Source: Alphaproteobacteria bacterium (GTDB lineage: Bacteria > Pseudomonadota > Alphaproteobacteria > Sphingomonadales > Sphingomonadaceae). From it: a stretch of DNA of 52,276 nucleotides. The position numbers and the translations under genes are program-made. How positions within the stretch are numbered: the first letter of the stretch is position 1; each line of letters begins with the position of its first letter. Where the stretch lies: contig JAFAZW010000003.1 in NCBI GenBank assembly GCA_019239415.1, positions 1 to 52,276 on the forward strand. Direction: 5' to 3'. Below, one piece after another: positions 1 to 52,276 of the stretch. Under the pieces are notes generated by a model. The model had not been told where the DNA came from. It ran no database searches and saw only the letters and a program-made list of their open reading frames with translations.

Positions 1-826
<826 letters not shown>

Positions 827-896
827 GTGCTAGTAGACCTGCGCGGCTGGAGGTGAAAGCGGCAATGCAGTAGAATGGCGGCCGGGAGGGAGAAAG

Positions 897-1160
897 ATGC
901 GCCCTAACCTGTCCGATCCGGCGGCGCGCACGGCGTATCGCTGGGAGCTGCTGCGCTTCAGGCGCGGGTGGCGTTGGGCCGGGATCGCCCTCAACTGCGC
1001 GGGTCTGGCGGCTTTGCTCTACAGTCAGCTCGAAGGGCCGCCCCGGCCCGGGCTGCGCATGACGGGGTGGGGGCTGATCGCGGCAGGGTTCGCGATTTTC
1101 GCCTACGTGATCGTCACCCGCACCCGCTACCACAAGGCGCGGATGGCCGAGGCAGGCTGA
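897..1160 (+). CDS. Small two-span membrane protein, function unknown
   Basis: This is an 87-residue protein with a good Shine-Dalgarno (GGGAGGGAG) 5 bases before the ATG. Two hydrophobic segments, around residues 26-44 (WAGIALNCAGLAALLYS) and 56-74 (WGLIAAGFAIFAYVIV), suggest a hairpin in the inner membrane. A basic N-terminal stretch (RWELLRFRRGWR) and basic tail (RTRYHKAR) predict both ends in the cytoplasm. I recognise no family. It lies between the divergent thiC riboswitch and recQ, only 47 bases before the recQ start, so it may share a transcript with recQ. Confidence 0.65.
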   Translation: MRPNLSDPAARTAYRWELLRFRRGWRWAGIALNCAGLAALLYSQLEGPPRPGLRMTGWGLIAAGFAIFAYVIVTRTRYHKARMAEAG

Positions 1161-1207
1161 CGCCGCGCCGCGTTTGCGTTCCGTATGTGTTCTGCTATGG
1201 CGGCGCC

Positions 1208-3019
1208 ATGCGACTCGCGCAAGCCCAACGCCACGGTTACGACGACGCGGTGACCTCCCCCGCGGCGATTCTCCACCAGATGTTCGGATTCACGGCCTTC
1301 CGCGGCGTGCAGGAGGCGGTGGTGGACCGCGTCATGGCGCGCAGGCACACGCTCGCGGTGATGCCCACGGGCGCGGGCAAGTCGCTCTGCTATCAGCTGC
1401 CGGCGCTGGCGCGGGAGGGGACCGCGCTCGTCGTCTCGCCGTTGATCGCCTTGATGCACGACCAGATCCGTTCGGCCGACGCCTTCGGCATCAGGGCCGC
1501 GTCGCTGACGTCCGCCGATCCCGACGAGGAGAGGCAGCAAACGCTGCAGCGGCTCAAGGCGGGCGAGCTCGATCTCCTCTACGTGGCGCCGGAGCGGGCG
1601 AGCACGCCGGCGTTCCGGGCGCTCGCGGCGCGGACGAAGCTGGCGCTGATCGCCGTCGACGAGGCGCATTGCGTCTCGGAATGGGGGCACGACTTCCGGC
1701 CGGACTACCGGCTGCTCAAGCCGCTGCTGGACGCGTTCCCCGAGGTGCCGCGGCTGGCGCTGACGGCGACGGCGGACAAGGCGACGCGGGCGGACATCCT
1801 CGTCCAGCTCGGCATCCCGGACGACGGCCTGATCGTCGCCGGCTTCGACCGGCCGAACATCCGGTACCATGTGCGGCCCCGCGACGGCGTCGGCCAGCAA
1901 CTGAAGGCTTTGCTCGCCGAGCAGCCGGGTCCCGGCATCGTCTACGTGCCGAGCCGCGACAAGGCCGAGAAGCTCGCCGAGCAGCTGTCGACGCCCGGGC
2001 GCCGGGTGCTGCCTTACCATGCCGGGCTCGACCCGCGGGTGCGGGCGCGCAACCAGGCGGCGTTCGTGGCGAGCGAGGACATGGTGATGGTGGCGACCGT
2101 CGCCTTCGGCATGGGCATCGACAAGCCGGACGTGCGCTTCGTCGCGCATGCCGGCATCCCCAAGTCGGTCGAGGCCTATTACCAGGAGACCGGCCGCGCG
2201 GGGCGCGACGGCGAGCCGGCGGAGGCGTGGCTGTTCTGGGGCGCCGAGGATTTCGCCCGGGCGCGGGCGCGGCTGGAGACGGAAGTGCCGGCGGAGCGGC
2301 GCGGCGGCGAGCGGCAGCGGCTGAACGCGCTCGCCGCGATGGTCGAGACGGGAGCGTGCCGGCGGGCGCTGCTGCTCCGCCATTTCGGCGAGCAACCGCC
2401 GGAGCGGTGCGGCAATTGCGACAATTGCCTCGCCCCGCCGGTGACGCTCGACGCGACGGAGACGGCGCGAAAGCTGCTCTCCGCCGCGTTCCGGACCGAG
2501 ATGCGCTTCGGCGTGCAGCATCTGACCGACGTGCTCGCCGGCCGGGAGACGGAGAAGGTGCTGTCGTTCGGCCACCACCGGCTGTCGGTGTTCGGCATTG
2601 CCGGCGAGGAGGAAGTCGCGCTGATCAAGCCGGTGGCGCGGGCGCTGCTGGCGCGCGACGCCTTGCGCGCCGATGCCTATGGCGGGCTCTCCTTCGGGCC
2701 GGCCGCCAAGCCGATCCTCAAGGGCGAGCAGGCGCTGGAGCTGGTCCTGCCGCCGAAGCGGACGCGCCGGGCGCGCGCGAACCGGGACGCCAACCCGGAA
2801 GGCGATCCGCTGTTCGACGCGTTGCGCGCCTGCCGCCGCGACCTCGCCCAGGCCGCGGGCGTGCCGCCTTACGTGATCTTCCACGATTCGACCCTGCGCG
2901 AAATGGCGGCGGTGCGGCCGACGAGCCGGGAGGCGCTGGCGCGGGTGTCGGGCGTCGGCGCGGCGAAGCTGGAAAAATATGGTGAGGCGTTCGTGGAGGT
3001 CGTGCGGGGGTTCGAGTAG
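1208..3019 (+). CDS. recQ: ATP-dependent DNA helicase RecQ
   Basis: This is a superfamily 2 3'-5' DNA helicase for recombination and stalled-fork repair. The 603 residues show the full RecQ layout: motif 0 and Walker A (MPTGAGKSLCYQLPA, about 50-65), DEAH box in DEAHCVSEWGHDFRPDY (about 149), motif IV-VI including YYQETGRAGRDG, the zinc-binding cysteines C-x(n)-CGNCDNC (about 383-407), the RQC winged helix, and a C-terminal HRDC domain (about 535-600, ending VSGVGAAKLEKYGEAFVEVV). The ATG at 1208 gives the usual RecQ length. A GTG at 1250 is a possible alternative, and the longer upstream reading overlaps the preceding gene and has no RecQ homology. The identification is firm; the start is moderately certain. 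Confidence 0.95.
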   Translation: MRLAQAQRHGYDDAVTSPAAILHQMFGFTAFRGVQEAVVDRVMARRHTLAVMPTGAGKSLCYQLPALAREGTALVVSPLIALMHDQIRSADAFGIRAASLTSADPDEERQQTLQRLKAGELDLLYVAPERASTPAFRALAARTKLALIAVDEAHCVSEWGHDFRPDYRLLKPLLDAFPEVPRLALTATADKATRADILVQLGIPDDGLIVAGFDRPNIRYHVRPRDGVGQQLKALLAEQPGPGIVYVPSRDKAEKLAEQLSTPGRRVLPYHAGLDPRVRARNQAAFVASEDMVMVATVAFGMGIDKPDVRFVAHAGIPKSVEAYYQETGRAGRDGEPAEAWLFWGAEDFARARARLETEVPAERRGGERQRLNALAAMVETGACRRALLLRHFGEQPPERCGNCDNCLAPPVTLDATETARKLLSAAFRTEMRFGVQHLTDVLAGRETEKVLSFGHHRLSVFGIAGEEEVALIKPVARALLARDALRADAYGGLSFGPAAKPILKGEQALELVLPPKRTRRARANRDANPEGDPLFDALRACRRDLAQAAGVPPYVIFHDSTLREMAAVRPTSREALARVSGVGAAKLEKYGEAFVEVVRGFE

Positions 3020-3044
3020 CTCCTCCCCGGGACGAGGAGGAGCT
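3018..3044. repeat. GAGGAG hairpin repeat between recQ and the next gene
   Basis: AGCTCCTCC and GGAGGAGCT are perfect 9-base arms around a 9-base loop, beginning at the recQ stop codon. It resembles the hairpins at 12026-12051 and the outer arms of the larger element at 27643-27778, so it is probably a short member of one dispersed family. It could act as a weak terminator or stabilise the recQ mRNA end, but there is no T-tract. Confidence 0.6.
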
Positions 3045-3059
3045 GTTACGGCGCCGCCG

Positions 3060-3464
3060 ATGAGGAAGCTCGACGAGACGACCTGGGTCGCGGGGCAGAT
3101 CCGCCCGGAGGACGTGCCGGAGATCGCCGCTCGCGGCATCCGCACCATCGTCAACAACCGCCCGAACGACGAGGAGCCGGGGCAGCCGCGCGCGGGCGAG
3201 ATCGAGGCGGCGGCGCGGGCGGCGGGGCTCGGCTATCGCTGGATCCCGGTGGCGCATGGGCTGAGGCCGGAGCAGATCGAGGATATGGCGGAGGCGCTCG
3301 AGGCGGGGCCGGCGCTGATCTTCTGCCGGTCGGGGACGCGCTCCGCCTACCTCTGGGCGTTGGCGCGGTCGCGCCGCGGCACGGGCGGGGACACGCTGCT
3401 GCGGCAGGCGGCGGACGCCGGCTACGACCTCACCTCGATCCGGCGGCTGCTCGGCGCTAGTTGA
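3060..3464 (+). CDS. TIGR01244-type protein tyrosine phosphatase-like / sulfurtransferase-like protein
   Basis: This 134-residue protein resembles the TIGR01244/DUF442 (BLH phosphatase-like) family. It opens with the typical MRKLDETTWVAGQIRPEDV, then IRTIVNNRPNDEEPGQP, and carries the signature loop FCRSGTRSAYLWAL around residues 87-100. The CRSGTRS loop is the phosphate-binding loop; its Cys is the presumed nucleophile. In other bacteria this domain is fused or adjacent to ETHE1-like persulfide dioxygenases or beta-lactamase-fold hydrolases, but none is seen here. The ATG at 3060 was chosen because the family begins at this point; the longer open frame runs back into recQ and the repeat. Its last codons overlap by 8 bases the convergent ABC permease. 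The substrate is unknown. Confidence 0.8.
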   Translation: MRKLDETTWVAGQIRPEDVPEIAARGIRTIVNNRPNDEEPGQPRAGEIEAAARAAGLGYRWIPVAHGLRPEQIEDMAEALEAGPALIFCRSGTRSAYLWALARSRRGTGGDTLLRQAADAGYDLTSIRRLLGAS

Positions 3465-4308
3465 TGTCCTGCCGCCGGAAGGCGGCGAAGGCGGCGGCGC
3501 CGAGGGCGGCGGTCCAGGCGCCGGCGACGGCCAGCGAGGTAGTCCAGTCCAGCGCGACGATGCTGCCGTCCGGGAAGGGCGTGCGGTGGGGGGCGCCCTC
3601 GGTCACCCAGGACGCGAGGTTGACGAGGTGGTAGCCGGGGAGGGCGTGGTAGAGGCCCCAGACGAGGCTCGGCGCATAGGGCGAGAGATAGGGGCCGAGC
3701 TGCACGAACAGCTTCTCGACGATCGCGACGACGACGCCGATCACGAGGGCCGCGATCGTCGAGCGGGTGAGGATGGCGGCGAGGCCGACCGAGGCGAGGG
3801 TGAACAGGAAGGGGGCGAGGCCGGCGAGCGCGGCGCGTCCGTGCGCATCGAGGATCGCGGAGGCCGTGACGCCGGTCGGGACGGCGCGGCCGCGGACGGC
3901 GCCTTCGATCCAGGTGAAGAGCAGGGAGATCCCCGCCGTCAGCAGGAAGGCGGCGAGGAAGAGCAGGACGATCAGCGCGACCTTGGCGAGGAGGAGCGAG
4001 GTGCGCGAGCGGTGCGGGATGACGAGCTTCCACGTGTTCCAGCCATATTCGCCGGCGATCGCCACCGCGACGTAGGCGCCGATGAGGAGGCGGCCGATCG
4101 TCTGGTCCGGAAGCTTCCAGATGATCGCGGTCTGGCTGATCCAGTCCGCCGCACCCGGCGGCTTCGAGGGCCCGCCGCCGTGCGCGGCGGCGACGGCGAT
4201 CGCGATCAGATAGGCGACCAGGAACAGGACCGGGTAGAGCCAGACGAGGAACCAGGTCGCCTTGTGCCGGGTGAGCTTCAGCCGTTCGGCCGCGAGCGCG
4301 TCAAGCAT
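3457..4308 (-). CDS. ABC-2 type exporter, permease subunit
   Basis: This is a 283-residue integral membrane protein with about six hydrophobic spans (for example residues 18-42, 72-90, 106-132, 155-200 and 250-277). It starts MLDALAAERLKLTRHKATW, the common opening of ABC-2 permeases of the BcrB/NatB kind, in which a cytoplasmic helix with a basic KLTRHK stretch precedes the first span. Its ATG overlaps the end of the ATPase gene by 8 bases, so the two are translated together as one exporter. No substrate can be read from the sequence. The 3' end overlaps the convergent phosphatase-like gene by 8 bases. Confidence 0.85.
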   Translation of the reverse strand: MLDALAAERLKLTRHKATWFLVWLYPVLFLVAYLIAIAVAAAHGGGPSKPPGAADWISQTAIIWKLPDQTIGRLLIGAYVAVAIAGEYGWNTWKLVIPHRSRTSLLLAKVALIVLLFLAAFLLTAGISLLFTWIEGAVRGRAVPTGVTASAILDAHGRAALAGLAPFLFTLASVGLAAILTRSTIAALVIGVVVAIVEKLFVQLGPYLSPYAPSLVWGLYHALPGYHLVNLASWVTEGAPHRTPFPDGSIVALDWTTSLAVAGAWTAALGAAAFAAFRRQDIN

Positions 4309-5233
4309 CGTCCGTCTCCGGCTGGGTGATCGCGAGGAACACCTCCTCGAGGTTGCGCTGCTCCGCGGCGAGGCCGAACAGCTGTGCGCCGGCGCCGATC
4401 AGCCGCCGCGCCACTTCGGGCGCCTCGTCGCGCGTGGCGCCGACGACGAGGGCGTCGCCGCTCCGCTCGACCGACCAGCGGGCGGCGAGCGCCGCCTCGG
4501 CGATGTCGAGCGGCGCCGCCTCGACGCGCAGCCCGGCCTCCTGGCGCAGCAGGTCGGCGATGCGCGCCTCGCGAACCACCTCGCCCTTGCTGATGATGGC
4601 GACGCGGTCGCAGACCTGCTGGACCTCGTGGAGCAGGTGGCTGGAGAGGAACACGGTTTTGCGGTGATCGGCCGCGAGACCGCGGATCAGCGCGCGCATC
4701 TCCTGGATGCCGGCGACGTCGAGGCCGTTCACCGGCTCGTCGAGGATGACGATGTCGGGGTCGTGGAGCAACGCGGCGGCGACGCCGAGCCGCTGGCGCA
4801 TGCCGGTCGAATAGCCCTTCACCTTGCGCTTCGCGTCCTTGGCGAGGCCGACCTGGTCGAGCAGGCTATCGATACGATCCGCGTCGGTGGGAGCGCCGTG
4901 CGTGCTGGCCACCACTTCGAGGTTCCGGCGGCCGGAGAGGAAGGGATAGAAGGCGCCGCCGTCGACCAGCGAGCCGACCCGCTTCAGCACCGCCGGATGG
5001 CGCCGCAGGTCCTCGCCGAAGAGGCGCACCTCGCCGCCCGTCGGCGCGATGAGGCCGAGCGTCATGCGGATGGTCGTGCTCTTGCCCGCGCCGTTGGGGC
5101 CGAGGAAGCCGTACACTTCGCCCGGCGCGACGCTGAGGCTGACGTCGCGGACGGCGCGGACGCCCTTGCCGCGGCGGCCGTAGGTCTTGCTGAGATTGAC
5201 CAGCTCCAGCGCCGGCGCCTGCGGGTCGCTCAT
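4301..5233 (-). CDS. ABC exporter ATP-binding subunit (BcrA/NatA type)
   Basis: This 310-residue ATPase powers the membrane partner encoded next to it. Visible motifs are Walker A GPNGAGKST (about 45-53), the Q-loop region, a degenerate signature KGYSTGMRQRLGVA (about 142-155), Walker B DIVILDEPVNGLD (about 161-173) and the H-loop SSHLLHEVQQ. The C-terminal 90 residues form the extra domain usual in drug or Na+ exporters. Signature degeneracy (YSTGM rather than LSGGQ) is normal in the BcrA/DrrA group. About 220 bases of upstream DNA hold a TTGACA box on the coding strand (5295-5290), a CCAAC-N5-GTTGG palindrome (5256-5270) and the 70-bp element at 5305-5374. Confidence 0.9.
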   Translation of the reverse strand: MSDPQAPALELVNLSKTYGRRGKGVRAVRDVSLSVAPGEVYGFLGPNGAGKSTTIRMTLGLIAPTGGEVRLFGEDLRRHPAVLKRVGSLVDGGAFYPFLSGRRNLEVVASTHGAPTDADRIDSLLDQVGLAKDAKRKVKGYSTGMRQRLGVAAALLHDPDIVILDEPVNGLDVAGIQEMRALIRGLAADHRKTVFLSSHLLHEVQQVCDRVAIISKGEVVREARIADLLRQEAGLRVEAAPLDIAEAALAARWSVERSGDALVVGATRDEAPEVARRLIGAGAQLFGLAAEQRNLEEVFLAITQPETDDA

Positions 5234-5304
5234 CGGCCGCTCATCCCCTGCTGATCCAACGGTGTGTTGGTGCTTTCATACAGCGGCGGTGTCAAGCAGG
5301 CGCA

Positions 5305-5374
5305 GATAAGTGCACTGTCACCGTTTTGACGAAACATTACGGTGACGAAACATTACGGTGACAGTGCACGTATC
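5305..5374. repeat. 70-bp inverted-repeat element with an internal 16-bp tandem repeat
   Basis: The left arm GATAAGTGCACTGTCACCGT (5305-5324) matches the reverse complement of the right arm (5355-5374) at 19 of 20 positions. Between and partly within the arms, GACGAAACATTACGGT occurs twice in direct tandem (5328-5343 and 5344-5359), so the box ACGGTGAC appears three times, twice direct and once inverted. It lies between the ABC exporter start and the ribA stop. It could be a REP/RAYT-type mobile palindrome, a MITE remnant, or a multi-site operator for the exporter. Confidence 0.8.
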
Positions 5375-5457
5375 TTACCGTCGAAGTCTCGCGGGCTCGC
5401 CTACCCGCCCCCGCCCTCCCCTCGGGGAAGGGAGGTTGGAGGCACGGCGTCATGGCG

Positions 5458-6519
5458 TCAGAGCTGGTGGCCGCTGCGAAGGCGCTTGGTGTCGAGATAG
5501 GCCTGGTTGTGGGGGTTGCCGCCGGCCTGAAGGGCGACCCGTTCGGCCACGCGGATGCCGGCGGCCTCGAGCCCCGCCACCTTGCGCGGATTGTTGGTGA
5601 GGAGGCGCACCTCCGCCTGGCCGAGCAGGCGGAGCATCGCGGCGGCGACGCCGAAGTCGCGCTCGTCGTCGGCGAAGCCGAGGCGGAGATTCGCGTCCAC
5701 CGTGTCGAAGCCCTGGTCCTGGAGCGCGTAGGCCCGGAGCTTGTTGACGAGGCCGATGCCGCGGCCCTCCTGGCGCAGGTAGAGAAGGATTCCCCAGCCG
5801 GCGGCGGCGATCGCGGCGAGGGCGGCGCCGAGCTGCGGGCCGCAATCGCATTTCAGCGACCCGAGCACATCGCCGGTCAGGCATTCGCTGTGCAGGCGGA
5901 CGAGCGGGGGCATGCCGTTGGGGGCACCGGTGAGAAGGGCGACGTGCTCGGCCGCGTCCTCGTCGGAGCGGAAGGCGACGATCTCGCCTTTCTCGGCGGC
6001 ATGGGTGGGAAGCCGGGCGCGGGAGGCGATGCGAAGCGCCGGCGCCCGCTCGAACTGCTCGACGTCCGAGGCCGTCAGCCTGGTCGCCGTCTCGCCGGAG
6101 CGGCCTCCGACGAAGAACGCCGGGAGCAGGCCGGCGCGCCGCGCCAGCGCCATGGCGGCGACCGCCGCATGGTCGCCGCCGACTGGAATCGCGCGGAACG
6201 GCCCCTTGAGGGGGTGGGCGAGGTCGAGCGCGGGGTCCGCGACGGCGACCGCCTCGGCGAGGTCCAGCCACGACGTGCGGGCGATCCGCACCGGCCCCGT
6301 CGGCGTCCCGTCGACCTGGTTGGCGAGCTTCAGCGTCACGGCGCGATTGCCCGAGACGAGCAGATCGGCCGGCCCTTCGGCGTCGAAGGCGGCAAGCGCC
6401 GCGTCGTCGGCCGTCTCGACCGCGAGGAAGGCGGTGCCGTCGATCGTCACCGGCCAGCCGCGGCGGAGCGCATCGACGGCGCGGGCGACGGCGCGGGGGT
6501 CGGCGGCGGCTGGCGTCAC
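5458..6519 (-). CDS. ribA: GTP cyclohydrolase II (riboflavin synthesis)
   Basis: RibA opens the imidazole ring of GTP, the first step of riboflavin synthesis. The catalytic domain fills roughly residues 150-353: [20 protein letters not shown] supplies the three zinc cysteines, followed by [38 protein letters not shown] and [17 protein letters not shown]. In front is an extra region of about 150 residues ([20 protein letters not shown]...) reminiscent of a degenerate DHBP synthase (RibB) domain without its catalytic signature; that relation is only an inference. The GTG at 6519 overlaps the xthA stop as GTGA, so the two genes are translationally coupled. The longer open frame upstream runs through xthA in another frame and is spurious. 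Confidence 0.93.
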
Positions 6520-7304
6520 ACCGCGAATTCCGTCACCAGCGGCACGTGGTCGGAAGGCCGCTCCCAGCTGCGGCAGGGCTCGTGCACGGCATGGGCGACG
6601 GCGTGCGCGGCCACGTCCGGCGTCGCCCACATATGGTCGAGGCGGCGGCCGCGGTCGTTCTTCGTCCAGTCCGGCGAGCGGTAGCTCCACCAGGTGTGGA
6701 GCCGGCCGGGCGCGGGATGGAAGTGCCGGCCGAGGTCGACCCAGTCGTTGCTCGCCTGGAGGGCGGTCAGCGCTTCCACTTCGACGGGCGTGTGGCTGAC
6801 GACGGTGAGCAATTGCTTGTGGCTCCAGACGTCGCATTCCAGGGGCGCGACGTTGAAGTCGCCGACCATGATCGTGGGGCAGCGGCACGCCTCCGACCAG
6901 CGGGTCATGCGGGCGATGAAGTCGAGCTTCTGGCCGAACTTGGGGTTCGCCTCGCGATCCGGCACGTCGCCGCCGGCGGGGATGTAGACATTCTCGAGCC
7001 GGATGCCGCCCGGGAGACGCACGCCGATGTGCCGCGCCTCGCCATTCGCCTGCCAGTCGTGGCGCTCCTCCTCCTCGACCGGGAGCTTCGAGAGGATCGC
7101 GACGCCGTGGTGCATGCGCTGGCCGCAGACGATCTGGTGCACGTAGCCGCGCGCCGCGAAGGAGCCGCCGGGGAAGAGATCGTCGGTGACCTTGGTCTCC
7201 TGGAGGCAGAGGATGTCCGGCCGCTCCTCGTCGAGGAACCGCTCGACGATCGAAAGGCGCGCGCGGACGGAGTTGATGTTCCAGGAGGCGATCTTGAGGG
7301 ACAT
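6516..7304 (-). CDS. xthA: Exodeoxyribonuclease III / AP endonuclease
   Basis: This 262-residue Mg2+-dependent endonuclease-exonuclease-phosphatase domain protein acts in base excision repair by cutting 5' of abasic sites. The motifs are all present: [12 protein letters not shown] (6-17), CLQETKV with the metal Glu (33-39), [26 protein letters not shown] (about 145-160), the RRLDHMWAT segment with conserved Asp, and the final [10 protein letters not shown] with the catalytic His. The length equals the family norm. It is the first gene of a two-gene unit with ribA, overlapping it by 4 bases. No signs of damage. Confidence 0.95.
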
Positions 7305-7376
7305 GGGGGGGATTTAGGGAGTGCCGCGGGCGGAGTCACCAGCAAGTGGCTCCCCATCCGTCAGGACGGGGGAACT

Positions 7377-7421
7377 CCCAAAAAGCAAAGGCCCCCGCTC
7401 CGGGGGCGTGGAGCGGGGGCC
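7377..7421 (-). terminator. Rho-independent terminator, minus strand, probably for lolA
   Basis: On the minus strand GGCCCCCGCTCC and GGAGCGGGGGCC (12-bp perfect stem, 7421-7410 and 7401-7390, 8-base loop) are followed by TTTGCTTTTT. It lies about 130 bases past the lolA stop and before xthA, so it should end the lolA transcript and separate it from xthA-ribA. Nothing else is evident in 7425-7550. Confidence 0.85.
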
Positions 7422-7551
7422 AACCAGGCGTTGTTCACGCGAGGCTCGGTCGCAGGCGCCTCGTCGGGCAACAGGGGGAAATCCCGACGGCGACTTCCCG
7501 CGACCGCATGGCCTTCTCTAGCGCCGCCAAGCTGTCGGGAGGATGAATGAA

Positions 7552-8181
7552 TTAACCGATCGTCCGGCCGGTGCGCGGGTCGGTCCAGCGGAAGGCGGTG
7601 TCGGCGACGGGGACATTGAAGCGCTGGTTCGACAGGCGGACGGTGGTCTGGTTGTTCTGGGAATCGAGCACCGTCCAGGCCTGGAGCGTCAACCCGGCCG
7701 GGCCGCCGCCCTTAGCGAAGGCGAGCGTGATCGTGCCGAATTCGGGCCGCTGCGGATCGCGCGCGGAGATGACGATCGCGCCGGCATCGTCGCGCACCAC
7801 CCGGGCGATGCGCGACAGATCGGGCCGCGCGTTGAGCACCACCGAGAGCGGCGAGTTGACGATCGGCAGGCGCTGGACGCGCTTCACCTGATAGTCGACG
7901 ACGTGGATCGCCTTGCCGTCGCCGACGACGAGCAGCGGCACGCCCTTCTGATATTCGAAGCGCATCCGCGCCGGGCGCTTCAAGGTGAGGGTGCCGTTGA
8001 GCGAGCGGCCGCGACGGTCGGTCTGGACGAAATTTGCGGTCATCGAGGCGACGGCGCGGAAGTGGGCCTGGACGCGCTCCAGCGCCGGCGACGGCTGCGC
8101 GGCGGCGGCGACGGCGCTCGGCACGGGGAGCGCGGCGGCGGCCGGAAGCGCGGCGAGCAGGAGCGTCTTGAAACGCAGCAT
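7552..8181 (-). CDS. lolA: Outer-membrane lipoprotein carrier protein LolA
   Basis: LolA is the periplasmic chaperone that carries lipoproteins from LolCDE to the outer membrane. The 209-residue product starts with a clear Sec signal peptide (MLRFKTLLLAALPAAAALPVPSAVA, likely cut near residue 25-27). The mature part has family features: ALERVQAHFRAVASMTANFVQTDRRG, LTLKRPARMRFEYQKG, LLVVGDGKAIHVVDYQ, and the strand pattern through VLDSQNNQTTVRLSNQRFN. The length fits the family. A CGGAG Shine-Dalgarno precedes the ATG by 6 bases. It lies downstream of ftsK on the same strand, a common proteobacterial neighbourhood, with 158 bases between them. Confidence 0.93.
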   Translation of the reverse strand: MLRFKTLLLAALPAAAALPVPSAVAAAAQPSPALERVQAHFRAVASMTANFVQTDRRGRSLNGTLTLKRPARMRFEYQKGVPLLVVGDGKAIHVVDYQVKRVQRLPIVNSPLSVVLNARPDLSRIARVVRDDAGAIVISARDPQRPEFGTITLAFAKGGGPAGLTLQAWTVLDSQNNQTTVRLSNQRFNVPVADTAFRWTDPRTGRTIG

Positions 8182-8339
8182 GGAGGACTCCGTATCTGGG
8201 AATTGCCGAGGCGGCTATCGTTACGCCCTTGAATGCGGTGTGAACCCGGGAGGTTCCGGCAATGGTGAATCGGAGATCTGCGTCACTGGAACCCGTTCGT
8301 CCCGAGCGAGGGTGGCGATTGCGCCGACGTGGCCCAACC

Positions 8340-10679
8340 TCACCCGATCGGGCGGCCTTCCGGGTCGACCAGCACCTCGCGGCGGCCGACATGGTCGGGC
8401 GCGCTGACGATGCCGTCCTTCTCCATCCGCTCGATGAGGCGGGCGGCGTTGTTGTAGCCGACGCGGAGCTGGCGCTGGAGGTAGGAGGTCGACGCCTTCT
8501 GGCTCTCCGCCACCGTCTGGATCGCCTTGCGGTAGAGCTGCGCTTCCGGATCGTCGTCGCCCGTCGGCTGGCCTTCGAACATGTAGCCGCCGTCCTCCGG
8601 CTCCTCGGTGACCGACTGGACATATTCGGGCCGGCCCTGGCCGCGCCAGAAGTCGGCGACGGCGCGGACCTCCTCGTCCGACACGAACGGGCCGTGGACG
8701 CGGGCGATCTGCTTGCCGCCGGGCATGTAGAGCATGTCGCCCTTGCCCAAGAGCTGCTCGGCGCCCTGCTCGCCGAGGATGGTGCGGCTGTCGATCTTCG
8801 AGGTGACGGCGAAGCTGATGCGGGTCGGCAGGTTCGCCTTGATGACGCCGGTGATGACGTCGACCGAGGGGCGCTGCGTCGCCATGATGAGGTGGATGCC
8901 GGCCGCCCGGGCCTTCTGGGCGAGGCGCTGGATGAGGAACTCGACTTCCTTGCCCGCCGTCATCATGAGGTCGGCAAGCTCGTCGACGACGACGACGATC
9001 TGGGGAAGGACGTCATAGTCCAATTCCTCCATCTCGTACTTCGGCTGGCCGGTCTCCGCGTCGTAGCCGGTCTGGACGCGGCGTCCCATCGACTGGCCCT
9101 TGGCCTTGGCCTCGCGCACCTTGGCGTTGAAGCTGGAGAGCTGGCGGACGCCGATCGACGCCATCATCCGGTAGCGCTCCTCCATCTGCTCGACCGTCCA
9201 CTTCAGGGCGCGGATCGCCTTGGCCGGCTCGGTGACGACGGGGGCGAGGAGGTGGGGGATGTCGTCGTAGCTGCTCAATTCGAGCATCTTCGGGTCGATC
9301 ATGATCATTTTGCACTGCTCGGGGGTGAGCCGGTAGAGCAGGGAGAGGATCATGCAGTTGAGGCCGACCGACTTGCCCGAGCCGGTGGTGCCCGCGACGA
9401 GCAGGTGCGGCATCGGCGCGAGGTCCGCGACGACAGGATCGCCGGCGATGTTCTTGCCGAGCACGATCGGCAGCTGGGCGACCTGGTCCTCGAAGGCGTG
9501 GCTGGCGATGAGCTCGGAGAGCGAGACCATCTCGCGCTTCGGGTTGGGCAGCTCGATGCCGATGACGGAGCGGCCGGGGATCGTCGCGACGCGCGCCGAC
9601 AGCGCCGACATGTTGCGGGCGATGTCGTCGGCGAGCTGGATGACGCGGCTCGCCTTGATGCCGCTCGCCGGCTCCAGCTCGTACATGGTGACGACCGGCC
9701 CCGGGCGGACCTCGACGATCTCGCCCTTCACCGAGAAATCGGAGAGGACGCTTTCGAGCAGGCGGGCGTTGCGCTCGAGGCTGGCCTTGTCGAGCTTCGC
9801 GTCGACCGGCTTGGGCGGAGGCGCGAGCAGGTCGAGGCCCGGAAGCTGATAGGAATCCCCGAGCGCGAGCGAAGGCTGGCGGTCGCGCGGCGGGCGGCGG
9901 GCGGCCTCCGGCGCGCGGACACGGTCGGCGATGACGGTGCGCGGCGGTTCGGCCGGGACGACCACCGGGGCGCGGGCACGGCGCTCCATCGGGGAATCGT
10001 CGTCATCCTCCTCCTCGGCGAAGATCGCCGGGGACGGCAGCGCGCGCGGACGCCTGGGCAGCCGGCGGGTGGCGATCCATTCGCGTTCGTCGGCGCTGAG
10101 CCCCAGGCCGAACCAGGCGAAGGCGAGGCCGCCGGCAGCGAGCAGCACCATGGCGGCGATCCGGAAGGGCTGGGCCACGGAGGCATCGCCGATCTTCGCC
10201 AAGGCGAGGCCGACGACCTTGGCGAGGCTGAGGCCCAGCGCACCGCCCCAGGCGGCCGGGAGGCCGTTGACCGCACCGCCGACGAGGAGGCCGGCCGCGG
10301 CGCCGATCAGCACGATCGCGACGAGCGTCAGCAGCAGCGAGCGTCCCCATCGGCCCGCGGTGCCGAGGCGCGCGAGACGGAAGCCGGCGAGCGCGACCAG
10401 CGGCAGCAGCAGCGCCGCCGGCGGGCCGAACAGCGCCAGCAGCAAATCGGCCGCATAAGCACCGGGGGCGCCGATCCAGTTGCGCACCGGACCGGCGGCG
10501 GCGGTATCCAGCGACGGATCGGTCGGCCGGTAGCTGACCAATGCCAGGAGGAGGAGCAGGGCCAGCGCGCCCAGCGCGCCGCCCAGGAGGAGGCGAGCGG
10601 TGCGCCGCATCCCGCTGCGCATCCCCGAACGCCACTGCGCCATCCTGTCCTGCCGGGCGCCCGCCGCGACTGTCGCCAT
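8340..10679 (-). CDS. ftsK: DNA translocase FtsK
   Basis: This septal DNA pump clears chromosome termini at division and activates XerCD. The 779 residues contain an N-terminal membrane part with four spans (about 30-50, 70-95, 108-135 and 165-195), a short acidic/proline linker (about 210-280, with EEEDDDD), then the motor: the alpha/beta region from about 290, Walker A GTTGSGKSVGLN (about 428-439), Walker B IVVVVDELADLMM (about 545), ATQRPSVDVITG, and the C-terminal gamma winged helix that reads KOPS (about 710-779, AESQKASTSYLQRQLRVGYNNAARLIERME). The linker is much shorter than in E. coli, as usual in alphaproteobacteria. Divergent from the UbiH-family gene with a 139-base gap. Confidence 0.96.
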   Translation of the reverse strand: MATVAAGARQDRMAQWRSGMRSGMRRTARLLLGGALGALALLLLLALVSYRPTDPSLDTAAAGPVRNWIGAPGAYAADLLLALFGPPAALLLPLVALAGFRLARLGTAGRWGRSLLLTLVAIVLIGAAAGLLVGGAVNGLPAAWGGALGLSLAKVVGLALAKIGDASVAQPFRIAAMVLLAAGGLAFAWFGLGLSADEREWIATRRLPRRPRALPSPAIFAEEEDDDDSPMERRARAPVVVPAEPPRTVIADRVRAPEAARRPPRDRQPSLALGDSYQLPGLDLLAPPPKPVDAKLDKASLERNARLLESVLSDFSVKGEIVEVRPGPVVTMYELEPASGIKASRVIQLADDIARNMSALSARVATIPGRSVIGIELPNPKREMVSLSELIASHAFEDQVAQLPIVLGKNIAGDPVVADLAPMPHLLVAGTTGSGKSVGLNCMILSLLYRLTPEQCKMIMIDPKMLELSSYDDIPHLLAPVVTEPAKAIRALKWTVEQMEERYRMMASIGVRQLSSFNAKVREAKAKGQSMGRRVQTGYDAETGQPKYEMEELDYDVLPQIVVVVDELADLMMTAGKEVEFLIQRLAQKARAAGIHLIMATQRPSVDVITGVIKANLPTRISFAVTSKIDSRTILGEQGAEQLLGKGDMLYMPGGKQIARVHGPFVSDEEVRAVADFWRGQGRPEYVQSVTEEPEDGGYMFEGQPTGDDDPEAQLYRKAIQTVAESQKASTSYLQRQLRVGYNNAARLIERMEKDGIVSAPDHVGRREVLVDPEGRPIG

Positions 10680-10818
10680 GGTCCTTACCGTGCCCCAAAT
10701 GTTCCCGCAGACCGGTTAATGCGCCTGTCGGGAGTCGACGGTCAAGCGCTTGGCGTTGCAGCTTTGCATCGGTAGGGCGGGAAAATCGTTCAACCGGGCG
10801 AAGTTCGAAGGAGTCGAC

Positions 10819-12027
10819 GTGGAGCGCGCGGACGTCATCATCCTCGGCGGGGGTCTGGTCGGCCTGACGCTGGCGCTGGCCCTCGACCGCCACGGGTTGG
10901 CGGCGACGGTGATCGACCCGGCGGATCCGGAGGCGAGGACGGCGCCCGCCTATGACGGCCGCGCCACCGCCATCGCCAGCGCCTCGTGGCGGATGTTCGA
11001 GGCGCTGGGCGTCGCCGACCGCCTCGAGGGCGAAGGCTGCCCCATCCGCACCATCCGGGTCACCGAGAGGCTGGAACCGGGCGGCATCGTGTTCGACGCG
11101 CCCGACGCCGACGACCCGCTCGGCATCATGGTCGAGAACCGGCGGCTGAGGCAGGTGCTGGGCGAGGCGGCGCGGGAGTCGGAGCGGGTGCGGCTGCTGA
11201 TGCCGGCCCGCGCCGCCGACATCGTCCGCGACGGCGCCGGCGTGCGCGTCGCCCTCGACGACGGCCGGGCGATGACGGCGCCGCTGCTCGTCGGCGCCGA
11301 GGGACGGAGCTCGCCGACCCGCGAGGCGGCGGGCATTCAGGTCGCCCGCTGGCGCTACGACCACCACGCCATCGTCGTCACCGTCGACCATGAGCGCCAC
11401 CACGAGAATACCGCCTACGAACTCTTCTATCCGACCGGACCCTTCGCGATCCTGCCGATGCTGCCGGGGACGCGCTCGGCGATCGTCTGGTCGGTCCCCG
11501 CGGCCGACGCGCCGGCTTATGCCGACCTCCCCGACCGGGCGATGGCGCACGAGATCGAGAAAAGGATGGGTGGGTTCCTCGGCGCGGTGACGCTCGCCGG
11601 GCCGCGCTGGACCTATCCGCTCGGCTTCCACCACGCCGCCGTCATGACGTCGGAGCGCCTCGCTCTGGTCGGCGACGCCGCCCACGGCATCCACCCGATC
11701 GCCGGCCAGGGGCTCAACCTCGGGCTGCGCGACGCGGCGGCACTGGCGCAGGTGCTGGTCGAGGGCGCGCGGCTCGGCCTCGACCTCGGCGACGCCCAAC
11801 TCCTCGCCCGCTACGAGCGCTGGCGCAGCCTCGACACCTTCATGGTCGCCGCGGCGACGGACGGCCTCACCCGCCTCTACGGCATCCCCGGCCGCGCCGC
11901 GTCCGCCGTTCGCCGTTTCGGCATGGGCCTCGTCCAGAAGATCGGGCCGTTGAAAGACCAGTTCATGGCGGAAGCGCGGGGCGAAAGCGGCGAGCTGCCG
12001 CTGCTGCTGCGGGGGATGACGATTTAG
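10819..12027 (+). CDS. UbiH/UbiF/UbiL-family FAD-dependent ubiquinone hydroxylase
   Basis: This is an aerobic flavin monooxygenase of ubiquinone ring hydroxylation, 402 residues. FAD-binding motifs: ADVIILGGGLVGLTLALAL (residues 4-22), the YDGRATAIASASWRMFEALG substrate-side segment, LLVGAEGRSSPTREAAGI, and LVGDAAHGIHPIAGQGLNLG (about 288-308). Alphaproteobacteria often use a single UbiL for several ring positions, so the exact carbon hydroxylated cannot be stated. I chose the GTG at 10819 because AAGGAG ends 6 bases before it and the Rossmann strand begins directly after; an earlier in-frame start at 10750 lacks both. The gene ends in a hairpin shared with a convergent gene. Confidence 0.9.
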   Translation: MERADVIILGGGLVGLTLALALDRHGLAATVIDPADPEARTAPAYDGRATAIASASWRMFEALGVADRLEGEGCPIRTIRVTERLEPGGIVFDAPDADDPLGIMVENRRLRQVLGEAARESERVRLLMPARAADIVRDGAGVRVALDDGRAMTAPLLVGAEGRSSPTREAAGIQVARWRYDHHAIVVTVDHERHHENTAYELFYPTGPFAILPMLPGTRSAIVWSVPAADAPAYADLPDRAMAHEIEKRMGGFLGAVTLAGPRWTYPLGFHHAAVMTSERLALVGDAAHGIHPIAGQGLNLGLRDAAALAQVLVEGARLGLDLGDAQLLARYERWRSLDTFMVAAATDGLTRLYGIPGRAASAVRRFGMGLVQKIGPLKDQFMAEARGESGELPLLLRGMTI

Positions 12028-12051
12028 CTCTCCTCGTCCCGGGGAGGAGCT
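12026..12051. terminator. Hairpin between convergent genes (GAGGAG family), possible bidirectional terminator
   Basis: Starting at the stop of the UbiH-family gene, AGCTCTCCTCG is followed by TCCC and GGGGAGGAGCT. The arms pair with a small bulge. It fills the whole 24-base gap between two convergent genes and resembles the hairpins at 3018-3044 and 27643-27778. The T-tracts are short, so strong termination is not certain. Confidence 0.5.
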
Positions 12052-12450
12052 TTACCGCGGTACTTCCTCCGCCGCCTCGCGCTCTTCCTCGGCCTCGATG
12101 CCGCCTTCCCGGATCATCAGGAAGGTGCCGCTGTGGACGCCTGGAACCGACCAGGTGCCCTCGATCTCATTGCCGCCGTCGCCGAGCGTGCCCGCGTAGT
12201 GAATCGCGTAGTGGGCGAGGGCGACGTCGTCATAGGTCTTGGCGAAATCGACCGCGCTGCCCTTGCGGCGGCCTTCGATCGACGCGGTCAGCGTGCCGCC
12301 GGCGGCGGGGCCGAACTCCGCGACCTCATGGGTGACCCCGACGAGCTCGCCGCCATGGTCCCGGACCTGGGCTTCGAAGGCGCAGCTGCGGCCGTCGGCA
12401 TAGGTGTAGAAGCCGTGCCAACGGCCGGTCAGGTCGTCTGCGCCGCTCAC
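12052..12450 (-). CDS. Conserved-looking hypothetical protein, predicted beta-rich
   Basis: This 132-residue cytoplasmic protein has no signal peptide. It opens MSGADDLTGRWHGFYTYADG and shows alternating short hydrophobic strands and turns with many Gly residues (ELVGVTHEVAEFG, GTLTASIEGRRKGSAVDF, HYAIHYAGTLGDGGNEIEGTWSV, GTFLMIRE), the look of a small beta-barrel (lipocalin-like), followed by an acidic tail EEEREAAEE. It is third in a unit after the thioredoxin-TPR and LON-domain genes, starting (GTG at 12450) 19 bases past the LON-domain stop. I do not recognise the function; the linkage suggests a protein-quality role only by association. Confidence 0.65.
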   Translation of the reverse strand: MSGADDLTGRWHGFYTYADGRSCAFEAQVRDHGGELVGVTHEVAEFGPAAGGTLTASIEGRRKGSAVDFAKTYDDVALAHYAIHYAGTLGDGGNEIEGTWSVPGVHSGTFLMIREGGIEAEEEREAAEEVPR

Positions 12451-12469
12451 CGCGGGCGCGCCGGACGCG

Positions 12470-13105
12470 TCATTGCAGCGTCTCGGGCCCGTCGGCGCCG
12501 CCGGGGACCATTCGCTGGAATTGCATGAACTGGACGAGGAGGTCGCAGCGCTCGGCGATGTCGGCGGCCTCGAGCAGTGCCTGCTTCGAGCCGACGTCGA
12601 GCGGCGCGATCTGGGCGATGCCGTTGACCAGCATCTCGTCGTCGAGCCGCGACACCGCCTCCCAGTCGACCGAATAGCCCAGCGCGTCGGCGTAGCGGCG
12701 CGCCTCGCGCTCCAGCTCGGCACGCTGGGCAAGGCCGAGCGGATCCGGCTCGTCCGCATCGTCGAACCCGCTGCGGTCGGCGTCGACCTGGCGATAGGGG
12801 GTCGCGACCTCGGCCTCCCGGGCGATGCGGAAGCGGCCGAGGCCCTCGAGGACGATGTTGAAGCGCCCGTCGTCCAGCTCCTCCGCCGCGGCGATGCGGC
12901 CGAGGCAGCCGATCTCGAACAGCGACGGCGGGTCGGCATGGTCGCGCGGCTGGATCATGCCGATGAGGCGGTCGCTGCCGAGCGCATCGCGGACCATGGC
13001 GCGATAGCGGGACTCGAAGATGTGGAGCGGCAGCTGCGCGCCGGGGAAGAGCAGGGCCCCGGCGAGCGGGAAGACCGGCACGCGCAGGAGCGCCGTCTCG
13101 GGCAT
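12470..13105 (-). CDS. LON peptidase substrate-binding-domain protein (stand-alone)
   Basis: This 211-residue protein consists only of the Lon N-terminal-like domain (PUA-like fold), with no ATPase and no Ser-Lys protease part. The opening LLRVPVFPLAGALLFPGAQL, LHIFESRYRAMVRDAL and GCLGRIAAAEELDDGRFNIV are diagnostic, and the helical C-terminal half (RAELEREARRYADALG..., SKQALLEAADIAERCDLLVQ) also matches the Lon-N family. Such short proteins occur widely in proteobacteria; a role in substrate recognition is assumed but not known. Its ATG overlaps the stop of the upstream thioredoxin-TPR gene (TGATG), pointing to coupled translation. Confidence 0.88.
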   Translation of the reverse strand: MPETALLRVPVFPLAGALLFPGAQLPLHIFESRYRAMVRDALGSDRLIGMIQPRDHADPPSLFEIGCLGRIAAAEELDDGRFNIVLEGLGRFRIAREAEVATPYRQVDADRSGFDDADEPDPLGLAQRAELEREARRYADALGYSVDWEAVSRLDDEMLVNGIAQIAPLDVGSKQALLEAADIAERCDLLVQFMQFQRMVPGGADGPETLQ

Positions 13106-14016
13106 CAGGTGAACAGGATGGCCGAGAGGCGGCGGCGCTGCTCTCGCGCCCAGGGATCCTCGAGGCCGACCACCTCCATCAGCTGCAGGAGCCGCTTGCG
13201 CGCGGCCCCGTCGGTCCAGTCGCGGTCGCGGCGTATCGCCTCGAGCAGCTGGTCGGCGGCCTCGTCGCGACGTCCGGCGGCCATCAGCGCGCCGGCGAGC
13301 TCGATCCGCGCCTCGTGATCGTCGGGATCGGCGGCGATGCGCGCCTCGAGCGCGCGCGTGTCCGCCCCCTGCGGCGCCGCCTCGGCGAGCGCCAGCGCCG
13401 AGCGGGCGCGGGCGATCGCCGGGTCGATCGCCGCTTTCTCCGGCACCTCGTCGAGCAGCGCCTTGGCATCGTCGGTGCGGCCGGCGGCGACGAAGGCGCG
13501 GGCGAGGCCGGAGAGGACTTCGGCATTGTCCGGCGCCATGTCGCGGATCTGGCCGAAGATGTTCGCGGCGCGCTCGGCGTCGCCTCCGGCGAGGACTTCC
13601 TCGCCCATCGCGATCAGCGGCTCGATCTCCGCCTCGCGCTGCTGCGCCTCGCCCGCGACCGGCAGCTGCGAGAGGATCTGATCGAGGATACGGGTCAGCT
13701 GCCCTTCGGTGCGCGCGCTGGTGAGGTCGGCGACGAGCTGGCCCTGGAAGATCGCATAGACCGTGGGGATCGACTGGACCCGGAACTGGGCGGCGATGAT
13801 CTTGTTCGCATCGACATCGATCTTGACCAGCTTGACGCCGCGGTCGGCATAATCGGCCGCGACCTTCTCGAGCACCGGCCCGAGCTGCTTGCAGGGCCCG
13901 CACCATTCGGCCCAGAAATCGAGGATGACGAGCGCGTCCATCGACGGCTCGACGACGTCGCGGCGGAAGGTCTCCAGCGCCTCTTTCTCGGCCGCGCTCA
14001 TGCCCAGGGTCGCCAC
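13105..14016 (-). CDS. Thioredoxin-TPR protein, CnoX/YbbN-like chaperedoxin
   Basis: This 303-residue cytoplasmic protein has an N-terminal thioredoxin fold with active site FWAEWCGPCKQLGPVLEKVA (about residues 28-47) and cis-Pro region VQSIPTVYAIFQGQ, then a C-terminal array of helical repeats of the TPR type (about 130-300: AERAANIFGQIRDMAPDNAEV, RARSALALAEAA, HEARIELAGALMAAGR). E. coli YbbN/CnoX, the counterpart, protects unfolded proteins from oxidation and passes them to GroEL and DnaK; here the CGPC pair is intact, so it may also be redox active. A GTG at 14016 with GGAG upstream begins the usual VATLGM opening; the longer open frame has no homology. First gene of a three-gene unit. Confidence 0.88.
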   Translation of the reverse strand: MATLGMSAAEKEALETFRRDVVEPSMDALVILDFWAEWCGPCKQLGPVLEKVAADYADRGVKLVKIDVDANKIIAAQFRVQSIPTVYAIFQGQLVADLTSARTEGQLTRILDQILSQLPVAGEAQQREAEIEPLIAMGEEVLAGGDAERAANIFGQIRDMAPDNAEVLSGLARAFVAAGRTDDAKALLDEVPEKAAIDPAIARARSALALAEAAPQGADTRALEARIAADPDDHEARIELAGALMAAGRRDEAADQLLEAIRRDRDWTDGAARKRLLQLMEVVGLEDPWAREQRRRLSAILFT

Positions 14017-14194
14017 GTCTTGCTGTCTCCGCACGCGAATCGTTGCGCCCCCTATGTGGGATCGTGCCCACCGCTGCCAACCCTCCGCCGGCCTGGACCG
14101 CGGGGGCTTGCGGGCCTCGTGGCGGGATGCTAGCAGCCGCCGCCTCACCTCGGCCGAGGCCGCGTCACCGGCGCGACCTCGGCTCCACGCACGA

Positions 14195-14269
14195 GCGGGC
14201 GTAGCTCAGGGGTAGAGCACAACCTTGCCAAGGTTGGGGTCGAGGGTTCGAATCCCTTCGCCCGCTCCA
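14195..14269 (+). tRNA. tRNA-Gly (anticodon GCC)
   Basis: This 75-base tRNA has an encoded CCA. The acceptor stem GCGGGCG pairs with CGCCCGC; the D-arm is TAGCTCAGGGGTAGAGCA; the anticodon stem-loop ACCTTGCCAAGGT puts GCC in the loop; the T-arm carries GGTTCGAATCCC. The discriminator is T, followed by CCA at 14267-14269. All arms fold without mismatch. Confidence 0.98.
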
Positions 14270-14330
14270 GCGTCTCGTTGCTTGTCGAACCCTCGAGTCT
14301 CGACGGCGCTCCGCCCGAAGGGCTGCGCGC

Positions 14331-14354
14331 GGGTTCGAATCCCTTCGCCCGCTC
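14331..14354 (+). repeat. Direct duplicate of the tRNA-Gly 3' end (possible attachment-site remnant)
   Basis: Twenty-four bases, from GGGTTCGAATCCC through TTCGCCCGCTC, are identical to 14244-14267 inside the tRNA. The second copy stands alone without the 5' part of a tRNA, 63 bases past the gene end. Such a partial tRNA tail is what an integrase leaves at the far side of an integrated element (att site), or it can come from a local duplication. Confidence 0.75.
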
Positions 14355-14422
14355 GAGCGTTCCTTCTCGCGATTGCCTTACATTCCCACCCGGCGCATCG
14401 TTGCGCGGCGGGAGGGTTCGCC

Positions 14423-15478
14423 ATGACGGCAATCGCGCAATCGATGCGGGACTACGACGATTGGCTGCGGGCGCGGCTCGGGAGCCGGTTCGTCGCCGAC
14501 GATCTCGCCCACAAGCACAAGCTGATGCGCAAGGAGGCTTTCGCCTTCCTGCGCGGCACCTGCTTCCGCTGGGCGGAGACCGCGCCGCAGCTGTGCCCGG
14601 ACCTCCTCGGCGCCCCCGAAGTGCCGTCGGTGATCGACAGCCATGTCGGCAATTTCGGCCTGTGGAGCGACGTCGAAGGCCGCCTGGTCTGGGGCGTGAA
14701 CGATTATGACGAAGCGGCGGCGGCCGCTTGGCCGTTCGACCTCGTCCGGCTCGCGGCCAGCGCGTTGGTCGCCGCCGGCAAGCGGGGCTGTAGCGCCGCG
14801 GAGACGGAGGACGCGATCCTCGACGGCTATGCGGTGGGGATCGCGCGGCCGCGCCCCTATGTGCTGGAGCGCGAACGCGGCTGGCTGCGCGAGCTGTTCG
14901 CCGCCAGCCCCCAAGACCGCGAGGATTTTTGGGCCGAGATCCTCGCCCTGCCGAAGGCGCGGCGGCGCGACGGGGGGTTCGTCGCCGCGCTACGCGGCGC
15001 CCTCCCGGAGCGCGGCGCCGATGTGGCGATCGCGCATCGCCGCGCCGGGGTCGGCAGCCTCGGACGGCTGCGGCTGGTCGCTGCGACGGCCGCTTGGCGC
15101 GGCGGGCCGCTCGCCCGCGAGGCGAAGGCGGCGGTGCCATCATGCTGGGCGCCCCGCGGCAAGGCCGGCACCGGCTATGCCTATGCCCGCGGCCGGTTCA
15201 GGACCCCCGATCCCTGGCTTAAGGCCGAGGGCGAGATCGTCGTCAGGCGCCTTGCGCCGAACAGCCGCAAGCTCGACCTCGAGGAATTAAGGCCGCACCT
15301 GCGCCGCCGCCTGCTCCGCGCCATGGCCCGCGACATCGCCGGCGTGCATGCGGGCGGGAAGGGCGGCGCCGACGCTGTAAAGGAAGATCTGGCGCGCCGC
15401 GGCGGCGGCTGGCTGGCCCAAGCCGCGACCGCCGTCGCCGCCGCCACGGAACGCGACTGGAAGGCCTGGCGCGGCTGA
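14423..15478 (+). CDS. DUF2252 family protein
   Basis: This 351-residue protein shows the kinase-like pattern of DUF2252 (COG4320). KHKLMRKEAFAFLRGTCFRW (residues 31-50) is the family entry segment. IDSHVGNFGLW stands where others have GDLHLENFG, VNDYDEAAAAAWPFDLVRLA matches NDFDE-WDLKRLA, and the C-terminal half has the ELRPHLRRRLLRAMARDIAGVHA stretch. The family is distantly related to aminoglycoside phosphotransferase-like folds; no substrate is established. GGAGGG precedes the ATG by 6 bases. It begins directly after the tRNA and its duplicated tail, so it is the gene nearest a candidate att site, but its composition is like its neighbours. Confidence 0.88.
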   Translation: MTAIAQSMRDYDDWLRARLGSRFVADDLAHKHKLMRKEAFAFLRGTCFRWAETAPQLCPDLLGAPEVPSVIDSHVGNFGLWSDVEGRLVWGVNDYDEAAAAAWPFDLVRLAASALVAAGKRGCSAAETEDAILDGYAVGIARPRPYVLERERGWLRELFAASPQDREDFWAEILALPKARRRDGGFVAALRGALPERGADVAIAHRRAGVGSLGRLRLVAATAAWRGGPLAREAKAAVPSCWAPRGKAGTGYAYARGRFRTPDPWLKAEGEIVVRRLAPNSRKLDLEELRPHLRRRLLRAMARDIAGVHAGGKGGADAVKEDLARRGGGWLAQAATAVAAATERDWKAWRG

Positions 15479-15519
15479 GGCGGCTTGCGGTCGCCAGCGA
15501 CGCCGCTTAGGCCGATGCC

Positions 15520-15942
15520 ATGCTGATCCTCGCTCTCGCGCTCGCCGCCGCCGCCGCGCCGGCCGCTCATTCCGCCCCGCCGCCCGCGATGCGCGGCGTC
15601 GTCACCACCGCCTCCGGCCTTCGGTTTCGGACCCTGAAGCCGGGCAGGGGCGGGTCGCCGGGACCGGCCGACACCGCGATCATCGACTATGAGGGCCGGC
15701 TGACCGACGGCAAGGTGTTCGACCAGGCCAAAAATGCGAGCCTGCCGGTGGCGCGGGTGGTGCCCGGCTTCGCCGAGGCGCTGCAGCTGATGCACCAGGG
15801 CGGCACCTACCGGATCTGGATCCCGCCGCAGCTCGCTTATGGCGACAAGGGCGCGGGCGGCGGCGCCGTGCCGCCCGGCGCGACGCTGGACTTCACCGTC
15901 ACCATGAACGCCATCGTCAAGGGAGCGGCGTCGCAGCCCTGA
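15520..15942 (+). CDS. FKBP-type peptidyl-prolyl cis-trans isomerase, exported
   Basis: This 140-residue protein carries a short signal peptide (MLILALALAAAAAPAAHS) with no lipobox Cys, so it is likely a soluble periplasmic protein. The FKBP domain has the expected order: GLRFRTLKPG, TAIIDYEGRLTDGKVFDQAK, ARVVPGFAEALQLMHQGGTY with the active-site VVPGF, RIWIPPQLAYGDKG, and PPGATLDFTVTMNAI. This is a single-domain form without the FkpA dimerisation arm. It probably assists folding of secreted proteins. It lies alone, 41 bases after DUF2252 and 37 before the nucleotidyltransferase-like gene, all on one strand. Confidence 0.92.
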   Translation: MLILALALAAAAAPAAHSAPPPAMRGVVTTASGLRFRTLKPGRGGSPGPADTAIIDYEGRLTDGKVFDQAKNASLPVARVVPGFAEALQLMHQGGTYRIWIPPQLAYGDKGAGGGAVPPGATLDFTVTMNAIVKGAASQP

Positions 15943-15979
15943 GCGGAACCGGGGACGCTCCGGTACCGTTACGGGGGCC

Positions 15980-16774
15980 GTGAGCAATCTTCTCGACGCC
16001 CTCGATTCCTCCGTCTTCGAGCCGCCGCCCGCGGCGGTGGGCTTCTATGCCGAGAGCCTGCGGCTGCTGAAGGAATCGGGCATCCCGTTCCTCCTCTCCG
16101 GCACCTACGCCCTCGCCTGCTTCACCGGCATCACCAGGCCCACCAAGGATCTCGACGTCTTCTGCAAGCCGTCCGACGCGCCGCGGATCCTCGCCTTCTT
16201 CCAGGAGCGCGGCTACCGGATCGAGGTCGAGGACGTGCGCTGGATCGGCAAGGTCTGGAAGGACGAGCATTTCGTCGACGTCATCTTCAACATCTCCTCC
16301 GCCTCGATCCCCATCACCGACGAATGGTTTCAGGAGGTGTACGAGGCCGAGGTCTACGGCACGACCGTCCGGGTGACGCCGCCGACCCAGTTCATCCTCT
16401 CCAAGCTCTTCCTCCAGACCCGCTATCGCTACGACGGGGCCGACATCGTCCACGCCATCCTCCTCAAGCACGAGGAGATCGACTGGCAATGGCTGCTCTC
16501 GTCGATGGAGCTCTATTGGGAGGTGCTGCTGATCAACATCTTGAACTTCCGCTTCGTCTATCCGACCGAGCGCGACCTCATCCCGCGCTGGCTCTACGAT
16601 GAGCTGCTCAGCCGCCTCAGGAACCAGGACGCGATGCCGCCGGCGCAGATCAAGATCTGTCGCGGCCGCCTCATCAGCCCGACCGATTATGTCGTCGACG
16701 TCACCGAATGGGGCTTCGCCGATGTCGTCGGGAAGGGCGTGGACGAGAAGCATGAACGCCCCCACCATCACTGA
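15980..16774 (+). CDS. Nucleotidyltransferase-like protein (MNT/AbiEii-type fold), function unknown
   Basis: This 264-residue protein begins at a GTG. The N-terminal third has the outline of a DNA-polymerase-beta-type nucleotidyltransferase: IPFLLSGTYALACFTGITRP (about 34-53) in place of the GG-A-L motif, KDLDVF as the D-x-D metal pair (about 56-60), then GRIEVEDVRW-like strands and FVDVIFNIS (about 95-103) offering the third carboxylate. The rest is helical, aromatic-rich and holds LSKLFLQTRYRYDGADIVHAIL. Families of this shape include tRNA or protein nucleotidylating enzymes and toxin AbiEii. It overlaps by 23 bases the start of a metallophosphoesterase gene, so they are surely coexpressed. 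Substrate unknown. Confidence 0.7.
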   Translation: MSNLLDALDSSVFEPPPAAVGFYAESLRLLKESGIPFLLSGTYALACFTGITRPTKDLDVFCKPSDAPRILAFFQERGYRIEVEDVRWIGKVWKDEHFVDVIFNISSASIPITDEWFQEVYEAEVYGTTVRVTPPTQFILSKLFLQTRYRYDGADIVHAILLKHEEIDWQWLLSSMELYWEVLLINILNFRFVYPTERDLIPRWLYDELLSRLRNQDAMPPAQIKICRGRLISPTDYVVDVTEWGFADVVGKGVDEKHERPHHH

Positions 16775-17486
16775 GCCGCTCACCGTCGCCGCGATCGGCG
16801 ACCTCCACGTCACCGAAGACTCCCAGGGCCGCTACCGCGCCTTGTTCGAGGAGATGTCCGACGCCGCCGACGTCATCGTGCTGTGCGGCGACCTCACCAA
16901 TTTCGGCAAGGCGAGCGAGGCCGAGGTGCTGGCGGAAGATGCGCGGGCGGCGAGCGTCCCCGTGCTCGCCGTCCTCGGCAACCACGATTACGAATGCGGC
17001 TGCCCCGACCGGGTCGAGACGATTCTCGCCGAGGCCGGGGTCCGGATGCTCGGGGAGCAGGCGACGGTGGTCGAGGGGGTCGGCTTCGCCGGCGTCAAGG
17101 GCTTCGTCGGCGGCTTCGGGCGCGGCGAGCTCGGCGCCTTCGGCGAGCAGGCGATCAAGGCGTTCGTCGAGGAATCGAGCGAGGAGGCGCGCAAGCTCGA
17201 GAACGCGCTCCGCTCGTTGAGGACCGAGCGCACGCTGGCGGTGCTGCATTATTCGCCGGTGCCCGAGACGGTGCTCGGCGAGCCCCTCGAAATCTATCCG
17301 TTCCTGGGCTCGTCGCGGCTCGCGCACGCCGTCGACCGGTTCGACAACGTCAAGGCGGTGGTCCACGGCCACGCCCATCGCGGCTCCTACGAAGGCCGTA
17401 CGCCGCGCGGCATCCCCGTCTACAATTGCGCGCAGTTCGTCGTGGAGCCGGCGTTCGGACGAAAATACGCGCTGCTCGAAATCTAG
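16752..17486 (+). CDS. Calcineurin-like metallophosphoesterase
   Basis: This 244-residue dinuclear-metal phosphoesterase shows the metal motifs in canonical order: AAIGDLHV (D-x-H, about 13-20), VLCGDLTNFG, LAVLGNHDYECG (about 75-86), LAVLHYSPVPE and VVHGHAHRGSYEG (about 210-222). There is no signal peptide, so it acts in the cytoplasm. The ATG at 16752 lies inside the 3' end of the nucleotidyltransferase-like gene (23-base overlap). That arrangement suggests the pair acts on one substrate, one protein adding a nucleotide or phosphate bond and the other removing it; this is inference. The 3' end overlaps the convergent mitofilin-type gene by 4 bases. Confidence 0.85.
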   Translation: MNAPTITEPLTVAAIGDLHVTEDSQGRYRALFEEMSDAADVIVLCGDLTNFGKASEAEVLAEDARAASVPVLAVLGNHDYECGCPDRVETILAEAGVRMLGEQATVVEGVGFAGVKGFVGGFGRGELGAFGEQAIKAFVEESSEEARKLENALRSLRTERTLAVLHYSPVPETVLGEPLEIYPFLGSSRLAHAVDRFDNVKAVVHGHAHRGSYEGRTPRGIPVYNCAQFVVEPAFGRKYALLEI

Positions 17487-18385
17487 CGCGGCGACGCCTT
17501 CGCGGACTGAGCCGCCGCCGGATGCGGGGCGGGCGCCGCCGGCGGCGGCTCCATGAGCGCGCTCGTCTCGATCGTGTCGAGCGCGCGGCGGGCGGCGACG
17601 TAGCGCCGCGCCTTCTCGATCCAGTCCGCCGCGTTGGCGCGGCCGGGGAGACGGCTCACCTCGACGAGCGCGACGTCGACCTGGCCGGCCTGGAGACTTG
17701 CCTGGGCGCGGCGGAGATGTTCGGAAGGGAGCGGCGACGGCGTCCCCTCGCGCCGAACCGAGATGAGGCCGGCGAGCTCGGTGCGGAAAGCCTGCCACCA
17801 GCCCTGGTCGGGGCCGCCGCCGGTGAGCTTCGGAGTGAGCTCCTGGAGCTCGGCCTGGAGCTGTTCGAGCGTGACCGGCGCGCGCGCCGCGGTGAAGATG
17901 GTGGCGACCGCCTGCGGCTCCGTCCCGGCGAAACGCTGGCGCAGCAGCGTCTCCAGATAGCCGAGGCCGAGCCCGCGATCGAGCGCCCGGCGCGCGGCGA
18001 AGGCGACGAGCAGCGATTCCGCGCGGTCGGCATTGCCGACGGCGGCGCGGGCCTGGAGGTCGAGCTGGGTGACCTTCTCTTCCATCCGGTTGACGCGGCG
18101 GAGAAGCTCCGGGTCCAGAGCTCCGGTCGTGCTCGCCTGAACCGGCGGGGCGGTCTGCGGGGCAGGCGGAGCGGCCTCCTTCTGGACCACGACCGGCGGC
18201 GGCGGCGAGGGCTTGGGAACGTCGGCGGCGCGGACGAGGCCGAACCAGCCGTCGGCCGTGCCGGATCGCGTCAGGACCCAGCCCATGAGGGCGAGGCCCG
18301 CGACGAAGGCCAGCAGCGGCAGGAACAGCAGCGAAACCAGCGACCGCCGCCGCTGCACCGCCCCGTCCGCCTGATAATCCATCAC
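17483..18385 (-). CDS. Mitofilin/Mic60-like inner-membrane protein (COG4223 type)
   Basis: This 300-residue protein has one N-terminal membrane span (about residues 16-40, LVSLLFLPLLAFVAGLALMG), a proline-rich linker (PKPSPPPPVVV...APPAPQTAPP), a short coiled coil (LDPELLRRVNRMEEKVTQLDL) and a C-terminal helical domain with the mitofilin-type ending (LPSEHLRRAQASLQAGQVDVALVEVSRLPG...ADWIEKARRYVAARRALDTIE). Alphaproteobacterial Mic60 genes, which shape intracytoplasmic membranes, are known to lie beside haem genes, as here. HemX-like proteins also occupy this slot, so the name rests on the C-terminal domain and on context. GTG/ATG starts at 18385/18382 overlap the hemD stop, so it is coupled to hemD. 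Confidence 0.75.
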   Translation of the reverse strand: MMDYQADGAVQRRRSLVSLLFLPLLAFVAGLALMGWVLTRSGTADGWFGLVRAADVPKPSPPPPVVVQKEAAPPAPQTAPPVQASTTGALDPELLRRVNRMEEKVTQLDLQARAAVGNADRAESLLVAFAARRALDRGLGLGYLETLLRQRFAGTEPQAVATIFTAARAPVTLEQLQAELQELTPKLTGGGPDQGWWQAFRTELAGLISVRREGTPSPLPSEHLRRAQASLQAGQVDVALVEVSRLPGRANAADWIEKARRYVAARRALDTIETSALMEPPPAAPAPHPAAAQSAKASPR

Positions 18386-19071
18386 GATCCCGCTCCCGCC
18401 GCGTCAGGCCCGCTACCTTGGCACAGCGCAACCGCAACCTCCAGCAAAGCCTCGTCGCGCGGCCGCGGCGCGACGGCGACGGCCGCCCAGCCCACCCCGG
18501 CCGCGGCGGCGGTCGCGGGGCTGATGGCGGCGATCGGGATCTCCCCGCGGGCGGCAACGCGGCGTGCGAACAGGGCGGCGGCGCGCGGCGAATGAAGGAG
18601 CACCACGGCGCCGGCCGGAACCGCGAGCGGCGCGTCGCGGGCGACCGCGGCGTAGACCACCGCGCGCTCCACCTTCACGCCCGGATGCGCCAGAGGAAGG
18701 TGATTACGCCCGCACAGGTGGAGCGCGCGCCTCACGCCGTCGGCGGCGGCGAGCGCGAGCATGGCGGCACCGTCGGCAGGCCCGGTCCGCACATCGGCAA
18801 AGCCGGATCGCCGCGCAGCCTCCGCCGTCGCTTCGCCCACGGCATAAGCGGGGAGCTGGCGCAGCGGTTCGAGCCCCTCCCCCGCGAGGCGAGGCGCGTG
18901 GGCGCTGGTGAAGAGGATGGCGTCATGACGTCTCGGTTCGGGCGGAGACCAGCCGACGGGGCGCACGTCGAACAACGGAGCCGCGACGGCCGCCAGCCCG
19001 AGAGCACGGGCGCGGGCGGCCGTCGCCGAGGCACCGGGCTCGGCGCGAAGGATGAGGACCGTTCCCGTCAA
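18382..19071 (-). CDS. hemD: Uroporphyrinogen-III synthase
   Basis: HemD closes hydroxymethylbilane into uroporphyrinogen III. The 229-residue product has the weakly conserved two-lobe pattern of the family: VLILRAEPGASATAARARAL, DAILFTSAHAPRLA (the FTSxxA motif, about 49-62), LPAYAVGEATAEAARRSGF, then in lobe two ALHLCGRNH, VERAVVYAA and VVLLHSPRAAALFARRV, PIAAISPATAAAA. No ATG fits; the frame opens at a TTG (19071) that overlaps the hemC stop as TTGA. Sequence conservation in HemD is always low, so position after hemC is strong support. Confidence 0.88.
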   Translation of the reverse strand: MTGTVLILRAEPGASATAARARALGLAAVAAPLFDVRPVGWSPPEPRRHDAILFTSAHAPRLAGEGLEPLRQLPAYAVGEATAEAARRSGFADVRTGPADGAAMLALAAADGVRRALHLCGRNHLPLAHPGVKVERAVVYAAVARDAPLAVPAGAVVLLHSPRAAALFARRVAARGEIPIAAISPATAAAAGVGWAAVAVAPRPRDEALLEVAVALCQGSGPDAAGAGS

Positions 19072-19979
19072 CCGGCGAACAGCGCGCGCAGGTCGATCGA
19101 GGCGCGGGCGAGCATGTCCCGCGCCATCGTCCGCGGCGATCCCTCGTCCTCGGCCGCGAAACTCTCCTCCGCCGCGACCGCCTCCCGCCCGTCGGGGCTC
19201 AATATCTCGGCCCGGAGCCGGATGGCGCTGTCCTCCAGCGTCGCGAGGGCGGCCACCGCCGAGCGGCAGGTGCCGCCAAGCCCTTCGAGCAGACGCCGCT
19301 CCGCGGCGACGCAGGCGTGAGTGAGGGGATCGTCGATGCCGCGCAGCCACTGGCGCACCCTTTTATCGTCGGCGCGGCATTCGATGCCGACCGCGCCCTG
19401 GGCGGGCGCCGGCAGCAGGTCTTCGAGGACCACCCCCACCTCGGCATGGCCGAGACGAAGCAGGCCGGCCGAGGCGAGCAGGGTCGCGTCCGCCTCGCCG
19501 AGGGCGATCTTGCGCAGCCGCGTCTCGACATTGCCGCGGAAGGTGACGATGGCGAGGTCCGGCCGTCGCGCGAGGAGCTGGGCGGCGCGGCGCGGCGACG
19601 AGGTGCCGAAGCGGGCGCCTTCCGGCAAGGCGGCGAGGCTGTCGGCGCCGATCAGCCGGTCCGTCACGTCGGCGCGCGGCAGCATCGCGGCGAGGACGAA
19701 CGCGGCCGGCCGAAGCGTCTCGACATCCTTCATCGAATGGACCGAGATGTCGGTGCGGTTCTCGGCGAGGGCGCGGTCGAGCTCGCGGGTCCACAGACCC
19801 TTGCCGCCGACCTCGGCCAGCGGCCGGTCGCGGATCTGGTCGCCGGTGGTGGTGATCGGCACGATCTCGATCCGCTCCGGCCGCCAGCCGTGCGCGTCGC
19901 GCAGCGCCGTCGCGACCATCCGCGCCTGGGCGAGGGCGAGCGGCGAGCCGCGGGTGCCGAGGCGGAGGGGCGGGAACAT
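19068..19979 (-). CDS. hemC: Porphobilinogen deaminase (hydroxymethylbilane synthase)
   Basis: HemC joins four porphobilinogens into hydroxymethylbilane. The 303 residues carry [20 protein letters not shown] (6-25), [33 protein letters not shown] with the catalytic Asp, [31 protein letters not shown], and [15 protein letters not shown], where the Cys (about residue 242) carries the dipyrromethane cofactor. First gene of hemC-hemD-mitofilin. It is divergent from tsaD with only 44 bases between the two starts, so their promoters must overlap or sit inside the neighbouring coding sequence. Confidence 0.96.
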
Positions 19980-20023
19980 GGGGCGCTTGTGCTAGCGGGT
20001 CGCGCAATGGCAGGGAAGCGGCG

Positions 20024-21058
20024 ATGGGCCTGATCCTCGGCATCGAATCCTCGTGCGACGAAACGGCGGCCGCGCTGGTGACCGCCGACCGCCGCATCCT
20101 CGCCAGCCGGATCGCCGGCCAGGAAGCCGCGCATGCGCCCTACGGCGGCGTCGTGCCGGAGATCGCCGCCCGGGCCCATGTCGAGATCCTGCCGGACCTG
20201 ATCGAAGCCGCGCTTGCCGAAGCCGGCGTGCAGCTGGCGGAAGTGGACGCCGTCGCCGCCACCGCCGGCCCGGGGCTGATCGGCGGCGTCATGGTCGGGT
20301 TGGTGACGGCCAAGGGGCTGGCCCTCGCCGCCGGCAAGCCGCTCGTCGCGGTCAACCACCTCGAAGGCCACGCGCTCTCGCCGATGCTGAGCGCGCCGGA
20401 GCTCGCTTTCCCCTATCTGCTGCTGCTCGTCTCCGGCGGCCATTGCCAGTTGCTGTCGGTCGAAGCGCTCGGCCGCTATCGCCGGCTCGCCACGACCATC
20501 GACGACGCCGCCGGCGAGGCGTTCGACAAGACGGCGAAGTTGCTCGGCCTCGGCTTTCCCGGCGGCCCCGCGGTCGAACGCGCCGCCGCGGACGGGGACC
20601 CGGGAGCGGTGCCCCTGCCGCGGCCGCTGGTCGGCTCGGCGGAGCCGCATTTCTCCTTCGCCGGGCTCAAGAGCGCGGTGCTGCGCGCCCGGGAAAGTGG
20701 CCGCTACGCCGCCGAGGACATCGCTGCGTCCTTCCAGCAGGCGGTGGTCGACTGCCTCGTGGACAGGACCGCCCGCGCCCTCGGCGCGGCACCCGAAGCG
20801 ACCGCGCTGGTCGTCGCCGGCGGCGTCGCCGCGAACAGGGCGGTGCGCGCCGCGCTCACCGACCTCGCCGCGCGTCGCGGCCTTCCGTTCGTCGCGCCGC
20901 CGCTGTGGCTGTGCACCGACAATGCGGCGATGATCGCCTGGGCCGGGGCGCTGCGTTTCGAGGCGGGCCTGGTCGATCCGCTCGACACCCCCGCCCGCGC
21001 CCGCTGGCCGCTCGACCCGGCGGCGGAGCGGGTGCGCGGCGCGGGAGTGAAGGCATGA
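20024..21058 (+). CDS. tsaD: tRNA N6-adenosine threonylcarbamoyltransferase TsaD
   Basis: TsaD transfers the threonylcarbamoyl group to A37 of ANN-decoding tRNAs, with TsaB, TsaE and TsaC encoded elsewhere. The 344-residue ASKHA-fold protein shows [15 protein letters not shown] (5-19), [14 protein letters not shown], the metal-binding [12 protein letters not shown] (about 110-121, H-x3-H), [41 protein letters not shown] and the final [12 protein letters not shown]. Its stop overlaps the gpsA start (ATGA), forming a two-gene operon. The pairing of tsaD with gpsA is common in alphaproteobacteria. Confidence 0.97.
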
Positions 21059-22032
21059 GGCTCGGCATCCTCGGCGGCGGCGCCTGGGGGACGGCGCTCG
21101 CCCAGGTCGCGGCGGAAGGCGGCGAGACCCTGCTCTGGGCCCGGGAGCCCGAGGTGGTGGAGGGCATCAACCGCGACCACGAAAATGCGCTCTTCCTCGC
21201 CGGCGTGCCGCTCGATCCGGCGATCCGGGCGACCGGGGACCTGGCCGAGGCCGCCGGCTGCGACGCGCTCCTCGTCGTCACGCCGGCCCAGCACATGCGC
21301 GCGGTGCTGGCGGCGATGCCGCGCGGCGCGATGCCGCTCATCCTCTGCGCCAAGGGGATGGAAGAGGCGTCGATGAAGCTGATGCACGACGTCGCCCGGG
21401 AGGCGCGGCCGGAGGCACCGATCGCGGTGCTGTCCGGCCCGACTTTCGCGCACGAGGTGGCGGCGCGGCTGCCCGCCGCCGTGACGCTCGCCGCGGAGGA
21501 CGCCGAGTTGGGCGAGCGGCTGCGCGCGCGCATCGCGCGGCCATGGTTCCGCCCCTACCTGTCCGACGACGTGGTCGGCGCCGAGATCGGCGGCGCGGTG
21601 AAGAACGTGCTCGCGATCGCCTGCGGGGTCGTCGAGGGGCGGCGGCTCGGGCAGAATGCGCGCGCCGCTTTGATCTCGCGCGGCTTCGCCGAGATGACCC
21701 GCTTCGGCCTGGCGCGCGGGGCGCGGGCGGAAACGCTGGCGGGCCTCGCCGGTCTCGGCGACCTCGTCCTCACCTGCTCGTCGACCAGCTCGCGCAACTT
21801 CAGCCTCGGCAAGGGCCTCGGCGAGGGCCGCACCGCCGCCGAGCTCCTCGCCGACCGGCGGACGGTGGCGGAAGGGGCCTTCACCGCGCCCGTCCTCCTC
21901 CGCGCCGCCCGCGCCGCGGAAGTCGACATGCCGATCGTCGAGGCCGTGTGCGCGCTGCTGTCCGGCGCCTTGGGCGTCGACGAGGTCGTGGAGCAGCTCC
22001 TCTCCCGCCCGCTGCGGGCGGAAGGGGTGTGA
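21055..22032 (+). CDS. gpsA: NAD(P)-dependent glycerol-3-phosphate dehydrogenase
   Basis: GpsA reduces dihydroxyacetone phosphate to sn-glycerol 3-phosphate for phospholipid synthesis. The 325-residue protein has the dinucleotide fold [20 protein letters not shown] (3-22), [36 protein letters not shown], the catalytic-lysine segment [17 protein letters not shown] (about 181-197), [14 protein letters not shown] and [15 protein letters not shown]-like [14 protein letters not shown]. Length and all motifs are normal. It is coupled to tsaD by the ATGA overlap; an inverted-repeat element starts 1 base after its stop. Confidence 0.96.
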
Positions 22033-22033
22033 C

Positions 22034-22119
22034 GTCATCCCGGCGGAAGCCGGGATCTCCGTCCGAAAAAGGGCGCCGCGGTCGAGCCGCCACGAGATCC
22101 CGGCTTCCGCCTGGGTGAC
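22034..22119. repeat. Inverted-repeat element (CATCCCGGCGGAAGCCGGGA family)
   Basis: Arms of 25 bases (22034-22058 and 22095-22119) match at 23 positions as an inverted repeat, with GGCGGAAGCCGGGATCT common to both. The 36-base centre is GC-rich. It fills the gap between gpsA and the convergent sdhAF4-type gene and can serve as a transcription end for both. This palindrome type is widely dispersed in alphaproteobacterial intergenic DNA. Confidence 0.75.
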
Positions 22120-22125
22120 GGGCCC

Positions 22126-22293
22126 TCAAAAATCCCAGGCGCGGCCGTGATTCTCCCAGTCGCCGTAGCGGGTCGGCTCCTCCCCCTTCGGCCCGCCAAT
22201 CTCCTTCCCGTCCGTCCCCGGCGCCGGCTCCGGCGGGGGATCGCTCTTCGTCCAGTGAGGCGGCGGCTTCAGGTGGGGTGGGCGCTGGCCCAT
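22126..22293 (-). CDS. Succinate dehydrogenase assembly factor 4 homologue (DUF1674)
   Basis: This tiny 55-residue protein ends with the family signature PKGEEPTRYGDWENHGRAWDF (the GPEPTRYGDWE...G...DF motif of DUF1674, as in SdhAF4/Sdh8). The first half is proline-rich and unstructured (PPHLKPPPHWTKSDPPPEPAP). In eukaryotes SdhAF4 binds flavinated SdhA and guards it from oxidation until it joins SdhB; bacterial relatives are assumed to do the same. GGAG lies 8 bases before the ATG at 22293. Divergent from rsmB with a 54-base gap. It is easy to miss because it is short, but the signature is clear. Confidence 0.9.
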   Translation of the reverse strand: MGQRPPHLKPPPHWTKSDPPPEPAPGTDGKEIGGPKGEEPTRYGDWENHGRAWDF

Positions 22294-22347
22294 CGTGTAT
22301 CTCCGGCGTGGACCCCCGATCTCGGCTGTGGCAGGCGCGGATGCAAG

Positions 22348-23595
22348 ATGGACGAAGCCCAGGGCACCGCCTCCCGCCGCGCCGCAATGCGCCTGCTCGA
22401 CGCGGTGCTGCGCAAGGGCCTGCCGCTCGAGGCGGCGCTCGATGCCGCCGCGCGCGACCTTGCCCGCGCCGACGACCGCGCCTTCGCCCATGCCATCGCC
22501 GCCGAGACGCTGCGCCGCCTCCCGGATCTCGACGCGCTGATCGACAGCGCGACGAAGCAGCGCCTGCCTGACGACGCCAAGGCGCGGTTCGCCCTGCGCA
22601 TTGCGCTCGTCCAGGCGCTGGCGATGGGGACGCCGCCGCACGCCGCCATCGCCACGGCGCTGCCGCTGGTCGAGGGCGGGCCGCGGCGGCTGGTCCACGG
22701 CGTGTTCGGGTCCCTCATGCGCCGCAAGGCGGGGCTGCCGGAGGTGCCGACCCTCCCGTCCCGCATCGGCGACCGGTGGGAGCGCAACTGGGGCGCGAAG
22801 GTGGCCGAGGCCGCGGCGCGCCTGCTTGCCGTACCGCCGCCGCTCGACCTGTGCTTCCCTCCGGCAACCGTGCCGGAGGTGGAGGGCCTCAGCCTGATGC
22901 CGGGCCACCTGCGCCTCCCCTCCCGCACCGCCGTCGCCGGCCTCACCGGCTACGGCGAAGGCAAATGGTGGGTCCAGGATGTCGCCGCGTCGATACCGGC
23001 GCGGCTGCTCGGCGGCGGGGAGGGGCGGACGGCGCTCGACCTCTGCGCCGCGCCGGGCGGCAAGACGATGCAGCTCGCCTCGGCCGGCTTCCGGGTGACG
23101 GCGGTGGATGCATCGGAAAGTCGTCTCGCACGACTCGCCGAGAACCTCGCGCGGACCGGCCTCACGGCCGACGTCGTCGCGGCCGACGTGATGCGCTGGG
23201 AGCCGGCGGAGCCGGTGGACGCGATCCTGCTCGATGCCCCCTGCTCCGCGACCGGGATCTTCCGGCGCCACCCGGAGGTGCTGCACCGGGTCCGCGACCG
23301 GACGGTGGCGGAGCTGGCCGAGGGGCAAAAGGCGATGCTGGCCCGGGCGGCCCGGTGGCTGAAGCCGGGCGGGACCCTCGTCTACTCGGTCTGCTCGCTC
23401 GAGCCGGAGGAGGGAGAACGGGTCGCCGGGGCGTTGCTCGCGTCCGGCGGGAACCTCCGGCTCGTCCCGCCGGAACCGGGCGAGTTGCCGCGGGAGGTGC
23501 CGGTTCCCGGCGGTTGCGTCCGGACGCTGCCCGGCCTGTGGCTGGAGCAGGGCGGGGCCGACGGCTTCTTCGTCGCGCGGTTCAGGCGGACTTAG
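22348..23595 (+). CDS. rsmB: 16S rRNA (cytosine-5-)-methyltransferase RsmB
   Basis: This SAM-dependent RNA m5C methyltransferase is predicted to modify C967 of 16S rRNA. The 415 residues comprise an N-terminal NusB-like helical domain (about 8-140, ASRRAAMRLLDAVL...LVHGVFGSLMRR) and a Rossmann methyltransferase domain with ALDLCAAPGGKTMQLAS (about 230-246), the two catalytic cysteines in LLDAPCSATGIFRRHPEV (about 299) and LVYSVCSLEPEEGE (about 348), and the end PGLWLEQGGADGFFVARF. The ATG at 22348 was preferred over a longer frame because family homology begins at ASRRAA. First gene of rsmB-rpe-heparinase-purH. Confidence 0.93.
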   Translation: MDEAQGTASRRAAMRLLDAVLRKGLPLEAALDAAARDLARADDRAFAHAIAAETLRRLPDLDALIDSATKQRLPDDAKARFALRIALVQALAMGTPPHAAIATALPLVEGGPRRLVHGVFGSLMRRKAGLPEVPTLPSRIGDRWERNWGAKVAEAAARLLAVPPPLDLCFPPATVPEVEGLSLMPGHLRLPSRTAVAGLTGYGEGKWWVQDVAASIPARLLGGGEGRTALDLCAAPGGKTMQLASAGFRVTAVDASESRLARLAENLARTGLTADVVAADVMRWEPAEPVDAILLDAPCSATGIFRRHPEVLHRVRDRTVAELAEGQKAMLARAARWLKPGGTLVYSVCSLEPEEGERVAGALLASGGNLRLVPPEPGELPREVPVPGGCVRTLPGLWLEQGGADGFFVARFRRT

Positions 23596-23655
23596 CGGGG
23601 GATAAGTCGCGGGCGCTTCCTTGCCGGGCGAGTCGCGCACGGTTAATGATTCGGC

Positions 23656-24315
23656 GTGCAGCAGCCCGTCCGCATCGCCCCCTCCATCCTTTCCGCCGAC
23701 TTCGCGCGGCTCGGCGAGGAAGTGCGCGCGCTCGACGCGGCGGGCGCCGACTGGATCCATGTCGACGTCATGGACGGCCATTTCGTGCCGAACCTCACCA
23801 TCGGGCCGGCCGTGGTGAAGGCGCTGCGTCCGCACACCGCCAAGCCGTTCGACGTCCACCTGATGATCGCGCCGGTCGATCCGTTCCTCGCCGCCTTCGC
23901 CGAGGCGGGGGCGGACACGATCACCGTCCATCCGGAAGCGGGGCCGCACCTTCACCGCACGCTGCAGGCGATCAAGGCGCTGGGCAAGCGCGCCGGCGTC
24001 TCGCTCAATCCCGCGACGCCGGCGAAGATGCTCGATTACGTCCTGGCCGAGGTCGACCTCGTCCTGGTGATGAGCGTCAACCCCGGCTTCGGCGGGCAAG
24101 GCTTCCTCGCCTCGCAGCTCAAGAAGATCGAGGCGATCCGCAAGCGGATCGACACGCTGGGCAAGGCGATCGACCTGGAGGTCGACGGCGGCATCGACGC
24201 GGAGACGGCGCGCCTGGCGGTGAGCGCGGGCGCCGACGCGCTGGTCGCCGGCACCGCGACCTTCCGCGGCGGCCCCGCCGCCTACGCGGCCAATATCGCG
24301 GGCCTCAGGGGATGA
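23656..24315 (+). CDS. rpe: Ribulose-phosphate 3-epimerase
   Basis: Rpe interconverts ribulose 5-phosphate and xylulose 5-phosphate in the pentose phosphate pathway. This 219-residue TIM barrel shows the full signature set: [18 protein letters not shown] (5-22), [19 protein letters not shown] with the catalytic Asp and His, [22 protein letters not shown] (about 134-148), and [20 protein letters not shown] with the second catalytic Asp. It starts at GTG 23656. Its last bases overlap the start of the heparinase gene (ATGA), so translation of the two is linked. Confidence 0.97.
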
Positions 24316-26036
24316 GCCTTCTCGAGAAGATCGCCCCGACCGACGAACCGCCCATCGACTCCGGCAAGCGGTTGATTCGGGCCGGCGACGACGGCGGCAC
24401 GACCCTGTTCGACCGGCTCGCCTGGCGGCTCCGCCGTTTCTCGCTGCCGGCGCTGGGGCGGCGCGCGCCGCTCAAGCTGGTCGCGGTGCCCAAGGATCCC
24501 GTCGCGGGGGACAAGGCGGCCGGCGAGGCGCTGATGCAGGGCGCGCTGCTCCATCGGGGCGACCGCATCCCCGTCGAGCGGATCGACTTCGCGCGCACCG
24601 GCGACATGCCGCGCGACCTCGCCGACCGGCTGCACGGCTTCGCCTGGCTGCGCGACATCGCCGCCGCCGCCACCCGCGAGCGCGCATCGAAGCGGTCGGA
24701 GCGGATCGTCGAGGCCTGGCTGGCCGCCCATGGCGACCACCCGGCCGAACCCGCCTGGCGGCCCGACAATGCCGGGCGGCGGATCCTCTTCTGGACGGCC
24801 TACGCGCCCTACATCCTCTCGAGCCGCGATGCCGTCTACCGCGCCGCGGTGCTCAAGCACCTCGCGCTGACGACCCGGCACCTCGACAAGGGCGCGGACC
24901 GCATGCCGCCGGGCCTCGGGCGGGTGACGGCCTGGGCAGGGCTCACGGCGTCGGCGCTCGTGCTGCAAGGGGGCGCCGTTCGGCTCGGCCGGGCCGAAGC
25001 GGGCCTGGTGCGCGCGCTCGGCGCCTCGCTCAGCGACGACGGCGGCCTGGTGAGCCGGGCGCCGGCCGAGCAGCTCGCCCTGGTCGAGACGCTCGCGCAG
25101 CTGCGCGCCGCCTACAATGCCGGGCATGCCGAGGTGCCCGAGCCCGTCGCCGACGCCCTCGCCGGCGCCGTCGGGGCGCTGCTCGGAACCACGCTCGGCG
25201 ACGAGGCACTGTCGAGCTGGCAGGGAGGCAACCCCCTGTCCCGGCGCCGCATCGCCGCCGCCGTCGAAGGCTCGGGCGTCCGGGCGCGCCCGCTCCGCCA
25301 GGCGCGCGGCTGGGGCTACCAGCGGCTCGAGGCGCGCAACACCCTGCTGGTCCTCGACGCCGCGCCGCCGCCGCCCAGCCGGGGGCCCTCGCTGGGCTCC
25401 GCCTCGACCCTCGCCTTCGAAATGAGCGACGGCGCCAACCGGCTCGTCGTCAATTGCGGCGGACCGGGCGCGGCCCTCGACGCGCTGCCGGCGGAGCTGG
25501 TGCGCGCGCTGCGCACCACGGCGGCCCATTCGACGCTGACGCTCGGCGACCGCAACTCGACGGCGATCCTCGAGGACGGCACCCTCGGCAAGGGCGTCGG
25601 CGAGGTCGAGCTGGCGCGCGACGAGACGGGCGGCATTGCCACGGTCGAGGCGAGCCATGACGGCTATGTGAAACGCTTCGGGCTCGTCCACCAGCGGCAG
25701 CTCGTGCTCTCCGCCGACGGGCGGGAGCTGCGCGGGCAGGATTCGCTCGCGGCGGCCGGGCGGCGGCGCAAGGGCCAGGCGGTGCCGTTCGCCGTCCGCT
25801 TCCATCTCGCCCCGGCGGTCGAAGCCGCGAGCACTGCCGACGGCCAGGGCGCCCTGCTCCGGGTGCGCGGCGCGACGGTCTGGCAGTTTCGCTGCCGCGG
25901 CGGGCGCCTCACCATCGAGGAGAGCCTGTGGATCGACGGCGACGGCGTGCCCCATGCAAGCGCCCAGCTCGTGATCGCCGGCGAGACCCCGCCGGAGGGC
26001 ATGACGATCGGCTGGGTCTTCCGGCGCGCAAGCTGA
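24312..26036 (+). CDS. Heparinase II/III-family protein
   Basis: This 574-residue protein has the layout of heparinase II/III-like polysaccharide lyases: an N-terminal alpha/alpha toroid (about 60-330, with [21 protein letters not shown] and [21 protein letters not shown]) and a C-terminal beta-sandwich (about 340-574, [38 protein letters not shown]). No signal peptide is visible, unlike secreted heparinases, so the role is probably intracellular or envelope-associated and the substrate is unknown. It overlaps rpe by 4 bases and ends 13 bases before purH, an arrangement I recall from other sphingomonads. The family assignment rests on overall pattern and context rather than on catalytic residues. 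Confidence 0.75.
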
Positions 26037-26049
26037 TGAGGAGGGACGA

Positions 26050-27642
26050 GTGCCGGACCGGGTGAAGGTGAAGCGCGCTTTGCTGTCGGTCTCGGACAAG
26101 ACCGGGCTCGCGGAGCTCGGCCGGACACTCGCGCGCCACGGCGTGGAGCTGGTTTCGACCGGCGGCACGGCCCGGACGCTGCGCGAGGCCGGGCTGGACG
26201 TCCGCGACGTCTCCGAGCTTACCGGCTTTCCGGAGATGATGGACGGGCGCGTGAAGACGCTGCACCCGATGGTCCATGGCGGCCTGCTGGCCGTCCGCGA
26301 CGAGCCCGAGCATGCGGCGGCGATGGCGGCGCACGGCATCGGTGCGATCGACCTGGTGGTGGTCAACCTCTATCCGTTCGCCGCGACGGTCGCGCGCGGC
26401 GCCGGCCGCGACGAGATCATCGAGAATATCGACATCGGCGGCCCGTCGATGGTGCGCTCGGCCGCGAAGAACCATGGCTATGTGACGATCGTCACCGACC
26501 CGGCCGACTACGGCTCGCTGGTCGCGGCCCTCGACGAGGACGACGCCACGACGTCACTCGCCTTTCGCAAGGCGCTGGCGGCCAAGGCGTTCGCCGCCAC
26601 CGCCGTCTACGATTCGATGATCGCCCAGTGGTTCGCGTTCGGCGACCAGGGCCAGCTCTTCCCCGACGTCCTGCCGCTGACGATGGCGCGCGGGCCGGCG
26701 CTGCGCTACGGCGAAAACCCGCACCAGAAGGCGGCACTCTACCTGCCGCTCGGCCCGCACGGACGCGGCATCGCCCAGGCCGAGCAGGTCCAGGGCAAGG
26801 AGCTCAGCTACAACAATTACAACGACGCCGACGCCGCGCTCGACCTCGTCTCGGAATTTCGCGAGGACGGCCCGGCCTGCGTCATCGTCAAGCACGCCAA
26901 TCCATGCGGCGTCGCGACCGGCGGAACCCTCGTCGAGGCCTATGGGCGCGCTTTGCGCTGCGACACCGTGTCCGCCTTCGGCGGCATCGTCGCCGTCAAC
27001 CGCCCCCTCGACGCCGAGGCCGCCGAGGCGATCACCGACATCTTCACCGAGGTGGTCATCGCGCCGGACGCGGACGAGGCGGCGCGGGCGGTGTTCGCGA
27101 AGAAGAAGAACCTGCGCCTGCTCCTCACCGGCGCCCTGCCGGATCCGGCGCGTCCGGGGCTGGGCCTCAAGACCATCGCCGGCGGCTATCTCGTCCAGAC
27201 GCGCGACAACGGCCGGCTGAGTGCGGAGGACGTGCGGGTCGTCACGCGCCGCGCGCCGAGCGCGACCGAACTCGCCGACTGCCTGTTCGCCTGGACCGTC
27301 GCCAAGCACGTCAAGTCCAACGCGATCGTCTACGCCAGGGACCGGAGCACGGCCGGCATCGGCGCCGGGCAGATGAACCGCCTGGAGAGCGCCCGCATCG
27401 CCGCGTGGAAGGCGCGCGACGCCGCGGACAGAGCGGGGTGGCCGGAGCCGCGGACGGTCGGCTCCGCCGTCGCGTCCGACGCCTTCTTTCCCTTCGCCGA
27501 CGGGCTGCTCGCCGCCGTCGAAGCGGGCGCGACCGCGGTCATCCAGCCGGGCGGCTCGGTCCGCGACGAGGAAGTGATCGCCGCCGCCGACGCAGCCGGC
27601 CTGGCGATGCTGTTCACCGGCATGCGCCACTTCCGGCACTAA
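26050..27642 (+). CDS. purH: Bifunctional AICAR transformylase / IMP cyclohydrolase
   Basis: PurH carries out the last two steps of IMP synthesis. The 530 residues split into the N-terminal MGS-like IMP cyclohydrolase (about 1-200: [69 protein letters not shown]) and the C-terminal transformylase ([33 protein letters not shown] at about 250, [13 protein letters not shown] with the catalytic Lys-His at about 280, [12 protein letters not shown], and [13 protein letters not shown]). It starts at GTG 26050 with GAGGGACGAG just before. Last gene of the rsmB unit; a long palindrome begins at its stop. Confidence 0.97.
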
Positions 27643-27778
27643 GCTCCTCCCCGGAACGGGGAGGGGGACCGCGACGCGAAGCGGCGTGGTGGAGGGGGCC
27701 CTGAGCCAGGCGCTGCGGACGCGAGGCCCCCCCTCCACCAGCCTGCGGCTGGTCCCCCTCCCCGTCCCGGGGAGGAGC
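27643..27778. repeat. 136-bp nested inverted-repeat element between purH and the flippase gene
   Basis: The outer arms of 28 bases (27643-27670 and 27751-27778) are inverted copies matching at 27 positions and begin GCTCCTCCCCGG. Inner arms TGGTGGAGGGGGCC (27687-27700) and GGCCCCCCCTCCACCA (27725-27740) also pair. The centre holds GAGGCCCC and GGGCCCTGAG. It occupies almost the full space between two convergent genes, so it can end both transcripts. The outer arm is related to the shorter hairpins at 3018 and 12026. Confidence 0.85.
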
Positions 27779-27779
27779 G

Positions 27780-29300
27780 CTAAGGCTCCGGCGTCTGCGT
27801 CGGCCGGACCGAGCGGAACAGGACGCGGTCTTCGTGGGTGAAGCCGCGCTTCCAGACGATGATCGCGAAGGTGACGAGGATGCCCGGCACGCCGATCGCG
27901 AGGTCGAGCCAGACCAGGTCGTGGGGCAGCAGGCTGAACAACCAGCCGACCAGGGTCGCCGCGGCCGCCGCCCAGAAGAGCGGCCAGCGCCACGGCTGGA
28001 CGGGCGCCTCGAGCAGCCGGCACAGGAGCCGCGCCTTGAGGATCGAGGCGAGGCCGAGCGCGAGGAGGAGCGCCAGCGCGGCGCCGGCGGCCTGGAAGCT
28101 CTGCGGCAGGCCGGCGGCACGGGCGCCGAGGATGAAGACGGCGGCGAGCGCCGCCTCGACCGCGATCATCAGCAGCGAGATGACCAGGTTGCGGTGACGG
28201 GCGACGTAGACCAGCGCCCCTTCGGACACGACCGCCGTCGCGGCGGCGACCTCGGCGGCGAGCAGGAGGACGAGGGCGGCAGTTCCCGAGGTGAACCGGT
28301 CCCCGATCAGCGCCATCACCGCCTTGGCGGGAATGCCGAGCGCGAGCGCCACCGCGGTCTGCGCCGCGATGACCCAGAAGCCGACCTGGCGGACCTGCCG
28401 CGCCACCGCCTTGCGGTCGCCCTCGGCAAGGCGGTTGGTGATGACCGGGGCGAGGATCGGGTCGAAGCTCGTCTTGAGCTTCTGCGGCAGGGTCGCGACC
28501 TGCTGCGCCACATAATAGATGCCCACGTAGTAAGCGGAGACCTCCTTGGGGAGGAGCAGGCCGAGGATGGCGATGTCGAGCCGACGCGAGCCCCACTCGA
28601 TGGCGTCGGCGGCCGCCAGCGGCACGTTGTGGCGCGCCACCGCGAGCAGCTTGCCCGGGTGCGGCTTCCAGCCGTGGGGCAGGCCGTAGGCCCGCACCAG
28701 GGGGATGAGAGCGGCCACGAGCGCCGCGGCCACCGAGAGGACGTAGGCGAAGATCAGGCCGTCCCGCGCCGACACGAACCACAGCAGCCCGGCGCCGATG
28801 CTGATCGTCCACGGCTCCACCAGCGCCCGCGCCGTCACGGTGGCGCGCACATTGTGCTGGTAGGCCAGAGCGGCGAGCGCGATGTCGCAGCCCGCGACGG
28901 CGAAGATCACGAGCGGCAGCAGCCATTCGGCGCCGTACATGTCGCCGGTCGGGAACATCGCCCGCGGAAAGACCATGAGCAGGATCGTCGCGACCGCCGA
29001 CGCCATCAGCGCGGCGAGCAGCGCGTCGAACACGATGCAGACGTGCGGCTGGTCGGTCTCGGCGAGCTGCTGGGCGAGGCCGCGCTTGAGCCCGAGCGTC
29101 GCCAGCTGCGCCGCGAGCTCGATGACGATGACGGCGTAGGCGAAGCGCCCGAGCAAAGCCGGCCCGTACAGCCGCCCGGCGATGAACAGGAACGGGAGCC
29201 GCGCGGCGAGCCGCAACACGAAGCCGAAGAAGTTGGTCCGCCCGCCGCGGGCGAGGGCGGCGATATCGTCCTGAGGAGCGTCGGCCGGAGCCGCGCTCAA
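27780..29300 (-). CDS. MOP-superfamily polysaccharide/lipid flippase (Wzx-like)
   Basis: This integral membrane protein of about 506 residues has 12-14 predicted hydrophobic spans (for example FFGFVLRLAARLPFLFIAGR, FAYAVIVIELAAQLATLG, VIFAVAGCDIALAALAY, LVISLLMIAVEAALAAVFIL). This is the pattern of oligosaccharide/lipopolysaccharide flippases that move lipid-linked sugars across the inner membrane. No glycosyltransferase cluster surrounds it, so its substrate is open. No ATG fits; a TTG at 29300 overlaps the polA stop as TTGA and a second TTG lies at 29315. Either way it is coupled to polA, an unexpected partner. Confidence 0.82.
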   Translation of the reverse strand: MSAAPADAPQDDIAALARGGRTNFFGFVLRLAARLPFLFIAGRLYGPALLGRFAYAVIVIELAAQLATLGLKRGLAQQLAETDQPHVCIVFDALLAALMASAVATILLMVFPRAMFPTGDMYGAEWLLPLVIFAVAGCDIALAALAYQHNVRATVTARALVEPWTISIGAGLLWFVSARDGLIFAYVLSVAAALVAALIPLVRAYGLPHGWKPHPGKLLAVARHNVPLAAADAIEWGSRRLDIAILGLLLPKEVSAYYVGIYYVAQQVATLPQKLKTSFDPILAPVITNRLAEGDRKAVARQVRQVGFWVIAAQTAVALALGIPAKAVMALIGDRFTSGTAALVLLLAAEVAAATAVVSEGALVYVARHRNLVISLLMIAVEAALAAVFILGARAAGLPQSFQAAGAALALLLALGLASILKARLLCRLLEAPVQPWRWPLFWAAAAATLVGWLFSLLPHDLVWLDLAIGVPGILVTFAIIVWKRGFTHEDRVLFRSVRPTQTPEP

Positions 29301-32068
29301 TGCGCCGCGCCCCAATTGGGGCCGGTGCCGATCTCGACGCCGAGCGGCACGTCGAGCGTCACCGCGGGCTCGGCGGCACTTTCCATCACGCGGCGGACGA
29401 CGGCGGTCGCCGCCTCGACTTCCGCGTCCGGCACCTCGAAGACGAGCTCGTCGTGGACCTGCATCAGCATCCTGGTGCCGGTCAGCCCCTCCGCCGCGAG
29501 CGCCGGTCCCATGCGGACCATGGCGCGCTTGATGATGTCGGCGCTGGTGCCCTGGATCGGTGCGTTGATCGCCGCGCGCTCGGCGCCCTGGCGCTCGCCC
29601 TGGTTCTTGGCGCGGATCGAGGGGAAGTGGGTCTTGCGGCCGAACAGGGTGGTGGTGAAGCCGGTCTCGCGCACCTTCGACAATGTCTCGGCGATGTAGG
29701 ACTGGATGCCGGGGAAGCGCTCGAAATAGCGGTCGATCATCGCCTGGGCCTCGTCCGCGGTGATCGACAGGCGGCCGGCGAGGCCCCAGCGCGAGATGCC
29801 GTAGAGGATGGCGAAGTTGATCGTCTTGGCCGAGGCGCGGGTGTCGCGGTTGACCTCGCCGAACAGCTCCTGCGCGGTCATCGCGTGGATGTCGAGGCCG
29901 TGGGCGAAGGCGGACTTCAGCTGCGGCACGTCGGCCATGTGGGCGGCGAGGCGCAGCTCGATCTGGCTATAGTCCGCCGAGAGCATGACGTGGCCGGGCT
30001 CGGCGATGAAGGCGTCGCGGATGCGGCGGCCGATCTCGGTGCGGATCGGGATGTTCTGGAGGATCGGGTCGGTCGAGGAGAGGCGGCCGGTTTGCGCCCC
30101 CGACAGCGAATAGGAGGTGTGGACCCGGCCCGTCTCCTTGTTGATCTGCTGCTGGAGCGCGTCCGTGTAGGTCGACTTGAGCTTCGATGGCTGGCGCCAT
30201 TCGAGCACGAGGGCGGCGATCGGCACGCCCTCGCGCGACAGCCGTTCGAGCTCGTTGACGTCGGTCGACCAGGTGCCCGACTTGCCCTTGCGGCCGCCCT
30301 TGAGACCCATCTGGTTGAACAGCACGTCGCCCAGTTGCTGCGGGCTGCCGATGGTGAAGCGGCACCCCGCCTCGCCGCAGATCCGCTCCTCGAGGCCGGC
30401 AATCTGCTCGGTGAATTCCTGGCTGAGCTTGTTCAACTCGTCGCGGTCGACCTTGACCCCTTCGCGCTCCATGCGCGCGACGACCGGGACCAGCGGCCGG
30501 TCGACGGTCTCGTAGACCTGCGCCACCCGCTCGTACGGCAGCCGCGCCTTGAACCGCTTCCACAGGCGCAGGGTGACGTCGGCGTCCTCGGCGGCATATT
30601 CGGTGGCGCGGTCGAGCGGCACCTGGTTGAACCTGATCTGCTTCTGCCCGGAGCCGCAGACGTCCTTGTAGGCGATGCATTCGTGGTCGAGATGCTTTTT
30701 GGCGAGGTCGTCCATCGCGTGGCTGTTGAGGCCGCCGGCGTCGAGGTCGAAGCTCATTACCAGGCTGTCGTCGACCGCCCCGACGCAAATGCCGCGGCGG
30801 TCGAAGACGATCCAGTCGAACTTGAAATTGTGGCCGATCTTGAGGATCGCCGGGTCCTCGAGCAGCGGCTTGAGGCGCGCGAGCGCCTCGGCGGCGGGAA
30901 TCTGCTCGGGCCGCTCGGCGAGCAGATCGTGGCCGCCATGCTCGAGCGGAATGTAGCAGGCGCGGTTGCAGTCAGTGGCGAGGCTGATGCCGACCAGCTT
31001 GGCGGTGACGCAGTCGAAGCCGTCGGTCTCGGTGTCGAGCGCGACGAAGCCGTTGGCGCGCGCCTCGGCGATCCAGCGGTCGAGCGCGTCGAGCGTCGTC
31101 ACCGTCTCGTAGAGCGAGCGGTCGATCTTGGGCTCCGGCCGCACCTCGCGCTGCTGCGGCACGGCGGACGGCGCGGCGGCGCCCGTCGCCGCCTTGACGT
31201 CGCTGCCGCCGCCGAGGCGGTTCAACAGCGAGCGGAAGCCCTGCTCCTCGAGGAACTCGCGTAGCGGCTCGGGCGGAATCCCCTTCATCTCGAGCGAGTC
31301 GAGCGGTTCGGGAAGCGGCGAGTCGCAGACGAGGCGGACGAGCTCGCGCGACAGGCGGGCACTGTCGGCATGCTCGATCAGATTCTGCCTGAGCTTGGGC
31401 TTCTTGATCTCCTCGGCGCTGGCGAGGACGGTTTCCAGGTCGCCATATTCCTGGATGAGTTGCGCCGCCGTCTTGGGGCCCACGCCGGGCACGCCGGGGA
31501 CGTTGTCGACGCTGTCGCCCATCAGCGCCAGCACGTCGCCGAGCTTCTCCGGCGGCACGCCGAATTTCTCCAGCACGTAGTCGCGGCCGAGACGGCGGTC
31601 GTTCATCGTGTCGTAGAGATCGAGCCGGCCCTCCTCGACGAGCTGCATCAAGTCCTTGTCGGACGAGACGATGGTGACCTTCCAGTCCTCGGCCAGCGCC
31701 GCCATGGCGTAGCAGGCGATGATGTCGTCCGCCTCCAGCCCTTCCTCCTCGATGCAGGGCAGCGAGAAGGCGCGGGTGGCATCGCGGATCAGCGGGAATT
31801 GCGGGACCAGGTCCGGCGGCGGCGGCGGCCGGTTCGCCTTGTACTGGTCGTAGACGTCGTTCCTGAACGACTTCGAGCCGGCGTCGAAGATGACCGCGAG
31901 GTGGGTCGGCCCCTCCTCCTTATGGAGGCTCTCGGCGAGCTTCCACAGCATCGTCGTGTAGCCGTAGACCGCGCCGACGTTGAGACCGTGGCGGTTGGTC
32001 AAGGGCGGCAGGCGATGATAGGCGCGGAAGATGTAGCTCGAGCCGTCGACCAGGTAGAGGTGGGGCAT
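29297..32068 (-). CDS. polA: DNA polymerase I
   Basis: This repair and Okazaki-fragment polymerase has 923 residues and all three domains: 5'-nuclease (1-300, LYLVDGSSYIFRAYHRLPPL, GLEADDIIA, SSDKDLMQLV, GVPGVGPKTAAQLI), 3'-5' proofreading exonuclease (about 340-530, with intact FVALDTETDGFD and IGHNFKFDW) and polymerase (about 540-923, motif A MLSADYSQIELRLAAH at about 695, motif B region ASAKTINFAILYGIS, motif C MQVHDELVFEVPD at about 872). The ATG at 32068 begins the expected MPHLYLVDGSS; the longer open frame upstream is the palindrome-rich element. Followed by the coupled flippase gene. Confidence 0.97.
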   Translation of the reverse strand: MPHLYLVDGSSYIFRAYHRLPPLTNRHGLNVGAVYGYTTMLWKLAESLHKEEGPTHLAVIFDAGSKSFRNDVYDQYKANRPPPPPDLVPQFPLIRDATRAFSLPCIEEEGLEADDIIACYAMAALAEDWKVTIVSSDKDLMQLVEEGRLDLYDTMNDRRLGRDYVLEKFGVPPEKLGDVLALMGDSVDNVPGVPGVGPKTAAQLIQEYGDLETVLASAEEIKKPKLRQNLIEHADSARLSRELVRLVCDSPLPEPLDSLEMKGIPPEPLREFLEEQGFRSLLNRLGGGSDVKAATGAAAPSAVPQQREVRPEPKIDRSLYETVTTLDALDRWIAEARANGFVALDTETDGFDCVTAKLVGISLATDCNRACYIPLEHGGHDLLAERPEQIPAAEALARLKPLLEDPAILKIGHNFKFDWIVFDRRGICVGAVDDSLVMSFDLDAGGLNSHAMDDLAKKHLDHECIAYKDVCGSGQKQIRFNQVPLDRATEYAAEDADVTLRLWKRFKARLPYERVAQVYETVDRPLVPVVARMEREGVKVDRDELNKLSQEFTEQIAGLEERICGEAGCRFTIGSPQQLGDVLFNQMGLKGGRKGKSGTWSTDVNELERLSREGVPIAALVLEWRQPSKLKSTYTDALQQQINKETGRVHTSYSLSGAQTGRLSSTDPILQNIPIRTEIGRRIRDAFIAEPGHVMLSADYSQIELRLAAHMADVPQLKSAFAHGLDIHAMTAQELFGEVNRDTRASAKTINFAILYGISRWGLAGRLSITADEAQAMIDRYFERFPGIQSYIAETLSKVRETGFTTTLFGRKTHFPSIRAKNQGERQGAERAAINAPIQGTSADIIKRAMVRMGPALAAEGLTGTRMLMQVHDELVFEVPDAEVEAATAVVRRVMESAAEPAVTLDVPLGVEIGTGPNWGAAH

Positions 32069-32080
32069 GCGCGAGGACTT

Positions 32081-32494
32081 AAGGCTTGGACCGATGACCG
32101 GCAATGGCCAGGATCGCCCGGAGAAGGGCACCGGCAAGGAGCGGTGCGCGGGGCGGGCTGGTTGCCCGCACAAGCGCCGCGACGTAGCCGGCGCCCTTCT
32201 CCGGGCGACCGCGGAGCGGCGAGGCGGAGAGCCGGCCTTGAGCCGGACCGCCATGTCCCCCGGACATGGCTGCGAACGTCCGGGGGACGTTCGCACCGGC
32301 TCATCGTCGTTGCTCGTCGGTCACGCTGCATCGAGCATCGAGTTGCTCGGGGCAGCGGGTGCTTCGTGCCCCGCACGAAGCAGACCGCTCCGGGGGAGCG
32401 GTCGTGCCCGCCGCCCCGTGCAACTCTCCTCGCGCCTAGCCCTGACCGCCTCTCCGCCTCGTCATGGCCGTTGCCGGTCATCGATCCAAGCCTT
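32081..32494. mobile_element. 414-bp palindrome-cluster element with 30-bp terminal inverted repeats (MITE-like, no ORF of its own recognised)
   Basis: Terminal arms 32081-32110 (AAGGCTTGGACCGATGACCG...) and 32465-32494 are inverted copies matching at 28 of 30 positions. Inside lie nested stems: 32115-32135 with 32187-32207 (20 of 21), GAGGCGGAGAG at 32221-32231 with its complement at 32450-32460, and four compact hairpins whose loops are exactly CCC or GGG: arms CCATGTCC (32251-32269), TGCGAACGTCC (32271-32295), TGCTTCGTGC (32360-32382) and GACCGCTCC (32383-32403). It fills nearly all of the 480-base gap between the polA and antiporter starts, so it also contains or displaces their promoters. 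No transposase is encoded; open frames through it are low-complexity artefacts. Confidence 0.75.
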
Positions 32495-32548
32495 GGCCGA
32501 TATGGCCGGTGAAACAACCATCGCGCGGCGGGGAGGCTGAGAGAGGCG

Positions 32549-33742
32549 ATGCACGCCGTCGATTTCCCCCTGCTCGGCCTGATCCTGTTCGTCGCCTGCC
32601 TGGTGGCGATGATCACGCGGCGGCTGAAGCTGCCTTACAGCGCCGGCCTGGTCGCGGCGGGGCTTGCCCTTTCGGTGCTGCCGATCGGGTTCGAGGTGCG
32701 GCTGACGCCGGAGATGATCTTCACCTTGTTCCTGCCGCCCCTGATCTTCGAGGCGGCGATCCAGATTCCGTGGGCGCCGTTCCGGCGCGAGCTTCCTTTG
32801 CTCGGCGTGTTGGTGACGATCGGCGTCCTGCTCGCCGCGGCGGTGGTCGCGGCCGGCATGCACTATCTCATCGGCTGGTCCTGGCTCGGCGCCGCCTTCT
32901 TCGCCATCCTGGTTGCGGCGACCGATCCGGTGTCCGTCATCGCGCTGTTCAAGGACGTGCCGGTCGAGCCGCGCCTCCACCTCCTCGTCGAGGCGGAGAG
33001 CCTGCTCAACGACGGCGTCGCGGCCGTGGTGTTCGCGGTGCTGGTCGTCGTCGCGGGCGGATCCGCCGTCACGATTCCGGCGGTCGGCGCGAAGCTGCTG
33101 ACGACGGCGTTCGGCGGGATCGCCGCCGGCGCCGCGGTCGCCCTGCCGCTGCTCGTCATCGCCGGGCGGACCAGCGACCGGCTGGTCGAGATCACGCTGA
33201 CCACGCTCGCCGCCTTCGGCTCGTTCCTGCTCGCCGAGCATTTCCACGTCTCCGGCGTCCTCGCCGGCCTGACCGCGGGGCTGATCGTCGGCAATTTCGG
33301 CTGGATGGGGTCGATCTCCGACGCCAGCCGGCCCAATGTCCTTTACTTCTGGGACTATGCCGCCTTCCTGGCCAATTCCTTCATCTTCATCCTGATCGGT
33401 GCGGCGGAAGCGGGAACGCCGATCGTGCCGGTGCTCGCCGCCGCCGCCGTCGCGATCGTGCTCGCGATGGTGGGGCGCGCCGCGACCATCTACCCGATCG
33501 CCCTCGCCTTCCGACGCACCTCGCTGTGCATCAGCGCGCCTTATCAGCACGTCCTGTGGTGGGGGGGGCTGCGCGGCGCCCTCGCGCTCGGCCTGGCGCT
33601 CGCCGTCCCGGTGTCGGTACCGGAGCGCGGTGAGATCATCCCCGTCGCCTTCGCGATCGTCGCTTTCTCGGTCTTCGTGCAGGGGCTGACCATGGCGCCG
33701 CTCGTGCGCCGGCTGAAGCTGTTGCGCGACGATGGCGGCTAA
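32549..33742 (+). CDS. CPA1-type Na+/H+ (cation/proton) antiporter
   Basis: This 397-residue inner-membrane protein has 11-12 spans. Family motifs: ITRRLKLPYSAGLVAAGLAL near the start, FTLFLPPLIFEAAIQIPW, LVAATDPVSVIALFKDV (about 122-138) and LVEAESLLNDGVAAVVFAVL (about 146-165), where the ND pair is the ion-binding site of NhaP/NHE-type exchangers. LWWGGLRGALALGLALAVP (about 330-348) is the conserved tenth-span segment. Shorter than most NhaP proteins because it lacks the long cytoplasmic tail. It should exchange Na+, Li+ or K+ for H+ for pH and salt balance. GAGAGAGG precedes the ATG. The upstream space is filled by the palindrome-cluster element. Confidence 0.92.
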   Translation: MHAVDFPLLGLILFVACLVAMITRRLKLPYSAGLVAAGLALSVLPIGFEVRLTPEMIFTLFLPPLIFEAAIQIPWAPFRRELPLLGVLVTIGVLLAAAVVAAGMHYLIGWSWLGAAFFAILVAATDPVSVIALFKDVPVEPRLHLLVEAESLLNDGVAAVVFAVLVVVAGGSAVTIPAVGAKLLTTAFGGIAAGAAVALPLLVIAGRTSDRLVEITLTTLAAFGSFLLAEHFHVSGVLAGLTAGLIVGNFGWMGSISDASRPNVLYFWDYAAFLANSFIFILIGAAEAGTPIVPVLAAAAVAIVLAMVGRAATIYPIALAFRRTSLCISAPYQHVLWWGGLRGALALGLALAVPVSVPERGEIIPVAFAIVAFSVFVQGLTMAPLVRRLKLLRDDGG

Positions 33743-33778
33743 TCCGCGGTTCAAGCAACCCGGCGTAGGAGTCCACCG

Positions 33779-34639
33779 GTGAAGGCCCTCGCTCCCCTCC
33801 TCGCGCTGCTCCTGGCCGGGCCCGCCGCGGCGGCGCCCCCGCCGCCCGCGCTCGCCGCACCGGCGTTCGCGCCGACGCGATTTTCGGTGGAGGTGGTCGG
33901 CAGCGGGCCGGACGTCATCCTCATCCCCGGCCTCACCGCGTCCAAGGAGGTGTGGCGGGGAACCCTCGCCGCGGTTCCCGGCTATCGCTACCACCTCATC
34001 CAGGTGGCGGGCTTCGCCGGCGCGCCCGCCCGCGGCAATCGCGAAGGCCCGATCGTGGCACCGCTCGCCGAGGAGATCGCGCGTTACATCGAGGCGAACC
34101 GCCTGCGCCGCCCGGCGGTCGTCGGCCATTCGATGGGCGGAACGCTGGCGCTGATGCTGGCGGCCCGCCACCCCCGGCTCGTCGGCAAGGCAATGGTCGT
34201 CGACATGCTGCCGCAGCCGGCCGCGCTGCTGGGCACGAGCGCCGAGAACATCCGCGGCTTCGCGGACCTGCTGGAGAGCGTTTCCGGCACCGCCTTCGGC
34301 CAGAGCCTGATCGACTCGGCGGTACGCATGTTCGGCAACGCCGCGCCGGCCAACGCGAAGAGCGATCGCGACGTCGTCGCCCGCGCCGCGCACGAGCTGG
34401 CGCTGACCGACCTCACGCCGGAGCTGCCGCACATCCGCGCGCCCCTGACGATCGTCTATGCCAGCCCCGCGGCGAGCCTCGCCGCCACCGCCGACGGCGT
34501 CTACCGGCGCGCCTATGCGGACGATCCGGCGGCGGCTCTCGTACGGATCGACGGCAGCGGGCACATGATCATGGCCGACCAGCCCGGCCGGTTTGCAGAA
34601 GAGTTGCGACGGTTTTTGTCCTCGTCACCCGGGACTTGA
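33779..34639 (+). CDS. Alpha/beta-fold hydrolase, exported
   Basis: This 286-residue protein starts at GTG with a signal peptide (MKALAPLLALLLAGPAAA). The alpha/beta hydrolase core has the oxyanion segment VILIPGLTASKEVW, the nucleophile elbow PAVVGHSMGGTLALMLAA (Ser at about 119), and the terminal His in GSGHMIMADQPGRFAEELRRF. A candidate acid residue lies in the region after LTIVYAS. Substrate unknown; the fold covers esterases, lipases and peptidases. The last codons (SPGT and the stop) are formed by the left arm of an intergenic palindrome, so the repeat has supplied the present C-terminus. Confidence 0.85.
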   Translation: MKALAPLLALLLAGPAAAAPPPPALAAPAFAPTRFSVEVVGSGPDVILIPGLTASKEVWRGTLAAVPGYRYHLIQVAGFAGAPARGNREGPIVAPLAEEIARYIEANRLRRPAVVGHSMGGTLALMLAARHPRLVGKAMVVDMLPQPAALLGTSAENIRGFADLLESVSGTAFGQSLIDSAVRMFGNAAPANAKSDRDVVARAAHELALTDLTPELPHIRAPLTIVYASPAASLAATADGVYRRAYADDPAAALVRIDGSGHMIMADQPGRFAEELRRFLSSSPGT

Positions 34640-34710
34640 TGCGGGGTCCACCTTCGCTTCTCCGCCGGTTGGCGAGGAGAAGGTGGACGCCGGATCAAGT
34701 CCGGCATGAC
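34624..34710. repeat. Inverted-repeat element (GGACTTGAT family) overlapping the hydrolase stop
   Basis: Arms 34624-34653 (GTCACCCGGGACTTGATGCG...) and 34681-34710 are inverted copies matching at 25 of 30 positions, with GGACTTGAT and GTCCACCT shared. The left arm contains the TGA stop of the alpha/beta hydrolase; the right arm ends 2 bases before the nadB stop. It therefore spans the whole gap between two convergent genes. Confidence 0.75.
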
Positions 34711-34712
34711 GG

Positions 34713-36305
34713 TCAGGGCACGAGGACGGTGTCCCTCGCCTCCGGCAGCACCTCGGGGTAATCGAGCGTGTAGTGAAGCCCGCGGCTCTCCTTCCGGGCG
34801 AGGGCGGAGCGGACGATCAGCTCCGCCACCGTTACCAGGCTGCGCAGCTCGATGAGGTCGGCGGTCACCCGGAAGTGCCCGTAATAATCCTCCGTCTCCT
34901 GCCGCAGCAGCGCGACCCGGTTCAATGCGCGCTCGAGCCGCTTGGTGGTGCGGACGATGCCCACATAATCCCACATGAATCGCCGGATCTCGCGCCAATT
35001 GTGGTGGACGACGACTTCCTCGTCGGAATCGGTGACGCGGCTTTCGTCCCACGCGCGCATCGGCGGCGGCGGCGGCGTCAGGTCGCCGAATAAGAGGTTG
35101 ATATGCTCGGCGCTCGCGACGCCGAAGACGAGGCATTCCAGCACGGAGTTGGACGCGAGCCGGTTCGCGCCGTGGAGGCCGGACATGCTCACCTCGCCGG
35201 CGGCATAGAGACCGGGAAGGTCGCTGCGGCCGTCGAGATCCACGACGACGCCGCCGCACGTATAATGAGCCGCCGGGACGACCGGGATCGGCTGGCGCGT
35301 GATGTCGATACCGAGATCCGCGAGCCGCGCGGCGATGGTCGGGAAATGGGCGCGCACGAAGACCGGGTCGCGGTGGCTGATGTCGAGGTGGACGTAATCG
35401 AGGCCGAGCCGCTTCAGCTCATGATCGATCGCGCGGGCGACGACGTCGCGCGGCGCCAGCTCGGCGCGGGCGTCGAAGGCCGGCATGAAGCGGCGGCCGC
35501 TGCCGGGGAGCTTCAGCTGCCCGCCCTCGCCGCGCATCGCCTCCGTGATCAGGAAGTTCCTGACGTCATGATGGTAGAGGCAGGTGGGGTGGAACTGGGC
35601 GAACTCCATGTTGGAGACGCGGCACCCCGCGCGCCACGCCATCGCGATGCCGTCGCCCGTCGAACCGCGCGGGTTGGTCGAATAGAGCCACGCCCGGCTC
35701 GCGCCGCCCGTCGCGAGAACCGTGGCGCGGCCGGTGAACAGCTCGACTCGGCCGGCGGCACGGTCCAGGGCGTAGACGCCCCAGACGCGAGGCTCGCCGC
35801 CCCCCGCGATGGTGTGGCGCCCGGTGGCGAGGTCGATCGCCGCCCGGCCGGGGAAGAGGACGATGTTCGGCCGCGCGGCGACCGCCTTCTCCAGCGCCTG
35901 CTGGACGGCGGCGCCGGTCGCGTCGGCGACGTGGACGATCCGCCGGTGGCTGTGCCCGCCCTCGCGGGTGAGGTGCCAGCCCGCCTCGCCGCCGCGGTCG
36001 AACGGCACGCCCAGAGCGGCAAGCCGGTCGATCGCCGCCGGCGCGTTGCCGACGACGAACTCGACCGTGCGACGATCGTTGAGGCCCGCGCCGGCGCGGA
36101 CCGTGTCCTCGACATGGCTCTCGAACGTGTCGCCCGGCTCGAGCACGGCGGCGATGCCGCCCTGCGCCCAGGCGGTCGAGCCCTCGGAGATCTCGCCCTT
36201 TGCCAGCACCGCCACCTTGAGGTGCGGGGCGAGGCTCAGCGCGGTGGAGAGCCCGGCCGCGCCGGAGCCGACGATGACGACGTCGAACGAATGAGACTGG
36301 GTCAC
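34713..36305 (-). CDS. nadB: L-aspartate oxidase
   Basis: NadB oxidises aspartate to iminoaspartate, the first step of de novo NAD synthesis; NadA and NadC are not in the window. The 530-residue flavoprotein has the Rossmann start [20 protein letters not shown] (8-27), [22 protein letters not shown], the [19 protein letters not shown] substrate segment, [79 protein letters not shown] (read in two parts), and the helical C-terminal domain. It starts at GTG 36305, directly beside a REP doublet in its upstream region. Confidence 0.95.
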
Positions 36306-36315
36306 CTGCCCCCCG

Positions 36316-36404
36316 CCGTTCGGGCTGAGCCTGTCGAAGCCCCGTCCTTCTCCTCTTCACTCAAGAAGGACAGCCCTTCGACAAGCTCAGGGCGAACGGT
36401 GAGC
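36316..36404. repeat. REP doublet (REPIN-like hairpin) between the ABC ATPase and nadB
   Basis: Two inverted copies of the GTTCGNNCTGAGC-TGTCGAAG palindrome, 36316-36343 and 36371-36404, enclose a second stem GTCCTTCT (36344-36351) / AGAAGGAC (36364-36371). Together they form one stem-loop of almost 90 bases. A third partial copy (ATTCGGGCTCAGG) follows at 36408-36420. The same palindrome occurs singly inside thiC at 170-200 and 656-681. A doublet of this form is the usual mobile unit of REP sequences moved by RAYT transposases; none is encoded in this window. Confidence 0.8.
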
Positions 36405-36421
36405 TTCATTCGGGCTCAGGT

Positions 36422-37354
<933 letters not shown>

Positions 37355-37427
37355 GCCGCCCCCTCTAGCGACCGGCGCGGTGGGCGGGAAGCGTCGCCAC
37401 CTTGCGCGCGTTACGGTATAAGCGGGC

Positions 37428-37859
37428 ATGATCGATCGTCCGCTGTGGACCTGTCCCGCCTGCGGCCGCAGCTTCGCCAACCGGCGCCAGAGCCATGCCT
37501 GCGGGCGGCACGCGCTCGCCCCCCACTTCGAGGGGCGATCGGAGGACGTGCGGCGGATCTTCGACGCGTTCCTGGCGATGTTGGAAAGCTTCGGCCCCGT
37601 GACCGTGCTGCCGGAGAAAAGCCGAATCGCCTTTCAGGTCCGGATGTCCTTCGCCCAGCTGACGCCGCGGCGGCACTGGGTGAACGGCCATTTCGTGCTC
37701 GCCCGCCGCGCCGAGGACCCGCCGTTCACCAGGGTGGAGACGATCTCGCCCCGCAATCACGTCCACCACTTCCGCCTCGGATTGGCCGAAGCCGTGGAAG
37801 GATTACACGGCTATGCGCGGGAGGCCTATGCGGTCGGCCGCCAGGAGCATCTAGGCTGA
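37428..37859 (+). CDS. DUF5655-domain protein with N-terminal zinc ribbon
   Basis: This 143-residue protein begins with a probable metal-binding knuckle WTCPACGRSFANRRQSHACG (Cys pairs at about residues 9-12, then His and Cys at about 23-25), followed by a DUF5655-like domain: FEGRSEDVRRIFDAFLAMLE, GPVTVLPEKSRIAFQVRMSF and WVNGHFVLARR...FTRVETISPRNHVHHFRL. This domain is often a stand-alone or C-terminal partner of DUF4287 and nucleic-acid-linked proteins, and its function is not established. The final 9 bases overlap the convergent lysS gene. Divergent from the lone ABC ATPase. Confidence 0.82.
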   Translation: MIDRPLWTCPACGRSFANRRQSHACGRHALAPHFEGRSEDVRRIFDAFLAMLESFGPVTVLPEKSRIAFQVRMSFAQLTPRRHWVNGHFVLARRAEDPPFTRVETISPRNHVHHFRLGLAEAVEGLHGYAREAYAVGRQEHLG

Positions 37860-39431
37860 GGCGAGTGCTTCGGCGATGAGCTTACGGCTGTTGTCGATGC
37901 CGTAGAGGGCGATGAAGCTGCCCATGCGGGGGCCCTGGCTGGTGCCGAGCAGCGTCTCGTACAACGCCTTGAACCAGTCGCGCAGAGTCTCGAAGCCGTG
38001 CGCCTTGCCGACCTCGAAGACCATGTGTTGAATAACCTCCGCCTCGGCGCCTTCCATGTTGCCGAGCTTGTCGTCGAGGTCGCGCAGGGCCTCCGCCTCC
38101 TGCGACGTAGGCGGCCGCTTGCGCAGCGAGCCGGCGACGAAGTCGCGGAAATAGGCAAGGGCGTAGCCGATCAGCGCGTCGAGCTCCGGGTGGGTCTCCG
38201 GCGAGGCGTCGGGCGCATAGCGCCGGACGAAGCCCCAGAGCAGATCCTTGTCGTCGGTCGAAGCGACCCCGACGAGGTTCAGGAGAAGCGCGAAGGAGAG
38301 CGGCATCCGCGCCGGCGGCACCTTGCCGGCGTGGACATGGTGGACCGGATTGCCGAGTTGCTTGTCGACCTCCTGCGTCGGGTACGCCGCCAGGAATTGC
38401 TGATACTCGTCGACGGCCCGAGGAATGATGCCGAAGCTCAGCTGCTTCGCCTTCCGCGGCTCGCGGTACAGGTAGAAGACGAGGCTCTCCTCCGGCGCGT
38501 AGGTCAGCCACTGGTCGATGGTGACGCCATTGCCCCTGGTCTTCGAGATCTTCTCGCCATTTTCGTCGAGGAACAGCTCGTAGTTGAAGCCTTCCGGCGG
38601 CCGTCCGCCTAGGATGCGGACGATCTTCGAGCTCTGGGTGACGCTGTCGATCAGGTCCTTGCCGGACATCTCGTAGTCGACGCCCAGCGCATACCAGCGC
38701 ATCGCCCAGTCGACCTTCCACTGCAGCTTGGCGCCGCCGCCGAGCGCCGACTGCTCGACCGGCTGGAGCGTGAGGGGATCGGTGTAGCGGATGAGGCCGG
38801 CTTCCGCGTCCACCGCCGCGACCGGCACCTGCAGCACCTTGCCGCTCTCCGGGCTGATCGGCAGCACGGGCGAGTAGGTCTGCCGCCTTTCCTCGCGGAG
38901 CGTCGGCAGCATCACGTCCATGATGGCGTCATAGCGGCGCAGCACCTGGCGCAGCGCCTCGTCGAACCGGCCCGAATTGTAGCATTGGGCCGACGACAGG
39001 AACTCGTAGTCGAAACCGAAGCGATCGAGGAATTGCCTCAGCAGGTTGTTGTTGTGCGCGGCGTAGCTGTCGTGGCCGCATCCATAAGGGTCCGGCACGA
39101 CCGACAAGGGCTGGTCGAGGTGGGCATGCATCATGTCCTGCTGCGGCACGCCCGGCGGCACCTTGCGCATCCCGTCCATGTCGTCGGAGAAGGCGACGAG
39201 GCGGCTCGGCCAGTCGACCATCTCCGCCAGCGCATGGCGGACCATGAGGGTGCGCGCGACCTCCTGGAAGGTACCCAGGTGCGGCAGGCCCGAAGGGCCG
39301 TAGCCGGTCTCGAAGACGATCTCCCCCGTCTCCGGGCCGTGCGGATAGCGCTTCAGGAGCTTGCGCGCTTCCTCGTACGGCCAGGCCTTGGAGACGAGCG
39401 CGGCTTCGCGCAGGGCGGCGGGGACGGTCAT
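37851..39431 (-). CDS. lysS: Lysyl-tRNA synthetase, class I (archaeal type)
   Basis: This enzyme charges tRNA-Lys. The 526-residue enzyme is of class I (LysRS-I/LysK), not the class II LysS found in most bacteria: it has the HIGH-type signature ETGYGPSGLPHLGTFQE (about 42-58) and the KMSKS-type loop NGEKISKTRGNGVT (about 290), plus LVAFSDDMDGMRKVP and YSPVLPISPESGKVLQVPV. The C-terminal anticodon-binding part is all-helical, as in the class. LysRS-I is standard in alphaproteobacteria, spirochaetes and most archaea. It lies alone between DUF5655 and the cupin gene; its start faces the divergent cupin gene across 48 bases. Confidence 0.95.
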   Translation of the reverse strand: MTVPAALREAALVSKAWPYEEARKLLKRYPHGPETGEIVFETGYGPSGLPHLGTFQEVARTLMVRHALAEMVDWPSRLVAFSDDMDGMRKVPPGVPQQDMMHAHLDQPLSVVPDPYGCGHDSYAAHNNNLLRQFLDRFGFDYEFLSSAQCYNSGRFDEALRQVLRRYDAIMDVMLPTLREERRQTYSPVLPISPESGKVLQVPVAAVDAEAGLIRYTDPLTLQPVEQSALGGGAKLQWKVDWAMRWYALGVDYEMSGKDLIDSVTQSSKIVRILGGRPPEGFNYELFLDENGEKISKTRGNGVTIDQWLTYAPEESLVFYLYREPRKAKQLSFGIIPRAVDEYQQFLAAYPTQEVDKQLGNPVHHVHAGKVPPARMPLSFALLLNLVGVASTDDKDLLWGFVRRYAPDASPETHPELDALIGYALAYFRDFVAGSLRKRPPTSQEAEALRDLDDKLGNMEGAEAEVIQHMVFEVGKAHGFETLRDWFKALYETLLGTSQGPRMGSFIALYGIDNSRKLIAEALASA

Positions 39432-39479
39432 GCCGCGCTCCTAGCGAAGCGGGGGGCGCTCGGCTAGAAGCGCGCGGCC

Positions 39480-40496
39480 ATGGGCCCGCTCCCGACCGTT
39501 CCCGAATATGAAGGCGTCCACCGCGCCCGGTTCGAGGACGCCATCGTGCCGGCGGGACGACCGGCGGTGCTGCGGGGGCTGTGCGCGGACTGGGCCGCCG
39601 TGGCTGCGGCTCGTGCATCCGACGAAGCGCTCGCGGATTATCTACGCGCGCGGGCGAACGACACGTCATTCGAGACCTGGTTCGCCGAACCGGAAAGACG
39701 CGGTCGCTTCGGCTATTCGGACGATTTCCAGAGCTTCGACCACGACCGGCGGCTGGCGACGGTCGACCAACTCCTCGACCTGCTGCTTCGCCAGCGGGGG
39801 CATGCCGCCCCGTTCGGCATCTACGCCGGCGCCATCCCCGTCGCGAACCACCTCCCGGCGCTGCGGCAGGAGATCCCGATGCCGCTGCTCGACCCGGAGC
39901 GCGACATGCTGGTGTCGCTGTGGCTCGGTAACCGGACGCGGACCGCGGCGCATTGGGACCTCGCGCAGAACCTCGCCTGCGTCATCGCGGGCCGGCGGCG
40001 CTTCACGCTCTTCCCGACCGACCAGGTGGCCAATCTCTATGTCGGGCCGCTCGAATTCACCCTCGCCGGCCAGCCGACCAGCCTGGTCGACATCGATGCG
40101 CCGGACTTCGCGCGCCATCCCCGCTACCGCGAGGCGCTGGCGCACGCGGAGGTCGCGGAGCTCGGCCCGGGCGACGCCCTCTACCTGCCGAGCCTGTGGT
40201 GGCATGCCGTGGCGGGCCTGGACGAGGTCGGCGCGATGGTGAACTTCTGGTGGCGCGACGGCGCGGCGCCGCGGCTGACGCCGCTCAACGCGCTCTATTA
40301 CGCCATCATGACGATGCAGGGCATGCCCGAGCGGGAGCTTGCCGCCTGGCGCACCCTGTTCGATCATTATGTCTTCGGCGCGAACGGCGATCCGGTCGCG
40401 CATCTGCCCGAAGAGGCGCGCGGAGTCCTCGCCCCGCGATCGAGGGCCGGCGTCGCCAAGCTGCGGGAATTGCTGCTGAAGGCGCTCGGACGCTAA
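39480..40496 (+). CDS. Cupin-like (JmjC-type, cupin_8) domain protein
   Basis: This 338-residue protein shows the double-stranded beta-helix of Fe(II)/2-oxoglutarate-type cupins. The metal motif H-x-D appears in TRTAAHWDLAQNLACVIAGR (about 155-170), then FTLFPTDQVANLYVGPLE, and the third ligand is likely His in LYLPSLWWHAVAGLDEVGAM (about 235-250). FGIYAGAIPVANHLPAL is also usual in the sphingomonad cupin_8 group. Relatives include FIH-like hydroxylases and tRNA or ribosomal-protein hydroxylases; in sphingomonads such genes often accompany TonB receptors, which are not seen here. The substrate is unknown. Divergent from lysS across 48 bases, followed by the DinG-type helicase. Confidence 0.85.
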   Translation: MGPLPTVPEYEGVHRARFEDAIVPAGRPAVLRGLCADWAAVAAARASDEALADYLRARANDTSFETWFAEPERRGRFGYSDDFQSFDHDRRLATVDQLLDLLLRQRGHAAPFGIYAGAIPVANHLPALRQEIPMPLLDPERDMLVSLWLGNRTRTAAHWDLAQNLACVIAGRRRFTLFPTDQVANLYVGPLEFTLAGQPTSLVDIDAPDFARHPRYREALAHAEVAELGPGDALYLPSLWWHAVAGLDEVGAMVNFWWRDGAAPRLTPLNALYYAIMTMQGMPERELAAWRTLFDHYVFGANGDPVAHLPEEARGVLAPRSRAGVAKLRELLLKALGR

Positions 40497-40539
40497 TCTC
40501 CCGTTTCCCGTCCGTTCCATTCGCCCTATAGCCTGGTCC

Positions 40540-43266
40540 ATGCGCCCGCCGCTGCCTTATCCCGCGCTGCATGCGACCCATGGCGGCACCTGGCTCGCCG
40601 CGCCCGATGGGGCGGTGCGCGCGCTCGGCCGCGGCGAGGCGATCGCGCGAGCGGCCGAAACGCCCACGATCATGCTCAACGCGCCGCTGGTCGGGCAACG
40701 GCTCGGCTATCCGGAGCTGTCCGGCCTCGACCTGCTCGAGCTGTTCGCCTTCGTCCACCCGGCGCGCTTCGCGGTCCCGACGCCGAAAGGCCTTGGTCAT
40801 GCGCTCGGCATCGCCGCGCCCGAAACTGACGCCGAGGCCGCCCCTTTCCTGCTCCGCGCGGCGGAGGCGCTGCTGACGACCCTCGCGGAGGCGTGGCCGG
40901 AGCGGGAAGGCGCCTGGACCTCCGCCCAGTCGCTCCACCGCCTGCGCTGGACGTGGGCGCCGGCGGTCGCGCAGCGGCTGCAGCGGCCGGAGCGCGACGA
41001 GCGCTGGCTGTTCTCGCGGCTGCCGGAATGGGAGGAGAGCGGCGGCCGGCCGCCGCCGGCGACGGTGCGGGTCGGCGCGGAGGAGACGGCGGAGCGGCTG
41101 CAGCGGCTGGTCGGCGAAGGGGCAGAGGTCCGGCAGGGCCAGCGCGATTATGCCGCGGCGGCGACCGAGACGTTCGCGCCGCGCCGGGCGCAGGACCAAC
41201 CCAACCTGCTCCTCGCCGAAGCTGGCACCGGGATCGGCAAGACTTTGGGCTATCTCGCGCCCGCTTCCCTCTGGGCTGAGCGGGCGGACGGCGCCGTCTG
41301 GGTTTCGACCTACACCAAGGCGCTGCAGCGTCAGCTCGACCGGGAGAGCGCGCGGCTGTTCCCCGATGCCGCCGTGCGCCGGAAGAAGGTCGTGGTGCGC
41401 AAGGGGCGGGAGAATTACCTCTGCCTGTTGAACCTCGAGGACGCGCTGCAGGGCGGCTTCTCGGGCCGTGCGGCGATCCTCGCGCAGCTCGCGGCGCGCT
41501 GGGCCGCCTACACGAAGGACGGCGACATGGTCGGCGGCGACCTGCCGGGCTGGCTCACCAGCCTGTTTCGCCGCGCCGGCGCGACCGCCCTCACCGACCG
41601 CCGCGGCGAGTGCGTCTACGCCGGCTGCCCGCATTACCGCAAATGCTTCATCGAACGCGCCGCGCGGGCCAGCGAAGGGGCCGACATCGTCATCGCCAAC
41701 CACGCGCTCGTGATGGTCAACGCCGCCCGCGGGCGCGACGGCGGCAACGGCCCGGCGCGGATCGTCTTCGATGAAGGCCACCACCTGTTCGACGCCGCCG
41801 ATTCGACCTTCGCCGCCGCCCTCACCGGGCAGGAGGCGATCGAGCTCCGGCGCTGGATCGTCGGGCCCGAAGGCAAGAGCCGCGGCCGGCGGCGCGGCCT
41901 GTCGGCGCGCCTCATGGACGTCGCCTCCTACGACGAGGCGGGGGCCGCCGCGCTCGAGCAGGCGGTCGATGCGGCGCAGCTGCTGCCCTCGGACGGCTGG
42001 CTCGGCCGGATCGCGGAAGGCATGCCGTTCGGTCCGGTCGAGAAATTGCTCGGCGCGGTGCGGGCGACGGTGTACGCCCGGGCGACGGCCCAGGACGCGG
42101 GCTACGGCCTCGAGACCGAGATGGCCGAGCTCGACGGCCCGATCGTCGCGGCCGCCGCGCCGGCGGTCGAGGCGCTGGAGCTGCTGGTCCGGCCGCTGAC
42201 CGCGCTCGCCAACCGGCTCCAGGCGGTGCTCGAGGATGCCCCGGACTGGCTCGACGCACCGGCGCGGGCGCGCATCGAGGGGGCGATCGGCGGCCTCGCC
42301 TGGCGGACCCAGACGCTCGCCGCCTGGATCGGCCTCGCCGCCCGCATCGGCGGCCCCGCCGACCCGGATTTCGTCGACTGGATGGCGGTCGAGCGGGTCG
42401 ACGGCCGCGAATATGATATCGGCCTCCACCGCCACTGGCTGGATCCGACCCGCCCGCTCGCCGACGCGGTGCTGAAGCCGGCGCACAGCGTCGTCGTCAC
42501 CTCGGCGACGCTGCGCGGGACCGAGGGATGGGATGCGGCGGAGGCGCGGACCGGCGCCCGCCACCTCTCCGCACCGGCGGCGCGGTTCGAGGCGCAGAGC
42601 CCGTTCGATTATGCGGCGCGGAGCGAGGTGCTGATCGTCACCGACGTCAAGCGCGGCGACATCCCCCAGCTGGCCGGCGCCTATGCCCGGCTGGTGGAGG
42701 CGGCGGAAGGCGGCACGCTCGGCCTGTTCACGGCCATCCAGCGCCTCAAGGCGGTCCACGCCCGCATCGCCGACCGTCTCGCCCGCGCCGGCCTCCCGCT
42801 CTACGCGCAGCATGTCGACCCGATCGACACCGGCACCTTGGTAGATATCTTCCGCGACGATCCGCGCGCCTCGCTGCTCGGCACCGACGCGCTCCGGGAC
42901 GGCGTCGACGTTCCGGGCGAGTCGCTTCGCCTCGTCGTCATGGAGGGCGTGCCGTGGCCGCGGCCGACCGTCCTCCACGCCGCGCGGCGGGCGGCCGGCG
43001 GCGGCACCGCCTACGACGATCGGGTGGTGCGGGCCCGGCTTGCCCAGGCCTTCGGGCGGCTGATCCGCAGGCAGGGCGACCGCGGCCTGTTCGTCCTGCT
43101 CTCCGCGGCGACGCCGTCGCGGCTGCTCACCGCCTTCCCGACGGGCGCCGCGGTGCGGCGGGTGACGCTCGACGCGGCGCTCGCGCGGGTGCGCGAGCGG
43201 CTTTCAACGCCGGACGCTTTCGGGCATCAGGCCGAGCCGGAGAGCCAGCCCGACGAGGCGCGATGA
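40540..43266 (+). CDS. DinG/XPD-type ATP-dependent DNA helicase with Fe-S site
   Basis: This 908-residue superfamily 2 5'-3' helicase has Walker A in LLLAEAGTGIGKTLGYLAPA (about 225-244), then WVSTYTKALQRQL, Walker B DEGHHLFDAAD (about 410), the late motifs SVVVTSATLRG, SLLGTDALRDGVDVPGESLR, and QAFGRLIRRQGDRGLFVLLS. Four cysteines at about residues 295 (NYLC), 358, 363 and 369 (ECVYAGCPHYRKC) lie between motifs Ia and II, where DinG and XPD bind a [4Fe-4S] cluster. The N-terminal 200 residues are specific to the alphaproteobacterial group. It probably resolves R-loops or G-quadruplexes. Its stop overlaps the sixA start (ATGA). Confidence 0.9.
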   Translation: MRPPLPYPALHATHGGTWLAAPDGAVRALGRGEAIARAAETPTIMLNAPLVGQRLGYPELSGLDLLELFAFVHPARFAVPTPKGLGHALGIAAPETDAEAAPFLLRAAEALLTTLAEAWPEREGAWTSAQSLHRLRWTWAPAVAQRLQRPERDERWLFSRLPEWEESGGRPPPATVRVGAEETAERLQRLVGEGAEVRQGQRDYAAAATETFAPRRAQDQPNLLLAEAGTGIGKTLGYLAPASLWAERADGAVWVSTYTKALQRQLDRESARLFPDAAVRRKKVVVRKGRENYLCLLNLEDALQGGFSGRAAILAQLAARWAAYTKDGDMVGGDLPGWLTSLFRRAGATALTDRRGECVYAGCPHYRKCFIERAARASEGADIVIANHALVMVNAARGRDGGNGPARIVFDEGHHLFDAADSTFAAALTGQEAIELRRWIVGPEGKSRGRRRGLSARLMDVASYDEAGAAALEQAVDAAQLLPSDGWLGRIAEGMPFGPVEKLLGAVRATVYARATAQDAGYGLETEMAELDGPIVAAAAPAVEALELLVRPLTALANRLQAVLEDAPDWLDAPARARIEGAIGGLAWRTQTLAAWIGLAARIGGPADPDFVDWMAVERVDGREYDIGLHRHWLDPTRPLADAVLKPAHSVVVTSATLRGTEGWDAAEARTGARHLSAPAARFEAQSPFDYAARSEVLIVTDVKRGDIPQLAGAYARLVEAAEGGTLGLFTAIQRLKAVHARIADRLARAGLPLYAQHVDPIDTGTLVDIFRDDPRASLLGTDALRDGVDVPGESLRLVVMEGVPWPRPTVLHAARRAAGGGTAYDDRVVRARLAQAFGRLIRRQGDRGLFVLLSAATPSRLLTAFPTGAAVRRVTLDAALARVRERLSTPDAFGHQAEPESQPDEAR

Positions 43267-43790
43267 AAGTCCTGACCCTGCTGCGGCACGCCAAATCGGG
43301 CTGGGACGACCCGGTGACCCGCGACTTCGACCGCCCGCTCAATCGCCGCGGCCGCCGCGCCGCGGCGACGATCGGACGCGAGATGCGGCGGCTGGCGCTC
43401 GGCTTCGACACGGTGATCGCCTCGCCCGCCCGGCGCGTCGTCGAGACGCTGGAGGAGGTCGAGCAGGCTTTCGGCACGCTCGCGATCCACTATGACGAGC
43501 GGCTGTACCTCGCCGCGCCCGAGACGCTGCTGGAGGTGGCGCGGGCGACCGATGACGGCGTCGGCCGCCTGCTGCTCGCCGGTCACAATCCCGGCCTCGA
43601 AGAGCTGGTCCTCCGCCTCTCGGCGCCAGGAGCCCTGAGAGCCGAGGCGGAAATCAAATATCCGACGGCGACGCTGGCGGAGATGCGCTTCGACGTGCCG
43701 TCATGGCGCCAGCTTCGCGACGGCGGCGCCACGCTCGCGCGTTTCATCCGCCCGCGCGATCTGGATCCGGAGCTGGGACCGGAGGAGTGA
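43263..43790 (+). CDS. sixA: SixA-type phosphohistidine phosphatase
   Basis: This 175-residue histidine-phosphatase protein of the short SixA type has the catalytic signature LTLLRHAKSGWDD (4-16, RHA instead of RHG, as is usual in this subfamily), DRPLNRRGRRAAATIG, VIASPARRVVETLEEV with the second Arg, and LLLAGHNPGLEELVLRL with the second His (about 108). SixA in E. coli removes phosphate from His of phosphotransfer proteins. It is coupled by a 4-base overlap to the DinG-like helicase, a pairing with no evident mechanistic reason. The 242 bases after it show no gene. Confidence 0.92.
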   Translation: MKVLTLLRHAKSGWDDPVTRDFDRPLNRRGRRAAATIGREMRRLALGFDTVIASPARRVVETLEEVEQAFGTLAIHYDERLYLAAPETLLEVARATDDGVGRLLLAGHNPGLEELVLRLSAPGALRAEAEIKYPTATLAEMRFDVPSWRQLRDGGATLARFIRPRDLDPELGPEE

Positions 43791-44032
43791 TTCGCCTCCG
43801 ACGTCCACGGCTTTCCCGCGACTCGCCGTCGGTTCCCACGGCTGATCCCGCCGAGCGAACAGCCCATCGTCGTTGACGGCCGGTTTGATTGACGAGTCCC
43901 GCCCCGGTTTGCAGGTTCGACTCATTCGAGGGGGCGCCCCCGTTCGCGTGACATGCGACCGAGCGCCAGTCGGGGAGTTGCGAAACGGACCGTCCGGTCC
44001 CGGGGCAGCCGACCGCCAATAGCTGAGACTGC

Positions 44033-44719
44033 ATGTTCGGACGTTTCCGGGCGCGCCTGATTACGGCCGCCACGATCGCTTTGTCGTTCCTTGCCGCGGC
44101 CCCCGCTTTGGCCGCCGGAGCGGACGCCAATGTCCCGGATCTCCGCGGCCTCGCCCCGGCCGTGACGATGACGGCACCGGCCGTCGAGCCGACGGCGCCG
44201 CCTCAGCCGAGCCTCGCCGACCTGGTCCGCACCGCCCCCGCCCAGGCCTCGCAGCAGCTCGCTCCCGCTCAGCCGGCCCAGCCGCCCCTGACCCTCGCCG
44301 GCCGCACGTTGCACGACCTCGTCCTCGCTTATGTCAACTACGGCAACCAGGACGAGGAGCAGCTGTGCCTCGCCAAGGCCGTCTATTTCGAGGCGCGCGG
44401 CGAATCGCTGGAGGGCCAGCTCGCGGTCGCGGAGGTGGTGCTGAATCGCGCCCGCTCCGGCCGCTTCGCCTCGAGCGTCTGCGGGGTCGTCACCCAGCCG
44501 GCCCAATTCTCGTTCATCCGCGGCGGCAAGTTCCCGGCGGTCGACGAATCCAGCGACTGCTGGAAGAAGGCCCTGGCGATCGCCGACGCCGCCTCGAAGC
44601 ATCTCGCCGCCAGCCTCGCACCCAACGTCCTGTGGTACCACGCCACCTACGTCGCGCCGGCCTGGGGCCGCCAGAAGACGCGCGCCGCGCAGATCGGCAC
44701 CCACATCTTCTACAGCTGA
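44033..44719 (+). CDS. Cell wall hydrolase, SleB-like (Hydrolase_2 domain), exported
   Basis: This 228-residue protein has a Sec signal peptide (MFGRFRARLITAATIALSFLAAAPALAAG), a low-complexity Ala/Pro linker (about 30-90) and a C-terminal SleB/CwlJ domain: CLAKAVYFEARGESLEGQLA (about 118-137, with the catalytic Glu), VAEVVLNRARSGRFASSVCG, QPAQFSFI, and NVLWYHATYVAPAWGR. In Bacillus the domain is a spore-cortex lytic transglycosylase; in alphaproteobacteria it is thought to trim cell-wall peptidoglycan. It is followed by the receiver gene after 124 bases. Confidence 0.9.
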   Translation: MFGRFRARLITAATIALSFLAAAPALAAGADANVPDLRGLAPAVTMTAPAVEPTAPPQPSLADLVRTAPAQASQQLAPAQPAQPPLTLAGRTLHDLVLAYVNYGNQDEEQLCLAKAVYFEARGESLEGQLAVAEVVLNRARSGRFASSVCGVVTQPAQFSFIRGGKFPAVDESSDCWKKALAIADAASKHLAASLAPNVLWYHATYVAPAWGRQKTRAAQIGTHIFYS

Positions 44720-44843
44720 GCGGCACGTCCGCCTCAACTCGCCGCGCCTGCGGAATCGCTCGGCGCAATTCCGTCGCGCCCGCCTCGCCTTCGCTCCCGC
44801 TTCGTTCCAGCATGGCCGGAAGGGGCTTGGGAGGCGGCCTGAG

Positions 44844-45389
44844 GTGCTCAACATCCTGATCGTCGAGGACGAGCCGCTGCTGGCGCGAACCCTGCAGCAG
44901 CTTGTCGAGCTCAATCCGCTCTATCGCGTCACCGCCACCGCCGACGATCTCGACAGCGCCTGCGCCGCGGTGGAGGCGCAGCGGCCCGACCTTGCCCTCG
45001 TCGACCTCCAGCTTGCCCGCGGCGCGAGCGGCTTCCGCGTCGCCGCGCGGCTGCAGGATCTCGGCATCCTCTGCCTCTTCACCACGGCGCGCCCGCCGTC
45101 CTTCCCGGTGACCGATCTCGCCATCGGCTGTTTGTCGAAGCCCTTCGAGGAGGCCGACCTCGCCCGCGCGCTCGCCGAGGCGGAGGATATCCTGCGCGGC
45201 CGCCGCAAGCTCGTCCGGCGCCGCCGGCTCCCCGAGCCGCTGGAGCTCTACGCGGAGGCGTCCGCACCGCCCCCGGAGGAAACGGCGGGGTGGGTTCGGC
45301 GGCTGACCGGGCGCACGTCTTTCTGGGCGCGGCTCCGGAAGCTGGTGCGGCGTCCCGATCATTTCAGGAGCGCCGCGCCGGGCGCGTAA
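44844..45389 (+). CDS. Stand-alone response-regulator receiver protein
   Basis: This 181-residue protein starts at GTG. The receiver domain (1-115) has ILIVEDEPLLARTLQQLVEL with the acidic pocket (Glu8-Asp9-Glu10), the phosphorylated Asp at about 54 (LALVDLQLARG), FTTARPPS with the switch Thr and the Lys at about 99 (GCLSKPFEEADL). The remaining 65 residues are basic (RRKLVRRRR, LRKLVRRPDHFR) with a proline-rich join and no recognisable DNA-binding domain. No histidine kinase is near. It lies between a wall hydrolase and the K+ transporter, so a link to osmotic or envelope signalling is possible but only inferred. Confidence 0.85.
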   Translation: MLNILIVEDEPLLARTLQQLVELNPLYRVTATADDLDSACAAVEAQRPDLALVDLQLARGASGFRVAARLQDLGILCLFTTARPPSFPVTDLAIGCLSKPFEEADLARALAEAEDILRGRRKLVRRRRLPEPLELYAEASAPPPEETAGWVRRLTGRTSFWARLRKLVRRPDHFRSAAPGA

Positions 45390-45478
45390 CGAACGCGCAC
45401 GCAGGCTGGCGCCGAATTCACTTGAAGCCGGGTTTCACCGGGCGCATCGGGCGGCGCCGTTTCGGGGGAGCTCTCGCC

Positions 45479-47386
45479 ATGACCGCAACCGTCGCGCCCG
45501 CCGGGGAGGCGCATTCGCCAGCGTCCGGCGGGGCGGGGCGCACCGCGTGGCTCTCGCTCGGCGCCCTCGGCATCGTCTTCGGCGACATCGGCACCAGCCC
45601 GCTCTACGCACTCAAGGAGACCTTCGTCGGGCACCACCACATGCCCGTCGATCCGGCGCGGGTGTTCGGCGTCTGCTCGATCATCTTCTGGACGATGCTG
45701 CTGGTGGTGACGCTGAAATACGTCACCATCATGATGCGCGCCGACAATAAGGGCGAGGGCGGCAGCCTGTCGCTCCTCGCCCTGATCTCGCGCCATTCCG
45801 GCCCGGGGCGGTGGACGGCGGGGCTCACCATGCTCGGGGTCTTCTCCACAGCCCTGTTCTTCGGCGACGCGATGATCACTCCCGCCGTCTCGGTGCTGTC
45901 GGCGGTGGAAGGGCTGGAGATCCTCAGCCCGGCGTTCGAGCGCTACGTCGTCCCCGGCTCCATCGTCATCCTCATCCTCCTGTTCGCGATCCAGAAGCGA
46001 GGGACGGAGCGGGTGGGCGCGGTCTTTGGCCCGATCATGCTGGTCTATTTCGCGATCCTCGCCCTGCTCGGCCTCCGGTCGATCGCGGCGACGCCTCATA
46101 TCCTGGCCGCGCTCCTGCCCATCTGGGGCATTCGCTTCATCGCCGCCGATCCCGGGCTCGCCTTCCTCGCGCTCGGCTCGATCGTGCTGGCCGTCACCGG
46201 TGCCGAGACCCTTTACGCGGACATGAGCCATTTCGGGCGCCGCCCGATCCGCCTCGCCTGGCTCGTCGTCGCCTTCCCGACCCTGATGCTGAACTATCTG
46301 GGGCAAGCCGCGCTGCTGCTGCGCGCGCCCGCTGCCGTGGACAGCCCCTTCTACCTGCTCGCGCCGCCGGCCTGGCGTTTCCCACTCGTCATCCTCGCGA
46401 CCGTCGCCACGGTCATCGCCAGCCAGGCCGTGATCACCGGCGCCTATTCGGTGATCCGCCAGGCGGTGCAGCTCGGCCTTTTCCCCAGACTGAGGGTGCT
46501 CCACACCAGCGACCGCGCCGAGGGGCAGATTTACATCCCCCTCGTCAACTGGACGCTCCTGGCGACCGTTGCGCTCCTCGTCCTGGCGTTCCAGACGTCG
46601 TCCAACCTCGCCTCCGCCTACGGCATCGCCGTCACCGGCACGATGTTCATCACGACCGTGATGCTCGCCGTGGTTTTGCGGCGACTCTGGAAGTGGCCGC
46701 TGCTTCCCGCCGCCGCCCTCGTGCTGATGCTCGGCACGGTCGACCTCGTCTATTTCGCCTCGAACCTCACCAAGTTTGCCGACGGCGGCTGGTTCCCGCT
46801 GCTCGTCGCGGCGATCGCCTTCACCCTGCTCACCACCTGGGCGAAGGGGCGCGCGCTGGTCCACAACCGGCTGGGGCAGGCCAACATGCCGCTGCCGATC
46901 TTCGTCAAATCGGTCGAGCACGGCATCCACCGGGTCCGCGGCACCGCGGTCTACCTGACCGCGTCGAAGGAAGGGGTGCCGCCGTCACTGCTCCACAATC
47001 TGAAGCACAACCAGGTGCTGCACGAAAGCATCCTGCTCGTCACCGTCTCGGTCCTCGACGTGCCGCATGTCCCGGAGGCGGACCGGGCGGACGTCGAGCC
47101 GCTCGGCTGCGGCATGAAGCGGGTCGTGCTGCGCTACGGCTTCAGCGAGGATCCCGATATCCCCGCCGCGCTCGCCGCGGCCGCGCCGCTGCTGGGGCCG
47201 CTGCCGAAGATGACCACCAGCTATTTCATCTCGCGTCAGACCGTCATCGCCGCCAGGGCCCCCGGCATGGCGAAGTGGCGCGAGCGGATCTTCGCCTGGA
47301 TGGTGCGCAACAGCGCCACGGCGATGGAATTCTTCAAGCTGCCGCCCAACCGGGTGGTCGAGCTCGGCAGCCAGGTGGAGATCTGA
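45479..47386 (+). CDS. kup: Low-affinity K+ uptake protein Kup
   Basis: This K+/H+ symporter of the KUP/HAK/KT family has 635 residues: 12 membrane spans in the first 430 residues and a cytoplasmic C-terminal domain. Signature parts: LGALGIVFGDIGTSPLYALK (about 29-48), LVVTLKYVTIMMRADNKGEGG, GVFSTALFFGDAMITPAVSV, GAETLYADMSHFGRRPIR, and ITGAYSVIRQAVQLGLFPRL. GGGGGAG stands 8 bases before the ATG at 45479. The longer open frame reaches into the receiver gene and is not used. It ends 115 bases before the large synthetase gene. Confidence 0.95.
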   Translation: MTATVAPAGEAHSPASGGAGRTAWLSLGALGIVFGDIGTSPLYALKETFVGHHHMPVDPARVFGVCSIIFWTMLLVVTLKYVTIMMRADNKGEGGSLSLLALISRHSGPGRWTAGLTMLGVFSTALFFGDAMITPAVSVLSAVEGLEILSPAFERYVVPGSIVILILLFAIQKRGTERVGAVFGPIMLVYFAILALLGLRSIAATPHILAALLPIWGIRFIAADPGLAFLALGSIVLAVTGAETLYADMSHFGRRPIRLAWLVVAFPTLMLNYLGQAALLLRAPAAVDSPFYLLAPPAWRFPLVILATVATVIASQAVITGAYSVIRQAVQLGLFPRLRVLHTSDRAEGQIYIPLVNWTLLATVALLVLAFQTSSNLASAYGIAVTGTMFITTVMLAVVLRRLWKWPLLPAAALVLMLGTVDLVYFASNLTKFADGGWFPLLVAAIAFTLLTTWAKGRALVHNRLGQANMPLPIFVKSVEHGIHRVRGTAVYLTASKEGVPPSLLHNLKHNQVLHESILLVTVSVLDVPHVPEADRADVEPLGCGMKRVVLRYGFSEDPDIPAALAAAAPLLGPLPKMTTSYFISRQTVIAARAPGMAKWRERIFAWMVRNSATAMEFFKLPPNRVVELGSQVEI

Positions 47387-47500
47387 ATCGCCGCACGCGA
47401 CGGCTGCGCAGCCTCGGCGAATGCGCTAACGGCTCGTGCGCGGAGCCAAAGGGAGACCGGAGGCGTTCCGTTTGAGACCTGGGACAACGACCGGCAGCGC

Positions 47501-50500
47501 ATGAACGAAGAGCAGAGCCTCACCCCGAGCCCCGCCGACGCCGACGGGGCGGCCGTGGCGCTCGGCGAAGACAGCCGCGTTCCCGCCGCCGACGGCAGCA
47601 TCGTCGAGCCGTCGATCGCGCCGATCCCGGCCCTGCGCCCGGAGGAACCCTACGCGCGCGACGAACTGCTGCACGAGCTGTTCGACGAGAAGGCGCAGCA
47701 ATTCGCCGACCGCTGCGCGCTGCGGCTGGTCGGTTTCGGCGCCGAATATGACCGGCGCACCAGCCTGACTTACGCCGAGCTGCGCGAGCGCAGCCTGCGC
47801 CTCGCCCACCAGCTGCGGACGATGGGGATCGCTCGCGGGGACCGGGTCCTCATCTGCCTGCCGCGCGGCCTCGATCAATATATGGCGATCCTCGGCATCC
47901 TCTGGTCCGGCGCCACCTACGTGCCGGTCGATTGGGCCTATCCCCAGGACCGCATCGACTTCATCGCCGAGGATTGCGGCGCCAGGCTCATCCTTACCTT
48001 CCACGAGCGCGCCGGCGAGATGGCGATCGACACCCTGGTGCTCGACGACGCGCTCGGCGACGTCGCCGCCGAGAGCGCGGCCCCGCTGACTCGCGACGAG
48101 ACCGGCGCGACCCCGGCGGACATCGCCTACATCATCTATACGTCGGGCACGACGGGTCGCCCGAAGGGCGTGATGATCCGCCATTCCAACGCCTGCCACC
48201 TCGTCCGCTCCGAAAGCGCCGTCATCGCGCTGCAACCGGCCGACATCTGTTACGGCGGCTTCAGCCTCGCTTTCGACATGTCGGTCGAGACGATGTGGAC
48301 CGCCTGGTTCGTCGGCGCCGTGGTGCTCGTCGCCTCCGACTCGCTGACCAAGGCGGGCCCGGACATCGCCCCGTCGCTCGAGGAGGAAGGCGTGACCGTC
48401 TGGCACGTCGTCCCGTCGCTCCTGACGCTCGTCGAGCACGCCATGCCGTCGCTGCGGATCCTGAACCTCGGGGGGGAGGCCTGCCCGCCCGATCTCGTCG
48501 CGCGCTGGGCGCGGCCCGGCCTCACCATCTACAACACCTACGGGCCGACCGAGACGACCGTGACGGCGACCTGGACCGAGGTGCAACCCGGGCGCCGCAT
48601 CACCATCGGCCGCCCGATCCCCGGCTACACGGCGTGGATCGTCGACGAGAAGCTCCAGCCCGTCCCCGCCGGCGCGGAGGGAGAGCTCGTGCTGGGCGGC
48701 CCCGGCGTCGGCGCCGGCTACGTCAACCGACCCGAGCTCACCGCCGAGAAGTTCGTGATGACTCCCTTCAACGGGCCGTCCGGCGCGCCGGAGCCGATCT
48801 ACCGGTCCGGCGACCTCGTCCGGCTCGACTCGGCAGGCGAGATCGATTTCATCGGCCGCATCGACACCCAGGTGAAGATCCGCGGCTTCCGCGTCGAGCT
48901 CGCCGAGATCGAGGCCGTCATCGCCGAGGACGCCGCGGTCGCGCAGGCGGTCGTGCAGCTGTTCAAGGATGAGGACGGCTCCGAATTCCTCGCCGCCTTC
49001 CTCGTCGCCGCCAAGGGCGCCGCGATCGACCTCGACCGGGTCCGCCGGACGGTGGCGGACCGCCTGCCCAATTATATGCGCCCGGCCGCCTACGAGCGGC
49101 TCGACCGGCTGCCGACGCTTGCCGCCTCGGGCAAGGTCGACCGCAAGGCGCTGCAGCGGCCGGCGGCCCGCGAGGCGGCGGAGCGGGAGATCGTCCCGCC
49201 GGCGACCGAGATGGAGGCGAAGCTCCATGCGGTCTGGGCGGAAGGCTTCGCGCCGCAGCCCGTCTCGGTGCTCGACAATCTGTTCGAGGATCTCGGCGGC
49301 CACAGCCTGAAGGCAGCGCGGCTGGTTTCCGCCGCCCGCAAGGTGCCGGGGCTCGAAGGCCTGTCGATCGACGACGTCTACTCGGCGCCGACCATCCGTG
49401 CGCTCGCCGCGCGCCTCGGCGATGCCGGCCCCGCCGAGCGGCTGGACGAGACGAGCTTCCACCACACCGCCGCGTGGAAGAGGTGGCTGTGCGGCTTCGC
49501 GCAGACCGTCGCGCTGATTCCGATCTTCACCGTCGCCGGCGCCCAGTGGTTCTTCCCCTACCTCGCTTATTCCTGGCTCGCGGGCTATATGAGCCGGCTC
49601 GACGCGCTGCTGATGAGCGGCCTTTCCTTCCTCCTCATTCCGCCCGCCGCGATGCTGCTGTCGATCGCGGTGAAGTGGCTGGTGATCGGCCGCTACCGCG
49701 CCGGCGCCTACCCGCTCTGGGGGTCCTATTATTTCCGGTGGTGGTTCGTCCGCCGCTTCTCGGACGTCATCGCCACGCCCTATCTCGCCGGCACGCCGAT
49801 GATCCGCAGCTACTACCGGATGCTCGGCGCGAAGGTCGGCGACCGCGCCCACATCGGCAGCTCGATCATCGACGCGCCGGACCTCGTCACGGTCGGCGAG
49901 GACGCGATCATCAGCGATTATGCGCTGCTCGCCACCAGCTCAGTCGAGCGCGGCCTCCTCCATCTGGGCAGCGCCGATATCGGCGACCGGGCTTGGCTCG
50001 GCGCGATGTGTGTCATGGGCCGCGACTCGCGCATCGAGGCGGATGCGGTGCTCGAGGACCTCTCCGCCCTCTCGGCCAGCGCCACCATCCCCGCGGGCGA
50101 GCGGTGGAGCGGGTCCCCGGCGCAGCCGCGCGGCCCCGCGCCGGAGCGCGAGCCGCGGCCCGAAGTGACGCGGCTCAAGCGGTCGCTGGTGACGATCGGC
50201 CTGGCCGTCGCCGCTTTCCTGCTGCCGCTCTTCGCCATCCTGCCCATCGCGCCCGGCATCATCGCCATCATCGAGATCGACTGGTCGACCGCCGGCTACC
50301 GCTACCTGCTGCTCGAGCCGCTGCTCGCCGCCACCTACGTGTTCCTGATGTGCGTGCTGACGGTCGCGGCGAAGCGCCTGCTGCTCGGCCGCGTGCGGCC
50401 GGGCCGCTACCCGAAGGCGAGCTGGTTCTACATACGCTATTGGTTCCTGCAGCAGATCAACGACATGGCGCTGCGCTTCGTCCACCCGATCTACGCGACC

Positions 50501-51583
50501 CTGTTCGTCGGGCCCTGGTATCGCGCCCTCGGGGTCAAGGTGGGACGGCGCGCGGAGATCTCCACGGCCGCCGCGATCGTCCCCGATCTGGTCGAGATCG
50601 GTCCCGAAAGCTTCATCGCCGACGCGGTGCTGTTCGGCGCCGCGAAGGTCGAGCCCGGCGCCATCCGGCTCGAGCGCACCAGCATCGGCCGGCGCACCTT
50701 CATCGGCAATTCGGCGCTGCTGCCCGCGGGCACCCATGTCGGCGACGAGGTGCTGATCGGCGTCCTCTCCAGGCCGCCGGAGGAGGACAAGACGAAGATG
50801 GCGACGGGGACGACCTGGTTCGGCTCGCCCGCCATCTGCCTGCCCGTCCGCCAGAGCGTCGGCCTGTTCGACGAGGGCGCGCGCTTCAACCCGTCGAAGC
50901 GGCTTGTGACGACGCGGCTCGTCATCGAGAGCATCCGCGCCATCCTCTCGCTCACCATCTTCCTCTCTTTTTTCAGCCTGATGCTGTCCGTCGTCGGCGA
51001 CATCTCCGACGAGGAGCAGGGCTGGCTCGCGATCGTCGCCGCTTTCCCTGTCCTGTATGTCGCCTTCTGTGCGGCCTGCGGCCTCTCGGTCGCGGCGATC
51101 AAATGGATCGTCGTCGGCCGCTACAAGCCGACCACGGCGCCGCTGTGGAGCATCTTCGTGTGGCGCTCCGAGCTGGTCACCGCCACCTACGAGAACCTCG
51201 CGGTGCCGAACCTGCTCGAGCCGCTGCGGGGCACCTTCTGGCTTCCGGCTTACCTGCGCCTGCTCGGCTGCCGGATCGGCAAGCGCTGCTATATCGACAC
51301 GACCGACATCACCGAGCACGACCTCGTCGAGATCGGCGACGACGTCGCCATCAACGACCTCGCCGGCCTCCAGACCCATCTGTTCGAGGACCGGGTGATG
51401 AAGGTGAGCGGCGTGGCGGTGAAGGACCGCGCGACGATCGGCTCGCTCGCCATCGTTCTCTACGACGCCGAGATCGGCGAGGACGCCCAGCTCGGCGACC
51501 TGTCGGTGGTGATGAAGGGCGAGTCCCTCCCGGCGGGAACCTCCTGGGAGGGGTCGCCCGCGAAGCTGGCAAGGAACGGCTGA
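47501..51583 (+). CDS. Pls/PosA-type nonribosomal peptide synthetase (A-T plus three membrane/LbH units)
   Basis: This 1360-residue membrane-bound synthetase has an adenylation domain at about 60-550 (A3 YIIYTSGTTGRPKGVMI about 209, A5 NTYGPTETTVTATW, A7-A8 YRSGDLVRLDSAGEIDF then GRIDTQVKIRGFRVELAEIE, A10 Lys in SGKVDRKAL), a carrier domain with NLFEDLGGHSLKAAR (Ser about 602), and then a thrice-repeated C-terminal unit. Each unit has two membrane spans (about 663-730, 893-963, 1141-1203) followed by a left-handed beta-helix of hexapeptide-like turns (about 780-870, 1013-1110, 1256-1357). There is no condensation or thioesterase domain. This is the architecture of epsilon-poly-lysine synthetase Pls and the TIGR02353 group. 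The gene is coupled to a PPTase. The substrate is unproven; Asp and Glu at the 235/239 pocket positions favour a basic amino acid. Confidence 0.9.
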   Translation: MNEEQSLTPSPADADGAAVALGEDSRVPAADGSIVEPSIAPIPALRPEEPYARDELLHELFDEKAQQFADRCALRLVGFGAEYDRRTSLTYAELRERSLRLAHQLRTMGIARGDRVLICLPRGLDQYMAILGILWSGATYVPVDWAYPQDRIDFIAEDCGARLILTFHERAGEMAIDTLVLDDALGDVAAESAAPLTRDETGATPADIAYIIYTSGTTGRPKGVMIRHSNACHLVRSESAVIALQPADICYGGFSLAFDMSVETMWTAWFVGAVVLVASDSLTKAGPDIAPSLEEEGVTVWHVVPSLLTLVEHAMPSLRILNLGGEACPPDLVARWARPGLTIYNTYGPTETTVTATWTEVQPGRRITIGRPIPGYTAWIVDEKLQPVPAGAEGELVLGGPGVGAGYVNRPELTAEKFVMTPFNGPSGAPEPIYRSGDLVRLDSAGEIDFIGRIDTQVKIRGFRVELAEIEAVIAEDAAVAQAVVQLFKDEDGSEFLAAFLVAAKGAAIDLDRVRRTVADRLPNYMRPAAYERLDRLPTLAASGKVDRKALQRPAAREAAEREIVPPATEMEAKLHAVWAEGFAPQPVSVLDNLFEDLGGHSLKAARLVSAARKVPGLEGLSIDDVYSAPTIRALAARLGDAGPAERLDETSFHHTAAWKRWLCGFAQTVALIPIFTVAGAQWFFPYLAYSWLAGYMSRLDALLMSGLSFLLIPPAAMLLSIAVKWLVIGRYRAGAYPLWGSYYFRWWFVRRFSDVIATPYLAGTPMIRSYYRMLGAKVGDRAHIGSSIIDAPDLVTVGEDAIISDYALLATSSVERGLLHLGSADIGDRAWLGAMCVMGRDSRIEADAVLEDLSALSASATIPAGERWSGSPAQPRGPAPEREPRPEVTRLKRSLVTIGLAVAAFLLPLFAILPIAPGIIAIIEIDWSTAGYRYLLLEPLLAATYVFLMCVLTVAAKRLLLGRVRPGRYPKASWFYIRYWFLQQINDMALRFVHPIYATLFVGPWYRALGVKVGRRAEISTAAAIVPDLVEIGPESFIADAVLFGAAKVEPGAIRLERTSIGRRTFIGNSALLPAGTHVGDEVLIGVLSRPPEEDKTKMATGTTWFGSPAICLPVRQSVGLFDEGARFNPSKRLVTTRLVIESIRAILSLTIFLSFFSLMLSVVGDISDEEQGWLAIVAAFPVLYVAFCAACGLSVAAIKWIVVGRYKPTTAPLWSIFVWRSELVTATYENLAVPNLLEPLRGTFWLPAYLRLLGCRIGKRCYIDTTDITEHDLVEIGDDVAINDLAGLQTHLFEDRVMKVSGVAVKDRATIGSLAIVLYDAEIGEDAQLGDLSVVMKGESLPAGTSWEGSPAKLARNG

Positions 51584-52233
51584 CGGAGCCGCGGTGGCAC
51601 GAAGGGCCGCTGTCGGCCCTACCGGCTGGGCCGCGCGCTTGCGTGGTCTGGAGCGTCCGGCTCGACAGCGAGGCTGCTGCCGCCGCGCTGGCGCGCACGC
51701 CCCACCAGGGCCGCGACCTCGCCGATTTCGCCGCGGCGCCGGACGCCGCCAGCCGGCTGCTGCGCCGACGTCTCACCCGCGCGCTTCTCGCGCATCTCGA
51801 CGGCGTCGCGTCGGAGGCGATCCTCTTCGGCCGCACGTCCGAGGGCGCGCCCTCGGTGCTGTCTCCGCCGGGGTGGCACATGAGCGTCGCCGGCCGGTGG
51901 CCGAACGTGCTGGTCGGCTTCGCCGAGGTCCCCCTCGGCGTCGACGTCGAACCGCTGGACGACGCGCCGCCGCTCTGGGACATGCTGACCTCCGCCGAGG
52001 CGGCCGCGGTCGAATCGCTGCCCGTCGGTGAGCGGCCCGCCGAATGGCTGCGTCGCTGGGCGGCGAAGGAAGCGCACGCCAAGCGGCTCGGCTTTGCCCG
52101 CCGGGCGGAGCCGGTCGCCGTCGCGACGGCGCCTCGCCCGTTCGGTTTCGACGTCACGTCGGCGCAAGGCGGCTCGCGCGTGTTCGTGCGGGACGCGAGC
52201 CGACGCGTCGAGGCCGTCGCGCTCCCGGTCTAG
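51580..52233 (+). CDS. 4'-phosphopantetheinyl transferase, Sfp type
   Basis: This protein of about 217 residues should load phosphopantetheine onto the carrier domain of the upstream synthetase. Core signatures: LGVDVEPLDDAPPLWDMLTS (the Mg2+-binding G-x-D-x-E, about 126-145) and EWLRRWAAKEAHAKRLGFAR (the W-x-x-KEA motif, about 160-180), and HMSVAGRWPNVLVGF, the SHT/VG-type segment. No ATG fits. The frame overlaps the synthetase stop as CTGA (CTG at 51580, AAGGA 5 bases earlier); a GTG at 51643 is the alternative start and would give 196 residues. Family and pairing are clear, the start is not. Confidence 0.88.
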   Translation: MTEPRWHEGPLSALPAGPRACVVWSVRLDSEAAAAALARTPHQGRDLADFAAAPDAASRLLRRRLTRALLAHLDGVASEAILFGRTSEGAPSVLSPPGWHMSVAGRWPNVLVGFAEVPLGVDVEPLDDAPPLWDMLTSAEAAAVESLPVGERPAEWLRRWAAKEAHAKRLGFARRAEPVAVATAPRPFGFDVTSAQGGSRVFVRDASRRVEAVALPV

Positions 52234-52276
52234 CCTTCCGATGCGGCCAGCAGGCGCCGACGCTCGAGCAGGCCGA
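52230..52276 (-). CDS. Possible C-terminal end of a convergent gene (cut by window edge)
   Basis: On the minus strand an open frame enters from the edge and ends at TAG (52232-52230) with the residues LLERRRLLAASEG. It converges with the PPTase gene and overlaps its last 4 bases, as other convergent pairs in this window do. Too short to name. It may also be chance. Confidence 0.3.
   Translation of the reverse strand, partial: GLLERRRLLAASEG

Follow-up and report, generated by a model that had tools for sequence, protein, structure and literature searches.

What can be expected as the product of a synthetase that carries one adenylation domain, one carrier domain and a large membrane domain, and that overlaps the gene of its own phosphopantetheinyl transferase (PPTase)? 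This question is raised by a locus of an Alphaproteobacteria bacterium from the Sphingomonadaceae (GCA_019239415.1, contig JAFAZW010000003.1), for which we analysed a stretch of 52,276 nucleotides, hereafter called the window (G000:C94:1-52276 in our genome set). Its synthetase frame (47501-51583, + strand) starts with ATG and encodes 1360 amino acids. The following features were assigned to the two genes:

47501..51583, + strand: single-module synthetase of the Pls/PosA family, built as A - T - triplicated membrane/beta-helix domain, 1360 aa (TIGR02353, 797.4 bits)
47768..48955, + strand: amino-acid adenylation domain, residues 90-485 (TIGR01733, 433.4 bits)
48275..48565, + strand: pocket stretch D259-T355 with nine of the ten code residues, DMEHNGTVT; K549 is the tenth (alignment)
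49244..49417, + strand: carrier (thiolation) domain, residues 582-639 (PF00550, 29.4 bits)
49481..50140, + strand: C-terminal unit 1, two spans and beta-helix repeats (bounds set by eye)
50156..50860, + strand: C-terminal unit 2, contains D1041 and N1070 (bounds set by eye)
50891..51580, + strand: C-terminal unit 3, contains QTHLFEDRxMK with H1293 at 51377-51379 (bounds set by eye)
51580..52233, + strand: 4'-phosphopantetheinyl transferase (PF01648, 29.9 bits); overlap CTGA; inferred CTG start, alternative GTG 51643

The first-pass annotation had proposed a Pls/PosA-like synthetase for an uncharacterised polymer. Regarding the enzyme family, the TIGR02353 search agreed with this proposal, since residues 667-1354 matched the NCBIfam profile "Pls/PosA family NRPS" with 797.4 bits at a cut-off of 423.1. 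Pfam recognized AMP-binding, AMP-binding_C, PP-binding and hexapeptide repeats in the synthetase, while condensation and thioesterase families were absent from the Pfam matches with E values up to 0.001. Hydropathy revealed six spans arranged as three pairs (about 663-681/711-729, 896-914/937-965 and 1140-1165/1176-1194), and the three C-terminal units are mutual repeats (unit 3 versus unit 1 E 1.2e-31, versus unit 2 E 1.1e-17, two-sequence search), which are predicted to form left-handed beta-helices from their hexapeptide-repeat matches. Both hallmarks of Pls/PosA enzymes were found, i.e. a single A and a single carrier domain without classical C or TE domain, and three tandem units with paired spans and beta-helix repeats (hydropathy, internal repeats, hexapeptide matches). 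The layout described before, including the PPTase that overlaps the stop codon as CTGA, was likewise recovered by Pfam, NCBIfam, hydropathy and repeat search. Judged by its sequence, the synthetase is a member of the Pls/PosA family, and the window system is a new member of a known family, not a new kind of system. The phosphopantetheine serine of the carrier domain is taken to be S602 in GGHSL, according to its motif position. The GC content of the synthetase gene (0.698, GC3 0.932) is close to that of four neighbouring genes (0.683-0.748 and 0.867-0.916, respectively). The gene ending 114 bases upstream of its start was read by eye and presumably encodes a Kup-type potassium transporter.

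The adjoining PPTase was also borne out, as frame 51580-52233 passed the PF01648 gathering score, just above the cut-off of 25 bits. It scored 17.5 bits with TIGR00556, which is under the cut-off of 45.35, and found Sfp in the PDB only at E 0.14. The CTGA overlap with the synthetase implies CTG as start codon there, which is unusual; the first usual start codon that follows in frame is GTG at 51643. At the same overlap, the 28 related loci L038-L065 show ATG in 10, GTG in 7, CTG in 6, TTG in 3 and other codons in 2 cases, counts that include false PPTase frames reading through stops (L042, L054, L057) and loci apparently without PPTase at this place (L058, L062, L063). The peptide following the overlap reads TEPRWHEGPL in the window, TPLWHDGPL in L051, WHHGAL in L050 and NEPRW in L041, which also has CTG. 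Because the overlap codon is ATG or GTG in several relatives and the Trp-containing N-terminus before 51643 recurs among them, the PPTase likely starts at the CTG, with GTG 51643 as fallback.

By blastp clustering, the PPTase stands beside the synthetase in 18 of the 28 loci. This count was used instead of an iterated PPTase profile, which did not converge (25, 46, 47, 50 and 65 hits) and drifted into alternate frames; when seven ORFs were searched with Pfam, ACPS was found in L045, L050, L059, L068 and L117, cytochrome c in L063 and no match in L067. A larger gene cluster was considered and rejected, since the only neighbours shared among the Sphingomonas-type loci of this set are the PPTase (18 loci) and its antisense frame (5). 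The other neighbour clusters of at least four of the 28 loci belong to Caulobacterales, plus one stray member from L048. In the Caulobacterales loci L058 and L063 (pocket DVEANGTGSK), a cytochrome c-type gene instead of a PPTase adjoins the synthetase (clustering for L058, Pfam for L063). In L068, L074, L080, L086, L117 and further Verrucomicrobia/Bacteroidota loci, a PPTase-like gene, confirmed by Pfam in L068 and L117 only, is not found downstream but is encoded on the other strand, close to where the synthetase begins. The window genome holds two further PF01648 genes, one at most 1.6 kb from an adenylation domain on contig C78 and none on C41. The region G000:C78:11041-18455 combines two over-cut-off amino-acid adenylation domains with a PF01648 match and is apparently an NRPS locus.

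The substrate has to be read from the adenylation pocket. The code DMEHNGTVTK reported before proved to be exact (D259, M260, E263, H302, N322, G324, T346, V354, T355 and K549), and D259 and E263 at code positions 1 and 3 are in line with the accompanying view that the pocket suits a side-chain amine. In phmmer comparisons, the pocket stretch aligned without gaps to the PosA chains 8G95/8G97 (55 of 107 residues identical), and Pls chain 7WEW ranked after PosA (53 of 106 columns). When the whole protein was searched against the PDB, linear gramicidin synthetase with its two adenylation domains came out on top (582 bits), the PosA core was 12th (294 bits) and Pls was lower (265 bits). The Acinetobacter baumannii record L175 equals the PosA chain letter for letter across the 107 residues of the pocket stretch and has D at 217. 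According to the PosA study (PMC10522769), Asp217 holds the alpha-amine of the substrate, while Glu221, Thr304 and Ser313 hold the delta-amine. Met218 sets the chain length; Ala is found there in Lys enzymes and Pls, and Phe in poly-Dap/Dab enzymes. The exchange S313A resulted in a 183-fold loss (PMC10522769). The window protein shares D, M, E, H, N, G, T and V of the pocket with PosA, and the sole change among the pocket positions of the aligned stretch is Ser313 to Thr355. Hence, four of the five substrate contacts D217, M218, E221, T304 and S313 are identical, and S313 is Thr. The Pls pocket reads DAESIGTVV compared to DMEHNGTVT in the window, with Ala versus Met at the chain-length position. 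L-ornithine is therefore the best single substrate prediction for the window synthetase. As its pocket is that of PosA except for Ser313 to Thr, the likeliest product would be delta-poly-L-ornithine, a polymer that is already known. An uncharacterised monomer as main reading was rejected on the same grounds, so that the uncharacterised polymer of the first-pass annotation gives way to one that has been described.

How widespread this pocket is was examined in a scan of species genomes, which used a two-sequence C-terminal alignment and the two peptide patterns YYFRWWF and KWLVIGRY, and from which the best 80 of 249 relatives, biased to near kin, were evaluated. The exact code DMEHNGTVTK occurs in 23 of these 80 loci (20 alphaproteobacterial, 3 Bacteroidota), and the 20 alphaproteobacterial cases all fall among the 28 loci L038-L065. 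Other codes are DMEHNGSVTK (26) and DMEHNGSVSK (10), the remainder being found a few times each. Codes starting with DMEHN carry Thr at position 9 in 49 of 60 loci and Ser in 11. The pocket was incomplete in five of the 80 loci (L041, L072, L077, L078, L082), and A, N, R, D or I at position 10 in some rows was taken as misalignment near the A10 loop. In the quick trees described below, the DMEHNG(T/S)V(T/S) pocket recurs in three separate clades. Caulobacterales within the window clade have differing pockets, e.g. DVEANGTGSK, and the substrate therefore drifts inside the clade.

Regarding condensation, it has been proposed that the three beta-helices together build a single domain of roughly threefold symmetry (PMC10522769). 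We compared 125 C-terminal rows, 120 of them distinct. Eight residues, namely Q668, K725, R746, D1041, N1070, R1139, T1245 and Q1291, do not vary among the 120 distinct rows. At H1293, His is present in all 119 distinct sequences that have a residue there, and every other column reaches at most 63% His. The position equivalent to H1293 is mostly N or T in unit 1 and mostly E or A in unit 2, without a common histidine. H1293 is kept in PosA, in the Streptomyces Pls and in the second copy of this genome (P0002, see below), while K725, E1296, K1301, Y1321 and K1339 are unvaried in the set but replaced in the Streptomyces Pls. From this conservation, we infer that only one of the three sites may be catalytic and that it would be centred on H1293.

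We favour the reading that the two genes together are a minimal cassette which makes a cationic homopolymer, namely a short delta-poly-L-ornithine of the PosA type, and we assign a probability of about 70% to this reading. In the proposed mechanism, the PPTase would load phosphopantetheine onto S602, the A domain would adenylate L-ornithine and then charge the carrier with it, and the membrane-bound triplicated domain would repeatedly form a bond between the alpha-carboxyl of carrier-bound ornithine and the delta-amine of a further ornithine, to give short delta-poly-L-ornithine as with PosA. The weakest step is the use of one condensation site, built by unit 3 around H1293 together with D1041 and N1070 of unit 2. 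The C-terminal domain would then represent a fused pseudo-trimer, in which one of three sites has been kept.

It speaks against ornithine that the Ser313-to-Thr change falls on a contact residue. Further points against the favoured reading are the position of PosA outside the window clade, the differing pockets of Caulobacterales inside it, and the rank of PosA and Pls below linear gramicidin synthetase in the whole-protein PDB search. The same family and mechanism could act on another diamino monomer, i.e. 2,4-diaminobutyrate, lysine or a mixture, and with residue 313 different from PosA, the Thr would narrow the pocket and point to 2,4-diaminobutyrate; the variation of pockets inside the window clade fits this possibility as well. 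Nevertheless, we regard it as rather unlikely, since the chain-length Met points to ornithine, this place being occupied by Ala in Lys enzymes and by Phe in Dap/Dab enzymes (PMC10522769), and Thr at position 9 is the usual residue with the DMEHN pocket among the best 80 of 249 relatives. A free secreted polymer would not arise at all if the amino acid, as single residue or as chain, was passed to an acceptor in the membrane or envelope. The C-terminal hexapeptide repeats, as in beta-helix acyltransferases, and the membrane spans are compatible with such a transfer, and an exporter or peptidase gene was not evident in the neighbour clusters that four or more of the 28 flanks have in common (blastp E 1e-25). 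However, the in vitro products of PosA, which has the same domain order, are free oligomers with 7-12 units (PMC10522769), which makes the transfer to an acceptor improbable.

A decayed or non-amino-acid enzyme, composed of an acyl-CoA-like ligase and a plain acetyltransferase, is hardly credible. Nothing was found in its favour: acyl-CoA ligase families stayed far under their cut-offs, the frame is intact, the features of A domain, carrier and TIGR02353 are present, and the Asp and Glu of the pocket are kept. The domain profiles contradict it together with the PosA pocket alignment, as the A domain is of the amino-acid adenylation kind and not of the acyl-CoA or aryl ligase kind, and the C-terminal region belongs to TIGR02353 instead of a plain acetyltransferase family. 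The refuting conditions named in the first-pass annotation thus did not overturn its family assignment.

Delta-poly-L-ornithine synthesis as favoured reading leads to the question of how the gene is distributed. The 28 loci L038-L065, from which the fragment L069 was excluded as 29th alphaproteobacterial locus, show 54-72% identity to the window protein and are patchily spread in Sphingomonas, Novosphingobium, Caulobacter and Agrobacterium. Over-cut-off TIGR02353 matches were obtained in 2 of 118 relatives' genomes, namely the window's own and G065, and in none of 25 other same-genus genomes, five of which are less than 90% complete. The TIGR02353 matches in most relatives were rejected as ordinary hexapeptide transferases, because, among the matches listed, all except those of the window gene, of its paralogue and of the gene in G065 stay below 45 bits and mostly cover 50-185 of the 695 model positions. 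In a control set of 14 named genomes, 13 gave a match and 1 was over the cut-off. With the paralogue as query (E 1e-100), family members turned up in 14 of the 396 genomes from the order, in 10 of 385 from the class sample and in 27 of 398 from the phylum sample; these counts include the own genome, and the samples overlap. The C-terminal sequence of the same-family genome G646 is the same as that of the Novosphingobium rosa locus L050.

Two quick trees were calculated with SH-aLRT support only and midpoint root, and they gave warnings for long branches and for odd composition in several rows including PosA. The window protein shares a clade (SH-aLRT 100) with Sphingomonas, Caulobacter, Agrobacterium and an Acetobacteraceae MAG. 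PosA lies in another clade together with three phylum-level relatives that have the pocket DMEHNGTVSK, and this group is joined next by the DLED-pocket clade. An orthologue of PosA was therefore rejected, the two clades being separate and not sisters, and the pocket that they share was either inherited from a common ancestor or acquired by convergence. Gene transfer of the window-type synthetase is plausible because its distribution is patchy and a near relative, likewise overlapped by a PPTase gene, is plasmid-borne in Sphingomonas. The sister of the PosA clade in the tree is an alphaproteobacterial group (L120-L122, L126, L143-L148, L150, L152, L155) with the pocket DLED(I/L)G(T/S)VV, near to which is a code from rhizobia and Methylobacterium that stands without assigned substrate in PMC10522769.

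The genome contains a second copy, the paralogue P0002 (G000:C41:61400-65389, equal to L005 7398-11390 on the minus strand), with an ORF of 1330 residues, 36% identity to the window protein and 364.7 bits for TIGR02353, which is below the cut-off. It adjoins genes that we take, by eye, to be sucC and etf-type genes. Its pocket is DSECYGGVTK. For Bdello_A, which has this pocket, the four known diamino substrates were not favoured and modest activity with L-arginine was reported (PMC10522769). Relatives of P0002 with 62-68% identity occur in eight other same-family genomes, and DSECYGGVT is present in all nine copies found; one of the eight, G738, also has a window-type copy, and the match of its DSECYGGVT copy contains one TGA. 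Judging from these pockets, P0002 appears to be a better lead than the window gene for finding an undescribed polymer. As a tentative extension, which we would not yet rely on, the strain might make two cationic homopolymers, delta-poly-L-ornithine from the window and an undescribed one from P0002 as representative of a distinct sphingomonad subfamily, and a single-histidine condensation site in a fused beta-helix pseudo-trimer might be used family-wide.

With the window, a probable cationic-polymer pathway of only two genes is placed in environmental sphingomonads. The statement that such polymers are little described in sphingomonads stands for the open-access literature, in which we found no earlier report; it does not stand for the genes, which many named sphingomonads carry, one of them annotated as Pls/PosA family. 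The PosA polymer may act as an antifungal (PMC10522769). Same-genus strains without the gene provide a comparison, and a handful of unvaried residues can now be named for the unsolved condensation chemistry of the family.

Among the named systems, PosA from Acinetobacter baumannii (PDB 8G95-8G98) has the same domain order and C-terminal domain as the window protein (PMC10522769). In record L175, it shows 37% identity over 1334 aligned columns (855 bits), and none of the four other features that an incomplete gene table lists between about 1.3 kb upstream and 4 kb downstream of the gene is a PPTase, whereas the window has one. The epsilon-poly-L-lysine synthetase Pls (7WEW; Streptomyces locus L174) shares the domain order, the pocket Asp and Glu and the third-unit histidine with the window. 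The Streptomyces gene annotated as pls is 34% identical over 1291 columns (525 bits) and is followed by an M1 metallopeptidase gene, not by a PPTase as in the window. Bdello_A from Bdellovibrionales matches the paralogue P0002 in its pocket, not the window gene (PMC10522769). Sphingomonas parapaucimobilis YK209 carries on plasmid NZ_CP155753.1 a synthetase of the same clade as the window, with 68% identity and a PPTase overlapping its end. That gene pair, already annotated as Pls/PosA family and PPTase, differs from the window in being plasmid-borne and in having a GNAT gene and then an S8 peptidase downstream.
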